Assembly: GCF_019802125.1 (NCBI RefSeq)
Contig: NZ_JAHVHT010000001.1
Span: forward strand, 1,178,001-1,242,000
Direction of reading: 5' to 3'
From: Tateyamaria omphalii
GTDB taxonomy: Bacteria > Pseudomonadota > Alphaproteobacteria > Rhodobacterales > Rhodobacteraceae
DNA: 64,000 bases
Part shown: piece after piece, positions 1 to 64,000 of the stretch
Position numbering within the stretch: the stretch's first letter is position 1
Layout of the letters: each line of letters begins with the position of its first letter
Translations under genes and position numbers: made by a program
Notes under the pieces: generated by a model
The model's input: only the letters and a program-made list of their open reading frames with translations
Database searches by the model: none
Told to the model about the DNA's origin: nothing

Positions 1-1
1 T

Positions 2-1045
2 GTCGGCGACACAAGCGCCATTGTGACGGGCTTGGCAGAACCTGCACAGGCCGGTGCCGATGATCTGGCACTGGCCAGCAACCCTAAATATGCTGGCACA
101 TTGTCTCAGGGGGCGGCACAGGCTGCGCTGCTCTGGGAAGACGCAGATTGGCAGGCATTTGGGCTGCGTGCCGCGATCCTTCCGAAACGCCCGCGCTTTG
201 CCATGTCGCGGCTGACGACGATGGCTGATCCCGGGCACGCATTTGGCAGCGGTGTTCATCCAGGTGCAATCGTCGATCCAACCGCCACGCTTGGTGCTGA
301 TGTGACCATTGGTGCCGGCGCGGTGATCGGACCCGAGGCGCAGATCGGCGACGGATCTGTTATCGGGCCGATGTCCTTTGTCGGGTGGCGTGCCATGCTG
401 GGCCCAAACGCTTTTTTGCGTGAACAGGTCAGCATTGGTGCGCGGGTTCAGATAGGGGCGAACTTTATCGCCAACCCTGGCGTGCGGATCGGGGGGGACG
501 GCTTTTCATTTGTCACGCCGGAAAAGAGCGGTGTTGAAAACGTGCGCGAAACCCTGGGGGAGCAGGGCGATGCGGGTGGGCAGCCTTGGGCGCGGATTGC
601 GAGCCTTGGCGCCGTGGTTATCGGCGATGATGTGGAGGTCGGCACCAACACGGCCATCGACAGCGGCACCATCCGGCCCACACAGATCGGCAACCGGACG
701 AAAATCGACAACCTTGTACATATTGGCCACAACTGTGTCATTGGCGAAGACAACCTGATCTGCGGTCAGGTCGGGCTGGCCGGATCGGTGACCGTCGGCA
801 ATTTCGTCGTCATGGCTGGGCAGGTGGGTGTTTCCGACAATCTGACGATTGGCAACAACGTTGTGTTGGCCGCCGCGTGCAAGGTCATGAGTTCTGTCAA
901 GGACGGCAAGGTCATGCTGGGCTATCCTGCGAATGAGATGAAAACAAATCTCGACATGTACAAGAACACCAAGCGCCTGCCGCGCATACTGCGCGACGTT
1001 GCGGAGTTGAAGAAAGCTGTTTTCAAGTCGGATGGCAGTGACTAA
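2..1045 (+). CDS. lpxD: LpxD-like UDP-3-O-acylglucosamine N-acyltransferase, 5' partial
   Basis: The protein is a left-handed beta-helix acyltransferase: from about residue 85 onward it is built of hexapeptide repeats (IGxGxxI type), and it contains the HIGHN motif holding the catalytic histidine of the LpxD family (His codon at 728-730). LpxD transfers an R-3-hydroxyacyl chain from ACP to the 2-amino group of UDP-3-O-acylglucosamine in lipid A synthesis. The reading frame is open to the left edge and the residues before the first in-frame GTG (23) look like the LpxD N-terminal domain, so the true start lies outside the window. It is followed by an ACP and a ketoacyl synthase rather than fabZ-lpxA, so this may be a second, specialised LpxD paralogue. 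Family call is firm; substrate chain length is not. Confidence 0.88.
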   Translation, partial: VGDTSAIVTGLAEPAQAGADDLALASNPKYAGTLSQGAAQAALLWEDADWQAFGLRAAILPKRPRFAMSRLTTMADPGHAFGSGVHPGAIVDPTATLGADVTIGAGAVIGPEAQIGDGSVIGPMSFVGWRAMLGPNAFLREQVSIGARVQIGANFIANPGVRIGGDGFSFVTPEKSGVENVRETLGEQGDAGGQPWARIASLGAVVIGDDVEVGTNTAIDSGTIRPTQIGNRTKIDNLVHIGHNCVIGEDNLICGQVGLAGSVTVGNFVVMAGQVGVSDNLTIGNNVVLAAACKVMSSVKDGKVMLGYPANEMKTNLDMYKNTKRLPRILRDVAELKKAVFKSDGSD

Positions 1046-1084
1046 ATCAACCCCAAGTCAGGCACGGGCAAGGGGGCAGGCGTC

Positions 1085-1345
1085 GTGAGCATCAAGGACA
1101 AGGTTATCGAAATCGTCGCGGAACAGGCGGTGCTGGAGCCTGCGGATGTGGGGCTGACCAACACGCTTGAGGATCTGGGTATCGACAGCCTGGGCCTTGT
1201 CGAAAGCATCTTTGCCATCGAGGAAGAGTTCGACATCCAAGTGCCCTTCAATGCGAACGCGCCCAAGGAAAGTGATTTTGACATTTCCAACGTGCAGTCG
1301 ATCATTTCCGGCATCGAGCGGTTGATCGCAGAACAGAAAAGCTGA
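1085..1345 (+). CDS. Acyl carrier protein (specialised paralogue)
   Basis: An 86-residue acidic protein with the 4'-phosphopantetheine attachment motif GIDSLG (Ser35). It carries acyl intermediates as thioesters for a dedicated acyltransferase or synthase. It starts with GTG, lies 39 bp after the lpxD-like gene and shares one base (TGATG) with the ketoacyl synthase that follows, so the three genes are very likely co-transcribed and translationally coupled. It is not the housekeeping AcpP, which normally sits with fabG and fabF. Whether it supplies lipid A acyl chains, like AcpXL in rhizobia, or another lipid is inference from the neighbours. Confidence 0.9.
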   Translation: MSIKDKVIEIVAEQAVLEPADVGLTNTLEDLGIDSLGLVESIFAIEEEFDIQVPFNANAPKESDFDISNVQSIISGIERLIAEQKS

Positions 1346-2553
1346 TGCACCGCGTTGTCATTACCGGGGCGGGCACCGTCAATGCCCTGGGTCACGACGT
1401 GCCCGAAACCCTTGAAGCGATGCGCGAGGGGCGCTGCGGCATCGGCGAGCTGGACTTTCAGGACGTGGATCGCCTCGCCATCAAAATCGGCGGCCAGGTG
1501 CGTGGGTTCGAGGCAGAGGGGCGCTACAACCGTCAGCAGATGAGCCTTTATGACCGGTTCACGCAGTTCACGCTGGCGGCCGCGAAGGAGGCGATTGAGC
1601 AGTCAGGCCTGAGCTTTGCAGGTGAAGAGGCGGCGAAATCGGGTGTGATCCTTGGCACGGCTGCAGGTGGTGTCAGCACGTGGGATCAGAACTACCGCCT
1701 CGTCTATGAAGAGGGGAAGAACCGGGTCCACCCCTTTGTCGTGCCCAAACTGATGAACAATGCCGCCGCCAGCCATGTGTCGATGGAGTGGAACCTTAAG
1801 GGGCCGTCTTTTACCGTCGCGACCGCTTGCGCGTCGTCCAACCATGCCATGGCACAAGCCTTTCAGATGGTGCGCAGCGGCATGGCGCCCGTGATGATAA
1901 CGGGCGGGTCGGAGTCGATGCTGTGTTTTGGCGGAGTCAAGGCGTGGGAAGGTTTGCGGGTGATGTCGAAGGATGCCTGCCGCCCGTTTTCCGCCAACCG
2001 CAACGGTATGGTGCAGGGCGAGGGTGCGGGGGTCTTTGTGTTTGAGGAGTACGAGCACGCGCGCGCCCGGGGCGCCGACATTCTGTGCGAGGTGGCGGGT
2101 TTTGCTATGTCTTCGGATGCTGCCGACATCGTGATGCCATCCAAGAACGGCGCGGCGCGGGCTATGGCAGGTGCGTTGACCGATGCGCGGGTGAACGCAG
2201 ACGAGGTTGGCTACATCAACGCCCACGGCACAGGCACCGCGGCCAATGACAAGACGGAATGTGCCGCGGTGGCTGACGTCTTCGGGCCCCACGCGGACAA
2301 GCTGATGATTTCGTCCACGAAGTCGATGCACGGCCACTTGATCGGTGGAACGGGTGCAGTTGAGCTGCTGGCCTGCATCATGGCGCTGCGGGATGGGATC
2401 GTTGCACCGACCATCGGGTACGAAGAACCGGACCCCGAATGTGCTTTGGACGTGGTGCCCAACGACGCTCGCGAGGCACAGGTGAGTGTCGCACTTTCGA
2501 ACGCCTTTGCATTCGGTGGCATGAACGCCGTGCTGGCACTGCGCAGAGTTTGA
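1345..2553 (+). CDS. Beta-ketoacyl-ACP synthase (FabF/KAS II family)
   Basis: A 402-residue thiolase-fold condensing enzyme. The full KAS triad is visible: Cys162 in TACASS, His294 in NAHGTGT and His331 in the KSMHGH motif, so it should catalyse decarboxylative Claisen condensation of malonyl-ACP with an acyl primer. It overlaps the ACP stop codon by one base and is the last gene before a strong terminator. The pairing with a dedicated ACP and an LpxD homologue suggests elongation of an acyl chain destined for lipid A or another envelope lipid; this job is inferred from context only. Confidence 0.9.
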   Translation: MHRVVITGAGTVNALGHDVPETLEAMREGRCGIGELDFQDVDRLAIKIGGQVRGFEAEGRYNRQQMSLYDRFTQFTLAAAKEAIEQSGLSFAGEEAAKSGVILGTAAGGVSTWDQNYRLVYEEGKNRVHPFVVPKLMNNAAASHVSMEWNLKGPSFTVATACASSNHAMAQAFQMVRSGMAPVMITGGSESMLCFGGVKAWEGLRVMSKDACRPFSANRNGMVQGEGAGVFVFEEYEHARARGADILCEVAGFAMSSDAADIVMPSKNGAARAMAGALTDARVNADEVGYINAHGTGTAANDKTECAAVADVFGPHADKLMISSTKSMHGHLIGGTGAVELLACIMALRDGIVAPTIGYEEPDPECALDVVPNDAREAQVSVALSNAFAFGGMNAVLALRRV

Positions 2554-2554
2554 C

Positions 2555-2582
2555 AAAAAAAGCCGCCCGAAGGCGGCTTTTT
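2555..2582. terminator. Bidirectional rho-independent terminator
   Basis: A GC stem (AGCCGCC / GGCGGCT, loop CGAA) is flanked by an A-run on the left and a T-run on the right. It can therefore end both the lpxD-ACP-KAS operon on the plus strand and the convergent IalB gene on the minus strand. Confidence 0.9.
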
Positions 2583-2599
2583 GATGGATTGGCTGATCC

Positions 2600-3235
2600 T
2601 TAGAACTGTGCGACGGATGTCTTGTCAAAGGCGGCGGTGAAGCCGCTCAGCGACATGTTCAGCTCAACCTTCTGATCAGGCGCGAGGGCCGGAACGATGG
2701 TCAGTTTCGCGTTGGCGCCGCGCCGGAATTGCGCAACTTCGTCCGCGACAAGACCAACCCGCGAGTAACACCCGATCGGGTTGCAGAACGCATAGGGGTA
2801 GCGACGCGCCTGACCGCCATCGACTTCCATCGTCAATTGCTGGGGTAGGGACGTTTCAAGAGGCACGATAATGGTAGCACCTGCCACAGCGCGCCCGCCT
2901 TCGGGCAGGCGGAAGATCGAGATCTCGGCGACGGGCGTGCCCTCTTCATCCTGCATCAGCTGATACATCTGGCAGGGTTCTTCCTGACCTTCTTCGGCCT
3001 TGATGCAGCGCAGCTCCCAGTCACCGATGGTCTCTGCCGTGTAGGTTTGACCGACTTGCGGGGCGGACGCATCCTCACCCAGGCTCAATTGATCCTCGAT
3101 GGCGTTTCCAACATTGGGACCGTCTGTGGCTTGTTCAGTCTCGGTCGTGTCTTCGGGTGTCGTTTCCGCATCTTGTGCCATGACGCTAATTGGCATCAGC
3201 AGGGCGACGGAAAGGGCAATCAGGGACGTGCGCAT
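2600..3235 (-). CDS. Invasion-associated locus B (IalB) family protein
   Basis: A 211-residue exported protein. Residues 1-20 form a signal peptide ending VMA-Q, followed by an acidic low-complexity stretch rich in Glu and Thr (about 21-60) and then the IalB domain, recognisable by the IGDWELRC start, the CQMYQ segment and the CNPIGC cysteine pair. IalB proteins are small periplasmic or envelope proteins of alphaproteobacteria; in Bartonella the name comes from erythrocyte invasion, but free-living relatives have no known biochemical role. It is a single gene, with a terminator-type hairpin upstream (3334-3361) and another downstream. Confidence 0.85.
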   Translation of the reverse strand: MRTSLIALSVALLMPISVMAQDAETTPEDTTETEQATDGPNVGNAIEDQLSLGEDASAPQVGQTYTAETIGDWELRCIKAEEGQEEPCQMYQLMQDEEGTPVAEISIFRLPEGGRAVAGATIIVPLETSLPQQLTMEVDGGQARRYPYAFCNPIGCYSRVGLVADEVAQFRRGANAKLTIVPALAPDQKVELNMSLSGFTAAFDKTSVAQF

Positions 3236-3329
3236 ATCGGTTCCGCTCTTGTTTCATTTCGCAAACTGCTAGCATGGACTGCAACCAGTGTCAGTGCCAA
3301 AGCGCAAAGTTTTCGTGACAAGCGGCAAA

Positions 3330-3405
3330 CAGCAAAAAAGGGGACCCCAAAGCCCCCTTTTCCACGTGTCTTTTTTCTCTCCCCGTCGGACTGGCCGACT
3401 TATGC
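3330..3405 (-). ncRNA. Possible short minus-strand RNA (candidate)
   Basis: On the minus strand there is a -35-like TTGACC (plus 3434-3439) and a -10-like TAACGT (plus 3411-3416) separated by exactly 17 bases. The predicted transcript would start near 3404 and meet the 3334-3361 terminator after about 70 bases. It could be a small RNA, or an attenuated leader for the IalB gene that starts at 3235. There is no open reading frame of note. This rests on motif spacing alone. Confidence 0.35.
3334..3361. terminator. Hairpin terminator with A-tract and T-tract on either side
   Basis: AAAAGGGG (3336-3343) and CCCCTTTT (3354-3361) form an 8-bp stem with a 10-base loop. On the minus strand it is followed by a six-T run, so it is best read as a terminator for minus-strand transcription entering from the right, just upstream of the IalB gene. 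Confidence 0.65.
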
Positions 3406-3410
3406 GCGAG

Positions 3411-3439
3411 ACGTTACGAAAGCAGTTGGCGGCGGTCAA
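3411..3439 (-). promoter_or_regulatory. Sigma-70-type promoter candidate
   Basis: TTGACC-17-TAACGT on the minus strand, pointing toward the IalB gene and the terminator-like hairpin at 3334-3361. It could drive the IalB gene, the short RNA proposed above, or both. Confidence 0.4.
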
Positions 3440-3500
3440 CAGGGAATATGTGAAAAAGAAAACATTGTGAAATCAGGAACTAAACCAGACCGTTCAATTG

Positions 3501-3531
3501 GACAAAAAAAGGCCGCGCACGAAGCGCGGCC
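3501..3531 (-). terminator. Rho-independent terminator of the candidate sRNA
   Basis: GGCCGCGC (3511-3518) pairs with GCGCGGCC (3524-3531) around a five-base loop. The seven A at 3504-3510 become a U-run only for minus-strand transcription, which fixes the direction of the RNA it ends. Confidence 0.8.
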
Positions 3532-3590
3532 CAGTCTGACAGGGAGGAAGTGTTCCGCGCCAGGAGGACTCTCGGCGGGAACAAAAACAC
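3501..3590 (-). ncRNA. Candidate trans-acting small RNA with CCUCC (anti-Shine-Dalgarno) motifs
   Basis: Read on the minus strand, the region folds into a hairpin (arms at 3574-3582 and 3552-3561) whose loop presents CCUCCU (plus 3562-3567). A single-stranded stretch containing CCUCCC follows (plus 3542-3547), then a textbook terminator (8-bp GC stem plus seven T). This layout resembles alphaproteobacterial sRNAs with exposed CCUCC motifs, such as the alpha-r14 family of rhizobia and the CcsR RNAs of Rhodobacter, which can base-pair with ribosome-binding sites. The 5' end is uncertain (about 3583-3605) and I could not identify a convincing promoter. No protein is encoded here. Confidence 0.65.
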
Positions 3591-3656
3591 TATGGCACCC
3601 AATGGTTAACTTTGTATGGTCGCGCCGAAGGCCCCAATGGACAAAAGGTTAACGGC

Positions 3657-5198
3657 ATGAACGATCATATTTTCATCGGTGGTGGCGGGGTCGACTATGC
3701 CGAAAAACAGGGTCTGACGCTAAAGTACGCCAACCGACACGGTTTGATTGCAGGTGCGACCGGAACAGGCAAGACGGTGACGCTTCAGATTCTGGCCGAA
3801 GGCTTCTCGAACGCGGGCGTGCCCGTGTTTCTGTCGGATGTAAAAGGGGATCTTTCCGGCCTCGCGAAATCGGGCACAGCCGAGCACAAGTTGCATGGTC
3901 CATTCACCGAACGGGCGGAAAAGATTGGTTTTTCCGACTACACCTATCACGCCTGCCCGGTGACCTTCTGGGACATGTTTGGTGAACAGGGACATCCGGT
4001 GCGCACAACAGTGTCCGAGATGGGACCGCTGTTGCTGGCTCAACTCCTTGAGCTGACCGATGCACAGGAGGGTATCCTGAACATCGCCTTCCGCCTCGCC
4101 GACGAGGAAGGTATGCCGCTTCTGGACCTCAAGGACCTGCAGGCACTGTTGGTCTGGGTCGGTGAGAACGCCAAGGACCTGTCGCTGCGCTATGGCAACG
4201 TGTCGACCCAGTCCATCGGCGCGATCCAGCGCCGCTTGCTCGTGTTGGAGAACCAGGGTGCAAGCCAATTGTTCGGAGAGCCTGCGCTGGAATTGTCCGA
4301 CCTGATGCGCACGGATGCGGCAGGTAAGGGCATGGTCAACATCCTCGCTTCGGACAAGTTGATGGGCGCGCCGAAGCTTTATGCCACATTCCTTTTGTGG
4401 CTGTTGAGCGAACTGTTTGAAGAGTTGCCCGAAGTCGGCGATCCGGACAAGCCGAAGCTGGTCTTTTTCTTTGATGAGGCGCACCTGCTCTTCGAGGACG
4501 CGCCCAAGGCGCTGGTGGACAAGGTCGAACAGGTCGCCCGTCTGATCCGCTCCAAGGGCGTGGGCGTCTACTTTATCACGCAGAACCCGGCGGATGTGCC
4601 CGAGGACATATTGGGACAGTTGGGCAACCGTTTTCAGCACGCCTTGCGCGCCTTTACCGCGAAGGACCGCAAGGAACTGCGCATGGCTGCAGAGACGTAT
4701 CGGGAGAACCCGCGCTTCGAAACCGAAGAGGCTATTCGCGAGGTGGGCGTGGGTGAAGCCGTAACGTCGATGCTGCAGAAAAAGGGCGTGCCGGGGATCG
4801 TCGAACGGACTTTGATCCGGCCTCCTTCCTCGCAATTGGGACCAATCACCAGCTCAGAGCGTAAGGCGCATCTGGTCGCCAGCGACATGGCCGGCAAGTA
4901 TGACGAAGCGATGGATCGCAAGTCGGCCTTCGAAATCCTGAAGGCGCGTGCCGACAAGGCAGCGACCGAGGCAGCGGAAGCCGAAGAAAAGGCCGAGGAG
5001 ATGGAGCCGGTGCTGCGCGAGTTCAACGCCGGTCGCCGCTATTCCGGGGCGCGTGTGACACGCTCATCGTCACGTACCACTCGACGCGGAGCCAGCTTTG
5101 GCGAAGCCATGACCAAGATGGTCGTGAAAGAGCTGACCGGGACGACAGGTCGTCGCATGGTGCGCGGTATCCTTGGCGGGCTCTTCAAAGGACGCTGA
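3657..5198 (+). CDS. HerA-like/DUF853 P-loop ATPase (YjgR family)
   Basis: A 513-residue ATPase with Walker A GATGTGKT (residues 33-40) and a Walker B-like FFFDEAH in the middle. An Ala/Glu-rich coiled-coil stretch (near 430-460) and a basic C-terminus ending GGLFKGR follow. The family (DUF853, helicase HerA-like C-terminal domain) is widespread but its role is unclear; FtsK/HerA relatives pump DNA or protein, which is inference for this one. I chose ATG 3657 over an in-frame ATG at 3612 because an AAAGG sits about 10 bases before 3657 and the family sequence begins near that Met. Confidence 0.82.
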
Positions 5199-5259
5199 TC
5201 TGCGCCCATATCTGTCCGGACGGCGCGGCATTCGCGCGACGACACAAGGTTTATCGACC

Positions 5260-5559
5260 ATGCAGGATGAGGGGCGACTGCGGCATGTCGTGTTTTTCCG
5301 TGCGAAAGAGCGCGACGATGTGGAGCGTGTGTTCGAGGGGCTTTCGATCCTTGAGGAGAACCCGCATGCTGACGTGATTTCAGTCCGCAAGAACACCCAT
5401 AGCGATGCGCTGTCGGACGAGGTTGATGTGGTCGTCTACGCCGAGTTCCGAGATGGCGACGCCTTGGCTGCCTACAAGGCGCATCCGTTGTATCAACAGT
5501 CCATCGACATCGTGCGGCCTTTGCGGGACATGCGCGTGGCCGCTGATATCTCCTTCTAG
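5260..5559 (+). CDS. Dabb (stress-responsive A/B barrel) domain protein
   Basis: A 99-residue protein whose pattern is typical of the dimeric ferredoxin-like Dabb fold: LRHVVFFRAK at the start, a SVRKN strand in the middle and a YAEFRDGDALAAYKAHPLY segment before the last strand. Members have been called stress-responsive or polyketide-cyclase-like, but no reaction is assigned here. The in-frame extension up to 5173 overlaps the ATPase gene and has no family character, so I start at ATG 5260. It is 61 bp after the ATPase and probably co-transcribed with it. Confidence 0.75.
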   Translation: MQDEGRLRHVVFFRAKERDDVERVFEGLSILEENPHADVISVRKNTHSDALSDEVDVVVYAEFRDGDALAAYKAHPLYQQSIDIVRPLRDMRVAADISF

Positions 5560-5592
5560 CGCCGAGAACGCCGTGGACCGTAAAGGCACACC

Positions 5593-6297
5593 CTACGAAC
5601 TGGCGTAAGGGGTGTGGTCACCCTGCACCCGCTGTTCGCGCCGCAGCCACCATTCCAGCACCAGAATGTAGGGCAGATAGAAGGCAAAGAGGTTGATCTG
5701 GTCGAAGAGGCCCGAGAAATCCGGTTCGGCTGCAATGCCGCATAAGGAGTCGCTGAGGCTGCAGGTGGTGCCATACCAAAGCCCGTAATGCAGCCGGTAA
5801 AGCCAAGACCCCAGTCCCAGCACAATCAGGCGCAAACCCCAGCGCCGGTGTCGTGCGTAGTCCCGTGCCATCGCAAAACGCGGTGTCTGGATGGCGGCAA
5901 TGATCATCAGAGTGCCGTAGAGGCCAAAGGCGATGGACATAGGCAGCCCGCCAACGGTGCCGCTGAGTGCGATGTAAATCAAGCCGCCTACGCCCGTGAT
6001 GAATGCCAGACCCGCCAGCACGCGCCCCGAAACCCGGTGCACACGCGGCCACCTCTGCCTGATGGGCGCGGCCAGCTGCACCACTGACAGAAGTGTGACG
6101 ACCGCGCCCGTCACCATATGGGCAAAGAGTGCCGCAAGACTGAACTGTGGCCCGGTCAGTCGTTCAATGGCAGATGTGTCACCACTCAGCCCCAACATAC
6201 CGCGCTGTGCGGAGTGCCAGACGAACCCGAGGACCAACACGAACAGCAGCACGAGGCCCGCAATGCTCCATCGCGTGCGGGCGGTGCTGCTTGCCAT
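5593..6297 (-). CDS. DUF2306 integral membrane protein
   Basis: A 234-residue protein with about six or seven hydrophobic segments, starting with one at residues 12-28. The loop HRVSGRVLAGLAF (near 85) and the FAMARDYARHRRWGLRL segment (near 145) are characteristic of DUF2306 proteins. Function is unknown; histidine and arginine residues near the membrane boundary are conserved in the family. It lies one base beyond the LivM stop codon on the same strand, so it is probably the last gene of the ABC transporter operon, though a link to transport is not shown. Confidence 0.75.
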   Translation of the reverse strand: MASSTARTRWSIAGLVLLFVLVLGFVWHSAQRGMLGLSGDTSAIERLTGPQFSLAALFAHMVTGAVVTLLSVVQLAAPIRQRWPRVHRVSGRVLAGLAFITGVGGLIYIALSGTVGGLPMSIAFGLYGTLMIIAAIQTPRFAMARDYARHRRWGLRLIVLGLGSWLYRLHYGLWYGTTCSLSDSLCGIAAEPDFSGLFDQINLFAFYLPYILVLEWWLRREQRVQGDHTPYASS

Positions 6298-6298
6298 C

Positions 6299-7603
6299 CT
6301 ATTTCTCCGGTATCAACCCTCGGGGGCTGAAGCGTAGCACCAGAAGCAGCACAATCCCCATGGTCAAAAGTCGCATGTGGGCGGCGCTGTCGAGCAGGTG
6401 CTCGCGCAACCAGAAGCCGTCGGCCATGCCGGAAGTGACAACCTGCATGACCCAGAGGCCAATCGGCTCGACCATCACCCAGAGCCACCAGATCAGGAAC
6501 CCGCCGAGGACCGCCCCGAGGTTGTTGCCGGACCCGCCCACGATCACCATGACCCAGACAAGAAAGGTGAAGCGCAGGGGCTGGTAGGTGCCGGGCGTGA
6601 GCTGCCCGTCGAGCGTGGTCATCATCGCGCCCGCGATGCCGCAGATGGCCGAGCCGAGGACGAAGATTTGCAGGTGCCTTGCGGTCACATCTTTACCCAT
6701 GGCTTCGGCTGCCACTTCGTTGTCGCGAATGGCGCGCATCATACGACCCCAGGGCGAGTGCAGCGCGCGTTGGGCGAGAATGAAGAGGATTAGCAGGACG
6801 ACGGTGAAAAGGCCCGCATAGATCGCCTTGACCCAAAGCGTAGACGCCGTGACCGGGTCGATGCCGAGGCTTGTTGCCCGTTCGACAAAGGTTTCGCTGT
6901 TCTGAAGGTTGATCTCGTAGGGCGCAGGACGGGGGAGGCCGACCACGTTCTTTACACCACGCGCCAACCAGTCCTCGTTCTTGAGGATGGCGATGATGAT
7001 CTCGGCGATGCCGAGCGTGGCGATGGCGAGATAGTCGGAGCGCAAGCCAAGAGCGGTCTTGCCGATGATCCAGGCGGCGCCGGCGGCTAAGAGGCCACCG
7101 ACGGGCCAGGCGAGCAGCACAGGCAGACCCAAGCCACCAAGATAGCCGGCATTGGCGGGATTTACGGCTTCGACGGCCTGCACGCCGCCGTCAAAAACAG
7201 CGCGATAAATGAAGAAGCCAGCGACGAGGATCACGATCATGCCGAGCGTCCGCATCCGGCCCTTGGGCAGGGCGTTATAGGCTAGAATGGCGCCCACGAT
7301 GGTCGCAGCCCCAAGGATCAAGGCGAGGATCACCCGCAAACCTCCTGCTGCCCAAGCCTCACCCACTGGGGGCATAGATATCAGCACGGTAGCAAGGCCG
7401 CCCAGAGCAACAAAGCCCATGATGCCTACATTGAACAAACCTGCGAAGCCCCATTGCAGGTTCACTCCCAGCGCCATGATGGCGGAGATCAGGCCGAAGT
7501 TCAGGATCGTGATGGCAAGGTTCCACGACGTTATGATCCCGGTGCCGATGAGCAGCGCGGCGATAAAGCCAAAATAGACGAAGTTGCGTGTGGTGTCGGT
7601 CAT
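6299..7603 (-). CDS. livM: Branched-chain amino-acid-type ABC transporter permease LivM (cluster 1)
   Basis: A 434-residue polytopic protein of the LivM family. It has the SDYLAIATLGIAEII segment, the MMRAIRDNEVAAEAMGKDV cytoplasmic loop that contacts the ATPase, and the VMVIVGGSGNNLGAVLGG motif near the end. Such permeases import branched-chain amino acids, amides, urea or aromatic acids; the substrate cannot be read here. It is longer than E. coli LivM mainly because of an inserted hydrophobic region (residues 85-175). Its ATG overlaps the LivH stop codon by four bases. Confidence 0.9.
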   Translation of the reverse strand: MTDTTRNFVYFGFIAALLIGTGIITSWNLAITILNFGLISAIMALGVNLQWGFAGLFNVGIMGFVALGGLATVLISMPPVGEAWAAGGLRVILALILGAATIVGAILAYNALPKGRMRTLGMIVILVAGFFIYRAVFDGGVQAVEAVNPANAGYLGGLGLPVLLAWPVGGLLAAGAAWIIGKTALGLRSDYLAIATLGIAEIIIAILKNEDWLARGVKNVVGLPRPAPYEINLQNSETFVERATSLGIDPVTASTLWVKAIYAGLFTVVLLILFILAQRALHSPWGRMMRAIRDNEVAAEAMGKDVTARHLQIFVLGSAICGIAGAMMTTLDGQLTPGTYQPLRFTFLVWVMVIVGGSGNNLGAVLGGFLIWWLWVMVEPIGLWVMQVVTSGMADGFWLREHLLDSAAHMRLLTMGIVLLLVLRFSPRGLIPEK

Positions 7604-8610
7604 ACCGCTTTCCCCGCGAACAGGCCCGTGGGCTTGAACAGAAGCACGATCAGCAGGATCACGAAGCTGACGGCGAACTTGTAGTCAGTGGACAGAAGCT
7701 GGGCGAGGCCATCAGGCGCCAACGCATCGGGCAAGGCATAGCCTGCGACCTTCTTCCAGGCGTAGGTGATCATCACCTCGGAGAAGGCGATGGTGAAGCC
7801 GCCCGCGATCGCCCCCAGCGGGTTGCCGAGCCCACCCACGATGGCAGAGGCGAAGATGGGCAGAAGCAGCTGAAAGTAGACGAACGGTTTGAACGACTTG
7901 TCGAGACCGTAAAGGACACCCGCGACTGTTGCGAGTGCTGCCACGATCAGCCAAGTGACCATGACGACCCGCTCCGGATTGATGCCGGAGAGGAGTGCGA
8001 GATCTTCGTTGTCCGAATAGGCCCGCATGGACTTGCCCGTGCGCGTGCGATTCAGGAAGTAGAACAGCAGTGCGACGACGATGATGGCGGTGACGACGGT
8101 GATCCCTTGGGTCGTCTTGATCGCCAACCCTTCGTCGAGGCCGGTGAGGGCTTTGAACTGGCGCACGGAGATGATGAAGCGTTCGCCGTCGGAAAAGCGC
8201 TGATCGTCCGGGCCGATGATGAAGCGGACAAGGCCGTTCATGATGAACATGACGCCAAGAGAGACCATGACGAAGATAATCGGTTTCGCCTTTTGCCCGC
8301 GATAAAATCGGTAGACGCCGCGGTCTGTGGCGAGGACCAGCAGGGCGCACACGCCGATGCCGAAGGGCAGGGCGAGAAGCGCGGTGGGCAGGGGACCGGC
8401 GGAAACGCCCAGGCCCTGGAAGGCCCATGTGATGAGGATGGTCGCCATTGTGCCAAAGGCCATCGTGTCGCCATGGGCGAAGTTGGAGAACCTGAGGATG
8501 CCGTAGATGAGCGTGACTCCTAGTGCGCCAAGGGCGAGTTGGGAGCCGTAGGCGATGGCTGGGATAAGGACAAAGTTCGAGAGGGTGATGAAGGCGTTGA
8601 GGAGGTCCAT
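7600..8610 (-). CDS. livH: Branched-chain amino-acid-type ABC transporter permease LivH (cluster 1)
   Basis: A 336-residue permease with the LivH signature GLTLIYGILRFSNFAHGD-like segment near residue 30, a cytoplasmic loop GKSMRAYSDNEDLALLSGI and the VGGLGNPLGAIAGG motif. I start at ATG 8608-8610, which shares one base with the stop of the upstream orphan gene (TAATG) and removes an upstream extension that overlaps it. It works with LivM as the membrane channel of the cluster 1 importer. Confidence 0.9.
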   Translation of the reverse strand: MDLLNAFITLSNFVLIPAIAYGSQLALGALGVTLIYGILRFSNFAHGDTMAFGTMATILITWAFQGLGVSAGPLPTALLALPFGIGVCALLVLATDRGVYRFYRGQKAKPIIFVMVSLGVMFIMNGLVRFIIGPDDQRFSDGERFIISVRQFKALTGLDEGLAIKTTQGITVVTAIIVVALLFYFLNRTRTGKSMRAYSDNEDLALLSGINPERVVMVTWLIVAALATVAGVLYGLDKSFKPFVYFQLLLPIFASAIVGGLGNPLGAIAGGFTIAFSEVMITYAWKKVAGYALPDALAPDGLAQLLSTDYKFAVSFVILLIVLLFKPTGLFAGKAV

Positions 8611-9041
8611 TACTCGACCACCTCGCAGGTCCCTGTCAAAACCCATTCGTGTTCGTTTACCGAACCTCGTGCCATCTGACGCAAATCAAACCGTGTCTGT
8701 ATGCTTTCGTTGTCGAACCTCAAATTCACCAGCCATCTGTCATGTGTTGCACCAGCTTGGTACCAATCGAGATCAGAGAAATAGGGTCGCGCTTCCTTTA
8801 GCGTCAATTTCAAGCTGTCTCCGTCCAAGTGAATTTTGCGTCTGTGCGTGGTCGCCTTGAAGATGTCGCTGCTCTTGCCACATATTTCGGTCGGTTTTTC
8901 TTCCAGGTATGCATCTATGCCGCTGCATCCGTCCGCTTTCTGACAAACGCAGAGTTCTACGCTCATACACGTATATGTGTCGGCGATTGCAGGCCATGGT
9001 CCCATCAAAACGGCGGCCAGCGTTGCTAATGTGATCTTCAC
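8610..9041 (-). CDS. Secreted Cys-rich hypothetical protein inside the liv operon
   Basis: A 143-residue protein with a clear signal peptide (residues 1-20, cut after AIA) and a mature part with cysteines clustered in the first third (four within about 15 residues, CxSxELCxC and DGCSG) plus one near the C-terminus. I do not recognise a family. It sits between LivF and LivH, leaves a 2-bp gap to LivF and shares one base with the LivH start codon, so it is translated as part of the transporter operon. A periplasmic accessory role is a guess. Its sequence is less GC-rich than its neighbours. Confidence 0.65.
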   Translation of the reverse strand: MKITLATLAAVLMGPWPAIADTYTCMSVELCVCQKADGCSGIDAYLEEKPTEICGKSSDIFKATTHRRKIHLDGDSLKLTLKEARPYFSDLDWYQAGATHDRWLVNLRFDNESIQTRFDLRQMARGSVNEHEWVLTGTCEVVE

Positions 9042-9043
9042 CG

Positions 9044-9772
9044 CTACCCCCCCAAAAAACTCTTGCGCACTTCTGGATCGGCCAGCAGCTCCCTGCCCGT
9101 CCCCGTGTACGCGTTCCGGCCCTGCACCAGAACGTAGCCTTTGTCTGCAATCTCAAGCGCTTGACGGGCGTTTTGTTCGACCATCAGGATCGGGATGCCG
9201 GTGCGGGCGACCTCGATGATGCGGTCAAAAAGCTCGTCCATGACGATGGGGCTGACCCCGGCGGTGGGCTCGTCCAGCATCAGCACCTTGGGTTGGGTCA
9301 TCAGCGCGCGGCCCACGGCGACCTGCTGGCGCTGGCCGCCCGACAACTCGCCGGCCGGCTGGCGGCGCTTTTTCTTGAGGATCGGGAACAGGTCATAGAC
9401 CTGCGCCATCGTGTCCGAGAAATCGTCGCGCCGGATGAATGCACCCATTTCGAGGTTTTCCTCCACCGTCATCGAGGTGAAGATGTTGGACGTTTGCGGC
9501 ACAAAGCCCATGCCTTTTGCCACCCGGTCTTGCGGCGAAAGGGCAGTGATGTCCTCTCCATCCAGCCGCACGGAGCCTTGGCGCACGTCGAGCATCCCGA
9601 AGACAGCCTTCATCGCGGTGGATTTGCCTGCGCCATTCGGTCCGACGATAACGGCAATCTCGCCCGGTTCCACGGCCACCGTGCAGTCGTGCAGAATGTC
9701 CGGCCCGGCGCCGTATCCACCTGTCATGGTGTCGCCGATCAAGAAGGGGTCAGACAAGATCCGCTCCTTCAT
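9044..9772 (-). CDS. livF: ABC transporter ATP-binding protein LivF (cluster 1)
   Basis: An ATPase of about 242 residues with Walker A GPNGAGKS, Q-loop PQTSNIF, signature LSGGQRQQVAVGRAL, Walker B VLMLDEPTAG and the switch histidine region LMVEQNARQAL. It energises the LivH-LivM channel as a heterodimer with LivG. I start at ATG 9772 rather than the TTG at 9826, because the extension would translate a palindromic intergenic element (9796-9813) into a non-family peptide. Confidence 0.9.
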   Translation of the reverse strand: MKERILSDPFLIGDTMTGGYGAGPDILHDCTVAVEPGEIAVIVGPNGAGKSTAMKAVFGMLDVRQGSVRLDGEDITALSPQDRVAKGMGFVPQTSNIFTSMTVEENLEMGAFIRRDDFSDTMAQVYDLFPILKKKRRQPAGELSGGQRQQVAVGRALMTQPKVLMLDEPTAGVSPIVMDELFDRIIEVARTGIPILMVEQNARQALEIADKGYVLVQGRNAYTGTGRELLADPEVRKSFLGG

Positions 9773-9795
9773 CTTGCCAGGTAAACTCCGGGGGT

Positions 9796-9813
9796 GTGGG
9801 GGCTGGCCCCCAC
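9796..9813. repeat. Short palindromic element between livG and livF
   Basis: GTGGGGGC and GCCCCCAC form a perfect 8-bp inverted repeat with a two-base loop. Similar G-rich palindromes occur at 21614-21632 and 42831-42846. It may stabilise mRNA between the two ATPase genes or be a dispersed REP-like unit. Confidence 0.5.
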
Positions 9814-9826
9814 GCACATTTGCCAA

Positions 9827-10609
9827 TCATGCGCCCACCTTGTCCTTATTCTTGAGACCTGTGCCCAGGTACGCCTCGATCACCTGCTCGTTGGCCTTGA
9901 TCTCGTCCAGCGTGCCTTCGGCCAGTACCTTGCCCTCGGCCATGCAGATGACCGGGTCGCAGATCTTGCCGATGAAATCCATGTCGTGTTCGATCACGAC
10001 AAAGGTGTAGTTGCGTTCCTTGTTGAGCCGCAGGATCGCGTCTCCGATGGTGTTGAGAAGCGTACGGTTCACGCCTGCGCCGACCTCGTCCAGAAAAACG
10101 ATCTTGGCGTCGACCATCATTGTCCGCCCCAGTTCGAGGAGCTTTTTCTGCCCACCCGAGACCTGTCCCGCCTTGTGATCGGCCAGATGTTCAATGGTCA
10201 GAAACTCCAGCACTTCGTCCGCCTTGGCGGCCAACGCGCGTTCGTCGTCGGCAATACGCTTGCGCCCGAACCATGTGTTCCAAAGAGTCTCGCCCGATTG
10301 GTCGCCCGGCACCATCATCAGGTTCTCGCGGCACGACATCGATGAAAACTCGTGCGCGATCTGGAAGGTGCGCAAGAGACCCTTGTGAAAGAGCGTATGC
10401 GGTGGCAGGCCGGTGATGTCCTCGCCATCCATCGTCACGCGACCGGATGTGGGTTGAAGAACGCCTGCGATCACATTGAAAAGAGTTGTTTTTCCTGCGC
10501 CGTTCGGACCGATCAAGCCAGTGATGGACCCGGGCGTGATGGACAGCGACGCGCCATCGACGGCGTGGAACCCGCCAAAGTGTTTGTGAATGTCGTCAAC
10601 GACGATCAT
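9827..10609 (-). CDS. livG: ABC transporter ATP-binding protein LivG (cluster 1)
   Basis: A 260-residue ATPase with Walker A GPNGAGKT (about residues 35-42), signature VSGGQKKLLELGR, a Walker B-like VFLDEVGAGV and a switch segment VVIEHDMDFIG. The Walker B run reads DEVGAG where LivG proteins usually have DEPxAG, a small departure that leaves the catalytic Glu. It pairs with LivF. ATG 10609 matches the family N-terminus; the longer frame upstream runs through the attenuator-like hairpin at 10652-10679. Confidence 0.9.
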   Translation of the reverse strand: MIVVDDIHKHFGGFHAVDGASLSITPGSITGLIGPNGAGKTTLFNVIAGVLQPTSGRVTMDGEDITGLPPHTLFHKGLLRTFQIAHEFSSMSCRENLMMVPGDQSGETLWNTWFGRKRIADDERALAAKADEVLEFLTIEHLADHKAGQVSGGQKKLLELGRTMMVDAKIVFLDEVGAGVNRTLLNTIGDAILRLNKERNYTFVVIEHDMDFIGKICDPVICMAEGKVLAEGTLDEIKANEQVIEAYLGTGLKNKDKVGA

Positions 10610-10651
10610 GTGCTTCCCCGTGCTGCCTTGAGACAGTCTTGGCAAATTGAA

Positions 10652-10679
10652 ACAGCCCGAGGATTGCGCCCCGGGCTGT
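10652..10679 (-). terminator. Intercistronic hairpin after the binding-protein gene
   Basis: ACAGCCCG and CGGGCTGT pair around a 12-base loop, and on the minus strand TTTCAATTT follows. It lies between the binding-protein gene and livG, where a partial terminator or 3' stabiliser would leave more binding protein than membrane components. Confidence 0.55.
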
Positions 10680-10699
10680 CTGGTCAAGTCAAATGACGC

Positions 10700-11887
10700 T
10701 TAGCGGTACTTCGCCGTGGTGATTTCGCCACCTTCGATGACGATCTGGCGGTAGTTGCCTGCAGATTCACCGGCACCGATCAGTTCGACGGCGGTTGCGC
10801 CGACATAGTCGATGTCGCCACCGTCCTTGAGGATCTGCAGTGCTTTCGCCAGCTCACCGGGGAAGATCTGTTCACCCGGTGCGTTGGCCACGTCCATCAC
10901 GTGCTCTTTGAAGTCGTTGCTGTCCTTGGAGCCGGCCGCTTCCATCGCCAGCATGATCAGGGCAGCCGCATCGTAGCTTTCGGGTGTGAAGGGCGAGGTG
11001 GCGTCGAAAGCGTCGCCCACCATTTCGGCAAACATCGAAGCGCCTTCACTGTCGGTGCCCGGGTGCTGGCCGGTCGATCCTTCGATCTCGTCACCGAAGT
11101 TTTCCTGCAGCTTGGCGCCGATCATGCCGTCGGGGAAGTGGAAGGTGTCGAATGCGCCCGAGTCGATGGCCGCACGCACAATACCTGAGCCGCCCTGATC
11201 CACGTAACCGGCCACAACAAGACGTTCACCGCCCGCGGCTGCAAGTGCGCCAACTTCGGCGGAGTAGTCAGCCTTGCCGTCTTCGTGCGCGGCGTTGATG
11301 GTCACGCTGCCGCCCGCGGCCTCGAATGCCGCCTGGAAGCTGTCGGCCAGGCCCTTGCCATAGTCGTTGTTGGTGTAGGTGACCGCGACTTCCTTGATGC
11401 CTTCTTCCATCAGCACTTCGGTCATCACAACGCCCTGACGTGCGTCAGAGGGTGCTGTGCGGAAGAACAGGCCGTTGTCTTCATTGTCGTTGTGCGACAG
11501 GCCGGGAGACGTGGCGGAAGGCGAGATCATGACGACACCGTTGGCGACAGCCACGTTGTTCAGGATCGCGCCGGTCACGCCCGAGCAATCCGCGCCCATG
11601 ATCGCGTCCACCTGATCCGAAGTCACCAGACGCTCGGCCGCGGCTGTTGCAGCGCCTGCGTCCACGCAGGTCGAATCCGCACGCACGGAGGATACGGATG
11701 CGCCGTCCAGAAGCAGGCCGCTGTCGGTCACTTCCTTCATCGCCAGTTCCGCGCCATCCGCCATCGACGGTGTCAGCGATTCAATTGGTCCGGTAAAGCC
11801 AAGGATGATGCCGATCTTGACGTCTTCTGCAAAGGCTGTTCCCGCCATCAATGCCGTTGCAGCCGTAGCCGTAAGCAGTTTTTTCAT
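10700..11887 (-). CDS. Periplasmic substrate-binding protein of the cluster 1 ABC importer
   Basis: A 395-residue type I periplasmic binding protein (LivJ/LivK-like family). Residues 1-20 form a signal peptide (cut after AFA). The mature protein begins VKIGIILGFTGPIESL and has a Cys pair (about 54 and 81) suggestive of a disulfide. It captures the substrate and delivers it to LivH-LivM. The set of LivG, LivF, LivH and LivM genes downstream makes a complete importer. Substrate is unknown: binding-pocket residues cannot be assigned by eye. It is the first gene of the operon, with an upstream promoter expected in 11888-12043. Confidence 0.88.
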   Translation of the reverse strand: MKKLLTATAATALMAGTAFAEDVKIGIILGFTGPIESLTPSMADGAELAMKEVTDSGLLLDGASVSSVRADSTCVDAGAATAAAERLVTSDQVDAIMGADCSGVTGAILNNVAVANGVVMISPSATSPGLSHNDNEDNGLFFRTAPSDARQGVVMTEVLMEEGIKEVAVTYTNNDYGKGLADSFQAAFEAAGGSVTINAAHEDGKADYSAEVGALAAAGGERLVVAGYVDQGGSGIVRAAIDSGAFDTFHFPDGMIGAKLQENFGDEIEGSTGQHPGTDSEGASMFAEMVGDAFDATSPFTPESYDAAALIMLAMEAAGSKDSNDFKEHVMDVANAPGEQIFPGELAKALQILKDGGDIDYVGATAVELIGAGESAGNYRQIVIEGGEITTAKYR

Positions 11888-12043
11888 GTGTTTACTCCCT
11901 GTGGATCTGCTGTCCTGCGGCGAAGCCTAAGCGCGGCTTTCAAAAAAGAAAAGGTGAATAGTCGGCCTTCACGCACGGGAATGTGGGTGGCATGGGACGT
12001 TGACGTGCCTACGTATCTTGCAAGCCATCTAGGAGGATGCCCC

Positions 12044-13132
12044 ATGCACCGTTTCGTCACCTTAGCCCTTGTTCTATTTCCCGGTGCAGCGCTCGCACTT
12101 GATACCGAGCGGGGCGCTGTGACCGTAACCCCGGTTGTCACGGGTCTTGATGAGCCGTGGGGTGTTGCCGCGCTTCCCGATGGTTCGTTTCTGGTAACCG
12201 AACGCGATGGCCAACTCATGTTGGCGCGTGGCGGGGAAAATCGGGAGGTGTCGGGCGCGCCTCGGGTCGTTGCGCAAGGGCAGGGCGGACTGCTGGACAT
12301 CACACTTGCCCGCGACTTTGATACGACGCGCACGCTGTTTCTGACCTATTCCAAACTGCAGGGTCGCGGATCCGGCACCGCCTTGGCCGCAGCAGAACTC
12401 AGTGCTGACGGCACCCGGCTTGAAAACCTGCGCGACCTTTTCGAGAGCGCACCGGTTGGGCGCACGGGCCGCCACTATGGCAGCCGCGTGGTCGAAGCGC
12501 CGGACGGAACACTCTTTGTGACCACGGGCGATCGTGGTGATCGTCCCTCGGCGCAGGATCGCAGCAATCACAACGGGGCGATCATCCGGGTGACTCGCGA
12601 TGGCAATGTGCCCGCGGACAACCCGTTTGTCGGTCAGGACGGTATCCAGCCGCACATCTGGTCCTATGGGCACCGCAACCCACAAGGGGCGGGGCTGGAT
12701 GCCGACGGCGAGCTTTGGACGGCTGAACATGGCGCACGCGGCGGCGACGAGGTGAACAAGGTCAAGAAGGGGGCGAATTTCGGTTGGCCTGTAATCTCGT
12801 ACGGTGTCCACTACTCAGGTGCCAGCATCGGCGAAGGCACGGCGCAAGAGGGAATGGAGCAACCTGCGTTCTACTGGGACCCGTCCATGGCGCCATCGGG
12901 TCTGATGATCTACCAAGGCGACATGTTCCCCGAGTGGCAGGGTGATATGTTCGTTGGCTCGCTCAAGTTCAGCTATATTTCACGCCTCGACATGAACGGT
13001 GAAACGGTGCGTGAGGTCGAGCAGATCGAGGGCGACGAAACCTTGCGCGTGCGCGACATCGTGGAGGCGCCCGACGGTAGCATCCTGTTCATTTCGGTGG
13101 GCAACGGAACTGTCTATCGGATGACGCGCTAG
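12044..13132 (+). CDS. PQQ-dependent aldose sugar dehydrogenase (YliI/Asd-like)
   Basis: A 362-residue secreted beta-propeller of the soluble glucose dehydrogenase family. Residues 1-19 form a signal peptide (cut after ALA). Family landmarks are LDEPWGVAALPDGSFLVTER near the start, the GRHYGSR histidine segment, SYGHRNPQG and WTAEHGARGGDE, which supply PQQ and calcium ligands. It would oxidise aldoses in the periplasm. I start at ATG 12044 behind an AGGAGG ribosome-binding site seven bases away; the much longer in-frame extension (to 11285) is antisense to the binding-protein gene. Confidence 0.88.
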   Translation: MHRFVTLALVLFPGAALALDTERGAVTVTPVVTGLDEPWGVAALPDGSFLVTERDGQLMLARGGENREVSGAPRVVAQGQGGLLDITLARDFDTTRTLFLTYSKLQGRGSGTALAAAELSADGTRLENLRDLFESAPVGRTGRHYGSRVVEAPDGTLFVTTGDRGDRPSAQDRSNHNGAIIRVTRDGNVPADNPFVGQDGIQPHIWSYGHRNPQGAGLDADGELWTAEHGARGGDEVNKVKKGANFGWPVISYGVHYSGASIGEGTAQEGMEQPAFYWDPSMAPSGLMIYQGDMFPEWQGDMFVGSLKFSYISRLDMNGETVREVEQIEGDETLRVRDIVEAPDGSILFISVGNGTVYRMTR

Positions 13133-13173
13133 CTGATCGCCGCTAGGGTGCCCCCCGGAAAGAGGAGGACACC

Positions 13174-13554
13174 ATGACGATCACGCGTCTTGATCATGTA
13201 AACCTGAGGACCACCCGGCTTGCTGAGATGATCCAATGGTACGAGGAGATCCTTGGCCTTTCAGCGGGTGTGCGACCGGAATTCAATATGGATGGCGCGT
13301 GGCTCTATGCTGGCGACGTCGCCGCCGTCCATCTGGTCGCGGTCGAGGATGATGGCGCGGCGGGTTCCGAAACCGCACTGAAGTTGGAGCATTTTGCCTT
13401 TCGTGCAGATGGTGATGCCGACGTGTTTCAGGACCGCTTGCAGAAGCGTGGTGTGTCTTATCGGCGGTCAGGGATCGAAGCGATGGACCTTGTCGCGTTC
13501 AACATCTGGGACCCGGATGGCAACCATATCCATGTGGACTTCATAGACGACTAA
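13174..13554 (+). CDS. VOC/glyoxalase superfamily protein
   Basis: A 126-residue protein with the paired beta-alpha-beta-beta-beta pattern of the vicinal oxygen chelate fold. His8 in LDHVNL, His in KLEHFAF and Glu/Asp in DPDGNHIHVDF are candidate metal ligands. Members isomerise, cleave or open epoxides of varied substrates; none can be named. A strong AGAGGAGG precedes the ATG. The stop codon overlaps the stop of the convergent small gene by three bases. Confidence 0.8.
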   Translation: MTITRLDHVNLRTTRLAEMIQWYEEILGLSAGVRPEFNMDGAWLYAGDVAAVHLVAVEDDGAAGSETALKLEHFAFRADGDADVFQDRLQKRGVSYRRSGIEAMDLVAFNIWDPDGNHIHVDFIDD

Positions 13555-13742
13555 AGGTCGTCTTGGTCATTGCGCGCCATGCGCGTCAGTTCATTGGTCA
13601 ACTGTTTGGAGTAGCGGCGCTGTCGTCGCCTTGCCTTGGCGGCGGTCGCGCGCCAGCCTTCGCGCTTGTCGGTGACGACATCGTCCAGATCATCGGCCAC
13701 TTCAATACGCTGCGCATCCCTGGGTGACGTGCGTTTCGGCAT
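13551..13742 (-). CDS. Small basic conserved hypothetical protein
   Basis: A 63-residue, strongly charged protein: an acidic N-terminal third (VADDLDDVV) and a basic helix rich in Arg, Lys and Ala (KARRRQRRYSKQ), with no signal or membrane segment. I do not recognise a domain. It sits three bases after the 100-residue gene upstream on the same strand and looks like the last gene of the methyltransferase operon. Its size and charge pattern would suit a nucleic-acid- or protein-binding adaptor, but that is speculation. Confidence 0.55.
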   Translation of the reverse strand: MPKRTSPRDAQRIEVADDLDDVVTDKREGWRATAAKARRRQRRYSKQLTNELTRMARNDQDDL

Positions 13743-13745
13743 GGC

Positions 13746-14048
13746 CTAGGCCCCATTCCGCAGTTTTCCGCGCCACGCAAGTGACTGCCGGTTCAGGGCG
13801 TGAAGGTCGACGCGGCCGGCAATGATATCATCGCAAACCGCCACCGCGCGCTGCGCCTGTTGCGGGGTGAGGTGTTTGTAAGCGGGGCGCGCCAGATGGT
13901 CATACCAGACACCACCGCATATCGTGTCCAGTACAACACGCTGAAAGCAATGGTCGTTGCGGATCGGCCATGCGCACCCGGGTTCAGCAGCCATGAGCGG
14001 CATAACCTGGCGCGTGAGCACGAGATAGCGCGTCGTTGCATCCGTCAT
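13746..14048 (-). CDS. Conserved hypothetical protein
   Basis: A 100-residue protein with three cysteines and a cluster of aromatic residues (GGVWYDHL), without signal or membrane segments. The family is unknown to me. Its ATG overlaps the stop codon of the UbiG-like gene (ATGA), and the 63-residue gene follows after three bases, so translation of the three is probably coupled. Confidence 0.6.
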   Translation of the reverse strand: MTDATTRYLVLTRQVMPLMAAEPGCAWPIRNDHCFQRVVLDTICGGVWYDHLARPAYKHLTPQQAQRAVAVCDDIIAGRVDLHALNRQSLAWRGKLRNGA

Positions 14049-14797
14049 GTTGCAAGGCCAGCGGGCAGTATGGCGACGCCCATGTAAATGATGGCCTTGC
14101 TTGGCAGAGGGCCAAAAATGAAATCGAGTTGGCGGTTGAGACCGCGAGGTCCAAGCCCGCTTTGAGCACCAACTTCAAACCCTGTTCGGAGCAGCATGTC
14201 ACGCAGCTCTGCAGGCTTGATGAACATCTCGGGATCGTGCGTGCCCTTGGGCAAGAGACCGATCACATCCTCCGCGATGGTGATGGTCACGAATTTCGCG
14301 AGCGGATTGCGGTTGATGGTGTCAAACAGGAACATGCCGCCCGGTCGCAGCACCCGCGCGACCTCTGCCAGAACGGTTTCAAGATCTTCGACATGTTCGA
14401 GTACATCCACGCAAACCACCGCATCGAAGCTGTAATCGGGGTAGGGCAACTTTTCTCCCACCCCCACGTCATATCGGATGTCCCTGGCCATTGCCTTGGC
14501 GTGAATGCGTGCCGCTTCTATCGCCTGCGCCGCCGGGTCAATGCCGGTGATCCGTCCACCCCGTTCTGCCAGCGCCTCGGCCATGAAGCCCCCGGCGCAG
14601 CCCAGATCGAGTACATCCTTTCCCGCCCAGTCGATATGTGTATCAAACCATCTGAGCCGACCGGGCACCATGTTCCTGAGCGTACGCACCCATTTGACGT
14701 TACCCGTCCACCAGTCGGCGGCGACATTGTCATAGATCTGAAGGTTGTTGCGGTCTGGTTGGGCCATCGGATCGGATGCATCGAACAGGAAGGGCAT
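14045..14797 (-). CDS. ubiG: UbiG-like SAM-dependent methyltransferase
   Basis: A 250-residue class I methyltransferase with motif I VLDLGCAGG (about residue 60-70), the acidic post-I ITGID, the VVCVDVLEHV motif and FLFDTINRNP, which match the UbiG O-methyltransferase family of ubiquinone synthesis. It lacks the membrane-binding features I would want to see to be certain it is the canonical UbiG rather than a paralogue. Start ATG 14797 has an AGG about eight bases upstream; ATG 14767 is an alternative. It overlaps the end of the upstream isoprenylcysteine methyltransferase-like gene by 38-68 bp depending on the start. Confidence 0.7.
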   Translation of the reverse strand: MPFLFDASDPMAQPDRNNLQIYDNVAADWWTGNVKWVRTLRNMVPGRLRWFDTHIDWAGKDVLDLGCAGGFMAEALAERGGRITGIDPAAQAIEAARIHAKAMARDIRYDVGVGEKLPYPDYSFDAVVCVDVLEHVEDLETVLAEVARVLRPGGMFLFDTINRNPLAKFVTITIAEDVIGLLPKGTHDPEMFIKPAELRDMLLRTGFEVGAQSGLGPRGLNRQLDFIFGPLPSKAIIYMGVAILPAGLAT

Positions 14798-15575
14798 AGG
14801 GCACCTGTGCCCTGTATGCGGCGAAGCGGTCGCCGTAGCGTGCCGAGAAACGGCGCTCCTTCAAAAGCGGGGCGAACAGGCAGTACGCGGTGAGGGTTGC
14901 AGCGACAACCAGTTGGTCAGGTGTCCATGTTGGGACGGTCCAGGTTGTCATCGCAAAGGACACATAGATGGGCTGCCGCACAATGCGGAACAGACCGCCC
15001 GTGGGCATGTCGGGAAAGGCCGGTTTCTTGTCCTGGACAAGCGACATCCAGCCCAGCGCGCCCGATTGTACTTCTGCCCCTGCGTCGTAGCTTGCCTTGA
15101 CCAGCAGCGCCCAGCTCGCGGCGTAGGCGACGCAAAGGGCGACGAACCCGGCCCCCTCGGCGTGCCACCAGACCACGCCGCTCGGTGTCCACAACGCGAA
15201 TAGTAAAATGAGCTGTCCGGACGCGATAGTGGCGTAGGTTGTCGTAGCCAGCGTGCCGCCGTGTGGCGACGGCGCAAGCTGCGCAAGACGACGAGCGCCG
15301 CGTCGTGTCAGCAGAAGTGAGTGAAGGAGGGGAAACTGCAGAAGCAGAATTGCGTTCGCGACATATGACCATGGGGCGGGCAAGGTTCCAAGACTGACGC
15401 TCATGCCAAAGAACATCGCCACAATCATGGACAACACGGCGATCGCAAACAGAATGTGGCACATGAGGCCGTAAACAAGCGCCAAAGCGATCCGCCCGCG
15501 CCCGGGTGGAGGCCGAAACGTGCCAACAACCAAGGTCAGGAACCGCTGGAAAGGGGAAGTATGGTTTAATCGCAT
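14730..15575 (-). CDS. Isoprenylcysteine carboxylmethyltransferase-like membrane methyltransferase
   Basis: A 281-residue protein with five to six membrane segments. It carries the ICMT/PEMT-type C-terminal motif: GLFRIVRQPIYVSF, then LLKERRF, then RYGDRFAAYRAQVPYALP. Such enzymes methylate small thiols, lipids or prenyl-Cys using SAM; methanethiol methyltransferases (MddA) look alike, but the substrate cannot be told here. The last 20 residues overlap the UbiG-like start in another frame. ATG 15575 is chosen because the longer frame gives a non-hydrophobic, low-similarity leader. Confidence 0.65.
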   Translation of the reverse strand: MRLNHTSPFQRFLTLVVGTFRPPPGRGRIALALVYGLMCHILFAIAVLSMIVAMFFGMSVSLGTLPAPWSYVANAILLLQFPLLHSLLLTRRGARRLAQLAPSPHGGTLATTTYATIASGQLILLFALWTPSGVVWWHAEGAGFVALCVAYAASWALLVKASYDAGAEVQSGALGWMSLVQDKKPAFPDMPTGGLFRIVRQPIYVSFAMTTWTVPTWTPDQLVVAATLTAYCLFAPLLKERRFSARYGDRFAAYRAQVPYALPVRCIRSDGPTRPQQPSDL

Positions 15576-15664
15576 GGTTGCCGACCTAGCCAGCCATGCG
15601 TTCATTTCCATGCCGCCGTCAAAAAGTCGCAAGGGCGCCGATGCTGTTTCAACAATTCAGTCGA

Positions 15665-16105
15665 TCAGTTGTCGTGATTGCGGATGTTGGGAAACAAGGC
15701 ACTGATAAGTGTCATCAGGAATGCGGTGCTGATGCCGAATGTCAGCAATCCTGTTACCGCTGCAAATGTCGCAAAAATCCGCAGGCCTTCGTCCAGAACA
15801 ATGTCGCCGTAGCCCAGCGTGGTATATGTCACCATCGAAAAGTAAAATGCGTCCGCAAAACCGCCGAATGCACCGCTGATCAGAAAGACAAATGCCCAGG
15901 ACCAAACCTGGATGGTGTGCGCCATCAGGATGACGATCACTCCGAAGATCAGGAGCAGCAGCGCGCTGAATATTGCATTTGTTCGCCCGAGGAGTGTCGC
16001 AACGCTTGAAATCAAGGGTATGGCGCCAGTGACAATCCCGACGTGAACAATGGCGCAAAGGATAAGCAGGGCACTTCCGAACCCGATCTCGGCCGCTGTG
16101 GTCAT
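15665..16105 (-). CDS. Two-TM potassium-channel-like ion channel protein
   Basis: A 146-residue protein with hydrophobic segments near residues 8-28, 42-62, 68-85 and 115-135 and the pore motif TTLGYGDI, which is the K+ selectivity filter (T-x-G-Y-G). The last membrane segment follows the filter as in Kir/KcsA-like channels. It would act as a tetrameric cation channel. I start at ATG 16105; upstream codons lack hydrophobic or family character. No regulatory domain (RCK or cyclic nucleotide) follows, so gating is unknown. Confidence 0.72.
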   Translation of the reverse strand: MTTAAEIGFGSALLILCAIVHVGIVTGAIPLISSVATLLGRTNAIFSALLLLIFGVIVILMAHTIQVWSWAFVFLISGAFGGFADAFYFSMVTYTTLGYGDIVLDEGLRIFATFAAVTGLLTFGISTAFLMTLISALFPNIRNHDN

Positions 16106-16304
16106 CGCTATGATCTCCTGCACATTGTCGCCTTGGCATGGCACCTGTTTCTGCGGGCAAAGGCAATGGGCCGGACAAGAGGTTGGTCACAGAACGCCGA
16201 TGTTGATCTCCAACGGGGCGGTTGCCACGCTGCCACAGCGCTGCGCATCTTGGTAACAGAGCGGCTGTCCTGCTTGGTTGTTCAGCAACTTGTTTGAAGG
16301 GATA

Positions 16305-16394
16305 TGGCGGAGAGACAGGGATTCGAACCCTGGGTGGGCTTGCACCCACAACGGTTTTCGAGACCGCCCCGTTCGACCACTCCGGCACCTCTCC
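16305..16394 (-). tRNA. tRNA-Ser (anticodon CGA)
   Basis: Ninety bases on the minus strand fold as a class II tRNA: acceptor GGAGAGG pairing with CTCTCC, a long variable arm typical of Ser, T arm with GGTTCGAATCC, and an encoded 3' CCA. The seven-base anticodon loop CTCGAAA gives anticodon CGA, which reads UCG serine codons. Confidence 0.95.
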
Positions 16395-16553
16395 GCGGGG
16401 GTCTGGTGCGCCCAATTAGAGCGAAGCGTGCCTGCGCGCAAGGCAGTTTTTGCGCAAAGCGCGCCACACAGGAAATTTGATGGACGTGTAGGCAAAATCA
16501 CATAACCTTACACCAGAGAACAACACACGAGCAGAACAAGCGAAAGGAACACC

Positions 16554-17381
16554 ATGCGCGCCCTAAGAGCGGGACTTGCAGCCCTTGTAGTGACCATGGC
16601 CATGCCGGTGATGGCATTGGCCGCCGACCGGGCAAAGTTGCAGGACTTCCTTCAGGTGACAGGCTTTGATGTCGCCCTGGAAAGTATCCGGTTGTCTGCC
16701 GAATCTGCGCCACAGATGCTGGGGATGCAGGCAGAGGATTTCGGAACTGAATGGACACGCCTGACCACGGATGTGTTCAAAACTGAAACGATGCATGACC
16801 TTGCACTCAACATTCTGGAAAGAACGCTCGAAGACGATATGCTGAGCCATGCGGCTGACTTTTATGCGACAGATCTGGGTCAGCGCCTGGTTGAGGCCGA
16901 AAATGCCAGCCACATGAAGGAGGACGACACGCTCAAGCATGAAAGCGGTGAAGCGATCGTAGCGGGGCTCGAGCGGCTTGAAAGCCCCCGTTTGGAGTAC
17001 CTCAAGCGGATGAATGAGGCATCGGACACGGCCGGTGTCAGCGTGCGGGCAATCCAGGAAATCCAGGTACGCTTTCTCATGGCTGCGGCAGGTGCAGGTG
17101 TGATCGAGTTGCAGTTGGACGAGCCCGACCTGCGCGAATTGCTGTCCAGTGACGAAGATGTCCTGAAGGAAGAGGTGGCTGCCAGCGCCCTGACAGGGGC
17201 CGCCTACACATACCAGTCTTTCTCGGATCAGGAGGTTCTGGAATACACCGAAGCGCTGGAGCATCCAAAGATGCGCCACGTCTATGATCTAATGAACGCG
17301 GTGCAATACGAGATCATGGCCAACCGGTTCGAGGCGCTCGCACGCGCCATGCAATCCCTGCAACCAAGCCAGGAACTGTAA
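16554..17381 (+). CDS. DUF2059-type exported protein, copy 1
   Basis: A 275-residue exported protein: residues 1-23 form a signal peptide (cut after ALA), followed by an all-alpha domain. The segment DFYATDLGQRLVEAE is the repeated motif of DUF2059 proteins. Function is unknown. Its TAA is directly followed by the ATG of a similar but diverged second copy, so the pair is almost certainly an operon, possibly from tandem duplication. Confidence 0.68.
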   Translation: MRALRAGLAALVVTMAMPVMALAADRAKLQDFLQVTGFDVALESIRLSAESAPQMLGMQAEDFGTEWTRLTTDVFKTETMHDLALNILERTLEDDMLSHAADFYATDLGQRLVEAENASHMKEDDTLKHESGEAIVAGLERLESPRLEYLKRMNEASDTAGVSVRAIQEIQVRFLMAAAGAGVIELQLDEPDLRELLSSDEDVLKEEVAASALTGAAYTYQSFSDQEVLEYTEALEHPKMRHVYDLMNAVQYEIMANRFEALARAMQSLQPSQEL

Positions 17382-18152
17382 ATGCGCCTTGCTGCTGTGA
17401 CCTTGTCCTTCGGTCTGATGGCCCAGGCGGCACTTGCAGATGTCGACCGGCTGCTCGACGCTATGGGGGTGCCGCAACTGATCGAGGCTTTCGTCGCCGA
17501 GGGGCGCGATGCAGGACAGTCCATAGACAACGCCTTTCTCAACGGGCAGGGCGGTGCCGTCTGGGCCGACACGGTGACCCGTCTTTACGATCCGCAGCGC
17601 ATGGAAAGTGAACTGCGCTCTGTGATGGCGGAAGAGCTTGATGCAGGCATTGCCGAACAGGCGCTGCTGTTTTTTGAAAGCGAATTGGGCACACGGATCA
17701 TCGCGCTTGAAGTCGAAGCGCGGCATGCCTTCCTGAATGATACGGTCGAGGAAGCGGCCAAGTCAGCACCAACCGCATCGGGCGAGATGGTGTCGGACTA
17801 CCTCCTGACCCGTAACCTGATCGAACGAAATGCCGACGTGGCTGTGGCGGCGCAGGCGGCGTTTCTGGATGGAATGGCCGATGCCTCTGGCCTGTCCGAC
17901 GATCCGCCCGATATGGAACGGCTGCGTGCACGGGTTCTGGTTGATACGGAAAGCTGGCTGCGCGGTTACAATGCGTTGGTGCAATCCGCGCTCAGCGAAG
18001 ATGACATCGCCATCTACATTTCGTTCTGGAAAACGGAAGTAGGTGCAAAGGTTGATGACGCGCTTTTTCTCGCCTTTGGTCAGAGCTACACAACGCTGTC
18101 TTACGCACTTGGTCAGGCCGCGGGCCGCCTGTTGCCGCAAAACGAGTTGTGA
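17382..18152 (+). CDS. DUF2059-type exported protein, copy 2
   Basis: A 256-residue relative of the gene just upstream: signal peptide residues 1-19, then two DUF2059-like motifs, [18 protein letters not shown] (about residue 90) and [19 protein letters not shown] (about residue 215). The two copies share architecture but little identity, so the duplication is old. The hairpin at 18226-18250 probably ends the transcript. Confidence 0.65.
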
Positions 18153-18187
18153 GGTCGTTAAGCGCTCGCACACGCGCCAGTTAAGCA

Positions 18188-18216
18188 TTGACATCCCCTC
18201 GGCCATCGCTCAGAAA
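18188..18216 (+). promoter_or_regulatory. Possible promoter upstream of rplU
   Basis: TTGACA (18188-18193) is a perfect -35 hexamer. The -10 element at the right spacing, CAGAAA, is poor, so this is only a candidate for the rplU-rpmA operon. Confidence 0.3.
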
Positions 18217-18225
18217 GCGGACACA

Positions 18226-18257
18226 CGCCGCTGGAGTCTCTCCGGCGGTGCTTTATT
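18226..18257 (+). terminator. Hairpin terminator or attenuator in the rplU leader
   Basis: An 11-bp stem (18226-18236 with 18240-18250, three-base loop) followed by CTTTATTT. It may end the DUF2059 pair, or, if the TTGACA upstream is a real promoter, act as an attenuator in the rplU leader. Confidence 0.6.
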
Positions 18258-18357
18258 TCGCAATGACGCCCCATGCAGGGCGCGCTGTTCGAGGCGGCAA
18301 ATGCCAAAACACCGGGCAACCGGGGCCACAGAACGCGGCAGACAAAGGAAGAACGCA

Positions 18358-19041
18358 ATGTTCGCGGTTATGAAAACCGGCGGCAAGCAGTACAAGGTTC
18401 AATCGGGCGACACGCTCCGCGTTGAAAAGCTGGCCGCAAATGCAGGTGACAAGGTTCAATTCAACGAAGTGCTGATGGTTGGTGGCGACAGCCCCGTCGT
18501 TGGTTCGCCCGTTGTTGCGGGCGCTGGCGTGCAGGCCGAAGTCATCGAACAGATCAAAGGCCCCAAGACGATCAACTTCGTCAAGCGTCGTCGGAAGCAC
18601 TCGTCGAAGCGCACCAAGGGTCACCGTCAGCAACTGACACTGGTCAAGATCACCGAAATCCTCGCCTCTGGCGCAGACAAGTCCGGTGTGATGGCAGCCG
18701 AAAACGGCGCAGGTTTTGGCATCGCCGCAGCACCTGTTGCTGCCAAGCCCGCCAAAAAGAAAGCCGAAGCGCCCAAAGCTGAAGCGAAGGCAGAGCCGAA
18801 GAAAGAAGCCAAGAAAGCCGCGCCCAAGAAGGCCGCAGCCGAAGGCGACGATCTGAAGCAACTGTCCGGTGTAGGCCCCGCGCTTGAGAAGAAACTGCAC
18901 GAGGCTGGCGTCACCACCTTCGCGCAGATTGCAGCATGGACCGAAGAGGACGTTGCTGCTATGGACGAGAAACTGTCGTTCAAAGGCCGGATCGAGCGTG
19001 AAGGCTGGATCGCTCAGGCCGAAGAACTGGCCAAAGGCTAA
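18358..19041 (+). CDS. rplU: 50S ribosomal protein L21 with C-terminal HhH extension
   Basis: Residues 1-103 are ribosomal protein L21, starting [12 protein letters not shown] and with the [15 protein letters not shown] basic loop that contacts 23S rRNA. This is followed by an Ala/Lys/Glu-rich linker (about 125-165) and a helix-hairpin-helix module ([15 protein letters not shown] to about 220) like that found in other alphaproteobacterial proteins. Standard L21 is about 103 residues; this is 227. ATG 18358 follows an AAAGGAAG. The in-frame upstream extension to 18043 overlaps the DUF2059 gene and is rejected. Confidence 0.93.
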
Positions 19042-19053
19042 GGAGAGAGACGC

Positions 19054-19323
19054 ATGGCACATAAAAAAGCAGGGGGTTCATCCCGTAACGGTCGCGACTC
19101 CGCGGGCCGCCGTCTTGGCGTGAAACTCTATGGTGGCCAGGCGGCCATCCCAGGCAACATCATTGTTCGTCAGCGCGGCACCAAGTTCTGGCCGGGCCAG
19201 GGTGTTGGCATGGGCAAGGACCACACGATCTTTGCGACCGAAGAAGGTTCGGTCACATTCCACAAGGGTCTGAAAGGTCGTACATTTATCTCGGTGCTTC
19301 CGGTCGCGGAGGCTGCTGAATAA
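19054..19323 (+). CDS. rpmA: 50S ribosomal protein L27
   Basis: An 89-residue L27 with the conserved start [16 protein letters not shown] and the GGQ and [12 protein letters not shown] segments. The flexible N-terminus reaches the peptidyl transferase centre of the large subunit. It is preceded by AGGAGAG and lies 12 bp after rplU, the usual arrangement. No N-terminal cleavage extension is present. Confidence 0.97.
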
Positions 19324-19362
19324 GCCGAACCACAAACGGGTTTTTCGAAATTCAGGGGGATC

Positions 19363-19396
19363 GGCGGAAACGTCGGTCCCTTTCTTCGTTTCCGCC
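19363..19396 (+). other. Intercistronic hairpin between rpmA and a GNAT gene
   Basis: GGCGGAAACG and CGTTTCCGCC form a perfect 10-bp stem around a 14-base loop. No T-run follows on the plus strand, so it is more likely an mRNA stabiliser or processing site than a full terminator. Confidence 0.4.
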
Positions 19397-19421
19397 CCCC
19401 GCAAACAGCGAGGACGGTCCA

Positions 19422-19925
19422 ATGACAGACCACATCACAACCGAACGCCTGACCCTGCGCCGCCCCGAGATGGCGGATGCGGCAGCGATTGCCTCGCTTG
19501 TGGGTGATGTGGATGTGTCGCGCTGGTTGACCCGCGTGCCTCACCCTTACGGTCTGTCCGACGCTTACGGGTTCATTTCGGCTGTCCAGAATGGCAACGG
19601 AAACACCTTTGTCATATGTGTTGGCACACAGCTTGTGGGGTGCGTCGGTATCGAACGTGAGCTGGGCTATTGGTTAGGCAAGAACCATTGGGGCCGCGGT
19701 TACGCATCGGAAGCCTGCCGCGCGATGGTTGCGCGCCATTTCGCGCGAAGCGCTGAGGACTTGATCAGCGGACATTTCACGGACAACGGCGCATCGCGTC
19801 ATGTGCTGGACAAGCTGGGTTTTGTGCAGACGTCCCAAGAGCAGGCGCGGTGCCCCGCGACCGGCGATTGCCACGTTTTGCAGAGGATGGTTCTGACACA
19901 ATCGGCTTGGGGGGCAGGGGAATGA
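19422..19925 (+). CDS. GNAT family N-acetyltransferase (RimJ/RimL type)
   Basis: A 167-residue GNAT protein beginning TTERLTLRRPEMADA, with the acetyl-CoA-binding loop region GYWLGKNHWGRGYASEA and the C-terminal LDKLGF segment. RimJ/RimL-like members acetylate protein N-termini or small molecules. It is the first of three GNAT genes that overlap or nearly overlap one another together with a LysE exporter. Its stop shares ATGA with the next start. Confidence 0.82.
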   Translation: MTDHITTERLTLRRPEMADAAAIASLVGDVDVSRWLTRVPHPYGLSDAYGFISAVQNGNGNTFVICVGTQLVGCVGIERELGYWLGKNHWGRGYASEACRAMVARHFARSAEDLISGHFTDNGASRHVLDKLGFVQTSQEQARCPATGDCHVLQRMVLTQSAWGAGE

Positions 19926-20473
19926 CCACAATGACCAAGCCAATCCTGCGTGGTCCACGTGTCACGCTGCGCGATACGGTGCCGGGTGATGTTGATGCAC
20001 GCTATGCCCTGGGCAATACGCCCGACATCGTCAAGATGTTCGGCGGCGATCCTGGTCAGGTGCGTGACATCACCCGTGACGCGGCAGAGTCGTGGGTGAA
20101 GACCGTAGCCGACGACAGCCATGCCTGGATCATCGAGGCCGGAGGGGCGTTGCTTGGTTCGCTCCGGCTTCACCTTATCAACTTTGCCGATAAGCGCGCA
20201 TTGATAGGCATCGGCATTCTCGATCAAAACGCCCTCGGGCATGGCTACGGCACAGAAGCCATGCAGGTGCTGGCGACCCATGCCTTTGACACCATGGGCC
20301 TGCACCGGCTTGGCTGCCGGGTGCTGACATTCAACGAACGTGCGATTGCGGCCTACAAGAAGGTGGGCTTCGTGGTCGAGGGGCAGGAGCGGGAATCGGC
20401 CTTTATCGACGCAGAATGGCACGATGATCTGATCATGGGTCTGCTCGACCGTGATCTGGTGCGGTTGACATGA
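19922..20473 (+). CDS. GNAT family N-acetyltransferase
   Basis: A 183-residue GNAT with RGPRVTLRDTVPGDVDARY at the N-terminus, the loop ILDQNALGHGYGTEAMQVLATHAF and the NERAIAAYKKVGFVVEG signature for acetyl-CoA binding. The chosen ATG 19922 overlaps the previous stop codon by four bases. The extended frame up to 19850 is inside the preceding gene. Substrate unknown. Confidence 0.82.
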   Translation: MTTMTKPILRGPRVTLRDTVPGDVDARYALGNTPDIVKMFGGDPGQVRDITRDAAESWVKTVADDSHAWIIEAGGALLGSLRLHLINFADKRALIGIGILDQNALGHGYGTEAMQVLATHAFDTMGLHRLGCRVLTFNERAIAAYKKVGFVVEGQERESAFIDAEWHDDLIMGLLDRDLVRLT

Positions 20474-21072
20474 GTGTTGCCGCCGCCTCCTTTGCCGTCT
20501 TCGCGGCCAGCCAGGTTGGCACGCCTGGACCGGCGAACATGGCGCTGTTGGCGACGGGTGCGCGCTATGGGTTCACCGCGGCGTTGCCGTTCGTTGCGGG
20601 CGTGGCACTTGGCAAGCAGTTCATCATCTGGCCCGTCGGCTTCGGTCTGATGGAACTGGCAGAGCAGGCGCCATGGGTGTTCGAGATGCTCAAATGGGTC
20701 TCTGCTGCCTACATCATCTGGCTTGCTTGGAAAGTATCGCAGCTGCGGCTTGGCCCATCCGATCATGCGCCCAAAGCGCCGGGTTTTGTCGCGGGCTTGA
20801 TCGTGCACCCGTTGAACCCCAAGGCGTGGGCAATGATCGTTGCGGGCTTCACGGGCTTCGTGACCCCCGGCACCGATCCTGTTATCGCAACAGCAACCAT
20901 TGGCGGGATACTGCTGGCCACACAGGTGGTTTTGCACCCGCTTTGGACACTTGCGGGTGATCGTATTGCGCGCACCCTCGCAGGGACGGCGGCGGAACCT
21001 TATCTGATGTATTGCCTTGCGGCGCTTACCGTCGCATCGGTCCTGTTTGTGTTGTTCGGAGGAGGGATATGA
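20470..21072 (+). CDS. LysE/RhtB family amino-acid exporter
   Basis: A 200-residue membrane protein with about six hydrophobic segments and the family markers GTPGPANMALLATGARYG near the start and NPKAWAMIVAGFTGF in the middle. These proteins export amino acids or related small molecules. It sits between GNAT genes in the same overlapping operon, so exported acetylated or proteinogenic amino acids are possible, but not shown. Confidence 0.82.
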   Translation: MSVAAASFAVFAASQVGTPGPANMALLATGARYGFTAALPFVAGVALGKQFIIWPVGFGLMELAEQAPWVFEMLKWVSAAYIIWLAWKVSQLRLGPSDHAPKAPGFVAGLIVHPLNPKAWAMIVAGFTGFVTPGTDPVIATATIGGILLATQVVLHPLWTLAGDRIARTLAGTAAEPYLMYCLAALTVASVLFVLFGGGI

Positions 21073-21611
21073 CGATGGAAATGGAGAAAATCGTGACCCA
21101 GGATGTGATCGAGACCGAGCGCTTCGTGCTGCGGCCTTTGCGCAAATCCGACATGGGCCTGATCGAAATGTATGCCAGCGACAAGCGCGTGGCTTGTATG
21201 ACGGCGTCTATTCCACATCCCATGCCGCCGGGCTCAACCGAAGCGTTCGTCACGCGCGCGATGGCCGATGAACGCGACGAAGACGTGTGGGCGATGGATG
21301 GTCACAAGGCTGGCGGTACTGAGGTGATGGGCCTTATCTCTCTGACTCGCATGGACCGGAACCAGTCCGAAGTGGGCTATTGGGTCGCCCCGCCATTCTG
21401 GAATACGGGCCTTGCCTCGGACGCTGTGCAGGCGCTGGTCGAGGCAAACCCGATGGGCAATGACACCATGTTCGCCAGCGTGTTTCAGGACAACCCGGCC
21501 TCGGCCCGTGTACTGACACATTGCGGGTTCGAGTATTTGGGAGACGCCGAAAGCTTCTCGGTCGCGCGGGATGCGACGGTGCCTACTTGGACCTACAGCC
21601 GCAAACTCTGA
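21069..21611 (+). CDS. GNAT family N-acetyltransferase (RimJ/RimL type)
   Basis: A 180-residue GNAT beginning with the ETERFVLRPLRKSDM segment, with the VGYWVAPPFWNTGLASDAVQ loop and a C-terminal NPASARVLTHCGFEYLG signature. ATG 21069 shares ATGA with the LysE stop codon and has GGAGGG immediately upstream. The palindrome at 21614-21632 and then obgE follow. Confidence 0.8.
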   Translation: MTMEMEKIVTQDVIETERFVLRPLRKSDMGLIEMYASDKRVACMTASIPHPMPPGSTEAFVTRAMADERDEDVWAMDGHKAGGTEVMGLISLTRMDRNQSEVGYWVAPPFWNTGLASDAVQALVEANPMGNDTMFASVFQDNPASARVLTHCGFEYLGDAESFSVARDATVPTWTYSRKL

Positions 21612-21613
21612 TT

Positions 21614-21632
21614 GCGGGGGACGCACCCCCGC
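21614..21632. repeat. G-rich palindrome before obgE
   Basis: GCGGGGG and CCCCCGC, separated by five bases, form a 7-bp inverted repeat between the GNAT stop and obgE. It resembles the palindromes at 9796-9813 and 42831-42846. Confidence 0.4.
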
Positions 21633-21637
21633 GCTAG

Positions 21638-23775
<2,138 letters not shown>

Positions 23776-23851
23776 TCTTCTTCTGACTATAAATACGACC
23801 GCCGGAGGCATGGAAATCCTCTGGTGTACCGCCCGCAAAGGACGCGACACA

Positions 23852-25117
23852 ATGAAAGACTTTGCTGACATTCCCACGCTAATGGCCGACATCGGCACGC
23901 GGGCGAAGGCCGCTGCCGCGACGCTTGCCTTTGCCAGTGCGGAACGCAAGCACGCTGCCCTGATCGCTGCTGCCGACCACGTCTGGAACAGCCGGGATGC
24001 TATTATCGTGGCCAATGACAAGGATATGGCCTTTGGTCGAGACAAGGGCCTGAGCGATGCCATGATGGACCGCTTGCGTCTCGACGAAGAGCGCATTCAG
24101 GGCATCGTAGATGGGTTGCGTGCGGTGGCGGAGCAAGCGGACCCTGTAGGGGAGGTCATGGCCGAATGGACGCAGCCCACCGGCCTCAACATCCAACGTG
24201 TCCGTACGCCGCTTGGTGTCGTCGGCGTGATTTATGAAAGCCGCCCCAATGTGACGGCGGATGCAGGCGCCCTGTGTTTGAAAGCCGGCAATGCTGTCAT
24301 CCTGCGGGGTGGCAGCGAGAGTTTTCATTCGTCGGCAGCGATCTATGCTGCATTGCAGGCAGGCCTGAGCGATGCCAACCTACCCGAAGATGCCATTCAG
24401 CTGGTCCCGACCCGCGATCGCGCGGCGGTCAGCGAAATGCTGACGATGACCGACACAATCGACGTGATTGTGCCTCGCGGCGGCAAGGGGCTTGTCGGCC
24501 TGGTCCAGCGTGAGGCGCGCGTGCCGGTCTTTGCCCATCTTGAAGGCATCGTGCATATCTATGTCGACAAGGATGCCGACCCTGAGAAGGTTCTCAAGGT
24601 CGTTTTGAACGCCAAGACGCGGCGCACTGGCATCTGCGGGGCGGCCGAGTGCCTGCTGATCCACAAGGACATTGCGACGACCATCGGTCAAGGTGTGGTG
24701 AAGGCGCTGATGGACGCGGGCGTCCGGGTGCACGCGGACGTCGGACTGCAGACCATAGAGGGTGTACTGGCCGCATCAGAAGCAGACTGGGGCAAAGAAT
24801 ATCTGGACATGGACATTGCCGCGCGCATCGTACCTGATATCGACGCAGCCATCGGCCACATCCGGACCTATGGATCAAACCACACCGATTGCATTCTGAC
24901 CGAGGATGCCAGCGCCGCAGCTCAATTCTTTGAACAATTGGACAGTGCCATCCTTATGCATAATGCGTCGACCCAGTTCGCCGATGGCGGTGAGTTCGGG
25001 ATGGGGGCAGAGATCGGGATCGCGACCGGCAAGATGCACGCGCGCGGGCCGGTTGGCGCTGCGCAATTGACCAGTTTCAAATACCTCGTGCGCGGCGACG
25101 GGACCGTGCGGGCCTGA
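23852..25117 (+). CDS. proA: Glutamate-5-semialdehyde dehydrogenase (gamma-glutamyl phosphate reductase)
   Basis: A 421-residue NADPH-dependent dehydrogenase for the second step of proline synthesis. It has the ALDH-like Rossmann region ([20 protein letters not shown]) and the active-site Cys in [14 protein letters not shown] choose ATG 23852 after AAAGGA; the longer frame from 23759 overlaps proB and lacks similarity. It ends four bases from the convergent chpT. Confidence 0.95.
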
Positions 25118-25120
25118 TCG

Positions 25121-25714
25121 TCAGAACTGGATGGACAGACGTTCCGGCGTCACTTCAGTTTCGAGCGTTCTGTTGGCATCCCGGGCGACCTCATGCAGCA
25201 GGGCAAATTGAACGTGGGCGGGCGCCAACTCTTCCACGTCCTGCCCGGCGAGCAGTCCCCAAAGTCCGGCATCCACGCTTTGTTTTTCCGAATGACCGGT
25301 GATGTCCCAGGCGCCGTTGGAACAGGCAATCTCAATCCGGCCACCATAGGGCAGGCTGGTTTCCAAGCACTGTACTGCCAGAAACGCCATGCGCACGGCC
25401 CAGCGCGGCTGCGGGTCAAGCGGACCATAGACGACCTTGAGCCGTTCGCCTCGCATACTGTCGGATAGGATCGAAACAACTTCGGCCCGCCCGAGGGATT
25501 GATCGCTTGCGGCACCATAGGCGATGCGAAAAAACCGGATGCGCGCACTGGCGTTGCCAACGCTTTCGGAGATCAGGTCAAGCTCGGGCCCCTCACGCGC
25601 GTCAGACATGCCCAACAGTTCGAGCCCATTGTTGATCGCCCCGATCGGCGATATGAGATCATGGCAAATCCGGCTGCCAATCAGTGCCGCCAGGTTGATG
25701 TTACTTTGGCCCAT
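25121..25714 (-). CDS. chpT: Histidine phosphotransferase ChpT
   Basis: A 197-residue pseudo-histidine-kinase fold. It has the DHp helix with phospho-accepting His18 (SRICHDLISPIGAINNG, residues 14-30) and a degenerate ATP-domain-like C-terminal half without ATP-binding boxes. In alphaproteobacteria ChpT shuttles phosphate from CckA to CtrA and CpdR, controlling cell-cycle and, in Rhodobacterales, motility and gene-transfer-agent genes. It is a single gene divergent from a small DUF3553 gene. Confidence 0.85.
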   Translation of the reverse strand: MGQSNINLAALIGSRICHDLISPIGAINNGLELLGMSDAREGPELDLISESVGNASARIRFFRIAYGAASDQSLGRAEVVSILSDSMRGERLKVVYGPLDPQPRWAVRMAFLAVQCLETSLPYGGRIEIACSNGAWDITGHSEKQSVDAGLWGLLAGQDVEELAPAHVQFALLHEVARDANRTLETEVTPERLSIQF

Positions 25715-25752
25715 CAGCGGCCCCCCAATTCAGAATTTGGTAAGGCCTCATC

Positions 25753-25935
25753 ATGGAAGATCTGAACGCCATTCTGGCCCCCGGTATGTTCGTGCGTCAT
25801 CCCCAGCATGAGGACTGGGGGATCGGACAGGTTCAAAGCAACATCGCGGGCAAGGTCACCGTGAATTTTCCCAATGAGGGCAAGGTGGTGATCGATGGGA
25901 CGCGGGTTGCACTGATCCCTGTGTTTGATGCCTGA
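25753..25935 (+). CDS. DUF3553 small protein
   Basis: A 60-residue protein whose whole length fits the compact beta-barrel DUF3553 (RHPQHEDWGIGQVQS, then GKVTVNFPNEGKVVI). The domain resembles the CarD/UvrD C-terminal KOW-like folds that bind nucleic acid or RNA polymerase, but this protein has no assigned role. It is divergent from chpT with a 38-bp spacing, so promoters must overlap. Confidence 0.75.
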   Translation: MEDLNAILAPGMFVRHPQHEDWGIGQVQSNIAGKVTVNFPNEGKVVIDGTRVALIPVFDA

Positions 25936-26030
25936 ACATCCTTTCCGAATTGTTAACGTGTTGCAACCTGAGGTCGCATCTGGACCGGAATGCCTACCCA
26001 ATTTCAAACGATCTCGCTAAACGGCCTGCG

Positions 26031-26792
26031 ATGACCCTGACCCACGCGCCTGAATTTCGCGTCGCACTCGCCGACACTGACGCAGATCTGCGGGCTGCGC
26101 AGCGTTTGCGTTATGACGTGTTCGTCGGCGAATTGGGTGGCGGCGGGCCTCTGGTTGATCACGCGGAGCGCTTGGAACAGGACCGCTTCGACCCTTTCTT
26201 TGATCATCTTGTGCTGCACGACGATGCCGTAGGGCAGGTGGTTGCCGTCTACCGGATGCTGCGCGCAGAGCGGGCCGAGGCTGCAGGCCAATTCTATTCT
26301 GAGGATGAATACGATCTCTCACCCCTGCGCGCGACAGGGCGGCGGCTTCTGGAGTTGGGGCGATCCTGTGTACACGCGGACTATCGCGGCGGACCGGCGA
26401 TGTATCACCTTTGGAACGGGCTGGCCGCCTATATCGAGAACCACGGGATCGAGATCATGTTTGGCGTCGCCTCGTTTCACGGAACGGATGTGCAGCGTTT
26501 GGCACAGCCTCTGTCTCTCTTGCACCACCGTCATCTTGCTCCGGAACATCTGCGTGTCCGTGCCCGCCCGCCGTATGCGGCTTCGATGAACCTTTTGCCG
26601 GAGACCGAGATCGACAGGCGCGCGGCGATGGTTCAGGTGCCGTCGCTGATCAAGGCTTATCTGCGGCTTGGTGGGGTTGTGGGTGAGGGTGCATATGTGG
26701 ACCACAGCTTTAACACCACGGATGTTTGCCTGATCATGGACACCGCCGTGATGTCTGAGCGACAGAGGCGGATCTATGGGGCGCAGACATGA
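26031..26792 (+). CDS. olsB: Ornithine N-acyltransferase OlsB (GNAT-like)
   Basis: A 253-residue acyl-ACP-using N-acyltransferase, recognisable from RLRYDVFVGELGG near residue 30, FDHLVLHDD, LELGRSCVHADYRGG and FGVASFHGTD. OlsB adds a 3-hydroxyacyl chain to ornithine, the first step in ornithine-lipid synthesis. Start ATG 26031 is supported by the family N-terminus; the frame extends to 25950 without similarity. Its stop overlaps the start of olsA (ATGA), so both steps are encoded together. Confidence 0.88.
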   Translation: MTLTHAPEFRVALADTDADLRAAQRLRYDVFVGELGGGGPLVDHAERLEQDRFDPFFDHLVLHDDAVGQVVAVYRMLRAERAEAAGQFYSEDEYDLSPLRATGRRLLELGRSCVHADYRGGPAMYHLWNGLAAYIENHGIEIMFGVASFHGTDVQRLAQPLSLLHHRHLAPEHLRVRARPPYAASMNLLPETEIDRRAAMVQVPSLIKAYLRLGGVVGEGAYVDHSFNTTDVCLIMDTAVMSERQRRIYGAQT

Positions 26793-27646
26793 ACATGACA
26801 TGGGACGGAGCACCGCCGCCTGAGCATGTCGCGCGTGGCCCGCTTGCAATCCTACGCGTTTTCTGGCGCGGTCTTGGCATCCTTCTGATCATCCTTGGCG
26901 GGCTTGCGCTATTGCTGCCGTTGCGGCTGATCGAACGTCCGCTGTTCGGCCTGCACCGTCCTTGGACACCGTGGATCACGCAGTGCGTCTGCCGCATTTC
27001 GCTATTCTGGCTGGGGCTCGCGTACCGGCGTAGTGGCAAGCCAATGGAGGGGCAGGGGGCGATTGTGGCCAACCATTCTTCGTGGCTTGATATCTTTGTG
27101 CTGAACGCTGCGGACCGCATCTATTTCGTGTCGAAATCCGAGGTGGCGGGATGGCCCGGGATCGGTGCATTGGCACGCGCCACAGGCACGCTCTTCATCG
27201 CCCGGGACCGGCGCGAGGCCAAGGCGCAGACGGACCTGTTCGAGGAGCGGTTGCGGGCCGGTCAGCGGCTGCTCTTTTTCCCTGAAGGCACCAGCACCGA
27301 CGGACTGCGCGTGTTGCCTTTCAAGACAACACTCTTTGCATCCTTCTTTGCCGATGAGCTGCGCCCGCACGTATCGGTCCAGCCGGTCACGGTGGTTTAT
27401 CACGCGCCCCGGGGTCGCGACGCGCGGACCTATGGCTGGTGGGGAGATATGGAGTTTGGCACCCACCTGCTAGCCACGCTTGCGTTGCCGCGTCATGGCC
27501 ATGTCGAGGTGATCTACCATCCGGCGATTTCGGTGTCGGATGTCGCGAACCGCAAGGCGCTGGCCGCTGCGGCAGAGGGGGTTGTACGCAGCAGTCATGG
27601 CCTTGCCTCAGATGAACAGAGCGTTAACGAAAGCGCCGAGATTTAA
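26789..27646 (+). CDS. olsA: Lyso-ornithine lipid O-acyltransferase OlsA (PlsC family)
   Basis: A 285-residue membrane-anchored acyltransferase. It has a hydrophobic segment (about residues 28-48), then the HX4D catalytic motif NHSSWLD and the FPEGTSTDG substrate motif. It acylates lyso-ornithine lipid (and may also serve 1-acylglycerol-3-phosphate). With OlsB it makes phosphate-free ornithine lipids, typical when phosphate is short; the pst-phoB genes lie further right but no Pho box was identified here. Confidence 0.85.
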   Translation: MNMTWDGAPPPEHVARGPLAILRVFWRGLGILLIILGGLALLLPLRLIERPLFGLHRPWTPWITQCVCRISLFWLGLAYRRSGKPMEGQGAIVANHSSWLDIFVLNAADRIYFVSKSEVAGWPGIGALARATGTLFIARDRREAKAQTDLFEERLRAGQRLLFFPEGTSTDGLRVLPFKTTLFASFFADELRPHVSVQPVTVVYHAPRGRDARTYGWWGDMEFGTHLLATLALPRHGHVEVIYHPAISVSDVANRKALAAAAEGVVRSSHGLASDEQSVNESAEI

Positions 27647-27824
27647 CCCATTGTTGCGCAATGGGTCCTCCTATCGTTCGCTGCGGAGTGTGCGCAATGC
27701 GTACACCCCCTGTGCACCCCCCGTACACCGGTTGTGCACCGGGCTATGTGTTTGATGGATCTTGCGCACAATATATAGAGTTGGCCGATCCAAAGGCCGC
27801 GCTGGCGCGCGACGACGTTTTTTA
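27647..27824. other. Intergenic region with four GTRCACC repeats at 11-bp period
   Basis: No gene. It holds GTACACC/GTGCACC units at 27701, 27712, 27723 and 27734, exactly 11 bp apart, alternating A and G at the third position. Several TGCGCA-containing sites (27654, 27688, 27762) flank them. It lies between olsA and the REP-like element ahead of rpsB. Confidence 0.6.
27701..27740. repeat. Four-unit direct repeat GTRCACC, period 11 bp
   Basis: Units GTACACC, GTGCACC, GTACACC, GTGCACC start at 27701, 27712, 27723 and 27734. The spacing of 11 bp puts each unit on nearly the same face of the helix, as in cooperative binding-site arrays. Confidence 0.7.
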
Positions 27825-27877
27825 GGGGCTCTGCCCCGTCCTGCGGACTCCCCGAAGTATTTTCAGCCAGAAGAAGG
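27825..27877. repeat. REP-like intergenic element
   Basis: A short GGGGC-TCT-GCCCC hairpin is followed by GTCC..GGAC and TCCCCGAAGTATTTT..GCCAGAAGAAG. A degenerate, inverted relative lies at 38025-38072. I know similar elements as common intergenic repeats in roseobacter genomes. Confidence 0.55.
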
Positions 27878-27905
27878 GGCATTGCGATTGGAGGGCATTT
27901 GGGGC

Positions 27906-27934
27906 TTGTCAATTGGGGGCTGCTGCCGTAAGGC
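27906..27934 (+). promoter_or_regulatory. Candidate rpsB promoter
   Basis: TTGTCA and TAAGGC separated by 17 bases, upstream of a leader of about 120 bases before rpsB. The -10 is weak. The GC-rich leader (27935-28054) may include an autoregulatory fold for S2, but I could not draw a convincing one. Confidence 0.35.
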
Positions 27935-28054
27935 CCGCGCATCAATCCGCAATTCGGGGCGGGCAGATGGGGGAGACATCCCCAAATGTCCACCGGTTGG
28001 TGCAGTCGCGCTGATACCCCGGACGAGGCGAAAACCGGAAAAAGGATAAAGCAC

Positions 28055-28858
28055 ATGGCTCTTCCCGAGTTCACCATGCGCCAGCTGCTGGAAGCAGGCG
28101 TTCACTTTGGTCACCAGACACAGCGTTGGAACCCGCGTATGTCGCCGTTCATCTACGGCTCGCGCAACGGCATCCACATCATGGACCTGACGCAGACCGT
28201 TCCTATGCTGGACCAGGCGCTGCAAGCGATCCGCGACACCGTTGCCAAGGGCGGCCGCGTTCTGTTCGTGGGCACAAAGCGCCAGGCGTCGCAGCCGGTG
28301 GCGGAAGCCGCTGAGAAATGCGCGCAGTATTATATGAACCACCGTTGGCTGGGTGGCACGCTGACCAACTGGCAAACCGTGTCGCAGTCGATCAACCGTC
28401 TGAAGTCTATCGACGAGCAGGCCGAGACCGGGTTCGAAGGTCTGACCAAGAAAGAGCGTCTGGGCATGGAGCGTGACCAGAGCAAGCTGCAAGCCTCGCT
28501 GGGCGGTATCCGCGAGATGGGCGGTCGTCCTGACCTGCTGTTCGTCATCGACGTCAAGAAAGAAGCGCTGGCCGTGGCCGAAGCCAACAAGCTGGGCATT
28601 CCGGTTGTGGCTGTTGTCGACACCAACTGCTCGCCCGATGGTGTGGACTACATCATCCCCGGCAACGACGATGCGGCCCGTGCCATCGCGCTGTACTGCG
28701 ATCTGGCCTCGCGGGCGGCGCTGGACGGCATGAGCGCCCAACTGGGTGCGGCTGGCGTTGACCTGGGTGCGATGGAAGAAGCGCCCGTCGAGGAAGCTGT
28801 GGCTGAAGAGGCCCCTGCCGCTGAAGAAGCTGCAGCCGAAGCACCTGCCGAGAGCTGA
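28055..28858 (+). CDS. rpsB: 30S ribosomal protein S2
   Basis: A 267-residue S2 with [20 protein letters not shown] near the start, [14 protein letters not shown] and [21 protein letters not shown]. The last 35 residues are an Ala/Glu-rich tail common in alphaproteobacteria. ATG 28055 follows an AAAAAGGATAAA; the frame upstream to 27986 is in the leader. It is followed by tsf in the standard rpsB-tsf operon. Confidence 0.95.
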
Positions 28859-28931
28859 AGCGTCACGGAACTGACATATGCGGCGGGCTAAGCCCTGCCG
28901 CATCACACACCTATTTGAGGAGAGCCAAAAG

Positions 28932-29807
28932 ATGGCAATCACAGCAGCATTGGTGAAAGAACTGCGCGACAGCACCGGCGCAGGCATGATGGACGCGAAA
29001 AAAGCGCTGACCGAGACCGGTGGCGATATGGAAGCCGCCGTGGACTGGCTGCGCACCAAGGGTCTGGCGAAAGCGGCCAAGAAATCGGGCCGTACGGCTG
29101 CCGAAGGTCTTGTCGCCGTTGTCGTTGACGGTGGCACGGGTGTCGCGGTCGAGGTGAACTCGGAAACCGATTTCGTCGGCAAGAATGCCGAGTTTCAGGA
29201 GATGGTGTCGGGCATCGCCAAAGCGGCCCTGAACGTCGACGATGTGGAGGCGCTGGTTGCAGCCGATATGGGCGGCAAATCGGTCGCTGATGTGGTCACT
29301 GACAAGATCGCGACCATTGGCGAGAACATGTCTGTCCGTCGTATGGCCAAGATTTCCGGAGGCACTGTTGTGTCCTATGTCCACAATGCCGCGACTGCTG
29401 GGATGGGCAAGATCGGCGTACTGGTGGCCATGGATGGTGGTGACGAGGCGTTTGGCAAGCAGGTGGCGATGCACATCGCGGCCGTGAACCCTGCCGCTCT
29501 GTCCGAAGCTGACATGGACCCCGCCGTGGTCGAGAAAGAAAAGCAGGTCCAGATGGACATCGCTCGCGAGAGCGGCAAGCCCGAGCAGGTCATCGAAAAG
29601 ATGATCGTGGGTCGGATGAAGAAGTTCGTGGCCGAAGCGACGCTGCTGAACCAATCCTTTGTTGTGAACCCTGACCTGACGGTCGAGGCCGCAGCGACCG
29701 AAGCAGGCGCGACCATCACCGGGTTTGCCCGTCTGGAAGTGGGCGAAGGTATCGAGGTCGAGAAAGAAGACTTTGCTGCCGAGGTTGCGAAAGCTGCTCA
29801 GGGCTAA
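28932..29807 (+). CDS. tsf: Translation elongation factor Ts
   Basis: A 291-residue guanine-nucleotide exchange factor for EF-Tu. It shows the UBA-like N-domain with [16 protein letters not shown], the TDF contact motif in [10 protein letters not shown] and the [15 protein letters not shown]-terminal segment. ATG 28932 is preceded by GAGGAGAGCC. A terminator follows at 29831-29862. Confidence 0.95.
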
Positions 29808-29830
29808 GACCTCTCTTGCATTCAATTGGA

Positions 29831-29862
29831 AACGGCGCGTCCATGGGGGCGCGCCGTTTTGC
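29831..29862 (+). terminator. Rho-independent terminator after tsf
   Basis: AACGGCGC (29831-29838) and GCGCCGTT (29851-29858) form the stem, with T bases following. An ATG inside the loop is not used as a start. Confidence 0.75.
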
Positions 29863-29878
29863 TTTGGAGGTGGTGGTC

Positions 29879-30790
29879 ATGCTGGATGTTGGGGATGGTC
29901 ACCGGTTGTGGTTCGAGCAGAAGGGGCAGGGCGTGGATGCGCTGGTTCTGCACGGTGGGCCCGGATCGGTATGCCGACCGCAGCACTACGATTTGTTTGA
30001 TCTGAACCGATACCGCGTGACCTTGTTGGATCAGCGCGGCTGTGGTCGGTCGACACCGTCTGCATCCGAAACACTGGCTGCGCTTGCATCCAATACGACG
30101 ACACATCTGATCAGTGACATCGAAGCCCTGCGCATCCACCTTGGTGTCGACGCGTGGGTGCTGTTTGGTGGGTCCTGGGGCACGACCCTTGCCCTGGCCT
30201 ATGCCCAGGCGCACCCAACGCGCGTGCGGGCGATGGTGCTGGCCGGGGTCGCCACCACGGCAGCGCGCGATCTGCAATGGTTGTATGGTGACATCGGGGC
30301 AATGTTTCCCGAAGCCTATGACGCATTTTGCGAGCATGTGCCGGGGGTCGGTGACAGCCCGCTCAAGACGCCCATGAGGATCAGGGCTTACGCTGATCTG
30401 CTGCGCGATCCGGATCATGCACAAGCCGCGGCTGATGCCTGGTGCCAGTGGGAGACAGCCATTTTCGGCGGCGACATTGGCGATCCGGCATCCCGATATG
30501 CAGACCCCGCCTTCAGGTTGGGCTTTGCCCGCATTGTGACGCACTATTTTGCACATGGCGCCTGGCTGAGTGACGATGAACTGCGCGAGAATGTCGCGAT
30601 CCTGGCGCATATTCAGTGCAAGATGATCCACAGCAGGTTCGATCCGTCCTGCCCCTTACGTGGTCCCTGGGCTCTTTCAAGGGAGTGGCCAGCATCAGAA
30701 CTCCGGGTTCTGGGGGGTGCGACACACTCAGCGTTGGATACGGAGATGACGGTGGCAATACGCGCGGCGACGGACGCTCTGGGCGTTTAG
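29879..30790 (+). CDS. Proline iminopeptidase-like alpha/beta hydrolase
   Basis: A 303-residue alpha/beta hydrolase with the oxyanion loop HGGPGS (residues 25-30), DQRGCGRS and the nucleophile elbow GGSWGTT (Ser99). SRFDPSCP and a late GGATHSA supply the likely Asp and His of the triad. These match the prolyl aminopeptidase family (S33), which trims N-terminal proline from peptides. ATG 29879 has GGAGG about eight bases upstream; the longer frame would start inside the terminator hairpin. Confidence 0.8.
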   Translation: MLDVGDGHRLWFEQKGQGVDALVLHGGPGSVCRPQHYDLFDLNRYRVTLLDQRGCGRSTPSASETLAALASNTTTHLISDIEALRIHLGVDAWVLFGGSWGTTLALAYAQAHPTRVRAMVLAGVATTAARDLQWLYGDIGAMFPEAYDAFCEHVPGVGDSPLKTPMRIRAYADLLRDPDHAQAAADAWCQWETAIFGGDIGDPASRYADPAFRLGFARIVTHYFAHGAWLSDDELRENVAILAHIQCKMIHSRFDPSCPLRGPWALSREWPASELRVLGGATHSALDTEMTVAIRAATDALGV

Positions 30791-30799
30791 GGGGAAGTT

Positions 30800-30837
30800 G
30801 GGCGGGACCGCGTTTGGGGTCGCAATCCCGCCCGTTT
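30800..30837 (+). terminator. Hairpin terminator after the S33 hydrolase
   Basis: GGGCGGGA (30800-30807) and TCCCGCCC (30826-30833) pair, followed by GTTTG. The inner loop can add further pairs. Confidence 0.55.
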
Positions 30838-31158
30838 GTCGGCGTCCTTGGCCACGGGGATGAGACACGTGGACGCTACAAATCCGACTCACCTGTCGAT
30901 GAATAAACAGGTGAGCCGGCTCCGGATAACCGGTCGAAACGAAGAGCCCCCGAAATAATGAGAGATTCGCCTCGCTGTTCCCTGGCTAAAGCCACCACTC
31001 ACGGAACACGCATACAATGACAAATTTAAGCGGGATTGGCAAAGTGGGGGATTCCTTACCTAACGGTCAAAAATTAGTATTGACGTAAGGTTTGTTGCAA
31101 TTTTGTTTCAAAAGGGAGTGCCGGACCGGGACGGGTCAGATGCAAGAACTCCATATTT
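30838..31158. other. Intergenic region without a gene
   Basis: AT-richer than its surroundings. It contains a 7-bp inverted repeat (CACCTGT at 30890 / ACAGGTG at 30907) and an interrupted dyad CCTTAC..GGTCAA...TTGACG..TAAGG around 31055-31091. No open frame, tRNA or known RNA was recognised. Confidence 0.4.
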
Positions 31159-31758
31159 TCATAGAGAAAAGTGGCTTTCCAGCGGCTCCCATTCCGTATT
31201 GATTTCAAGCGTTTCGCGATCAAACATGAGAAGATTTCCGCCACCGCCGGGGCCTTGATCGTAGGTGCGCGTGATGGGATATCCCTTTGCTGCACAAAAA
31301 AGCAGCGTTCCAACGGCACCGTGTCCAACAATCAACACATCACCCTCCGGTGCTTCGCGCAATGCGTGTTTAACGCTGCCGAGAATCCTTGATTGTGCAT
31401 CGACTGCACGTTCCCACCCGCGAATGGATTCTTTTGGATTTCCGAAGAATGCGTCAGCAACCTCTTCGAATTCGCTCGGCGGCAGAAAACCGGTCGAGGA
31501 TCGGTCGTTTTCATAACCATCGGCGGCAATTCGCATATCCAAGCCGAGTGCGCGCGCAATAGGTGCGGCAGCGTCGCGCGCCTTGCGTTCGGGGCTGGAA
31601 TAGACCGCTACGGTGTCGGATAGCCTGTCAGTCGCAACAGCCGCGAGCGCACTGATGCGGCTTTGCCCCACGGCATTCAGTGGCCACTGGGTTATTTCGA
31701 CATCCGGGTCTATCTGAACCTGCGGGTGGCTCAGATAACGCAAGACTGCATTTGGCAT
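31159..31758 (-). CDS. Histidine phosphatase family protein, SHP variant
   Basis: A 199-residue member of the phosphoglycerate-mutase-like superfamily. The catalytic His region reads YLSHPQV instead of the usual LRHG, keeping His11 but losing the preceding Arg. The second Arg (SSPERKARDAA) and second His (IVGHGAVG) motifs are present, and I believe the SHP form exists as a known subgroup. Substrate is unknown. It lies 11 bp after the LuxR gene on the same strand, so it may be in the same transcript. Confidence 0.78.
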   Translation of the reverse strand: MPNAVLRYLSHPQVQIDPDVEITQWPLNAVGQSRISALAAVATDRLSDTVAVYSSPERKARDAAAPIARALGLDMRIAADGYENDRSSTGFLPPSEFEEVADAFFGNPKESIRGWERAVDAQSRILGSVKHALREAPEGDVLIVGHGAVGTLLFCAAKGYPITRTYDQGPGGGGNLLMFDRETLEINTEWEPLESHFSL

Positions 31759-31769
31759 CGGCTTATCAG

Positions 31770-32519
31770 CTAGGCTTCGAGAATGAACATCTGGTTCGCA
31801 AAGGCCGCCTTGAGTACGGCCTGTGCTGTGGTTTCAACGGCCAGCGCCTCGCGTGCAAGCCGCAAATGCTTTTCGACCGTGGCTGACGTCAAACCCATCA
31901 GCACTGCAATATCCTGCATCGTCTTGCCATCACCAACCCATTCCAACGCTTCGCGTTGCCGTTTGGTCAGCGACCGGTTGGGCGCGCTGTAGGGCAGGGT
32001 GAGAATCTTCAGGTGGGCCACGTTATTCATCAGGTGGATGTCGCGGCCGTGCTCAGCCCAGATCGCATCGACATCTTCCTGGGTCATTCCCTCGCGCGCT
32101 GTCAGTGCGATCGCTCCCTTGGACCGCGCCGATACGGACTTGAAGCTGATTGTGTAGCCTGCGGTAACGCCCATGGAGTAGTTGAACTCCAATACACGCT
32201 GTTCCGATGGCGTGAGCGTTTGGGTCGATTGCATCTGTGCCAGGATGCCCCAGCTGCATGCACCTTCGTTGTTCAGGGCCCAATTGACCATCGGCGCGTG
32301 GACATAGTGCTGTTCGCCCAGAAAGGTGTCGGTGTATTCCTTGGCATGGTTTGTCAGGATAATGAAATCTTCGGGGTCGCCCAGCGACGTGCCCGAGCGG
32401 TAGCGCGTAAACCCGTAGATCAGTCGGTCGAAACCATATTCTTCCATCTTCCGGGTGTGGGCTTCCCACAGCTCTTCGATGGTCTGGCAATTCGACAACC
32501 TGTGCAGATAGCTTTTCAC
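31770..32519 (-). CDS. LuxR-type regulator (solo) with altered ligand pocket
   Basis: A 249-residue regulator: autoinducer-binding-type domain (about 1-165) and a C-terminal LuxR HTH (LTKRQREALEWVGDGKT onward, about 180-240). An ungapped match of residues 56-90 to TraR, from memory, places Tyr62 at the invariant Trp57, Phe66 at Tyr61 and Ala75 at Asp70, while Pro76 and Trp90 match Pro71 and Trp85. No luxI is visible in the window. It overlaps aroQ by four bases. It may sense a non-acylhomoserine-lactone ligand, or none. Confidence 0.85.
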   Translation of the reverse strand: MKSYLHRLSNCQTIEELWEAHTRKMEEYGFDRLIYGFTRYRSGTSLGDPEDFIILTNHAKEYTDTFLGEQHYVHAPMVNWALNNEGACSWGILAQMQSTQTLTPSEQRVLEFNYSMGVTAGYTISFKSVSARSKGAIALTAREGMTQEDVDAIWAEHGRDIHLMNNVAHLKILTLPYSAPNRSLTKRQREALEWVGDGKTMQDIAVLMGLTSATVEKHLRLAREALAVETTAQAVLKAAFANQMFILEA

Positions 32520-32959
32520 GTGCGTCCCCCAAGATGCCCGATCAATGCGTCAAGAGCCAAAGTATACCCAGCAACGCCGAAGCCGCAAATCATACCAACG
32601 GCCACGGGGGCGATATAGCTGCGGTGTCGAAACGTTTCACGCGCATGGATGTTGCTGAGATGCAGCTCGACCACGGGCAATTCAGCTCCGAGAATCGCGT
32701 CGTGGAGCGCGATGGACGTATGTGTATAGGCTCCGGCATTGAGCACGACACCGTCATGGGTGCCCTTGGCTGCGTGGATCGCATCGACAAGCGCACCTTC
32801 GTGGTTTGACTGTGCACAGGTCACGTCGAAACCGTTCGCGGTGCCGTGGTCACGGCATATCTGTTCCACCTCCGGCAGCGTGGTGGCGCCGTAGATCTCA
32901 GGTTGGCGTGTACCCAAAAGGTTCAGATTGGGCCCATTTAGAACCAGGACGGAAGTCAT
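32516..32959 (-). CDS. aroQ: 3-Dehydroquinate dehydratase, type II
   Basis: A 147-residue type II enzyme of the shikimate pathway. It starts with VLVLNGPNLNLLGTRQPEIYG (flavodoxin-like fold with the catalytic Tyr24-type loop), followed by QSNHEGALVD, NAGAYTHTSIAL and the ELHLSNIHARE motif with the catalytic His. It forms a dodecamer in the cytoplasm and makes 3-dehydroshikimate. Its gene runs into the LuxR gene, an unusual pairing that suggests co-transcription rather than functional coupling. Confidence 0.94.
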   Translation of the reverse strand: MTSVLVLNGPNLNLLGTRQPEIYGATTLPEVEQICRDHGTANGFDVTCAQSNHEGALVDAIHAAKGTHDGVVLNAGAYTHTSIALHDAILGAELPVVELHLSNIHARETFRHRSYIAPVAVGMICGFGVAGYTLALDALIGHLGGRT

Positions 32960-33021
32960 GGGGAATACCTTGATGTTCCAGTGGTGTTAGCGAGGTTTCA
33001 CCACATATGTCCAGTAGTACG

Positions 33022-33492
33022 TTATGGCTCTGGCAGAAACAGGGCCAATCCAAGCCATTCTGCAACAAGTGCCGGGGTGTCGACATCTGCAATTTCAATG
33101 GTCAGTTCGAGCGTGCGCAGGATTTCCGTGTCCGTGCGCTTGGTTGTATTGATCAGCGTGAAGCGGCCCCGAACCCGATGTCCGGGGCGCACCGGGGTCA
33201 GAAAGCGCAACCGGTTGAAGCCGTAGTTAATTCCCATGTGTTGCCCCGGCAGAAGCGGGAAGCAATCATACGCGAAGCGTGATGCAAGGCTGAGCGTCAG
33301 AAACCCGTGCGCAATCGTGCCGCCCAGATCCGTTTCCGCTGCGCGTGCGGTGTCGACATGGATCCATTGATCGTCATGTGTCACCTGGGCAAACTGGTCG
33401 ATCATGGTTTGGTCGATGCCAATCCACTTGGACACGCCCACCTCGGTGCCGATCTGCGCCGTCATGTCGGCAAGGGCGCGATCAATGCTCAT
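33022..33492 (-). CDS. MaoC-family (R)-specific enoyl-CoA hydratase-like protein
   Basis: A 156-residue hot-dog-fold hydratase. The catalytic Asp/His motif is seen in FAQVTHDDQWIHVD (near 34-46) and the substrate loop in GGTIAHGFLTLSL. These enzymes hydrate trans-2-enoyl-CoA to 3-hydroxyacyl-CoA. It overlaps the next MDR gene by four bases, so both are in one operon in a larger acyl-CoA region. Confidence 0.82.
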   Translation of the reverse strand: MSIDRALADMTAQIGTEVGVSKWIGIDQTMIDQFAQVTHDDQWIHVDTARAAETDLGGTIAHGFLTLSLASRFAYDCFPLLPGQHMGINYGFNRLRFLTPVRPGHRVRGRFTLINTTKRTDTEILRTLELTIEIADVDTPALVAEWLGLALFLPEP

Positions 33493-34490
33493 GGATCGGC
33501 CCCGACCCGAACCATGCGCTTGCCCGTATTGTCGCCGCTGAGCAGGCCAATCAACGCTTGCGGGGCGTTTTCCAGTCCTTCAACGATGTCTTCGGTCACC
33601 TTGATCTTGCCTTGCGCGACCCAGGCTTGCAGGGCGCGGGTTGCCTTGGCGTCGTCACGGGCGAAGTCCATGACAATGAACCCCTCCATACGCAGCCGTT
33701 TGACCACGACCACACCCGGCAAGTTCCGCGGACCGGTCGGGTGTGTTGTGTCGTATTGGCTGATCGCGCCGCAGCATACGACACGACCCCGCTCGTTCAT
33801 GAGCGCCAGCGTGGTTTCGAGGATCTCTCCGCCGACATTGTCGAAATAGACGTCGATCCCATCCGGACACGCGCTGCGCAGCGCTTTGAAGACGCCACCT
33901 GCGCGGTAGTCGACGCAGGCATCAAAACCAAGCTGGTCCGTCACGAATGCGCATTTCTCAGGCCCGCCCGCGATGCCCACGACCCGGCAACCGAGCGCCT
34001 TGCCGATCTGGCCCACGTAGCCGCCCACAGATCCCGCTGCGGCGCTGACCACGATGGTTTCACCAGCCAGCGGTTGCCCAATTTGCATAAGGCCATGAAA
34101 GGCTGTTTTGCCCGCGATGCCGTAGACGCTGAGCAGGTGGCTGATCGGTTGCACCTTGGGCAGTTTCTGCAGCTTATGGGCCGGGCGTATCACGTGGTCG
34201 GCCCAAACGCTTTCTGCCGCGACGATGTCACCAGGGACAAGGCGGGGCGACTTGCTCTCCATCACTTCGCAGATGGCGTATGTGGGCATGGCATCGCCCG
34301 CGTTGACTGCATCACGATAGGTGGCGCCCTGCATCCAGGAGCGGTTTGCCGCATCGATGCTCATCAGGATCGTACGCAGCAGCACCTCACCGTCTTGCGG
34401 CGTCGGCATGGGCACATCCTGCAACTCGAAATGTGAGGGTTCGAGCGCGCCTTGTGGCAGACTGGCGACAACAATCTGGCGGTTGGTCAT
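33489..34490 (-). CDS. NADP-dependent oxidoreductase, MDR superfamily (CurA/leukotriene B4 dehydrogenase-like)
   Basis: A 333-residue zinc-free medium-chain dehydrogenase. It has the NADP-binding GSVGGYVGQIGKALGCRVVG segment (about 158-178) and the DVYFDNVGGEIL motif typical of the CurA/YfmJ group that reduces double bonds of enones. It shares its operon with the MaoC gene, so it may process the same acyl-CoA or a related intermediate; substrate is unknown. Confidence 0.82.
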   Translation of the reverse strand: MTNRQIVVASLPQGALEPSHFELQDVPMPTPQDGEVLLRTILMSIDAANRSWMQGATYRDAVNAGDAMPTYAICEVMESKSPRLVPGDIVAAESVWADHVIRPAHKLQKLPKVQPISHLLSVYGIAGKTAFHGLMQIGQPLAGETIVVSAAAGSVGGYVGQIGKALGCRVVGIAGGPEKCAFVTDQLGFDACVDYRAGGVFKALRSACPDGIDVYFDNVGGEILETTLALMNERGRVVCCGAISQYDTTHPTGPRNLPGVVVVKRLRMEGFIVMDFARDDAKATRALQAWVAQGKIKVTEDIVEGLENAPQALIGLLSGDNTGKRMVRVGADP

Positions 34491-34516
34491 TGAACGGCTC
34501 CTGTATATGAAGGGGT

Positions 34517-35179
34517 ATGACGAAAGAGTATCGGCAACCTGTTTATGCGCCGCCTGTCGGGGCGGCAGATCTGTACTTGATCAGGCATGGCGAAAGTGCC
34601 CCCGCGCGACCGGGCGTGTCCTTTCCAATGAAGGATGGGCATGGGGATCCACCGCTTCACCCACAAGGCGAACGGCAGGCGGTTGCGGTCGGAGAGCGCC
34701 TGAAAAACGAAGCATTTGCTGCGCTTTACGTGACAAAGCTGACGCGAACGCATCAAACCGCAGCGCCGCTGGCAGCGCATTTGGGGCTGACACCGATTGA
34801 GAACCCGGATCTGCACGAGGTGCACCTGGGGGATTGGGACGGCGGTCTGTACCGGATCAAGGCCGCGGAAGGCGACCCGATCTATGCACATGTGCGGGAG
34901 ATACAGGATTGGGCGCCCATTCCGGGTGCTGAGACGCGCGATGCGTTCTTTACCCGCGTTCGCAAAGGGTTGATGGACATCGCTCGCGCACACAGGGACC
35001 AGCGCATTGCAGTCTTCGTGCACGGAGGGGTGATTGGCGCGGCGCTTGCCGTTGCCTCTGGCGCTGAACCGTTTTCCTTTCTGGGTGCTGCCAACGGATC
35101 GATCAGCCGACTGGTCATCCACGATGAGCGAATGAGTGTGCGGGGGTTCAACGACACGCAGCATCTTTCCCACCTCTAG
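34517..35179 (+). CDS. Histidine phosphatase family protein (phosphoglycerate-mutase-like)
   Basis: A 220-residue protein with the full catalytic set: LIRHGES (His near 24), the Arg of TKLTRTHQTA, Glu in EVHLGDW and the second His in VFVHGGVIG. It hydrolyses a phosphate ester by a phospho-histidine intermediate; the substrate is open. The stop codon TAG overlaps the TAG of the convergent quinone oxidoreductase gene, sharing a CTAG. Confidence 0.85.
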   Translation: MTKEYRQPVYAPPVGAADLYLIRHGESAPARPGVSFPMKDGHGDPPLHPQGERQAVAVGERLKNEAFAALYVTKLTRTHQTAAPLAAHLGLTPIENPDLHEVHLGDWDGGLYRIKAAEGDPIYAHVREIQDWAPIPGAETRDAFFTRVRKGLMDIARAHRDQRIAVFVHGGVIGAALAVASGAEPFSFLGAANGSISRLVIHDERMSVRGFNDTQHLSHL

Positions 35180-36171
35180 GAGTTCGTCAGCACCACTTTC
35201 CCCAATACCTTGCGGTCTGCGATCAGGGCCAGCGCCTTGGCCGCCTCCTGCATCGGGAAGCTGGCCGAGATGCGCGGTTTGACTTGCCCTTTTTCATACA
35301 TATCAAAGAGCTCCGAGACGTTCTGCATGTGCGCAACCGGGTCACGATAGATGGATGCGCCCCAGAAGACTCCGACGATTTGGCATGATTTCAGCAAGGT
35401 CAGGTTGAGGGGGATCGACGGGATGCCAGCCGGAAACCCGACAACGAGGAAACGGCCGCCCCATCCCATGGAGCGGATTACCGGTTCGGCATAGTCTCCG
35501 CCCACCGCGTCATAGGCGACGTTTACCCCGTCAGGCCCTGCCACCTTCTTGATGTCTGCCGACAGCGCTTTCTGGGCATCCCGATCCATCTGGCGCGGGT
35601 AGATGATCGCGGCATCTGCGCCAAGCTCGCTGCAAAAATCGGCCTTCTCCTGCGAGCTGACCGCAGCGATCACACGCGCGCCTGCAGCCTTGCCCAACTC
35701 GATGGCAGCCGCCCCGACGCCACCCGCGGCGCCCAGAACCAGCAGAGTTTCACCCGATTTCAATTCTGCACGGTTTTTCAAAGCGTAGTGCGACGTACCG
35801 TATGTGAAAATGAAACATGCCGCATCCTCGAAGGGCATGTTGTCCGGTATCTTCACACACGCCATGGCCTGGGCACATAAATGCGTTGTGAAACCACCAA
35901 AACCGGTCATGGCCAGCACGCGGTCACCTACTGCGAGGTTGGTCACGCCTTCGCCCAAGGCTTCAACCACCCCCGCGACCTCGCCACCGGGAGCAAAGGG
36001 GCGGGGCGGCTTTACCTGGTAGAGATCACGTATGATCAGGGTGTCCGGAAAGTTCACGCCCGCCGCTTTGACGGCGATTCGCACCTCACCCTTCTTCGGT
36101 TCGGGCACTGGCCCCTCTGTCCATTCCAAGGTTTCGGGCCCGCCGGGGGCGGTGCTGAGCATGGCGTGCAT
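35176..36171 (-). CDS. NADPH:quinone oxidoreductase-like MDR protein
   Basis: A 331-residue zinc-free MDR enzyme. The N-terminal GroES-like part has EVRIAVKAAGVNFPDTLIIR, followed by the nucleotide-binding LVLGAAGGVGAAAIELGKAAG motif (about 145-165) and a NVAYDAVGG segment. ATG 36171 follows GGGAGGACC and matches the family start (MHAMLS); an upstream in-frame extension to 36873 covers the divergent SDR gene and is rejected. Substrate is unknown. Confidence 0.85.
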   Translation of the reverse strand: MHAMLSTAPGGPETLEWTEGPVPEPKKGEVRIAVKAAGVNFPDTLIIRDLYQVKPPRPFAPGGEVAGVVEALGEGVTNLAVGDRVLAMTGFGGFTTHLCAQAMACVKIPDNMPFEDAACFIFTYGTSHYALKNRAELKSGETLLVLGAAGGVGAAAIELGKAAGARVIAAVSSQEKADFCSELGADAAIIYPRQMDRDAQKALSADIKKVAGPDGVNVAYDAVGGDYAEPVIRSMGWGGRFLVVGFPAGIPSIPLNLTLLKSCQIVGVFWGASIYRDPVAHMQNVSELFDMYEKGQVKPRISASFPMQEAAKALALIADRKVLGKVVLTNS

Positions 36172-36309
36172 ATCGGGTCCTCCCACCCATGACGTAACGG
36201 CAGGGGTGCAAACCGTCTGCCTTTGCCACATCCTGCAGTTGAGGAGATGCTGCTGTAAAGCGGCAAGCCCGGGCGACGTAACGGTAGCCTGCGCAAGGGA
36301 GGATAAGCG

Positions 36310-37134
36310 ATGGACCCCAAGACCCTGTTTTCGTTGGAGGGCAAGGTGGCCCTTGTCACCGGTGGTGCGACCGGCATCGGGCGGATGGCCGCCACCGGGC
36401 TGATGATGGCTGGAGCGCGCGTGCTGATCGCGAGCCGCAAGGGCGATGCCTGCGAAGCGGTGGCGGCCGAGTTGAATGCGTTGGACGCGCCCGGATCGGT
36501 CGAGGGTTTTGCAGGTGATCTCGGCAGCGAGGAGGGGATTGCTGAGCTCGTTGCAGAGGTCACGGGTCGCACGGACCACTTGCATATCCTGATGAACAAC
36601 TCCGGCGTGACGTGGGGCGCGCCGATGGGGCAATTCCCTCATGCTGCGTGGGAAAAGGTGATGAATGTGAACGTCGCCGCGATGTTCCACCTGACGCAGT
36701 CGCTGCTGCCTGTCCTGATCAAAAGCGGGACCGCCGATGACCCTGCGCGCGTGGTCAACGTGGGCTCTGTCATGGGAGAGGTGCCGCTGGGAGACGGCGC
36801 TTATTCTTATGCCGCGTCCAAGGCTGCGGTGCTCCACATGACCAAGATCATGGCCAAGGAGCTGGCGCCACACAATGTCACCGTGAATGCGCTGGCACCG
36901 GGGCCTTTCGTGTCGAATATGACGGCGTTTGCGACGGCTGATGAAGACATGCGCGAAAAGGTCGGCGCCGACGTGCCGTTGGGCCGCGTTGGGCGTGACG
37001 AGGATATCGCGGGCTGCATGCAGTTCTTGTGCGGGCGTGGCGGCGCCTATTTGACGGGGGCGGTTCTGCCGGTGTCGGGTGGCGTTCAGGTGATGACCGG
37101 GCCAAACCTCTTCCGTGCGGCCCTGGGCGGATGA
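36310..37134 (+). CDS. Short-chain dehydrogenase/reductase
   Basis: A 274-residue classical SDR with the cofactor loop TGGATGIG (near 18-25), NNSG, and the YAASK active site (Tyr-x-x-x-Lys near 160). Its stop is shared with the next SDR start (ATGA). It may oxidise a 3-hydroxyacyl-CoA or related alcohol given the adjacent SDR and thiolase, but the exact step is inference. Confidence 0.87.
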   Translation: MDPKTLFSLEGKVALVTGGATGIGRMAATGLMMAGARVLIASRKGDACEAVAAELNALDAPGSVEGFAGDLGSEEGIAELVAEVTGRTDHLHILMNNSGVTWGAPMGQFPHAAWEKVMNVNVAAMFHLTQSLLPVLIKSGTADDPARVVNVGSVMGEVPLGDGAYSYAASKAAVLHMTKIMAKELAPHNVTVNALAPGPFVSNMTAFATADEDMREKVGADVPLGRVGRDEDIAGCMQFLCGRGGAYLTGAVLPVSGGVQVMTGPNLFRAALGG

Positions 37135-38015
37135 TCCGCTTCGACGATCATGTTGCGATCGTCACCGGGGCGGGCGCCGGGCTGGGCCGGTCGCACGCGC
37201 TTGGACTGGCATCACGGGGTGCGAAGGTCGTGATCAACGACATGCACGCGGCGGATGAGGTTGTGGCTGAGATCGAGGGTGCCGGAGGCGAAGCGCTCGC
37301 TTTGCCGGCGGATGTCTCCGACGCACGTGCCGTCGCCGACATGGTCGCGCAGGTCATGGACCGCTGGGGCCGGATCGACATTCTGATCAACAATGCAGGC
37401 ATCCTGCGGGACAAGACCTTTGCCAAGATGGACATGGCCGATTTCGCCAAGGTCATCGACGTGCATCTGATGGGCACGGCGCTGTGCTGCCATTCTGTCT
37501 GGCCGATCATGCGGGCGCAGGGCTATGGTCGGATCGTTCTGACGTCGTCCGGGTCGGGGCTCTACGGGAATTTCGGTCAGTCGAACTACGGTGCGGCCAA
37601 GGCGGCGATGGTGGGGCTGATGAATACGCTTCACCTTGAAGGCGCGCGAGACGACATCCGCGTCAACACGCTCGCCCCGACTGCCGCCACGGCCATGACG
37701 GAAGGATTGTTGCCAGACGCGGCCTTTGCGCTTTTGCAGCCGGAAACGATCACTCCCGGCGTGTTGTATCTTGTGAGCAAGGACGCACCGAGCCGCACGA
37801 TTCTGTCGGCGGGCGGAGGCACCTTCGCCGTGACGCAGATCACCGAAACCAAAGGGGCGCTGATTGAGGGTGACATCACGCCGGAAGCTGTAGCGGCTGC
37901 ATGGTCGACGATCACCGACCCGACTGGTGCCGAACCGCTAGAAAACGCATTTGCCCAGACCCGCAAATACGCGCTGCGCGCGGCGAAAGCGCAGGGGGTG
38001 ACGCTTGACTGGTAG
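37131..38015 (+). CDS. Short-chain dehydrogenase (MFE-2/17-beta-HSD4-like)
   Basis: A 294-residue SDR with TGAGAGLGRSHAL for NAD binding, NNAGILRDKTF and the YGAAK catalytic motif, and a C-terminal extension (about 230-294) as in the dehydrogenase part of peroxisomal multifunctional enzyme type 2. It probably oxidises (3R)-hydroxyacyl-CoA. It overlaps the previous SDR and is followed by a thiolase, so the order hydratase (MaoC), dehydrogenase, thiolase of one beta-oxidation branch is represented. Confidence 0.87.
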   Translation: MIRFDDHVAIVTGAGAGLGRSHALGLASRGAKVVINDMHAADEVVAEIEGAGGEALALPADVSDARAVADMVAQVMDRWGRIDILINNAGILRDKTFAKMDMADFAKVIDVHLMGTALCCHSVWPIMRAQGYGRIVLTSSGSGLYGNFGQSNYGAAKAAMVGLMNTLHLEGARDDIRVNTLAPTAATAMTEGLLPDAAFALLQPETITPGVLYLVSKDAPSRTILSAGGGTFAVTQITETKGALIEGDITPEAVAAAWSTITDPTGAEPLENAFAQTRKYALRAAKAQGVTLDW

Positions 38016-38024
38016 TCGCCGATC

Positions 38025-38072
38025 CTTCTTCATTTCGCCAAACAAACCGCGGGGTCCGGGGCAGCGCCCCGG
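38025..38072. repeat. REP-like intergenic element, inverted copy
   Basis: CTTCTTC is followed after 24 bases by a CCGGGGC-AGC-GCCCCGG hairpin. It is the reverse-oriented relative of the 27825-27877 element, located between the SDR and thiolase genes. Confidence 0.45.
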
Positions 38073-38105
38073 TCCTGACTTCTCAACACACAAGGACATC
38101 TGATC

Positions 38106-39302
38106 ATGCGCGACGCTGTTATCGTCTCCACCGCCCGCACGCCCATCGGCAAAGCCTATCGTGGTGCATTCAACGCGACGCCGCCCCAGACGCTGGCCGC
38201 ACACGCCATCGAACATGCGGTCAAGCGGGCGGGACTTGAAGGGGCAGAGGTGCAGGACGTGATCATGGGTGCCGCGCTCCAGCAAGGCCACCAGGCGGGC
38301 AATGTTGCGCGACAGGCGGCGATCCGTGCCGGCCTGCCGGTGACCGTAGCGGGCATGAGCGTGGATCGGCAATGTGCGTCGGGCATGATGGCGATTGCCA
38401 CCGCCTCGAAACAGGTGGTGCATGACGGCATGGACGTGGTTGTGGGCGGGGGTGTCGAGTCCGTCTCGATGGTGCAGACGCAGGAGATGCGGACCCATGC
38501 CGATCCGTGGCTGAAGCAAAACAAGCCCGAGATTTACATGACCATGCTGGAGACTGCCGAGACCGTTGCGGCCCGTTACGGTGTGAGCCGCGAGGCGCAG
38601 GATCGCTATGCGGTCCAGAGCCAGGCGCGCACCGCTGCCGCGCAGGAGGCGGGGAAGTTTGATGATGAGATCGTCCCGCTCTCCACGGTGATGAAGTTTC
38701 AGGACAAGGAAACCAAGGCCATCTCGGAGCACGAGGTGACGCTGGAAAAGGACGAGGGCAACCGGCCCGGTACAACCTATGAAAACGTCGCCGGGCTGAA
38801 GCCGGTTTTTGCGAACGGCATCCATGTGGAGCAGGGTGAATACATCACCGCGGGCAACGCCTCCCAGCTGTCGGATGGCGCATCTGCTGCTGTCGTGATG
38901 GAGGCGTCGATGGCTGAGAAGAAGGGGCTCACGCCACTGGGTCGTTGTGTCGGTGTCATGGCCGCTGGGTGCGAGCCGGATGAGATGGGGATCGGACCCG
39001 TTTTTGCCGTGCCGAAGCTGCTTGAGGCGCATGGGCTGGGCATGGACGACATTGGACTGTGGGAGTTGAACGAGGCGTTTGCGGTTCAGGTGCTCTATTG
39101 CCGCGATACGCTTGGCATTCCGGACGAGTTGTTAAACGTCAACGGTGGGGCGATTTCCATCGGGCACCCGTACGGCATGTCTGGCGCGCGTATGGTCGGT
39201 CATGCGTTGATCGAGGGGAAGCGGCGCGGTGCCAAACATGTGGTTTGTACCATGTGTGTGGGCGGCGGCATGGGTGCTGCTGGCCTGTTCGAGGTGCTGT
39301 GA
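38106..39302 (+). CDS. Acetyl-CoA C-acyltransferase (thiolase)
   Basis: A 398-residue thiolase with the acyl-accepting Cys in [11 protein letters not shown] (near 92), the [10 protein letters not shown] motif, [17 protein letters not shown] with the catalytic His, and [13 protein letters not shown] with the second Cys. It cleaves 3-ketoacyl-CoA to acetyl-CoA (or propionyl-CoA) and a shortened acyl-CoA. It directly follows the SDR pair and precedes a nitronate monooxygenase-like gene whose start overlaps its stop. Confidence 0.92.
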
Positions 39303-40309
39303 CCGTGGCGCGAGATATGATGGCTGACCGACAGTTGCCTGCCGCGTTGCAGGGCCTGCGCATTCCAATGATTGCGGCACCGTTGTTCATTATTTCAGTT
39401 CCGGAACTCGTTATTGCACAGTGCAAGGCGGGCGTTGTCGGGTCGTTTCCAGCTTTGAATGCGCGCGAGGCCGAAGGCGAGCCGCCGCTGCTGGAGGCTT
39501 GGCTGACGCAGATTTCCGAGGAATTGGGTCGGCACAATCAGGCAAATCCGGACCGGCCTGCCGCACCTTTTGCCGTCAACCAGATCGTGCACCGATCGAA
39601 CGCGCGGCTGGATCGGGATCTGGAGATTTGCGTGCGTCACAAGGTGCCGATCTGGATCACGTCGCTTGGCGCAAGGGTGGAGGTGAACGAAGCCGCCCAT
39701 TCCTGTGGCGGTGTTGTTTTGCACGATATCATCAACAACACCTTTGCCCGCAAAGCCATCGACAAGGGTGCCGATGGTCTGGTTGCAGTGGCGGCCGGGG
39801 CCGGGGGCCATGCAGGACAGCAAAGTCCCTTTGCCCTGGTCCGCGAAATTCGAGAGTGGTTCGATGGCCCTCTCGCTCTGTCGGGAGCCATCGCCAGTGG
39901 TGAAGCCTTGCTGGCCGCGCGTGCCATGGGGGCCGATTTCGGTTATGTTGGGTCCCCATTCATCGCCACGGAGGAGGCGAATGCGGTGCAAGGCTACAAG
40001 GACATGATCGTCGAAAGCGGGGCCGAAGACATCGTGTATTCTTCACTTTTCACCGGGGTCTGGGGCAACTACTTACGCGGATCCGTCGAAGCCGCAGGTA
40101 TGGACCCCGACAACTTGCCGACGGCGGATGCCTCGTCCATGAATTTCTCATCAGGGTCGTCGAAACCCAAGGCGTGGAAAACGATCTGGGGCGCGGGGCA
40201 GGGCATCGGGGCAGTCAAATCCGTTGGCCCCGCTGGGGCCATCGTGGACCGCATGGCCGATGAATATGCCGCTGCCGGTGCACGGCTGGCACAAGAATTC
40301 CCGGGATAA
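39299..40309 (+). CDS. Nitronate monooxygenase/2-nitropropane dioxygenase-like flavoprotein
   Basis: A 336-residue TIM-barrel FMN protein with [10 protein letters not shown] near the start, the [15 protein letters not shown] motif that carries the family catalytic His, and [28 protein letters not shown] for FMN binding. Such enzymes oxidise alkyl nitronates, but many act on unknown substrates. I start at GTG 39299 (GTGA overlap with the thiolase stop, GAGG upstream); ATG 39317 is an alternative. The gap to the next gene is two bases. Confidence 0.82.
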
Positions 40310-40311
40310 TC

Positions 40312-41340
40312 ATGGACACTCAGACACTCGATACCGCTGCCGTTTCGCAATTTCTCAAAGGCAAATTGCCCGGGTTTGATAGTCCCGTTACAGCAACGAA
40401 GTTCACAGGCGGCCAGTCAAATCCGACATTCCTGCTGGAAACCGTGGCAGGCAATTACGTGTTGCGTCGGAAACCGCCCGGGCAGTTGCTGAAGTCCGCA
40501 CATGCGGTCGACCGCGAGTTTCGTGTGCAGCGCGCTTTGTATGGCTCGGACGTGCCAGTCGCGAAGATGCATGTGCTGTGCGAAGATGCGTCGGTCATCG
40601 GGTCTGATTTCTACGTGATGGATCACGTGCCGGGCAGAAACTTCAACGAACCGACGATGGAGGGGCTGACGAACACGGACAGATCGGCTGTGATTGCCGA
40701 CATGAACCGCGTTCTGGCGGCGTTGCACGAGGTCGATGTCGACGCGGTAGGGCTTGGTGACTATGGCCCGCCCGGGCACTATCTTGAACGGCAGGTCGGC
40801 CGCTGGACCAAACAGTATCGCGCCTCTGAAACGCAGGACATTCCGGCCATGAACCGTCTGATCGAACGGTTGGCGGCAGATATGCCGGAGGACGACGGTC
40901 AGCGTACGCTTGTGCACGGAGACTACCGGATCGACAACATGATCTTCGAAGCGGACGGTACTCGGTGTCTTGCCGTGCTGGATTGGGAGCTCAGCACCAT
41001 CGGTCATCCCTATGCTGATCTGGCATCCGTCATCATGCAGTGGCAGTTGCCTGCCGGATCGGAAGGGCGCGGATTGATGGGGGTGGATCGGGCGGCTCTT
41101 GGCCTTCCCAGCGATGCGGAATTTGTGGCGGAATATTGCCAACGCCGCGGTTTGGAGCGCGTCGACCGGTTCGGTTTCTTCGTGGCATTCTGCTTCTTCC
41201 GCATGGGGGCGATCATTCAGGGTGTGCTGAAACGGGCCCTTGACGGAAATGCGTCGAACCCCAAACGGGCGATGCAGCTTGGCGCCTTTGTTCCGGTCTT
41301 CGCAGAGAACGGATTGAAAGCCCTTGAAGCCGATAAATAA
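40312..41340 (+). CDS. Phosphotransferase family protein (APH-type, ACAD10-like)
   Basis: A 342-residue kinase-like protein with the APH fold: LVHGDYRIDNMIF (catalytic Asp loop) and VLDWELSTIGHPYADLA (metal-binding Asp). This group matches the kinase part of human ACAD10/11, thought to phosphorylate 4-hydroxyacyl-CoA before dehydration. It sits with thiolase and dehydrogenase genes, consistent with that use, but there is no acyl-CoA dehydrogenase gene next to it in this window. Confidence 0.8.
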   Translation: MDTQTLDTAAVSQFLKGKLPGFDSPVTATKFTGGQSNPTFLLETVAGNYVLRRKPPGQLLKSAHAVDREFRVQRALYGSDVPVAKMHVLCEDASVIGSDFYVMDHVPGRNFNEPTMEGLTNTDRSAVIADMNRVLAALHEVDVDAVGLGDYGPPGHYLERQVGRWTKQYRASETQDIPAMNRLIERLAADMPEDDGQRTLVHGDYRIDNMIFEADGTRCLAVLDWELSTIGHPYADLASVIMQWQLPAGSEGRGLMGVDRAALGLPSDAEFVAEYCQRRGLERVDRFGFFVAFCFFRMGAIIQGVLKRALDGNASNPKRAMQLGAFVPVFAENGLKALEADK

Positions 41341-41361
41341 CAATTGATTGCAGACTATAGC

Positions 41362-41396
41362 TTATGTGACACATGAAGAGTGGTGTCGTCACATAA
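41362..41396. promoter_or_regulatory. Inverted repeat, candidate operator
   Basis: TTATGTGAC (41362-41370) and GTCACATAA (41388-41396) form a perfect 9-bp dyad with 17 bases between. The left arm itself lies in an ATGTG-A-CACAT palindrome (41364-41374). It lies between the phosphotransferase gene and the second binding-protein gene and could be a binding site for a GntR- or MarR-type repressor. Confidence 0.4.
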
Positions 41397-41524
41397 AGCT
41401 TGCGAACAGATTCAACCTAGACGCTTGACTTATCCTGTACCTGTGCAACGCTGGACCTATCCCGCCTCGCAAACTGGCCCGAAAAAGAGGTCGCTTGGCG
41501 GACCGCGTTCTAGGGAGGAACATC

Positions 41525-42766
41525 ATGCGCACCACGACCATGCTGGGGCTGACGACAGCCCTGACCCTTGCTGCCAGTGCCTTTGCTGCCGGCGCCGACA
41601 CCGTCAAGATCGCCTTTATCGACCCGCTGAGTGGACCGTTTGCCGGGACCGGGACGAACGGCTTGCACCAGTACGAGTTTGCAGCTGAAGAGCTGGTGAA
41701 CAAGAAGGGTGGCGTACTCGACGGCGACATGTTCGAAATCGTCGCCTTTGACAACAAGATCAGTCCAAAGGAATCGCTGATCCAGCTGCAGGTCGCGATT
41801 GACCAGGGCATTCGGTACATCGCGCAGGGCAACTCGTCCGGCGTTGCCAATGCGCTGACCGAAGCCATCAACAAGCACAACCGCCGCAACCCCGACGACC
41901 GGGTGCTGTTTCTGAACTACTCCGCCGTCGATCCGGCGCTGACGAACGACAAGTGCAATTTCTGGCACTTCCGCTTTGACGCCAATGCCGACATCAAGAT
42001 GGACGCGCTGACCGACAGCATTGTCAGCAATGACGAGATCGAAAAGGTCTACATCATCGGTCAGGACTACAGCTTCGGCAAAGCCGTGGCTGCCGCTGCG
42101 GTACGCTATCTGGGTGAGAAAGCGCCCGAGATCGAGATCGTCGGAAACGAGTTGCACCCCATTGGCAAGGTGAAGGATTTCACCCCGTATAGCCGCAAGA
42201 TCGTGGCGTCCGAGGCAGATGCTGTCATCACCGGCAACTGGGGTGCCGACATGGTCGGTCTTGGCAAATCAGTGCTCGAGAACGGGTTTACCGGCCCGAT
42301 TTACACCTACTACGCCGCTGCCGACGGGATCACAGCGGCCTTTGGTGATGCCGGCGTAGGTAGTTTGCGGCTCGTAGCCGAGGGGCAGTTGAATCCGCCG
42401 CCGAACGACCGCGCGTCTGAGTACATTAAGGCGTTCAAGGCGAAGTATCCTGACGGCAACCTCAGCCAGGCGCGTATTACCAACGTGATTGAGATGCTCG
42501 CTAAGGCCATCAACGAAGCAGGTACAGCCGATGATGTCGTGCCGGTTGCCTATGCACTTGCCGGGATGGAGCATGAAAGCCTGTGGGGCGGGAACTTGAT
42601 GATGCGCGAGAGCGATCACCAGTTGATCCAGAACGTACACATCATGGAACACACCAATGATGTTGTATTCGACCACGACAATTCCGGCTTCGGCGTGAAG
42701 GTGGTCAAAACGGTCGAGATGGCCGCGGCAGACAGCCCGACCACCTGCGAGATGCGTCGCCCGTAA
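41525..42766 (+). CDS. Periplasmic substrate-binding protein of the cluster 2 ABC importer
   Basis: A 413-residue type I binding protein. Residues 1-22 form a signal peptide (cut after AFA), followed by VKIAFIDPLSGPFAGTG. It belongs to the LivK/AmiC-like family and is the first gene of a complete second importer (LivH, LivM, LivG, LivF follow). Substrate cannot be read. ATG 41525 follows AGGGAGGAA. The catabolic genes just upstream suggest the substrate feeds them. Confidence 0.86.
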   Translation: MRTTTMLGLTTALTLAASAFAAGADTVKIAFIDPLSGPFAGTGTNGLHQYEFAAEELVNKKGGVLDGDMFEIVAFDNKISPKESLIQLQVAIDQGIRYIAQGNSSGVANALTEAINKHNRRNPDDRVLFLNYSAVDPALTNDKCNFWHFRFDANADIKMDALTDSIVSNDEIEKVYIIGQDYSFGKAVAAAAVRYLGEKAPEIEIVGNELHPIGKVKDFTPYSRKIVASEADAVITGNWGADMVGLGKSVLENGFTGPIYTYYAAADGITAAFGDAGVGSLRLVAEGQLNPPPNDRASEYIKAFKAKYPDGNLSQARITNVIEMLAKAINEAGTADDVVPVAYALAGMEHESLWGGNLMMRESDHQLIQNVHIMEHTNDVVFDHDNSGFGVKVVKTVEMAAADSPTTCEMRRP

Positions 42767-42774
42767 CCAGTACG

Positions 42775-42806
42775 CACGGGGCGTATCCGCGCGCCCCGTG
42801 TTTCTT
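42775..42806 (+). terminator. Intercistronic hairpin after the cluster 2 binding-protein gene
   Basis: CACGGGGCG and CGCCCCGTG pair around an eight-base loop and TTTCTT follows. It occupies the same position as the 10652-10679 hairpin in cluster 1, after the binding-protein gene. Confidence 0.6.
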
Positions 42807-42830
42807 CCTTGGTACATCGGTGGGGAGTTT

Positions 42831-42846
42831 GAGGGGTGAACCCCTC
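42831..42846. repeat. Short G-rich palindrome
   Basis: GAGGGGT and ACCCCTC form a 7-bp hairpin with a two-base loop, between the binding-protein gene and livH. It resembles the elements at 9796-9813 and 21614-21632. Confidence 0.35.
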
Positions 42847-42900
42847 ATTCCCGGAACATGAATCGTGTCGCCGCAAGGCGTCCTTTGGATCACGTGTGAT

Positions 42901-43857
42901 ATGGACCTCATCCTCGTCAATCTCATCGACGGACTTGTCACTGGCCTGTTGCTGTTCATGCTGTCGGCCGGGCTGACCCTCATCTTCTCGATGATGGGCG
43001 TGCTCAACTTCGCTCATGCCAGCTTTTACATGCTCGGTGCATACTTTGCCTTCCAGATCAGCCTCTATCTCGGCTTCTGGATGGGCCTGCTGATCGCGCC
43101 GCTCGTCGTGGGCGTGCTTGGGGCAGGGGTCGAACGCTACGGGCTGAGGCGGGTACACCAGTATGGCCATGTGCCCGAGTTGATCTTTACATTCGGACTG
43201 GCCCTACTGATCGAGGAGTTGGTGCAGTTCATCTGGGGCAAGAACCAGATGCCCTACGCCACGCCTGAGATCCTGCAATTCACCGCCTTCTCCATCGCGG
43301 GCAACTCGATCCCGGCCTACAAAATTTTCATGATCTTCATCTCGGTCGCGATCTTTATCGGGCTGCTTTACGTACTGACACGAACGAGAGTCGGAATGAT
43401 TATCCAGGCGGCACTCACCTATCCCAAAACGGTCGAGGCTTTGGGCCACAATGTGCCGCTCATTTTCATGGGTGTCTTTGGCGTAGGCACCGCATTGGCG
43501 GGCGTTGCCGGTGTGATCGCAGGCCCGGTCTTGGGCACTTTCCCCGGCATGGCCTTCGTTCTAGGCTCTATCGTGTTCGTTACCATTGTCATCGGGGGCC
43601 TCGGCAGCCTGTGGGGTGCACTGGTCGCTTCGCTTCTCATCGGCTGGATCACCACATTTTCCAAAGCGTACAATCTGAGGATGGAGGACCTCCTGACCTG
43701 GCTCGGGTTCACCAAGCCACAGCCGATCTGGGACAGCGCCTGGCGCGACCTGTGGTCCATCACCAGCCCTCAGATTGCTGACATCCTGCCGTACATTCTG
43801 ATGGTGCTGATCCTGATCTTCCGACCCTACGGCCTCTTCGGAAAGCGTGACGCATGA
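42901..43857 (+). CDS. livH: ABC transporter permease LivH (cluster 2)
   Basis: A 318-residue LivH-type permease with the GLTLIFSMMGVLNFAHASFYMLGAYF-type start (residues 20-45) and a VIGGLGSLWGALVAS motif near 235. ATG 42901 is used; the extension to 42865 lies outside the family start and has no ribosome-binding site. It overlaps LivM (ATGA). It forms the membrane channel with LivM. Confidence 0.9.
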   Translation: MDLILVNLIDGLVTGLLLFMLSAGLTLIFSMMGVLNFAHASFYMLGAYFAFQISLYLGFWMGLLIAPLVVGVLGAGVERYGLRRVHQYGHVPELIFTFGLALLIEELVQFIWGKNQMPYATPEILQFTAFSIAGNSIPAYKIFMIFISVAIFIGLLYVLTRTRVGMIIQAALTYPKTVEALGHNVPLIFMGVFGVGTALAGVAGVIAGPVLGTFPGMAFVLGSIVFVTIVIGGLGSLWGALVASLLIGWITTFSKAYNLRMEDLLTWLGFTKPQPIWDSAWRDLWSITSPQIADILPYILMVLILIFRPYGLFGKRDA

Positions 43858-45152
43858 CCGATCAGCTGACCACCGACCCGACCAAACCCGCCCAGCGGAT
43901 GCGTGCAGGATCTTTGACCATCCCGCTGATCCCGTGGGTGCTGGCCGCGGCGTTGGTGATGATCCTGCCGTTCATCTTCACCGCCAATTCCGCCATCACG
44001 ATCATGAACCAGATGGCGATCACCATCATCTTTGCCCTGGCTTACAACATGCTGTTGGGGCAGGGCGGGATGCTGAGTTTCGGTCACGCCGTCTATGCGG
44101 GTGTGGGCGGGTTTGCCTGTGTTCACATCATGAACATGGACGACTTCTTTTCCCAGATCCCGTTGCCGCTGCTACCAGTTTTCGGCGGGTTGATGGGCAT
44201 GGGGCTGGCGACAATCGTGGGCGCTTTTTCAACCCGCAAGGCAGGCACCGTCTTTGCCATGATCTCGCTCGGCGTGGGCGAGTTGATCGCCGCGTGCTCG
44301 GTCATCATCGTTGCCTTCTTCGGGGGTGAGGAGGGTATTTCCGGGGATCGCACCTACGGTATGCCGTTCTTCGGGGTCGAGTTCCTGCAGCAGATCGAGG
44401 TGTATTACCTGATTGCGGCGTGGCTGATGATCTCGGCGGCTCTCATGTATCTCTACTCCCGCACACCATTGGGGCGCATGGCAAACGCTGTGCGCGACAA
44501 CCCGGAACGCGCCGAATTTCTGGGTTATTCGGCACGTTGGGTGCGCTTCTTCTCTTTCGTTGCGTCCGGGTTTTTCGCGGGCGTGGCTGGCGCACTCTTT
44601 GCGATCAACTATGAAATCCTGACCGAAGAGAATCTGAACACCACGCAATCCGGCCTAATCCTGCTTGCGACATTCTTGGGCGGCGTAGGTTTCTTCTTTG
44701 GGCCGATCCTTGGCGCCATCGTATTCACTTTGGTGCAGACCGTGCTGAGCCTGCAAACCGAACTCTGGGCATTCTATCTCGGCATCGTCTTTGTCGTGAC
44801 GGTGATGTTCTTTCCCGGTGGTCTTGCGGGCCTCTTGATGATGCACGTGCCCGCGATGCGTCTCGGCAAGCTGGGTCGGCTGGGCGTACCGTACGTAAAG
44901 ACGCTCGGGGCGGGTGCAATCGGGTGCCTCGGGGCTGCAGCATTGATCGAGATGACCTTCCATTTGCGCCATGCAAGTGCCGGTGATCACAGCATGACCC
45001 TGTACTGGATCACGTTTGAAAGCCACACGATCCTGCCTTGGATCGTGGCCATCGCTGTCACTCTTGTCGGCTTCGGCATTGCGCGCAGGACAGCACCAGC
45101 CTTGGCCGAGGCGTGGAACGACGCCAACACACCGGACGGAGCCCCGAGATGA
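43854..45152 (+). CDS. livM: ABC transporter permease LivM (cluster 2)
   Basis: A 432-residue LivM-type permease with the NMLLGQGGMLSFGHAVYAGVG segment, a cytoplasmic loop GRMANAVRDNPERAEFLGYS and a GVGFFFGPILGA segment. An extra C-terminal region (about 325-432, with one or two further hydrophobic stretches) is absent in typical LivM. Its last codons overlap livG by four bases (ATGA). Confidence 0.88.
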   Translation: MTDQLTTDPTKPAQRMRAGSLTIPLIPWVLAAALVMILPFIFTANSAITIMNQMAITIIFALAYNMLLGQGGMLSFGHAVYAGVGGFACVHIMNMDDFFSQIPLPLLPVFGGLMGMGLATIVGAFSTRKAGTVFAMISLGVGELIAACSVIIVAFFGGEEGISGDRTYGMPFFGVEFLQQIEVYYLIAAWLMISAALMYLYSRTPLGRMANAVRDNPERAEFLGYSARWVRFFSFVASGFFAGVAGALFAINYEILTEENLNTTQSGLILLATFLGGVGFFFGPILGAIVFTLVQTVLSLQTELWAFYLGIVFVVTVMFFPGGLAGLLMMHVPAMRLGKLGRLGVPYVKTLGAGAIGCLGAAALIEMTFHLRHASAGDHSMTLYWITFESHTILPWIVAIAVTLVGFGIARRTAPALAEAWNDANTPDGAPR

Positions 45153-45904
45153 CTGCCGCATTGGAAATGGACGGGCTGAAGAAGTCCTTTGGCAAGACCG
45201 AGATCATTCGGGGCGTCGATCTGAAGATCGGCAAGGGCGAGCGGCACGCGATCATCGGACCCAATGGCGCGGGCAAATCCACGCTGTTCAACCTGATCAC
45301 CGGGCGTTTCCCGCAGACGGAGGGTGCGATCCGGTTGCATGGGCAAGACCTTGCGGGCAAGGCCCCGTTCCAGATCAACCGCATGGGGCTCAGCCGGTCA
45401 TTTCAGATCACCAACATCTTTCCCAAGATGTCGGTGTTCGAAAACGTGCGCTGTTCACTGCTGTGGTCGATGGGCTACCGCTACAACTTCTGGTCGATGG
45501 TCGGGCGGTCCCGCGCATTGACAGAGGGAACGGACGAGATCCTTGACCAGATCAACCTGACCGCCCGTCGCGATCTGCCTGCTGGCGTGCTGAGCTATGC
45601 CGAACAACGCGCGCTTGAGATTGGGATCACCATCGCGGGTGGCGCGAATGTTATCATGCTGGATGAACCCACGGCTGGCATGAGCCATTCGGAGACTGAC
45701 TACATTGTCGACCTGATCCGTACCGTGACGGAGGGGAAGACGTTGATCATGGTGGAACATGACATGGGCGTTGTCTTTGGCCTCGCCGATCAGATCAGCG
45801 TCTTGGTCTATGGCGAGATCATCGCCACCGGCACGCCGGAAGCCGTGCGCGCCAACCCGAAGGTGCAGGAAGCCTACCTTGGCGAAGCATTGGAGGCGCA
45901 CTGA
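45149..45904 (+). CDS. livG: ABC transporter ATP-binding protein LivG (cluster 2)
   Basis: A 251-residue ATPase with Walker A GPNGAGKS (near 38-45), Walker B VIMLDEPTAGMSH and the switch segment IMVEHDMGVVFGLADQI. The signature region reads LSYAEQRALEIGI, the variant form usual in LivG (SYxxQR). Starts at ATG 45149, overlapping livM, and shares one base (TGATG) with livF. Confidence 0.9.
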   Translation: MTAALEMDGLKKSFGKTEIIRGVDLKIGKGERHAIIGPNGAGKSTLFNLITGRFPQTEGAIRLHGQDLAGKAPFQINRMGLSRSFQITNIFPKMSVFENVRCSLLWSMGYRYNFWSMVGRSRALTEGTDEILDQINLTARRDLPAGVLSYAEQRALEIGITIAGGANVIMLDEPTAGMSHSETDYIVDLIRTVTEGKTLIMVEHDMGVVFGLADQISVLVYGEIIATGTPEAVRANPKVQEAYLGEALEAH

Positions 45905-46605
45905 TGCTCGATGTCACTGACCTGCATGCCTATTACGGCAAGTCGCACATCCTTCAGGGGGTGAACATCCAGATCGCCGAGGGTGAGATCGTCGCCCTCC
46001 TGGGTCGCAACGGGGTGGGGCGCTCGACCACTTGCAAGGCCGTGATGGGAGAGGTTGAACCACACGGGTCCATCAAGTTCCGGGGGCAGGAGATTGCCGG
46101 CAGAAAAGCCTATGAGGTGGCCAATCTTGGCATTGGATATGTGCCCGAGAACCGCGACATCTTTCCGGGTCTGACCACACGACAGAACCTGATCCTCGGC
46201 CTCAAACCCGGCCAAAAGGACGGGCAGGGGCGCTGGTCGATGCAGGACATGTTCGACATGTTCGAAAACCTTTCGCGCCGCGCGGATGTAGAGGCGTCGG
46301 TGCTGTCGGGCGGGGAGCAGCAGATGCTGACCATGTGCCGGACTCTTATGGGGGATCCGGACCTTGTGATGATTGACGAGCCGACCGAGGGTTTGAGCCC
46401 GCAGATGGTTCAGCGTGTGGCGCAACTGCTGCAGGAGATTGCCAAGCGGGGCATCGCCACTTTGCTGGTTGAGCAAAAGCTGTCCATCGCTCTCGACATT
46501 GCCCACCGTGTCTACGTGATGGGCCACGGTCAGGTGGTCTTCGAAGGAACGCCAGCCGAGCTCAAGGCGCGCGAAGACGTGCGCAAGGAGTGGCTGGAGG
46601 TGTAG
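45904..46605 (+). CDS. livF: ABC transporter ATP-binding protein LivF (cluster 2), Walker A Lys replaced by Arg
   Basis: A 233-residue LivF-type ATPase. Signature SGGEQQMLTMCRTL, Walker B VMIDEPTEGLSP and the LLVEQKLSIAL switch are normal. The Walker A reads GRNGVGRST (residues 34-42), with Arg40 (codon CGC at 46021-46023) in place of the lysine that normally holds the ATP phosphates. The cluster 1 LivF has the standard Lys. This may be a degenerate nucleotide site in a heterodimer whose LivG partner keeps an intact one; the read itself is unambiguous but could hide a sequencing error. Confidence 0.88.
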   Translation: MLDVTDLHAYYGKSHILQGVNIQIAEGEIVALLGRNGVGRSTTCKAVMGEVEPHGSIKFRGQEIAGRKAYEVANLGIGYVPENRDIFPGLTTRQNLILGLKPGQKDGQGRWSMQDMFDMFENLSRRADVEASVLSGGEQQMLTMCRTLMGDPDLVMIDEPTEGLSPQMVQRVAQLLQEIAKRGIATLLVEQKLSIALDIAHRVYVMGHGQVVFEGTPAELKAREDVRKEWLEV

Positions 46606-46660
46606 CTGGACGCCTACGCGGCGCCCGTGTGGTGTCTGACGTAGAAACCATTGGTCGCGT

Positions 46661-46704
46661 GGAAAGCGTGTCGCTTTCCATCCGGTCTTTGCGTCAAAGA
46701 CCGG
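46661..46704. terminator. Two adjacent hairpins between convergent livF and GST
   Basis: GGAAAGCG-TGT-CGCTTTCC (46661-46679) is directly followed by CCGGTCTTTG-CGT-CAAAGACCGG (46682-46704). The second hairpin overlaps the GST stop codon. They probably terminate both genes. Confidence 0.6.
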
Positions 46705-47305
46705 CGGCGGTCTGGTAGGCCGGGCGCGCTTCGAGCCGTTCGATGTAGGCGGCCAGATGTGGCATCTCTGACATGTTTATGCCGATACCTTTGGCAGAGA
46801 TCGCCGCTGACCCGGTCATGATGTCGGCTGCCGAAAATTCGCCTGCAAGATGGTCGCGCCCCTGCAGTGCCACATCAACCGACACCAGCATTTGTCCCAT
46901 CAGCTTGGCCGCCCGCTTGGCATGCACCTCCGACCGCCGCTCCGGCGGCAAAAACAACGTCTCGACCATGTAGCTGTTCACCTGCGGCATGATCATACCC
47001 TCGGAATAGTGCAGCCATTGCAGATAGGCAGGGTAGTCCGGGCTGTCGGGCAGGGGTCGAAACCGTCCATCGCCGTGCCGGGTCAGGAGGTATTCGAGGA
47101 TCGCACCGCTTTCCATGATCTGCACATCGCCGTCGACCAGCACAGGCACACGCCCCATCGGATGCACCTGCTCTCGAAAACCCGCGCTGCGCATGGTTGG
47201 ATCGCCAAGCGCGTAGGACACAAGGTCGTAGTCCAACCCCATTTCTTCCAGCAACCAAGCAACGCGGACCGCGCGGCTGCGCGGAGCAAAGTAGAGTTTC
47301 AGCAT
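46694..47305 (-). CDS. Glutathione S-transferase
   Basis: A 203-residue GST. The N-terminal thioredoxin-like domain has YFAPRSRAVRVAWLLEE at the start, the cis-Pro region VPVLV and the glutathione-binding MESGAILEYLL. The C-terminal helical domain begins near 90. ATG 47305 follows AGGGAGGACACC; the longer frame upstream is antisense to the serine hydrolase start and rejected. It conjugates glutathione or isomerises an unknown electrophile. Confidence 0.88.
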   Translation of the reverse strand: MLKLYFAPRSRAVRVAWLLEEMGLDYDLVSYALGDPTMRSAGFREQVHPMGRVPVLVDGDVQIMESGAILEYLLTRHGDGRFRPLPDSPDYPAYLQWLHYSEGMIMPQVNSYMVETLFLPPERRSEVHAKRAAKLMGQMLVSVDVALQGRDHLAGEFSAADIMTGSAAISAKGIGINMSEMPHLAAYIERLEARPAYQTAAGL

Positions 47306-47382
47306 GGTGTCCTCCCTTGCGTCGGATGCTACCCACGGTGGATTTGGCTTGGCAAGGCCGCACAGCCCCGTATCGTGGAGCG

Positions 47383-48591
47383 ATGTCACTCACCCTTGAT
47401 CCCGCCCGCCTGTCCCGCATTCAACGCTGGGCCGACGGCTACACGCAGTCCGAGAGGTTTGCCGGGCTCTCGGTATGTGTCCAGCAGCATGGCAGGGAGG
47501 TTTTGTTTGCGCAGTCCGGCGTGCGGGACCTTGATCGCGGCGCACCTTTCGACCGGGATACGCTGGTACGCATCTATTCGATGACCAAGCCCATCACGTC
47601 CATGATCCTGATGATGTTGGTCGAAAAGGGGCGCCTGCATCTTGATGCGCCCCTGTCCCGTTTTCTGCCCGCCTTCGGAGAGGTGCGCGCCCTGCGCTCC
47701 GATGCCACGGACATCACGCAAACAGAGCCTTGTGCGACGCCAACGCTGCATCAATTGCTCACGCACCGGTCCGGGTTCAGCTACCCGTTCAACCCTGGAA
47801 TTGTCCCAAAGGCGATGGAAGATCTGGACCTGCTCTTCAAACCCACTGCAGGCACCTTGGCTGAGCAATCCGACCTGCTGGCGACATTGCCTCTGGCCTT
47901 TGCGCCCGGTGCGCGCTGGGAGTATTCCGTCGGGATCGATGTCATTGGGCGGGTGATAGAAGTCGTAACAGGCGAAACCCTGGATCAGGTGTTTCGCACC
48001 CGTGTCTTGGGACCGCTTGGTATGGTCGATACCGGATTTACCGTTCCCGACAGCGCACTCGACCGATTTGCTAGCCTCTATACGCCCCTGGCCGGCGATG
48101 CGATGAACCTGAATGCGTCTGCGGAGGGCGACACGACTTTGCGCATCTTCGACAATTCGACCGGATCACCTTTCCGGCGCACCACCTGTTTCAGCGGCGG
48201 AGGGGGACTGGTGGGTAGCATCGACGATTACATGACCTTTGCCGAATGCCTGCGCTTGGGCGGGCAGGCGCTGATTTCTCCTTCCACTGCCGAGTTCATG
48301 ATGTCGAACCACCTGCCCGGGGATATCGCAAGCCTTGGCCCGGCCAGCTTTGCCGAACAGCCGATGGAGGGGATGGGTTTTGGCATCGGCGGCGGCGTTG
48401 TGATCCATCCCGCGCGCAGCCGCGTGCCGTCTTCGGTCGGGGATTTCAGTTGGGGCGGTATGGCATCCACATTTTTCTGGGTGGACCGCGTAAATGATTT
48501 CAGCGTGGTGATGTTCACGCAGCTTAGCCCTTCGTCCAGCTACCCGGCGCGGGCAGAACTAAAGGCGCTGGTGCATGGCGCGTTGATGTGA
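47383..48591 (+). CDS. Serine hydrolase of the beta-lactamase/EstB family
   Basis: A 402-residue beta-lactamase-fold hydrolase with the SMTK motif (Ser66, Lys69) and a Tyr in WEYSVGIDV that stands in for the YxN element. No KTG box was found; the SWGGMAS segment near 360 takes its place, as in class C-like esterases. Such proteins hydrolyse esters or peptides rather than being clinical beta-lactamases. No signal peptide, so probably cytoplasmic. ATG 47383 shows GGAG just upstream. Confidence 0.8.
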   Translation: MSLTLDPARLSRIQRWADGYTQSERFAGLSVCVQQHGREVLFAQSGVRDLDRGAPFDRDTLVRIYSMTKPITSMILMMLVEKGRLHLDAPLSRFLPAFGEVRALRSDATDITQTEPCATPTLHQLLTHRSGFSYPFNPGIVPKAMEDLDLLFKPTAGTLAEQSDLLATLPLAFAPGARWEYSVGIDVIGRVIEVVTGETLDQVFRTRVLGPLGMVDTGFTVPDSALDRFASLYTPLAGDAMNLNASAEGDTTLRIFDNSTGSPFRRTTCFSGGGGLVGSIDDYMTFAECLRLGGQALISPSTAEFMMSNHLPGDIASLGPASFAEQPMEGMGFGIGGGVVIHPARSRVPSSVGDFSWGGMASTFFWVDRVNDFSVVMFTQLSPSSSYPARAELKALVHGALM

Positions 48592-48604
48592 CAGGACAGC
48601 GCCC

Positions 48605-49483
48605 ATGACAGATGCACATCAAACCTTGCTGGACCTGCTGGCCGTCGAACGGCTGGAAGTTGATCTGTTCCGCGGCACGGGGCAGGGGGGCGAGACCCCG
48701 ACACGCATTTTTGGCGGGCAGGTGATCGGACAGGCGCTGGCTGCAGCCTATCGCACGGTCGAAGACCGTCTGTGCCACTCGCTTCACGCCTATTTCATTC
48801 GTCCGGGCGATCCGTCGATCCCGGTGATCTACCAGGTGGACCGCGCCCGGGACGGCGGCAGTTTCACCACCAGGCGGGTCGTCGCGATCCAACACGGGCG
48901 CCAGATCCTGAACATGTCAGCGTCGTTCCATGCTGACGAGGACGGCTGGTCGCATCAGCACCCGATGCCCGAGGTCGAAGGGCCGGAGCATCTGCGTGAC
49001 CGCAAGGAGCTGCGTGAAACAGTCGTTGACCGCATTCCCGAAAAGTATCACGAAGAATTCCTGCGCCCGCGCCCCATCGACATCCGCGAGGTGGCGCCGC
49101 GCGATTTCTTCACGCCGGAGCCGATGGACGACCGCAGCCACCTGTGGTTCCGCATGGCGGCTGCACGCGGCATCAGTCCGCAATTGCAGCATTGTCTGCT
49201 GGCCTATGCGTCCGACCTGAACCTTCTGGGCACGGCCTTGCGTCCGCATGGGCAAACCTGGTTCACAGGCCGCGTGATGGCCGCCAGCCTTGACCACGCC
49301 ATGTGGTTTCACGCACCCGCATCCTTTTGTGACTGGCATCTTTACACGATGGACAGCCCATGGTCCGGCAAGGGCAGGGGCTTTAACCGCGGGATGATCT
49401 ACGACAAGGACGGCAGGCTTGTTGCCTCGGTCGCGCAGGAAGGCCTCATTCGCCCGATCACACCCAAGGATCAGCCGGAATAG
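48605..49483 (+). CDS. tesB: Acyl-CoA thioesterase II
   Basis: A 292-residue double hot-dog thioesterase. The first domain has GGQVIGQALAAAYRT and HAYFIRPGDPS, the second LDHAMWFHAPASFCDWHLYTMDSP and the late GMIYDKDGRLVASVAQEGLIR. It hydrolyses medium- to long-chain acyl-CoA. It fits with the nearby CoA-dependent catabolic genes. Its end overlaps the convergent SDR by 13 bp. Confidence 0.92.
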   Translation: MTDAHQTLLDLLAVERLEVDLFRGTGQGGETPTRIFGGQVIGQALAAAYRTVEDRLCHSLHAYFIRPGDPSIPVIYQVDRARDGGSFTTRRVVAIQHGRQILNMSASFHADEDGWSHQHPMPEVEGPEHLRDRKELRETVVDRIPEKYHEEFLRPRPIDIREVAPRDFFTPEPMDDRSHLWFRMAAARGISPQLQHCLLAYASDLNLLGTALRPHGQTWFTGRVMAASLDHAMWFHAPASFCDWHLYTMDSPWSGKGRGFNRGMIYDKDGRLVASVAQEGLIRPITPKDQPE

Positions 49484-50235
49484 GCACGGTTCAGTTTTTG
49501 CATGCCCGCAATCCAGCGGTCATAGTCAGCGGTCTTGAGCTGCATATACTTGCGTACATTGGCGTGCGGCAGGACCAGAAACTCTTCGTTTCGAATGGCC
49601 TCGATACAGGCGTTGGCCGCGTCTGCGGGTTCAAGCATTCCGTCGATCGCAGCGACGTGGTCCTCGTGCCCTTCTGTCATGGCTGTGCGGACGGCTTGCG
49701 GGCACAGAACGGACACCTTGATGCCTGCATCGCCATGCGTGATTGCCAACCATTCCGCCAGACCGACCGCCGCGTGCTTGGTCACGCCATAGGGCGCCGA
49801 GCCAATCTGGTTCAGCAAACCTGCGGCCGACGCGGTGTTGAGCAGGTAGCCGCCACCGCGTTTGAGCATCAGGGGCACGACGTGCCGGGCGGCCCAGACA
49901 TGCGCCATGACGTTGATGTCCCAAAGCCGCTGCCATTCGGCATCCGGTGCTTCCGCACCACCTTCAACCAATACGCCCGCGTTTGAACAGAAGATGTCGA
50001 TTGGGCCGACCGACTGCTCGACGTCCGCAATCAGATCGGCAATCTCGGCTTCTCGGGAAACATCAATTGTCTTGGCTATCCCATTGATTGAGCGTGCCGT
50101 TTCCTTTGAGCCATTCGCGTCAATGTCCGCACAGACAACGGCACGCGCACCCTGATCCGCAAAGGCTTCGCACAGCGCGCGACCGATACCTGCGGCCGCA
50201 CCTGTGACGACGGCAATCCTGTCCTTGATGTCCAT
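49471..50235 (-). CDS. Short-chain dehydrogenase/reductase
   Basis: A 254-residue classical SDR with TGAAAGIGRALCEAF (near 11-25), CSNAGV and a YGVTK active site (near 150). ATG 50235 is the family start; upstream codons to 50322 are non-conserved. It is divergent from the TetR gene at 50485, whose two palindromic operators lie in between, so it may belong to the same regulon. Confidence 0.87.
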   Translation of the reverse strand: MDIKDRIAVVTGAAAGIGRALCEAFADQGARAVVCADIDANGSKETARSINGIAKTIDVSREAEIADLIADVEQSVGPIDIFCSNAGVLVEGGAEAPDAEWQRLWDINVMAHVWAARHVVPLMLKRGGGYLLNTASAAGLLNQIGSAPYGVTKHAAVGLAEWLAITHGDAGIKVSVLCPQAVRTAMTEGHEDHVAAIDGMLEPADAANACIEAIRNEEFLVLPHANVRKYMQLKTADYDRWIAGMQKLNRAYSG

Positions 50236-50484
50236 TGGTTTTCCCTGACCGACGACGTTTGCTGGACTCAAGCCTAGGATGCACGGGAAGACGTGCCAAG
50301 CGACGAGGGCATCCTGTTTCAAACCTGACGGAACGTCATAGGGGTAGGGAGCGACAACGATTATTCCCCTGTCACTTCAACTTGCAACGATGTGGGGCGC
50401 ATTGTTCCTCACGATCGGCGTTGCCAATAAAGGCCGCAAATTAGTCGCTTGACTAATTTAGTCAGCCGACTAAATTTTTTGATC
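50236..50484. other. Divergent promoter region with two palindromic operators
   Basis: A 249-bp region between the SDR (minus) and the TetR gene (plus). The left 200 bp shows no feature that I can name; the right end carries the two perfect palindromes described below. Confidence 0.5.
50438..50476. promoter_or_regulatory. Tandem TetR-type operator
   Basis: Two perfect 9-bp inverted repeats sit side by side. AAATTAGTC-GCTT-GACTAATTT (50438-50459) and AATTTAGTC-AGCC-GACTAAATT (50455-50476) each have a four-base spacer, with centres 17 bp apart, ending just before the TetR start codon. This is the expected form of an autoregulatory TetR operator; which factor binds is inferred from position. 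Confidence 0.75.
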
Positions 50485-51072
50485 ATGCCTGCATCCGATG
50501 CCAGAACTGCACTTATCGAAACCGCTCTTGCTGATCTGGCGCGGGTTTCACCATCCTTCGGTGCGCGCGCTGTCGCCCGAAAGGCTGGGGTCAATCACGG
50601 CTTGATCCCATACTACTTCAAAGATGCCGAAGGATTGCTGCTGGCGAGTATCGAGGAAGCAACCGCGAAATACCTTGAAGCGTTCGCGGAATTGATGAAC
50701 GGCAGATCCGACCCGGTCGAACGACAAGGACCCGCACTGGTCGACACGATGATCGACTGGGCGCTCACGGTCATCCGCACCGACCCGGCCCACTTCGCCC
50801 GCAAACGGAACATCTGCAGCCTCGCCGCTGACAACCAGAACGTGGCGCGATACGCGCAAAAGCTTGTTGCGTCCGAAGTCGCCATGACGAGCAACTTTAT
50901 TGCGTCCGTTCGCGGCCGTAAGGTCTGCACGCAAAGCGACGAAACCACTGCACATCTTCTGATTGCCTTGTTCGATGGGATCGCGGCGCAAGCAGCGATC
51001 GGCGTTGCTGTGGATACCGCTGCGGTCACGGCGACTGTTTGGCAGATGCTTGTGTTGCCAGAGGGGGGATGA
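50485..51072 (+). CDS. TetR-family transcriptional regulator
   Basis: A 195-residue regulator with an N-terminal HTH (FGARAVARKAGVNHGLIPYYFKDAEGLL, about 25-52) and a helical ligand-binding domain. It starts at ATG 50485, directly after the tandem palindromes, and shares ATGA with the downstream SDR, so it likely represses itself and that SDR. Ligand unknown. Confidence 0.85.
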   Translation: MPASDARTALIETALADLARVSPSFGARAVARKAGVNHGLIPYYFKDAEGLLLASIEEATAKYLEAFAELMNGRSDPVERQGPALVDTMIDWALTVIRTDPAHFARKRNICSLAADNQNVARYAQKLVASEVAMTSNFIASVRGRKVCTQSDETTAHLLIALFDGIAAQAAIGVAVDTAAVTATVWQMLVLPEGG

Positions 51073-52088
51073 TCCGGATGACGACTGTTGGCTCGCTGAT
51101 GGGTATGGGGCAAAACGATCTTGCTGCTTTCGACAAGGCAATCCTGATCACCGGTGGGTATGGTGGCATTGGCGCGGAGGCGGCCCGCCTTCTTCATGCA
51201 ACGCATCCTGATGCACTGATCATCGTGGCAGGGCGCAATGCCAATAAGGCACAGGCATTTGCAGCCTCCTGTCCGCCAAATGTGGCGGGGGCGAAGCTTG
51301 ATCTCGCTTCATTACCTGACGTGGGCCGGTTCGCGCTGGAGTACAATGTTCTGGTGTCAACGGGCGTCGTTCCGCCACTGTCAGCGTTGATTTGCAATGC
51401 AGGAACACAAGCCGGGCCGGGTGAGATGCGTGTTTCCGAGGATGGGTTCGAAGAAACCTTTGCCGTTAATCATCTTGCCCACATGCATCTGACCCTTGCG
51501 CTACTCCCGTCTTTCGCAAATCGGGCTCGCCTCATCGTGGTGAGCAGTGGCACACATGATCCAAACACGATGGAGGGGCGTTTCAACAAGCCGATACTGC
51601 GAAATGCCTCTGTCCTCGCCAACCCGCTTGATCCCCAGACCAGGAACACCAACGCGATCGTACGGTATTCGACGTCAAAACTCTGCAATCTTCTCTTCGC
51701 TTACGAGTTCGCGAGACGGGCTCACGACCTTGCGCCGAACAAGGTGATTGATGTTTTGACCTATGATCCGGGCGGCGTTCCGGGCAGTGATCTCATGCGA
51801 AATATCAACCCGTTGACCAAACGGATACTGACCGCTCCGTGGCTGATGCGCTTACTGCGGGTCACAACGCGCACTCCGAAGGACGCCGGGCGCTACTTGG
51901 CCGCACTTCTCACACAAGACGTGGATCATGAACCTGCATATTGGCAGGGCCCCAATCGTTCTCGATCATCAAAAACATCCCTCGATCCAGAGCATGCACG
52001 GGCGCTATGGGACGGCAGTGAAACGTTGATCCAGAAAGCGCTTCGCTTGAAGGATCAGGACGGCAGCAAGAATTTTCTTGACCCATAA
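51069..52088 (+). CDS. SDR-family oxidoreductase (protochlorophyllide-reductase/retinol-dehydrogenase-like)
   Basis: A 339-residue extended SDR: TGGYGGIGAEAARLL for NADP binding, ICNAGTQAG, and YSTSKLCNLLFAYEF as the catalytic Tyr-x-x-x-Lys, with a longer C-terminal part like the protochlorophyllide-reductase/RDH group. It is translationally coupled to the TetR gene. Its last codons overlap the first ArsR-type palindrome. Substrate is unknown. Confidence 0.8.
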   Translation: MIRMTTVGSLMGMGQNDLAAFDKAILITGGYGGIGAEAARLLHATHPDALIIVAGRNANKAQAFAASCPPNVAGAKLDLASLPDVGRFALEYNVLVSTGVVPPLSALICNAGTQAGPGEMRVSEDGFEETFAVNHLAHMHLTLALLPSFANRARLIVVSSGTHDPNTMEGRFNKPILRNASVLANPLDPQTRNTNAIVRYSTSKLCNLLFAYEFARRAHDLAPNKVIDVLTYDPGGVPGSDLMRNINPLTKRILTAPWLMRLLRVTTRTPKDAGRYLAALLTQDVDHEPAYWQGPNRSRSSKTSLDPEHARALWDGSETLIQKALRLKDQDGSKNFLDP

Positions 52089-52129
52089 GTCTTCACTTAT
52101 ATTTATGAAGCCATAAGTGATTACTTATG
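52084..52129. promoter_or_regulatory. Tandem ArsR-type operator
   Basis: Two copies of ATAAGT-N4-ACTTAT occur at 52085-52100 and 52113-52128, with centres 28 bp apart. The second is extended to CATAAGT-GATT-ACTTATG. They lie immediately upstream of the membrane protein-ArsR-SRPBCC operon and match the 12-2-12-type dyads of ArsR repressors in general form. The left copy overlaps the SDR stop codon. Confidence 0.65.
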
Positions 52130-52139
52130 AAGATGCCTG

Positions 52140-52721
52140 ATGTTCAAACCGCTCATTGCAACCGTCACCGCGGGCATGACCCTGTTTGTTTGGGGCGGGG
52201 TGACACAATTGTTCCCATGGGGCCCATCGTCTGCCCACGTCATTTCGACCGAAAAATCGCCCGAGCTTGGTGGTTTTCATCTGCGAACACCAATTGTCAA
52301 AGAGCCCGGTTCAATCGGGACGGCGGCATTTGATGAAGCCTTTTCCGGCCGGCTGGGCCTTTTGTTCACCGACAACACAGTGTCGTGGATTTCGTCTATG
52401 CCGATCGACTACTACGACGGCGCGGCATATCTGACGCGGCAAGCCGCCACACAGGCAGTCGTGGCGGCTTTGATTGTTGTGCTTTTGATGCTCCTGTCTC
52501 CACTTGGACGCGGGCGAAGCCTTGCGATCATCGCACTCGGCGCAACCGCCGGTTCAGTTGCCACTTACGGCGTATTGTCCAACTGGTGGGGATTGGCACC
52601 GATCTACGCCATTGGCGAAAGCGCGAACCTGATCGTGGGCTGGATGCTCGCCGCCATCGCAGCCTCGTTCGTATTGCGGCGTGGCCCTCGCAATGCTTCG
52701 ACGGATGCGACGCATGGATAA
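52140..52721 (+). CDS. Membrane protein of unknown family, first gene of an ArsR operon
   Basis: A 193-residue protein with hydrophobic segments near residues 7-27, 100-118, 125-145 and 152-172 and an extended non-hydrophobic region (30-95) in between, probably periplasmic. No family recognised. It starts 11 bp after the second palindromic operator and overlaps the ArsR start by eight bases, so it is controlled with the repressor. An exporter or sensor role is possible only by context. Confidence 0.6.
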   Translation: MFKPLIATVTAGMTLFVWGGVTQLFPWGPSSAHVISTEKSPELGGFHLRTPIVKEPGSIGTAAFDEAFSGRLGLLFTDNTVSWISSMPIDYYDGAAYLTRQAATQAVVAALIVVLLMLLSPLGRGRSLAIIALGATAGSVATYGVLSNWWGLAPIYAIGESANLIVGWMLAAIAASFVLRRGPRNASTDATHG

Positions 52722-53031
52722 GGAAAGCCAAGTTTTCCGCGCTCTGGCGGATCAAAACCGGCGCATCCTGCTCGACCTGCTGCTCGAAAGCGACCAGTCG
52801 GTCGGGGATCTCAGCGACAAGCTCACAATTTCACAGCCAGCCGTATCTCAACACCTTCAAATCCTGCGCGAGGCGGGGCTGGTGTCGCACCGCAAGGAAG
52901 GGCGACAGAACATCTACAGCGTCGATGCTGAACCCCTGCTGAGTGTCGCAAGCTGGTTGTCGAAATACGACGCGTTCTGGGACGGGAAGCTGGATGCGTT
53001 CGCCGGGCTTATAAACAGAAAGAGGAACTGA
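52714..53031 (+). CDS. ArsR-family transcriptional regulator
   Basis: A 105-residue winged-helix repressor: LADQNRRILLDLLLESDQSVGDLSDKL (helices 1-3), then the recognition segment SQPAVSQHLQILREAGLVSHRKEGRQNIY. No metal-binding Cys-x-Cys motif is visible, so it belongs to the non-metal (SdpR-like) group often paired with SRPBCC proteins, as here. The tandem palindromes at 52084-52129 are its likely operator. Confidence 0.88.
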   Translation: MDKESQVFRALADQNRRILLDLLLESDQSVGDLSDKLTISQPAVSQHLQILREAGLVSHRKEGRQNIYSVDAEPLLSVASWLSKYDAFWDGKLDAFAGLINRKRN

Positions 53032-53033
53032 CC

Positions 53034-53450
53034 ATGGGTACGATCCGAAAAAGCATTGACCTGGCATTTCCCCGCCTCATGGTCTGGGAAACGCTGATCA
53101 ACCCCCAGGATCTTGCGACCTGGTTGATGCCGAACGACTTCAAGCCGGAGGTCGGCCACAGGTTCACCTTTCAAACCGATCCAGCCCCGGGCTTTGACGG
53201 CACAGTGCATTCCGAGGTGCTTGAGCTGGACCCGCCATCAAGGCTGGTGATCGCCTGGAAGGCGGGTGGGCTTGATACGACCGTAACGTTCACATTGACC
53301 GAGACACCGACGGGCACGCGGATGGATCTGAAACATGACGGCTTTGTCCTTAGACAACTTCCCACCCGCACCATCCTCTCGGTCGGTTGGGGACGCATCC
53401 TACGCAAGAAACTGCCCGCACACCTGACTTCGAAAGGAGCCGCACAATAG
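53034..53450 (+). CDS. SRPBCC/AHSA1-domain protein
   Basis: A 138-residue START-like cavity protein. The AHSA1 pattern is VWETLINPQDLATWLMPND near the start, FTFQTDPAPGFDG and RLVIAWKAGG, with TFTLTETPTGTRMDLKHDGF near the end. These proteins bind small hydrophobic ligands or act as Hsp90 activator homologues. It follows ArsR by two bases, the usual ArsR-SRPBCC pair, suggesting it handles the effector. Confidence 0.82.
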   Translation: MGTIRKSIDLAFPRLMVWETLINPQDLATWLMPNDFKPEVGHRFTFQTDPAPGFDGTVHSEVLELDPPSRLVIAWKAGGLDTTVTFTLTETPTGTRMDLKHDGFVLRQLPTRTILSVGWGRILRKKLPAHLTSKGAAQ

Positions 53451-53602
53451 CAATGCGGGCTCAACTGCGGCATTCGACAAATGCAACCAAACCTCTTGCT
53501 TCTGGCCAAACAGGAATGATGCCGGAATGGGGGGACATACCGATGGTGCGAGTGAGCTCATATTGACCGACCGCTCCATTCTGCTCGAATGACTACCGTG
53601 AG

Positions 53603-54751
53603 TTAGACATCGATGGACATCGCTTGGTACTTTGCGCGTGGCCGGATCATCGTGCCCGACTTTGCTTGTTCAATTGCATGTGCAGCCCAGCCCGCGGTTC
53701 GACCAACTGAAAAAATCGTGGTTGCTGCTTCATCTGGCCATTCGAAGTGGCGCATCGCAGCTGCCAACGCGATGTCAATGTTCGCTGGCAGCGAGAGGCG
53801 CTTGGATGCCTCCGCCACAGCCTGACGCACTGGCGAGTGCCGCGAAATGAGATTGAGCAGATAGGCGGCTCTCGGGTCGCCCCCGGAATAGAGCGGGTGA
53901 CCAAAGCCAAACGAATAGGGAGGATGATCGGCATTTTCCGCGAGGAACTGCTCAAATCGACCTTCTAGCGTCGTATGCAAGGCTTGGTTGGCCAGCGACG
54001 CGACGCCTCCGTGGCGGGGGCCACTCAAGGTTGCAACACCTGCGAGCAATGCCGCCGCAAGGCTGCCACCGGTCGACGCGCAAACGCGCACGGCAAATGT
54101 CGACGGATTCAGTTCATGATCGCTGAGCAATACCAATGCCTGCCGGACAACGTTGACGGCTTCGGGCGTAAGGCCCCATTTGGCTCCGATACGCACATGA
54201 ACCGGTCCTGATGAATGTCCCGCCAAACAGGCATCGGTTATCAGTGACAGAGCGCGTCCAACCTCCCGCGACATATCCGACATGTCTCGACCGGCGAGCG
54301 ATGGCGCGCCATCAGCCTCTTCCGCAAGGGTTTTCATCGCCCGCGCAAAGAGCGATGTCCCTGAAATCTTGGCCCGCGTTTCCGGAAGAGTGACGTGATC
54401 GAAACCGCACAGAAGGGCAGCGGTTTCTTCGAGTGTCATATTTCTAGCACAGTCTTCAATCGCATGTTCCCGCAACCAGATCGTCCCGTCTCGGACCTCA
54501 GAGATGGACGTAACCAGAACCGGGTCACCCCACCGGATGGCAGCCTGAGCAACATCGGCTCGCGCTCTTGGGCGCCGGTTCTGACGGAGCAAACGATCCA
54601 AGTCGGGCAGAAAGTACAGACTTTGCCGCGCATCGCGCGGATCGGTCTTCAGACGAATGCGGTGCCGGGAAACATAGGCATAGAGCGTCTGAGCCTTTAC
54701 TCCCAGCAACGCGCACGCTGCCTGTGTGTCGATCCAATTGCCGTTCTTCAT
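53603..54751 (-). CDS. Citrate-synthase-like protein with N-terminal HTH
   Basis: A 382-residue fusion. Residues 1-60 form a MerR-like HTH/wing (DTQAACALLGVKAQTLYAYV, then an Arg-rich loop), and residues 75-382 form a citrate synthase fold. The three catalytic residues are kept: His247 (PRHGG), His285 (FGHPLY) and Asp326 (NID), although the usual GHRVY arginine is a proline. Real citrate synthases lack the HTH, so it may be a CoA-dependent synthase that also binds DNA, or a metabolite-sensing regulator. It is divergent from the CoA transferase with 73 bp between starts. The TTG at 54769 falls within a TTGATCAA dyad and is not preferred. Confidence 0.72.
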   Translation of the reverse strand: MKNGNWIDTQAACALLGVKAQTLYAYVSRHRIRLKTDPRDARQSLYFLPDLDRLLRQNRRPRARADVAQAAIRWGDPVLVTSISEVRDGTIWLREHAIEDCARNMTLEETAALLCGFDHVTLPETRAKISGTSLFARAMKTLAEEADGAPSLAGRDMSDMSREVGRALSLITDACLAGHSSGPVHVRIGAKWGLTPEAVNVVRQALVLLSDHELNPSTFAVRVCASTGGSLAAALLAGVATLSGPRHGGVASLANQALHTTLEGRFEQFLAENADHPPYSFGFGHPLYSGGDPRAAYLLNLISRHSPVRQAVAEASKRLSLPANIDIALAAAMRHFEWPDEAATTIFSVGRTAGWAAHAIEQAKSGTMIRPRAKYQAMSIDV

Positions 54752-54824
54752 GTTGATTATATTGATCAAGATTTACTTTCGATCAAGGAATCGCACTCTG
54801 GCCGCACTCTTTGCAGGAGCATCC
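54752..54824. promoter_or_regulatory. Divergent control region with TTGATC..GATCAA dyad
   Basis: TTGATCAA (54762-54769) and GATCAA (54781-54786) lie between the two divergent genes. Such a dyad could be an autoregulatory site for the HTH of the citrate-synthase-like protein. This is inferred from position only. Confidence 0.35.
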
Positions 54825-56150
54825 ATGGCCGACACATTCCTTTCCCAGATCGAAGCTGTTCTTGATCCGTCCGATAGGTCGACGCCCAATGTGATTGTCA
54901 CAGGTGACGCTGAACTGCCGTCTTGTTTCGCTGTGACGGACCTTGCCGTATCGACTATGCGTGCAGCAGCAACACAACTTGCGGCTCTGACTGGCGCGCG
55001 TGACGTCACCGTTGACCGACGCCTCGCATCCCTTTGGTTCGATATGACCTTGCGGCCTCAAGGATGGGTGTTGCCGGATGCATGGGACGCCATTGCCGGG
55101 GTCTATCAAACAGCCGACGGGTGGATACGACTTCACACAAATGCGCCACACCATCGAGAGGCCGCATTGCGTGTTCTGGACTGTGCGGCCGACAAACAAG
55201 CTGTGGGAGCGGCCGTGAGCAGATGGCACAGGTCGCAATTGGAAGACGCCGTCGTTTCGGAGGAGGGGGCTGCGGCGGCGATGTACAGCATGGCGGAATG
55301 GGCGGCACATCCTCAGGGGCAAGCGGTCGCAAAAGACCCCCTGATTGCCTGGGAGGAAGTTGCCGAAGGCATGTCAAAAGTGGCGCTACAAGACCTGAAG
55401 GTTCTGGATCTCACGCGTGTACTGGCCGGGCCGGTGGCTACTCGATTTTTGGCCGGGTACGGCGCGCGTGTTCTGCGGATCGACCCGCCATGGTGGAATG
55501 AACCCGGGGTGGAGCCGGAGGTCACCCTTGGTAAAAAACGGACGGGTCTTGACCTGACACAGCCTGACGATCGGCAGGTCTTTGAAGGTCTCCTTGCGCA
55601 GGCAGACGTTCTTGTTCACGGATACCGGCCAGGTGCCTTGACCGGGTTGGGCTACGACCCAAGGCGTCTGCGCGCAATCTCTCCGCACATCATCGACGTT
55701 AGCCTTTGTGCGTATGGATTGCGCGGACCCTGGGCCGGTCGGCGCGGATTTGACAGCCTTGTACAAATGAGTTGCGGGATTGCCCATGAAGGCATGATCC
55801 GGAAGAAATCGGCACATCCCGTGTCGCTGCCGGTGCAAGCCCTTGACCATGCGACAGGCTATCTGCTGGCAGCAGCCGTCTTGCGCGCACTCCGAGTTCG
55901 CAATCAAACCGGGCGTATTCTGTCCGCGCGTTTGTCTTTGGCACGCACCGCGGAACTGCTCATATCAGAAGGCGCGCGCGGATTTATCGGGAGGGATTTG
56001 ACCGAAACTGCAAATGACTTGTCAGAAACGAAAGAAATGACGAGTTGGGGTTCTGCGCGGCGGCTGCGTTTTCCGATCCTCATAGATGGTGCGGAACCAA
56101 AATGGCAGCTTCCGGCAGGAAAATTGAGAATGGACGCGCCAGCTTGGTGA
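54825..56150 (+). CDS. CaiB/BaiF-type CoA transferase with permuted domain order
   Basis: A 441-residue type III CoA transferase. The Rossmann entry motif LKVLDLTRVLAGP, normally at the very N-terminus, is at residues 191-203 here. The segment that normally follows it in the small domain (TADGW, 96-100, and the HP repeat near 160) comes first, so the protein is circularly permuted or built from a tandem fragment. The catalytic Asp is likely Asp310 in GFDSLVQMS. ATG 54825 follows CAGGAGC. It probably transfers CoA to an acid that the divergent synthase-like protein uses or senses. Confidence 0.75.
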   Translation: MADTFLSQIEAVLDPSDRSTPNVIVTGDAELPSCFAVTDLAVSTMRAAATQLAALTGARDVTVDRRLASLWFDMTLRPQGWVLPDAWDAIAGVYQTADGWIRLHTNAPHHREAALRVLDCAADKQAVGAAVSRWHRSQLEDAVVSEEGAAAAMYSMAEWAAHPQGQAVAKDPLIAWEEVAEGMSKVALQDLKVLDLTRVLAGPVATRFLAGYGARVLRIDPPWWNEPGVEPEVTLGKKRTGLDLTQPDDRQVFEGLLAQADVLVHGYRPGALTGLGYDPRRLRAISPHIIDVSLCAYGLRGPWAGRRGFDSLVQMSCGIAHEGMIRKKSAHPVSLPVQALDHATGYLLAAAVLRALRVRNQTGRILSARLSLARTAELLISEGARGFIGRDLTETANDLSETKEMTSWGSARRLRFPILIDGAEPKWQLPAGKLRMDAPAW

Positions 56151-56263
56151 ATAATGAGAGGCGAAGCCCGCTGGCGGACATTGGCGCGACTGCTGCGAAT
56201 TCTCATTCGGTCTTGCACAGGAGGTCGATCCAGACCGGAGGCCGTGCAAGTTGCGACCGTCGC

Positions 56264-56842
56264 TCAACGCCGGCCCTCGACCAACTCTGCAGCCAGTCGG
56301 GCAAGGTTCTTGGGAGAGCGGTCATCCAACGTGTCGGTCGATATACGGCCCTCTGCAGCAAGAGAGGCAAGGCCATGCACGATCCCCCATGCGCCGAGTG
56401 TTCGCTCTTTCCGCTCGACCTCCGTCGCCGCTGGAAACACGGCCTCAATGGTATCGCGAAGCATGTCGTAGGCCGCGCGGGACACCTGACGAAGCTTCTC
56501 GTCGTCTTCAAGACGCGTGCCTGTGGCGAACATGAGCCGGTACAAGCCCAGATTGCTTTTGGCAAAGGCCATATAAGCTTCCGCCAACGCAGTAAGGTCA
56601 GTTCGGTCACGCCTTGCTGCTTCCAATTCCGATGCAAGGAGTTCGAAGCCGCGCACCGCGAGAGCCGTCATAAGGTCAGATTTCGTACGAAAATGCGCGT
56701 GCGGAGCCGTGGAACTGACACCAAGCTTCATAGCCAGCGCTCTAATGCTTGGTATCTTGTCGGGTGTGCGGCGTAGATCGTCTTCGGCGGCATCCAGGAG
56801 AGCGCTGCGCAGGTCTCCGTGATGATAAGTGTTTTCACTCAT
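56264..56842 (-). CDS. TetR-family transcriptional regulator
   Basis: A 192-residue regulator with YHHGDLRSALLDAAEDDL at the start, an HTH (SIRALAMKLGVSSTAPHAHFRTKSDLM, about 32-58) and the WHG-type C-terminal domain of TetR (GIVHGLASLAAEGR). It is divergent from a 68-residue membrane protein gene with 79 bp between the starts, in which TGCAAAGTTA and TGCATAGTTA form direct repeats. Likely represses that gene. Confidence 0.85.
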   Translation of the reverse strand: MSENTYHHGDLRSALLDAAEDDLRRTPDKIPSIRALAMKLGVSSTAPHAHFRTKSDLMTALAVRGFELLASELEAARRDRTDLTALAEAYMAFAKSNLGLYRLMFATGTRLEDDEKLRQVSRAAYDMLRDTIEAVFPAATEVERKERTLGAWGIVHGLASLAAEGRISTDTLDDRSPKNLARLAAELVEGRR

Positions 56843-56861
56843 GGCATTTCCAATCTAAGCA

Positions 56862-56886
56862 TTGCAAAGTTAGCGCTGCATAGTTA
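56862..56886. promoter_or_regulatory. Direct repeats between divergent TetR and small membrane protein genes
   Basis: TTGCAAAGTTA (56862-56872) and CTGCATAGTTA (56876-56886) share nine of 11 bases and are 14 bp apart. They may be half-sites for the TetR regulator. Confidence 0.4.
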
Positions 56887-56921
56887 CATGTGTGGCAGAG
56901 GCAACACGAAGGGTCAAACCT

Positions 56922-57128
56922 ATGAACGCCACTAAGCTACGCACCTATTTACGCTGGTTCCACATCGTGGGTGGACTGATCATCGGCACTTACCTTTATT
57001 CCCCTTGGTCCGCGAACGTCGCGTTTACGTCGCTGACCTTGTACGTGGTGACGCCCGCTCTCGTTCTCAGTGGGCTTGCGATGTGGAAGCAGGGGGCCTT
57101 GACGCGGTTTTTCCGCCGCGATGTTTAG
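56922..57128 (+). CDS. Small two-TM membrane protein
   Basis: A 68-residue protein with two hydrophobic segments (about residues 14-30 and 36-54) and a basic C-terminus ending TRFFRRDV. No family recognised. ATG 56922 is preferred over the upstream in-frame codon at 56892, which lies close to the direct repeats. Its regulation by the divergent TetR is inferred. Confidence 0.55.
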   Translation: MNATKLRTYLRWFHIVGGLIIGTYLYSPWSANVAFTSLTLYVVTPALVLSGLAMWKQGALTRFFRRDV

Positions 57129-57350
57129 GCGTTTCTGTATGAGGATTGAACAACACCCGCGCGACCAGACGTTCATGCTCGGCATCGCTAAGACCTTGTT
57201 TGTTCGCGGTGTGCCAGTTCGGGTATCGGATGTCGGTTCTGGGCTGTGTGCCCGGATAGTGTGACGCGCTCTTGGTTGAGATGCTGCGCTGCCTTCCAGA
57301 GTCGCCATGAGTCCTTTGGTGCCGACTGCTGAATTTCGCAGGAATGGCCG
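57129..57350. other. Intergenic region without a clear gene
   Basis: About 220 bp between the small membrane protein and the MFS gene stop. A short minus-strand frame runs through it but shows no family features. Nothing else was identified. Confidence 0.35.
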
Positions 57351-58640
57351 CTAGCCAATCTCAGAGTTAAGGCGTTTGGCGAGGAGGCCAATCAGGATCA
57401 TGGCAACAACCAGAAACACCGCGCCGACCATCCAAGCCGTAGGTGTGGAATAGACCTCGGCGATGGCTCCCGCCAAGATCAGACCCAAAGCTCCTCCGAG
57501 TTGCTGTATCAGCGACCTCAGAGACAGCATTGTGGATCGCTGGCGGTCGTCTACGGATCCATGCAGGATGCTGCTGGCTGGCGTTTCAGAAACGCCAAGG
57601 ATGACAGAATACAGGATGAAAGCCGTCACAAAGCCGACGATGCCGCTTTGTAGAGCCAAGGCGATCTGAACGCCGGCCATGCAGGCAAATGCTGCCGCAA
57701 GCGTAACCGCATGCCGCCTCTTGAAAATGCGGCTGATGCGTGGAGAAAGCCACGCACCGAATGCAATTGAGAAAAAGTAGGTCGCGGTCAGGACACCGAT
57801 GATTGTATTTGCATAGCCTTCTTCCAACATTGGCTTTGCATGGGTCGGCCAAATCACCTCAACCGGATTGGTCGCCATCAGGAAAAACGCCAGAGCTGCC
57901 AAAAGCACTGACAACGCCGGATGTCTCAGAGCGAGAAGACCTGCGTCTTTGATCACGAGAGGTACAGTTGCAAAACCCTGTTTCAAAGCTTGAGGGTTCA
58001 GCGGGCGCGGCTTTTCCTCGATAACGACCAAGGTGTAAACGAACACACCAAGCATCACTGCCAAGCTCGCCGCATAAGACACATCATAGACGCTGAAACC
58101 CGGTCTCTCTGCCAACGAACCTAGAAGATCGGGCAGAAGCCCCCCCAAAACGGCGCCCACAGCCAAGCCCATGGCGTTGGCCCATTGTGCTTTTGCAAGA
58201 GCGGGTTGAACATCCACATTCGGGGCCGTGGCTTTGAACGTCTCAACGAACCAAGCGTCGAGCGTGCCCGACCGCAGCGCACGTCCAAAACCGATGAAAG
58301 CAAATGAGAGCGCGAGAACATAGAAATCGCTTGTCGAAAGAAAAAGTGCGAGTGAGACCAAACTGGCGACGACCGCGGCCAGAAAGACCGGCTTGCGTCC
58401 GATGTTGTCGGCCAATCCGCCGAACGGGAGCTCCATTGCCATGGTTGTAAGTGAGTAAATCCCAAAGAGCAGCGAAATCTGGAAAAGGTCCATACCTCGA
58501 TCCGTCAACGCAAGCGCAACGACGGCAACCGTCAAACCCATCGCAAAACGATCGAGAAACTGGTGGACCTGAAACACCCGAATGTGCCGTCTCGCCTGAA
58601 CGGTCAGCGCAGCGATGGAGAACTCTAATTCGGTTGCCAT
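57351..58640 (-). CDS. Major facilitator superfamily transporter
   Basis: A 429-residue protein with about 12 hydrophobic segments, the MFS motif A GGLADNIGRKPVFLA between TM2 and TM3 (about 72-88) and a C-terminal QLGGALGLILAG region. It fits drug-resistance-type or small-metabolite MFS transporters. ATG 58640 fits the cytoplasmic N-terminus; the in-frame extension to 58697 adds a charged leader with no support. The nearby TetR at 56264 might control it but lies divergently. Confidence 0.85.
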   Translation of the reverse strand: MATELEFSIAALTVQARRHIRVFQVHQFLDRFAMGLTVAVVALALTDRGMDLFQISLLFGIYSLTTMAMELPFGGLADNIGRKPVFLAAVVASLVSLALFLSTSDFYVLALSFAFIGFGRALRSGTLDAWFVETFKATAPNVDVQPALAKAQWANAMGLAVGAVLGGLLPDLLGSLAERPGFSVYDVSYAASLAVMLGVFVYTLVVIEEKPRPLNPQALKQGFATVPLVIKDAGLLALRHPALSVLLAALAFFLMATNPVEVIWPTHAKPMLEEGYANTIIGVLTATYFFSIAFGAWLSPRISRIFKRRHAVTLAAAFACMAGVQIALALQSGIVGFVTAFILYSVILGVSETPASSILHGSVDDRQRSTMLSLRSLIQQLGGALGLILAGAIAEVYSTPTAWMVGAVFLVVAMILIGLLAKRLNSEIG

Positions 58641-59439
58641 GGTCGCACCTTCGTCGTTGCAGGCAACTTGCACAATACCTCGGCGGAGCCGAGGCACGTG
58701 GCGCGCACCAAACCAGTCGTTCGAATCTGATTGGGGCAGGGGACTGATTGGTGGTACTTTGAGGCTATCGCTGTCTTCTCGCTCCGGAGCATTTCTCTCA
58801 GCCTAGCCGAACACAAGGCCGCATCCGCATTGGTGCAACCGGACGTGTCTCCGGATCCGCACGACACATGTATCACCGCTCAGCGTTCATTGACGGAAGG
58901 GCGTTCACATCAAAGGCGTCGTTGACGCAATTTTCTGGCCGAAAGTGATATTGAAAGCATCATGATAAGAGCGGCCGACACCACAACCAACCTGGCACTC
59001 GGGATTTCAACCGTATTCGGTGCATCGCCAGAGTCACGGATAGAACTCCAACAGAGCCATGATTTACCATCGATAAAAATAGACGACCGGCTTCAGGCGG
59101 GGTTGCGTCGGAGTGTCCCTCACCATGGCAATCAATAGCTACGGCAGTCCGGAATAGGAATGACAGAGAGCCGGTTGTTCGCCGGATCGGACCATTGCGG
59201 CAAGCCACTTGAATGCCAACGTGGTCAGGCCGACACAGTTTTTTCGTTGAGACAGCTCAGGGTTCCCCAAACCGCCAAATCGCAACGATTTCATTGGGGA
59301 GAGAGGCTTATCCATTCAGTCCCAAAGTATTGAAAATCCCACAGCGTTTCATACAAGCATCTCAAAGCCTTATAATCCACATTATGTAATTTAAAAAACG
59401 GGTGAAAATGACTTGAGTCAGTGATTTACAATGCACAGT
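58641..59439. other. Long intergenic region (about 800 bp) without a recognisable gene
   Basis: The stretch contains a short CCTCGGC-GGA-GCCGAGG hairpin (58679-58695). AT content rises towards 59300-59430. Short frames on both strands (for instance 58960-59208 minus) look like chance frames without domain features. A short TGACT-TG-AGTCA dyad near 59409-59420 lies just past the phoB stop. It may be a decayed insertion or a junction of the accessory region. Confidence 0.4.
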
Positions 59440-60129
59440 TCATCCCAGTGCGTATCCAGCCCCACGTACAGTCCGCACTGGATCTGTTCCACCAAAATAC
59501 GTCAATGCTTTGCGCAAGCGACCGATATGCACGTCCACTGTCCTCGTGTCGACATAAATGTCGCGCCCCCAGACACGGTCGAGCAATTGCTCTCGGCTCC
59601 AGACCCGTCCCGGTTTTTCCATGAACGTGCTGAGCAAGCGGAACTCCGTCGGCCCAAGTTTCAACTCGTCCGTGCCGCGCGTCACCTTGTGGCTCTCGGC
59701 GTCCAACACGATATCGTCGAATTCAAGCCGTTGGCCAACGGTCGAAGGACGCACGCGGCGCAATTGGCTTCGCACACGCGCCATCAGCTCGATCACGGAA
59801 TACGGTTTGACCACATAGTCATCGGCACCCGTTTCCAGCCCACGCACCTTATCCACTTCCTCTGACCGCGCCGACAGCATGATGACCGGAATGCTCCGTG
59901 TCTCTGGTTTGATCTTCAGCCTGCGACACACTTCGATCCCTGACAGGTTCGGCATCATCCAATCCAGGACGATGATGTCCGGCATGTCCTCATCCACAAG
60001 CAGCAAGGCTTCGTCACCATTCTGCGCGCGGCTGACGGCAAAGCCTTCTGCTTCGAGGTTATACGCAAGCACTTCGCGTTGTGCGGGTTCATCTTCGACA
60101 ACCAGAACACGGGGCTGATCGGCGGGCAT
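59440..60129 (-). CDS. phoB: Phosphate regulon response regulator PhoB
   Basis: A 229-residue OmpR/PhoB-type regulator. The receiver domain has acidic pocket EDE (near 12-14), phospho-acceptor Asp in VLDWMMPN (near 55) and ARSEEVDKVRGLETGADDYVVKPY. The winged-helix domain ends with the RTVDVHIGRLRKAL recognition segment. It activates Pho-box promoters when phosphate is short. It is the last gene of the pst-phoU-phoB set; no phoR gene is in the window. Note the high identity to the E. coli recognition helix. Confidence 0.95.
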   Translation of the reverse strand: MPADQPRVLVVEDEPAQREVLAYNLEAEGFAVSRAQNGDEALLLVDEDMPDIIVLDWMMPNLSGIEVCRRLKIKPETRSIPVIMLSARSEEVDKVRGLETGADDYVVKPYSVIELMARVRSQLRRVRPSTVGQRLEFDDIVLDAESHKVTRGTDELKLGPTEFRLLSTFMEKPGRVWSREQLLDRVWGRDIYVDTRTVDVHIGRLRKALTYFGGTDPVRTVRGAGYALG

Positions 60130-60141
60130 GGGACTGTTCTC

Positions 60142-60843
60142 CTAGGCCTGAAGCGAGGTTTTGTCCGCCTTCTGGCGGTTTTCATCGGGCGTCGTTCCGG
60201 TAACCAGATACACGACCTGTTCGGCGATGGATGTGACGTGATCGCCCATCCGTTCGATGTTCTTGGCGATGAAATGCAGGTGCATACAGGCCGTGATGTT
60301 GCGCGGATCTTCCATCATGAAGGTTAGGAACTCGCGGAAAAGCGCGTTGTACATCTGGTCGACTTCGGTGTCGCGGTCGATCACATCCTGTGCCAGTTCT
60401 GCATCGCGCGCGACATAGGCATCAAGCGCGTCTTTCAGCATCCTCTCGACCTCTTTCGCCATCCGGCGCAAAGCGGCAGCACTGTCGTTCACGGGCGCCA
60501 TCTGCGACAAGACGCTTGTGCGCTTGCCCATGTTTTTTGCATAGTCTCCAATGCGTTCCAGGTTGGCGCTCACCTTGATCACGGACAGCACGAGCCGCAG
60601 GTCAATGGCCGTAGGCGCACGCAGCGCGATGACGCGAGCGGCTTCTTCGTTGATCAACTCCTCGAGCTCATCAATCGCCTTGTCGCCCTTGCGGACCTGC
60701 TCTGCACGCTCTTCGTCGCGCGTCTCCAAGCTGATGGCGGCTTCCAGAATGGCGTTCTCGACCAGCCCGCCCATCTTCATGATCTGCGCCTGGATCGCTT
60801 CGAGGTCCCGGTCAAAGGCCGAGGCGATGTGTTGGTCTTGCAT
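60142..60843 (-). CDS. phoU: Phosphate signalling complex protein PhoU
   Basis: A 233-residue protein of two repeated three-helix bundles, with the metal-binding acidic pattern ERIGDYAKN (near 96-104) and ERMGDHVTSIAEQV near 195. It inhibits PhoR when phosphate is plentiful, through the Pst transporter. It is 12 bp after pstB and 12 bp before phoB. Confidence 0.94.
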   Translation of the reverse strand: MQDQHIASAFDRDLEAIQAQIMKMGGLVENAILEAAISLETRDEERAEQVRKGDKAIDELEELINEEAARVIALRAPTAIDLRLVLSVIKVSANLERIGDYAKNMGKRTSVLSQMAPVNDSAAALRRMAKEVERMLKDALDAYVARDAELAQDVIDRDTEVDQMYNALFREFLTFMMEDPRNITACMHLHFIAKNIERMGDHVTSIAEQVVYLVTGTTPDENRQKADKTSLQA

Positions 60844-60855
60844 GTCTTCTGCTCC

Positions 60856-61653
60856 TTAGCCGATACGGCCAGTGATGTAGCTTTCGGTGCGCGGATCGTT
60901 CGGGTTGGTAAAGATCTGACCCGTCTCGCCATATTCAACAAGGTTGCCGAGGTGGAAGAAGGCTGTCTTCTGGCTCACCCGCGCCGCTTGCTGCATGGAG
61001 TGCGTGACGATCACCACCGAATAGCTTTGGCGCAACTCGTCGATCAGTTCCTCCACCTGTGCTGTTGCGATGGGATCAAGCGCTGAGCATGGCTCGTCCA
61101 TCAGCAGCACCTCTGGTTCCGTCGCCACAGCCCGTGCAATGCACAAACGTTGCTGCTGACCACCAGACAGACCCGTTCCCGGCGCATCGAGACGATCCTT
61201 AACCTCGTCCCAGATCGCACCACGACGCAGGGATTTCTCAACCAATTCATCAAGTTCTGCCTTGTTCTTCGCAAGGCCGTGGATGCGTGGGCCGTAGGCC
61301 ACATTGTCATAGATCGACTTCGGAAACGGGTTGGGCTTTTGGAACACCATCCCGACCTTGGCGCGCAGCTGTACCGGATCGACCTTGGGGTCATAGATGT
61401 CTTCGCCGTCGATCAGGATATTCCCTTCCATCCGGGCAACATCAATTGTGTCGTTCATCCGATTGATACAACGCAGAAAAGTCGACTTACCACAGCCCGA
61501 TGGACCGATGAATGCCGTCACCGTCTTGTCGTCAATCTCGACATCCACGTCCTTGATCGCGTGATTGTCCCCGTAGTAGACCTGCACGCCTTTGGCCGCG
61601 ATCTTGACGTCGTTTTGATCCAAGTCTCTCTCCACAATTCTCATGTCGTTCAT
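60856..61653 (-). CDS. pstB: Phosphate ABC transporter ATP-binding protein PstB
   Basis: A 265-residue ATPase with Walker [10 protein letters not shown] (near 52-60), Q-loop [10 protein letters not shown], signature [14 protein letters not shown], Walker [14 protein letters not shown] and the [12 protein letters not shown] switch. It powers the PstA-PstC channel and is 10 bp after pstA. The [10 protein letters not shown] motif is diagnostic for PstB. Confidence 0.96.
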
Positions 61654-61663
61654 GGGCTTGCCC

Positions 61664-62992
61664 CTACCAGCGGCGTTCGAACCGGCGCCGCAAGATCACG
61701 GCGATGGTGTTCATGGTGACCAGGAACAAGAGCAGCACAATGATGCCGCCCCAGGCCTTTTCGGTAAAGACCGCGTCGGAGCGCGCGGCCCAGTTGTAAA
61801 TCTGCGCCGGCACGGCCGAGTTCGGCTCAAGGAACCCTTCCACAAATGTGTCCGGATAGCGCGCCACGAAACCGACCATCCCGATCAGCAGCAGTGGCGC
61901 GGTTTCGCCCAACGCCTGCGCCAGCCCGATGATGGTGCCGGTCAGGATGCCGGGCGCCGCCAGCGGCAGCACATGGTGGAACACAGCCTGCATTTTCGAG
62001 GCACCTACCCCAAGTGCCGCATCCCGGATTGACGGTGGTACGGCTTTGAGCGATGCGCGGGTCGAGATGATGATCGTCGGCAGCGTCATAAGCGTCAGGA
62101 CCAGACCACCAACAAGCGGCGCCGATTGCGGCAGATGCGCGAACTGGATGAACACGGCAAGGCCCAGGATACCGAAGACGATGGATGGCACGGCGGCAAG
62201 GTTGGCGATGTTGACCTCGATGAAGTCGGTGAAGCGGTTCTTGGGTGCGAATTCCTCAAGGTAGATCGAAGCGGCGACACCAATCGGCAAACTCAGCACC
62301 AGCACCACAAGCATCATGAAGAACGAGCCCAGCACAGAGGCGCCAATGCCAGCTCCGCCTGGGTTGTCCACGCCCGTATCCACGCCGGTGATGAAGTTCC
62401 AGTTGAACACCTGTTTGACCAGACCCGCCTCTTGCATGGCGTCGATCAGGTCGAAATCTTCCGGCATGAAAAAGCGGTTGCCACCTTGCAGGTCCTCACG
62501 GGTGAAGGTCCCCTTCAAGTAGCGATCCACACGCGAAGAGGCCGCAAGCTCGAACCCGATCTGCTCGCCGATCTCATCCTCGTTGTCGCGGTAGTAAGCG
62601 CGGAGGTCGCCACCGACTTTCCCGAGCAGACGTTCAACGGCCTTGTTGTCGAACTCGATCTCGACCCCTTCGGCTTCCATCGTGTCCGACAGCGATGTGA
62701 TGAAGTAACCGGTGTAGATCGCCGTCTTCAGCATCGCCTCTTCGGCTTCGTCATACTGTTCTTGCGTCAGTGTGAAGGGCACCTCGACCACAGCCTGGCG
62801 GAAGGCGGGCAGCCCTGCGCTCAGGATCGCCGACAGAAGGGCCAGCAGGAAAAACAGGCCGGTGCAGATGGCTGCAATCCCATAGGCGCGGAACCGTCGT
62901 TCAGATGCGTTGCGTTTCTTTGTCCGCGCATCTTCCTGCTTCAGCGACTTGGGTGCGCGTGCGTTTTCGGGGGTCATGGCTGCGTCAGTCAT
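61664..62992 (-). CDS. pstA: Phosphate ABC transporter permease PstA
   Basis: A 442-residue permease. A soluble N-terminal region (DUF3333-like, about residues 50-220) is followed by the channel domain with six hydrophobic segments and the EAA-type loop [18 protein letters not shown] (near 355). E. coli PstA is about 296 residues, so the N-terminal extension is the alphaproteobacterial form. Starts one base inside the pstC stop codon. Confidence 0.92.
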
Positions 62993-64000
62993 TACTCATA
63001 TTGCTCCCGATATTTGCGCACAATGTAGAGGGCGAGGACGTTCAGCCCGAGCGTCATGATGAAGAGCGTCATGCCAAGAGCGAAAGCCACCAAAGCTTCG
63101 GGCGAGGCAAAGTCGCTGTCGCCGGTCAGCTGCGATACGATCTTGGCGGTCACGGTGGTCATGGCTTCGAATGGGTTGAGGCTGAGCCGGGCCGCGGCCC
63201 CTGCCCCAAGCACCACGATCATCGTCTCGCCAATGGCGCGGCTGGCCGCCAACAGGACTGCGCCTACGATACCTGGCAGCGCGGCTGGTAGCACCACCTG
63301 CTTGATGGTCTCGGATTTGGTCGCACCCAGGCCGTAGGATCCGTCGCGCATGGCCTGCGGGACGGCGTTGATGATGTCGTCGGACAAGGAACTGACGAAA
63401 GGGATCAGCATGATGCCCATGGCCAATCCAGCCGTCAGAACCGCGCGTTGCCCTTGCATCCAACCCAGACCGTCATTGCCAAAGACCGACAACAGGATCG
63501 GCCCGATGGTGAGCAATGCAAACAGGCCGTAGACAATGGTCGGGATGCCGGCGAGCACCTCAAGAAGCGGCTTGGCGATGCTGCGCATCCTGGGGCCAGC
63601 GTATTCCGACAGATAGATGGCCGCAAACAGCCCGATGGGCACGGCCACGAGCAGAGCAACGAACGAAATGTAAAGCGTGCCCCAAAGAAGCGGGATTATC
63701 CCAAGGCTCGAGGCTCCGCCCCGACCCGAGAAGCTGGGTGCCCATTCGAGCAGGAAGAAGAATTCCGATGCGGGATACAGTCGGAAGAATTCGACAGTGT
63801 TGAAGATGAGCGAGAGTACAATTCCGACCGTCGTCAGGATCGCGACAGAGGCGGCAGCGATCAGCAGCGCCAGAACACCCTGTTCCACAGTGTTTCGCGC
63901 GCGAAAGGTTTTTTGTCCTTCGCTCGCTCCCCATGCCGCGCCTGCGAGCGCAACGATCAGCACTGCAATTGTCATCAGCAGATTGGAGGTTCCGCTCATC
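62992..64000 (-). CDS. pstC: Phosphate ABC transporter permease PstC, 5' partial
   Basis: About 335 residues are visible, ending in the stop that overlaps the pstA start. The channel domain has six hydrophobic segments, PIGLFAAIYLSEYAG (near 120), the EAA loop YGLGATKSETIKQVVLP (near 230) and LAASRAIGETMIVVLGAG (near 255). Alphaproteobacterial PstC is often about 450-490 residues with an extra N-terminal domain. The Met codon at 63999 lies in a region that looks like internal membrane sequence, so the gene probably continues past the right edge. Confidence 0.9.
   Translation of the reverse strand, partial: MSGTSNLLMTIAVLIVALAGAAWGASEGQKTFRARNTVEQGVLALLIAAASVAILTTVGIVLSLIFNTVEFFRLYPASEFFFLLEWAPSFSGRGGASSLGIIPLLWGTLYISFVALLVAVPIGLFAAIYLSEYAGPRMRSIAKPLLEVLAGIPTIVYGLFALLTIGPILLSVFGNDGLGWMQGQRAVLTAGLAMGIMLIPFVSSLSDDIINAVPQAMRDGSYGLGATKSETIKQVVLPAALPGIVGAVLLAASRAIGETMIVVLGAGAAARLSLNPFEAMTTVTAKIVSQLTGDSDFASPEALVAFALGMTLFIMTLGLNVLALYIVRKYREQYE

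Follow-up and report, generated by a model that had tools for sequence, protein, structure and literature searches.

A SorX-like small RNA gene of Tateyamaria omphalii and a putative antagonist RNA encoded in tandem with it across Rhodobacteraceae

An anti-Shine-Dalgarno (anti-SD) core is common to the small RNAs SorX, SorY and alpha-r8/MmgR and to sRNA1, the RNA described here. In Rhodobacter sphaeroides, RNase E cuts SorX out of the ompR-1 3′ UTR (PMC8625941), and SorX contributes there to the singlet-oxygen response via a polyamine transporter mRNA (PMC8307010, PMC8625941). The same papers ascribe to SorX and SorY a role in oxidative stress and report Hfq binding for SorY, CcsR and Pos19 (PMC8307010, PMC8625941), with SorY encoded by a stand-alone gene (PMC8307010), as sRNA1 is. 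In Caulobacter, SisA-D of the alpha-r8 family repress mRNAs via the anti-SD 10-mer UUUCCUCCCU, and CrfA, which is induced by carbon starvation and, as we understand it, lies apart from its siblings, acts as a sponge of SisA-D (PMC12559287).

By itself, sRNA1 adds one member to this already known SorX/SorY/alpha-r8 type. What is new is the tandem of sRNA1 with a widespread complementary partner, RNA2, which is apparently undescribed: our literature search found no paper naming sRNA1 or RNA2. The Paracoccus denitrificans RNAs 'intergenic 60' and 'intergenic 134' could be these genes (PMC5107571), and the trans small RNAs of R. pomeroyi could include them (PMC4809877). The pair was analysed in a 64,000-nt stretch of T. 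omphalii DNA, referred to below as the window, and the positions given are those of the window:

3657-5198, plus strand: HerA_C (DUF853) ATPase gene (PF05872, E 4.9e-224), the divergent neighbour
3592-3620, plus strand: HerA_C promoter, ATGGCA-17-TATGGT, overlapping the sRNA1 promoter
3609-3589, minus strand: putative sRNA1 promoter, TTAACC (3609-3604) and extended -10 TGC-CATAGT (3597-3589), from a profile over 84 loci
3582-3504, minus strand: predicted sRNA1 transcript, about 79 nt, from the Rfam SorX match over 3505-3577, the fold and the terminator
3582-3574 and 3561-3552, minus strand: arms of sRNA1 hairpin 1, nine pairs with one bulged C, loop with GUCCUCCU
3550-3533, minus strand: single-stranded sRNA1 core CUUCCUCCCUGUCAGACU, the anti-SD seed
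3532-3504, minus strand: sRNA1 intrinsic terminator, 8 GC pairs (3532-3510) and a U tract
3439-3411, minus strand: RNA2 promoter, TTGACC (3439-3434), a 17-bp spacer and TAACGT (3416-3411)
3403-3334, minus strand: RNA2, second small RNA of about 70 nt and putative partner of sRNA1, with promoter, hairpin, GGGGAG and terminator
3399-3385, minus strand: RNA2 hairpin A, GUCGG-CCAGU-CCGAC
3397-3379, minus strand: RNA2 antiseed CGGCCAGUCCGACGGGGAG, complementary to sRNA1 3546-3527
3235-2600, minus strand: IalB-family (invasion associated locus B) gene (PF06776, E 1.3e-38), downstream of RNA2

From 5′ to 3′, sRNA1 is made up of a hairpin, CUUCCUCCCUGUCAGACU, the terminator and the U tract. A first-pass annotation of this DNA had placed a small RNA at 3501-3590, which is nearly right: the predicted transcript spans 3582-3504 (79 nt), its 5′ end being taken from the -10 box and its 3′ end from the U tract. 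The elements that it had described were all recovered, namely an 8-bp GC hairpin on the minus strand (3532-3510; nine pairs when a G-U pair with the first T of the tail is included) with the seven-T run that ends the terminator (3510-3504), a second hairpin whose loop carries CCUCCU (3567-3562) and is in part self-paired in the predicted minimum-energy fold, and an unpaired CCUCCC between the two hairpins (3547-3542). A 106-nt stretch at this site folds at -41.5 kcal/mol versus -31.2 ± 3.3 for shuffles (z -3.09; 0/200 as low), and three terminator-like matches, two of them the sRNA1 hairpin, were found in 3200-3800 versus 0.9 expected. We conclude that sRNA1 is, very probably, a genuine small RNA gene acting in trans through an anti-SD core; the earlier view of an anti-SD regulator stands to this extent, and the cuckoo (CcsR/alpha-r14) kinship attached to it lacks support.

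With the E-value threshold relaxed up to E 10, Rfam returned seven matches to the sRNA1 stretch, of which SorX (RF02784) is the nearest: at 46.2 bits (E 2.4e-10), sRNA1 lies 0.4 under the SorX cut-off of 46.6. SorY (RF02651; 30.9 bits, cut-off 111, E 1.2e-4) and suhB/mmgR (RF00519; 28.3 bits, cut-off 41, E 4.4e-4) match the same stretch, and some sRNA1 orthologs at the same locus exceed the SorX cut-off (50.7 bits in G016 and 48.9 in G004). At the gathering score, the sole Rfam match in the window is a tRNA gene (16308-16394).

Like sRNA1, R. sphaeroides SorX consists of a hairpin, a linker with CCUCCCUGU..GAC and a GC terminator; unlike SorX, which resides in the ompR-1 3′ UTR, sRNA1 stands alone between HerA_C and RNA2. 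In SorY, too, a hairpin precedes a linker of this type, but sRNA1 scores far under its cut-off and a SorY-like gene sits elsewhere in the same genome. The alpha-r8 RNAs (MmgR, SisA-D; RF00519) resemble sRNA1 in having a weak hairpin, a terminator and a broadly similar single-stranded core of the UUUCCUCCCU type; sRNA1 has no adjoining N-formylglutamate amidohydrolase gene. In the window the sRNA1 core CUUCCUCCCU agrees with the alpha-r8 10-mer at 9 of 10 letters, and the 10-mer itself is present in some sRNA1 orthologs (e.g. L015 and L016).

Searching the T. omphalii genome for SorX gave four matches, one of them the window locus. The match at C2:131845 (65.4 bits) follows a gene that encodes an OmpR-type DNA-binding domain (PF00486) and is taken as the SorX ortholog, while C1:961314 (56.8 bits) is also the best SorY match (52.2 bits, C1:961312-961388). 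Since the SorX ortholog and a SorY-like RNA thus sit elsewhere in the genome, sRNA1 is a further paralog. The fourth match, C2:688148 (26.5 bits), belongs to a cuckoo/CcsR-like element (L310, C2:688148-688215) located behind an HSP20 gene (PF00011), in which the hairpin GUCCGAC-CUCCUCCUCCCU-GUCGGAC is followed by a terminator. A suhB/alpha-r8 match above the cut-off is absent from all 20 genomes of the genus and present in some other genera of the family; SorX, SorY and sRNA1 may stand in for suhB/alpha-r8 in this genus. The suhB/alpha-r8 comparison set the T. omphalii genome (G000) against G020, G023, G027, G034 and G036; a suhB match at C4:360795 of the former was discarded, as it is without the CCUCCC core.

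Of the 20 genomes in the genus, 19, T. omphalii included, have a long DNA match to sRNA1; the same search matched 32 of 61 genomes, with some of the matches outside the genus covering only the 45-nt core of other paralogs. For a family-wide view, the HerA_C N-terminus was located in 249 of 295 genomes, nearly one genome per genus, and 140 regions upstream of HerA_C were taken regardless of whether they held either RNA. By a relaxed pattern, the sRNA1 core and terminator lie upstream of a divergent HerA_C in 118 of these 140. Among 114 homologs, UUCCUCCC is present in 101 and the linker CUCCCUG in 112, most of CUCCCUG already being demanded by the homolog pattern. Conservation is higher in the linkers than in the stems. 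Hairpin 1 varies greatly among genera and still folds better than shuffles (mean z -2.85; 83/114 below -2), so that, as had been anticipated, the stem is kept in most homologs although its sequence has changed. The CCUCC expected to be invariant in its loop, on the other hand, occurs in only 5/114 homologs, conservation falling on the linker instead; GUCCUC is found in the hairpin-1 stretch of 36/114.

Immediately 5′ of sRNA1, the profile of 84 loci is ATACA....TTAACC......TGCCA...T, and on the minus strand of the window the extended -10 box TGC-CATAGT sets the start of sRNA1 near G3582, at the foot of hairpin 1. The HerA_C and sRNA1 promoters seem to overlap at 3592-3620 in opposite directions, with a shared box centred on TTAACC, and may be mutually exclusive. 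By its consensus, CtrA might be the factor that binds TTAACC. Eight further-examined loci bear on the role of the neighbour. HerA_C was not seen beside the pair in seven of them (L357, L358, L359, L361, L362, L363 and L365), all of which keep the hairpin, core, terminator and RNA2 in tandem; at the eighth, L360, HerA_C and RNA2 are present and sRNA1 is absent. Given that the tandem is kept where HerA_C does not adjoin it, the conserved unit looks to be the RNA pair rather than the HerA_C neighbour. A TTAAC-like stretch is retained in 7/7 of these loci, with some letters changed; ATACA is absent, and a clear TGC-type -10 was seen by eye in only three (L361, L362 and L363). That the box upstream of sRNA1 serves as the HerA_C promoter only is unlikely, since the seven loci keep the TTAAC-like stretch, and this gives moderate support to a putative promoter of sRNA1's own. 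One of the seven, L363, belongs to G094, which is taken as a member of the R. sphaeroides group on the ground that no other of the 295 genomes passes the SorY cut-off; it keeps both sRNA1 and RNA2.

RNA2, a second small RNA gene absent from the first-pass annotation, lies about 100 bases downstream of sRNA1 on the same strand. Across loci its layout is TTGAC(C/G), 17 bp, mostly TA(G/A)CGT, AAGUCGGCCAGUCCGAC(G/A)GGGAG, a linker and a terminator. The promoter together with GGGA was found in 129/140 regions; when spacers of 13-22 bp were allowed, the spacer was still 17 bp in 126/128. All five hairpin pairs form in 126 of the 129 promoter-bearing regions versus 3.4% of random positions, and changes on both sides are seen at 3/5 pairs among rows preselected on pairing. 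No Rfam 15 family matches RNA2 (best 17.1 bits, cut-off 77). Our RNA2 covariance model detects it in 260 of the 295 family genomes, mostly as one copy, and in a class-wide sample of 240, most of whose non-matching genomes were not itemised, it matched three family members and four other genomes at 25-29 bits. Scanning named genomes with an RNA2 pattern yielded at least 119 stretches, which combine the promoter, the sRNA1 core and a divergent HerA_C in 84 cases, the promoter and HerA_C without the core in 19 and other features in 16. Nearly all of the 80 stretches listed by title are from Rhodobacterales, the exceptions being Ancylobacter, Maritalea and unclassified assemblies. The exact RNA2 pattern in Ancylobacter rudongensis (L229) comes without promoter, sRNA1 core or HerA_C and is probably due to chance.

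By these patterns, 114 of the 140 regions contain both RNAs, 14 RNA2 only, four sRNA1 only and eight neither, and RNA2 with a full hairpin is present in 128. Inspection of the 14 RNA2-only regions by eye revealed a diverged sRNA1 in five (L052, L061, L077, L157 and L168) and none in nine. At three of the sRNA1-only loci (L102, L155 and L158) there is an RNA2-like element with 4/5 pairs; in the genome of the fourth (L159, G282), an RNA2 match is located about 20 kb from HerA_C. In each of the nine genomes that have RNA2 but no sRNA1 here, SorX is matched above its cut-off. The persistence of RNA2 in these nine regions argues that sRNA1 is not its only partner and, SorX being present in every one of these genomes, that RNA2 probably works for the paralog group as a whole.

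In the window, RNA2 CGGCCAGUCCGACGGGGAG and sRNA1 CUCCCUGUCAGACUGGGCCG (3546-3527) pair at 18 positions, interrupted by a single A-C mismatch and a single bulged G. In most genera the sequence is GACUGGCCG, which has no bulge, and in most loci the duplex contains a central mismatch or bulge. The complementarity goes well past GGAG/CUCC into CGGCC/GGCCG. As terminators pair with everything, RNAduplex on whole RNAs was uninformative, and we therefore compared cores and cofolds. The cofold gain of RNA2 with sRNA1, the latter taken from 3578 and hence four bases short, is -21.4 kcal/mol versus -8.7 ± 3.3 (minimum -19.6) for 300 shuffles, and over 100 distinct pairs the cognate cores average -35.1 kcal/mol versus -15.8 for shuffled RNA2. 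With SorX and SorY the cofold gain of RNA2 is -21.4 and -23.1 kcal/mol, respectively. RNA2 AGUCCGACGGGGAG pairs with CUCCCUGUUGGACU, the core of both SorX and SorY in this genome, at 14/14 positions, two of them G-U; since it is the same RNA2 segment that is complementary to these cores, RNA2 probably buffers sRNA1, SorX and SorY alike.

Cognate cores were also compared with swapped ones. In permutation tests, which like the Fisher test ignore kinship, the interaction is -0.48 for the 100 distinct pairs, with 0/20000 permutations as low, and again -0.48 (0/20000) for 96 distinct pairs with one row per genus. The whole of this covariation signal comes from the GACUU/AAGU group alone. With one row per genus, sRNA1 GACUU is accompanied by RNA2 AAGU in 8/8 cases, versus AAGU in 5/117 without GACUU, and the 86 pairs without GACUU or AAGU show no cognate advantage (+0.09; 17749/20000 permutations as low or lower), which indicates that outside this group the complementarity is simply fixed. 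In a tree built from 36 HerA_C proteins, GACUU requires three changes, each with AAGU, and AAGU requires five; an independent-pairs sign test on this tree, underpowered with one pair on well-supported branches, gives p 1. RNA2 has AAGU without sRNA1 GACUU at L061, L074, L149, L102, L155 and L362, and L007, from the same genus as a GACUU row, combines GACUU with CAGU. Individual loci show further matched letters: sRNA1 GAACU is met by RNA2 AGUUC in L074, GACUGACC by GGUCAGUC in L357 and GACUUGGCC by GGCCAAGUC in L365.

That RNA2 is largely complementary to the working part of sRNA1 and widespread in the family suggests a built-in pair of regulator and sponge. On balance, and by analogy with the described systems, we favour a model in which sRNA1 is a repressor of the SorX/SorY/alpha-r8 kind acting through its anti-SD core, and RNA2 sponges sRNA1 and probably SorX and SorY. 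The CUUCCUCCCUGUCAGACU core would pair with purine-rich ribosome-binding sites and so repress translation, probably with Hfq. RNA2, presumably expressed just downstream under a housekeeping-type promoter of its own, would serve as the antagonist RNA: its hairpin loop CCAGU would make the first contact with ACUGG of sRNA1, and the duplex would then extend through GGGGAG/CUCCC, masking the anti-SD core, and would also invade the sRNA1 terminator hairpin at its 5′ arm. sRNA1 would thereby be silenced and perhaps degraded, and RNA2 would probably buffer SorX and SorY in addition. Like RNA2, Caulobacter CrfA has a G/A-rich segment that complements the anti-SD core shared by several sibling small RNAs; unlike CrfA, with which we compare it by description, RNA2 stands directly behind one of its siblings and carries a promoter of housekeeping type. 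A broader version, which we put forward tentatively as a possibility somewhat short of an even chance, is that RNA2 is the near-universal, mostly single-copy sponge of Rhodobacteraceae (the family as grouped by the genome collection), a counterpart of CrfA that controls its tandem sRNA1 as well as SorX and SorY and coevolves with the core of its neighbour where that has changed.

Other readings of the locus account for part of these results. sRNA1 could be an ordinary extra SorX-like RNA and RNA2 a separate RNA whose GGGGAG and CCAGU serve other partners, be they mRNAs or a protein, the complementarity being a by-product of SD/anti-SD-like sequence or of an old inverted duplication. The lack of covariation outside the GACUU/AAGU group, the nine regions that keep RNA2 without sRNA1 and the six loci with AAGU but no GACUU all fit this idea. 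It sits poorly with complementarity that runs beyond the GGAG/CUCC motif into CGGCC/GGCCG, with the changes that match between the two RNAs in three lineages, L074 and L357, and with the tandem kept in the seven loci that have no adjoining HerA_C; we consider it unlikely, though worth serious attention. RNA2 could also act chiefly on SorX and SorY, as their sponge or regulator, with sRNA1 a decoy or minor partner. The SorX/SorY core of its own genome pairs with RNA2 without mismatch and with an equal or better predicted gain, RNA2 is commoner at the locus than sRNA1 (128 or 129 versus 118 of 140), and genomes without sRNA1 at the locus retain SorX. Against this, the letters of RNA2 match those of sRNA1 where the latter became GACUU or GAACU, whereas the SorX and SorY copies examined mostly have GACUU even where RNA2 has CAGU, which makes such a division of roles rather improbable.

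The remaining two readings concern the nature of sRNA1 itself. The first-pass annotation had related it to the cuckoo RNAs (CcsR1-4, alpha-r14), with which it has anti-SD motifs in common, here in both loop and linker. The hallmark of cuckoo RNAs is a conserved CCUCCUCCC loop. They also have a DUF1127 gene as neighbour (PMC10253847). Both features are absent at sRNA1, the immediate neighbours of the RNA pair being HerA_C and IalB rather than DUF1127. The loop motif, at 5/114, contradicts this kinship, as does the Rfam result, in which SorX, SorY and suhB/mmgR lead and zero of the seven matches up to E 10 are to alpha-r14. On loop conservation and Rfam we ruled out membership of sRNA1 in this group, and give a cuckoo-type origin very little credence. 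Hardly any more plausible, indeed the least so, is that the stretch is merely a terminator and a divergent promoter region of the neighbouring genes, with no small RNA genes at all: the upstream box does double as the HerA_C promoter, but the seven loci lacking an adjoining HerA_C keep hairpin, core, terminator and RNA2, and it is the linkers that are more conserved than the stems.

If the regulator and sponge model holds, a small RNA and an antagonist that is missing from Rfam 15 are common to most genera of a family of major ecological importance, comprising the marine roseobacters, Rhodobacter and relatives. This would explain how several near-identical anti-SD regulators are kept from broad silencing of translation, with RNA2 as the built-in governor of a whole family of regulators that target ribosome-binding sites. 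In the three genomes searched with a core-complement pattern, no mRNA target stood out. In the T. omphalii genome, 25 sites lie within two mismatches of the core complement versus 15 for the reversed pattern, and at least four of those 25 are the small RNA genes themselves.
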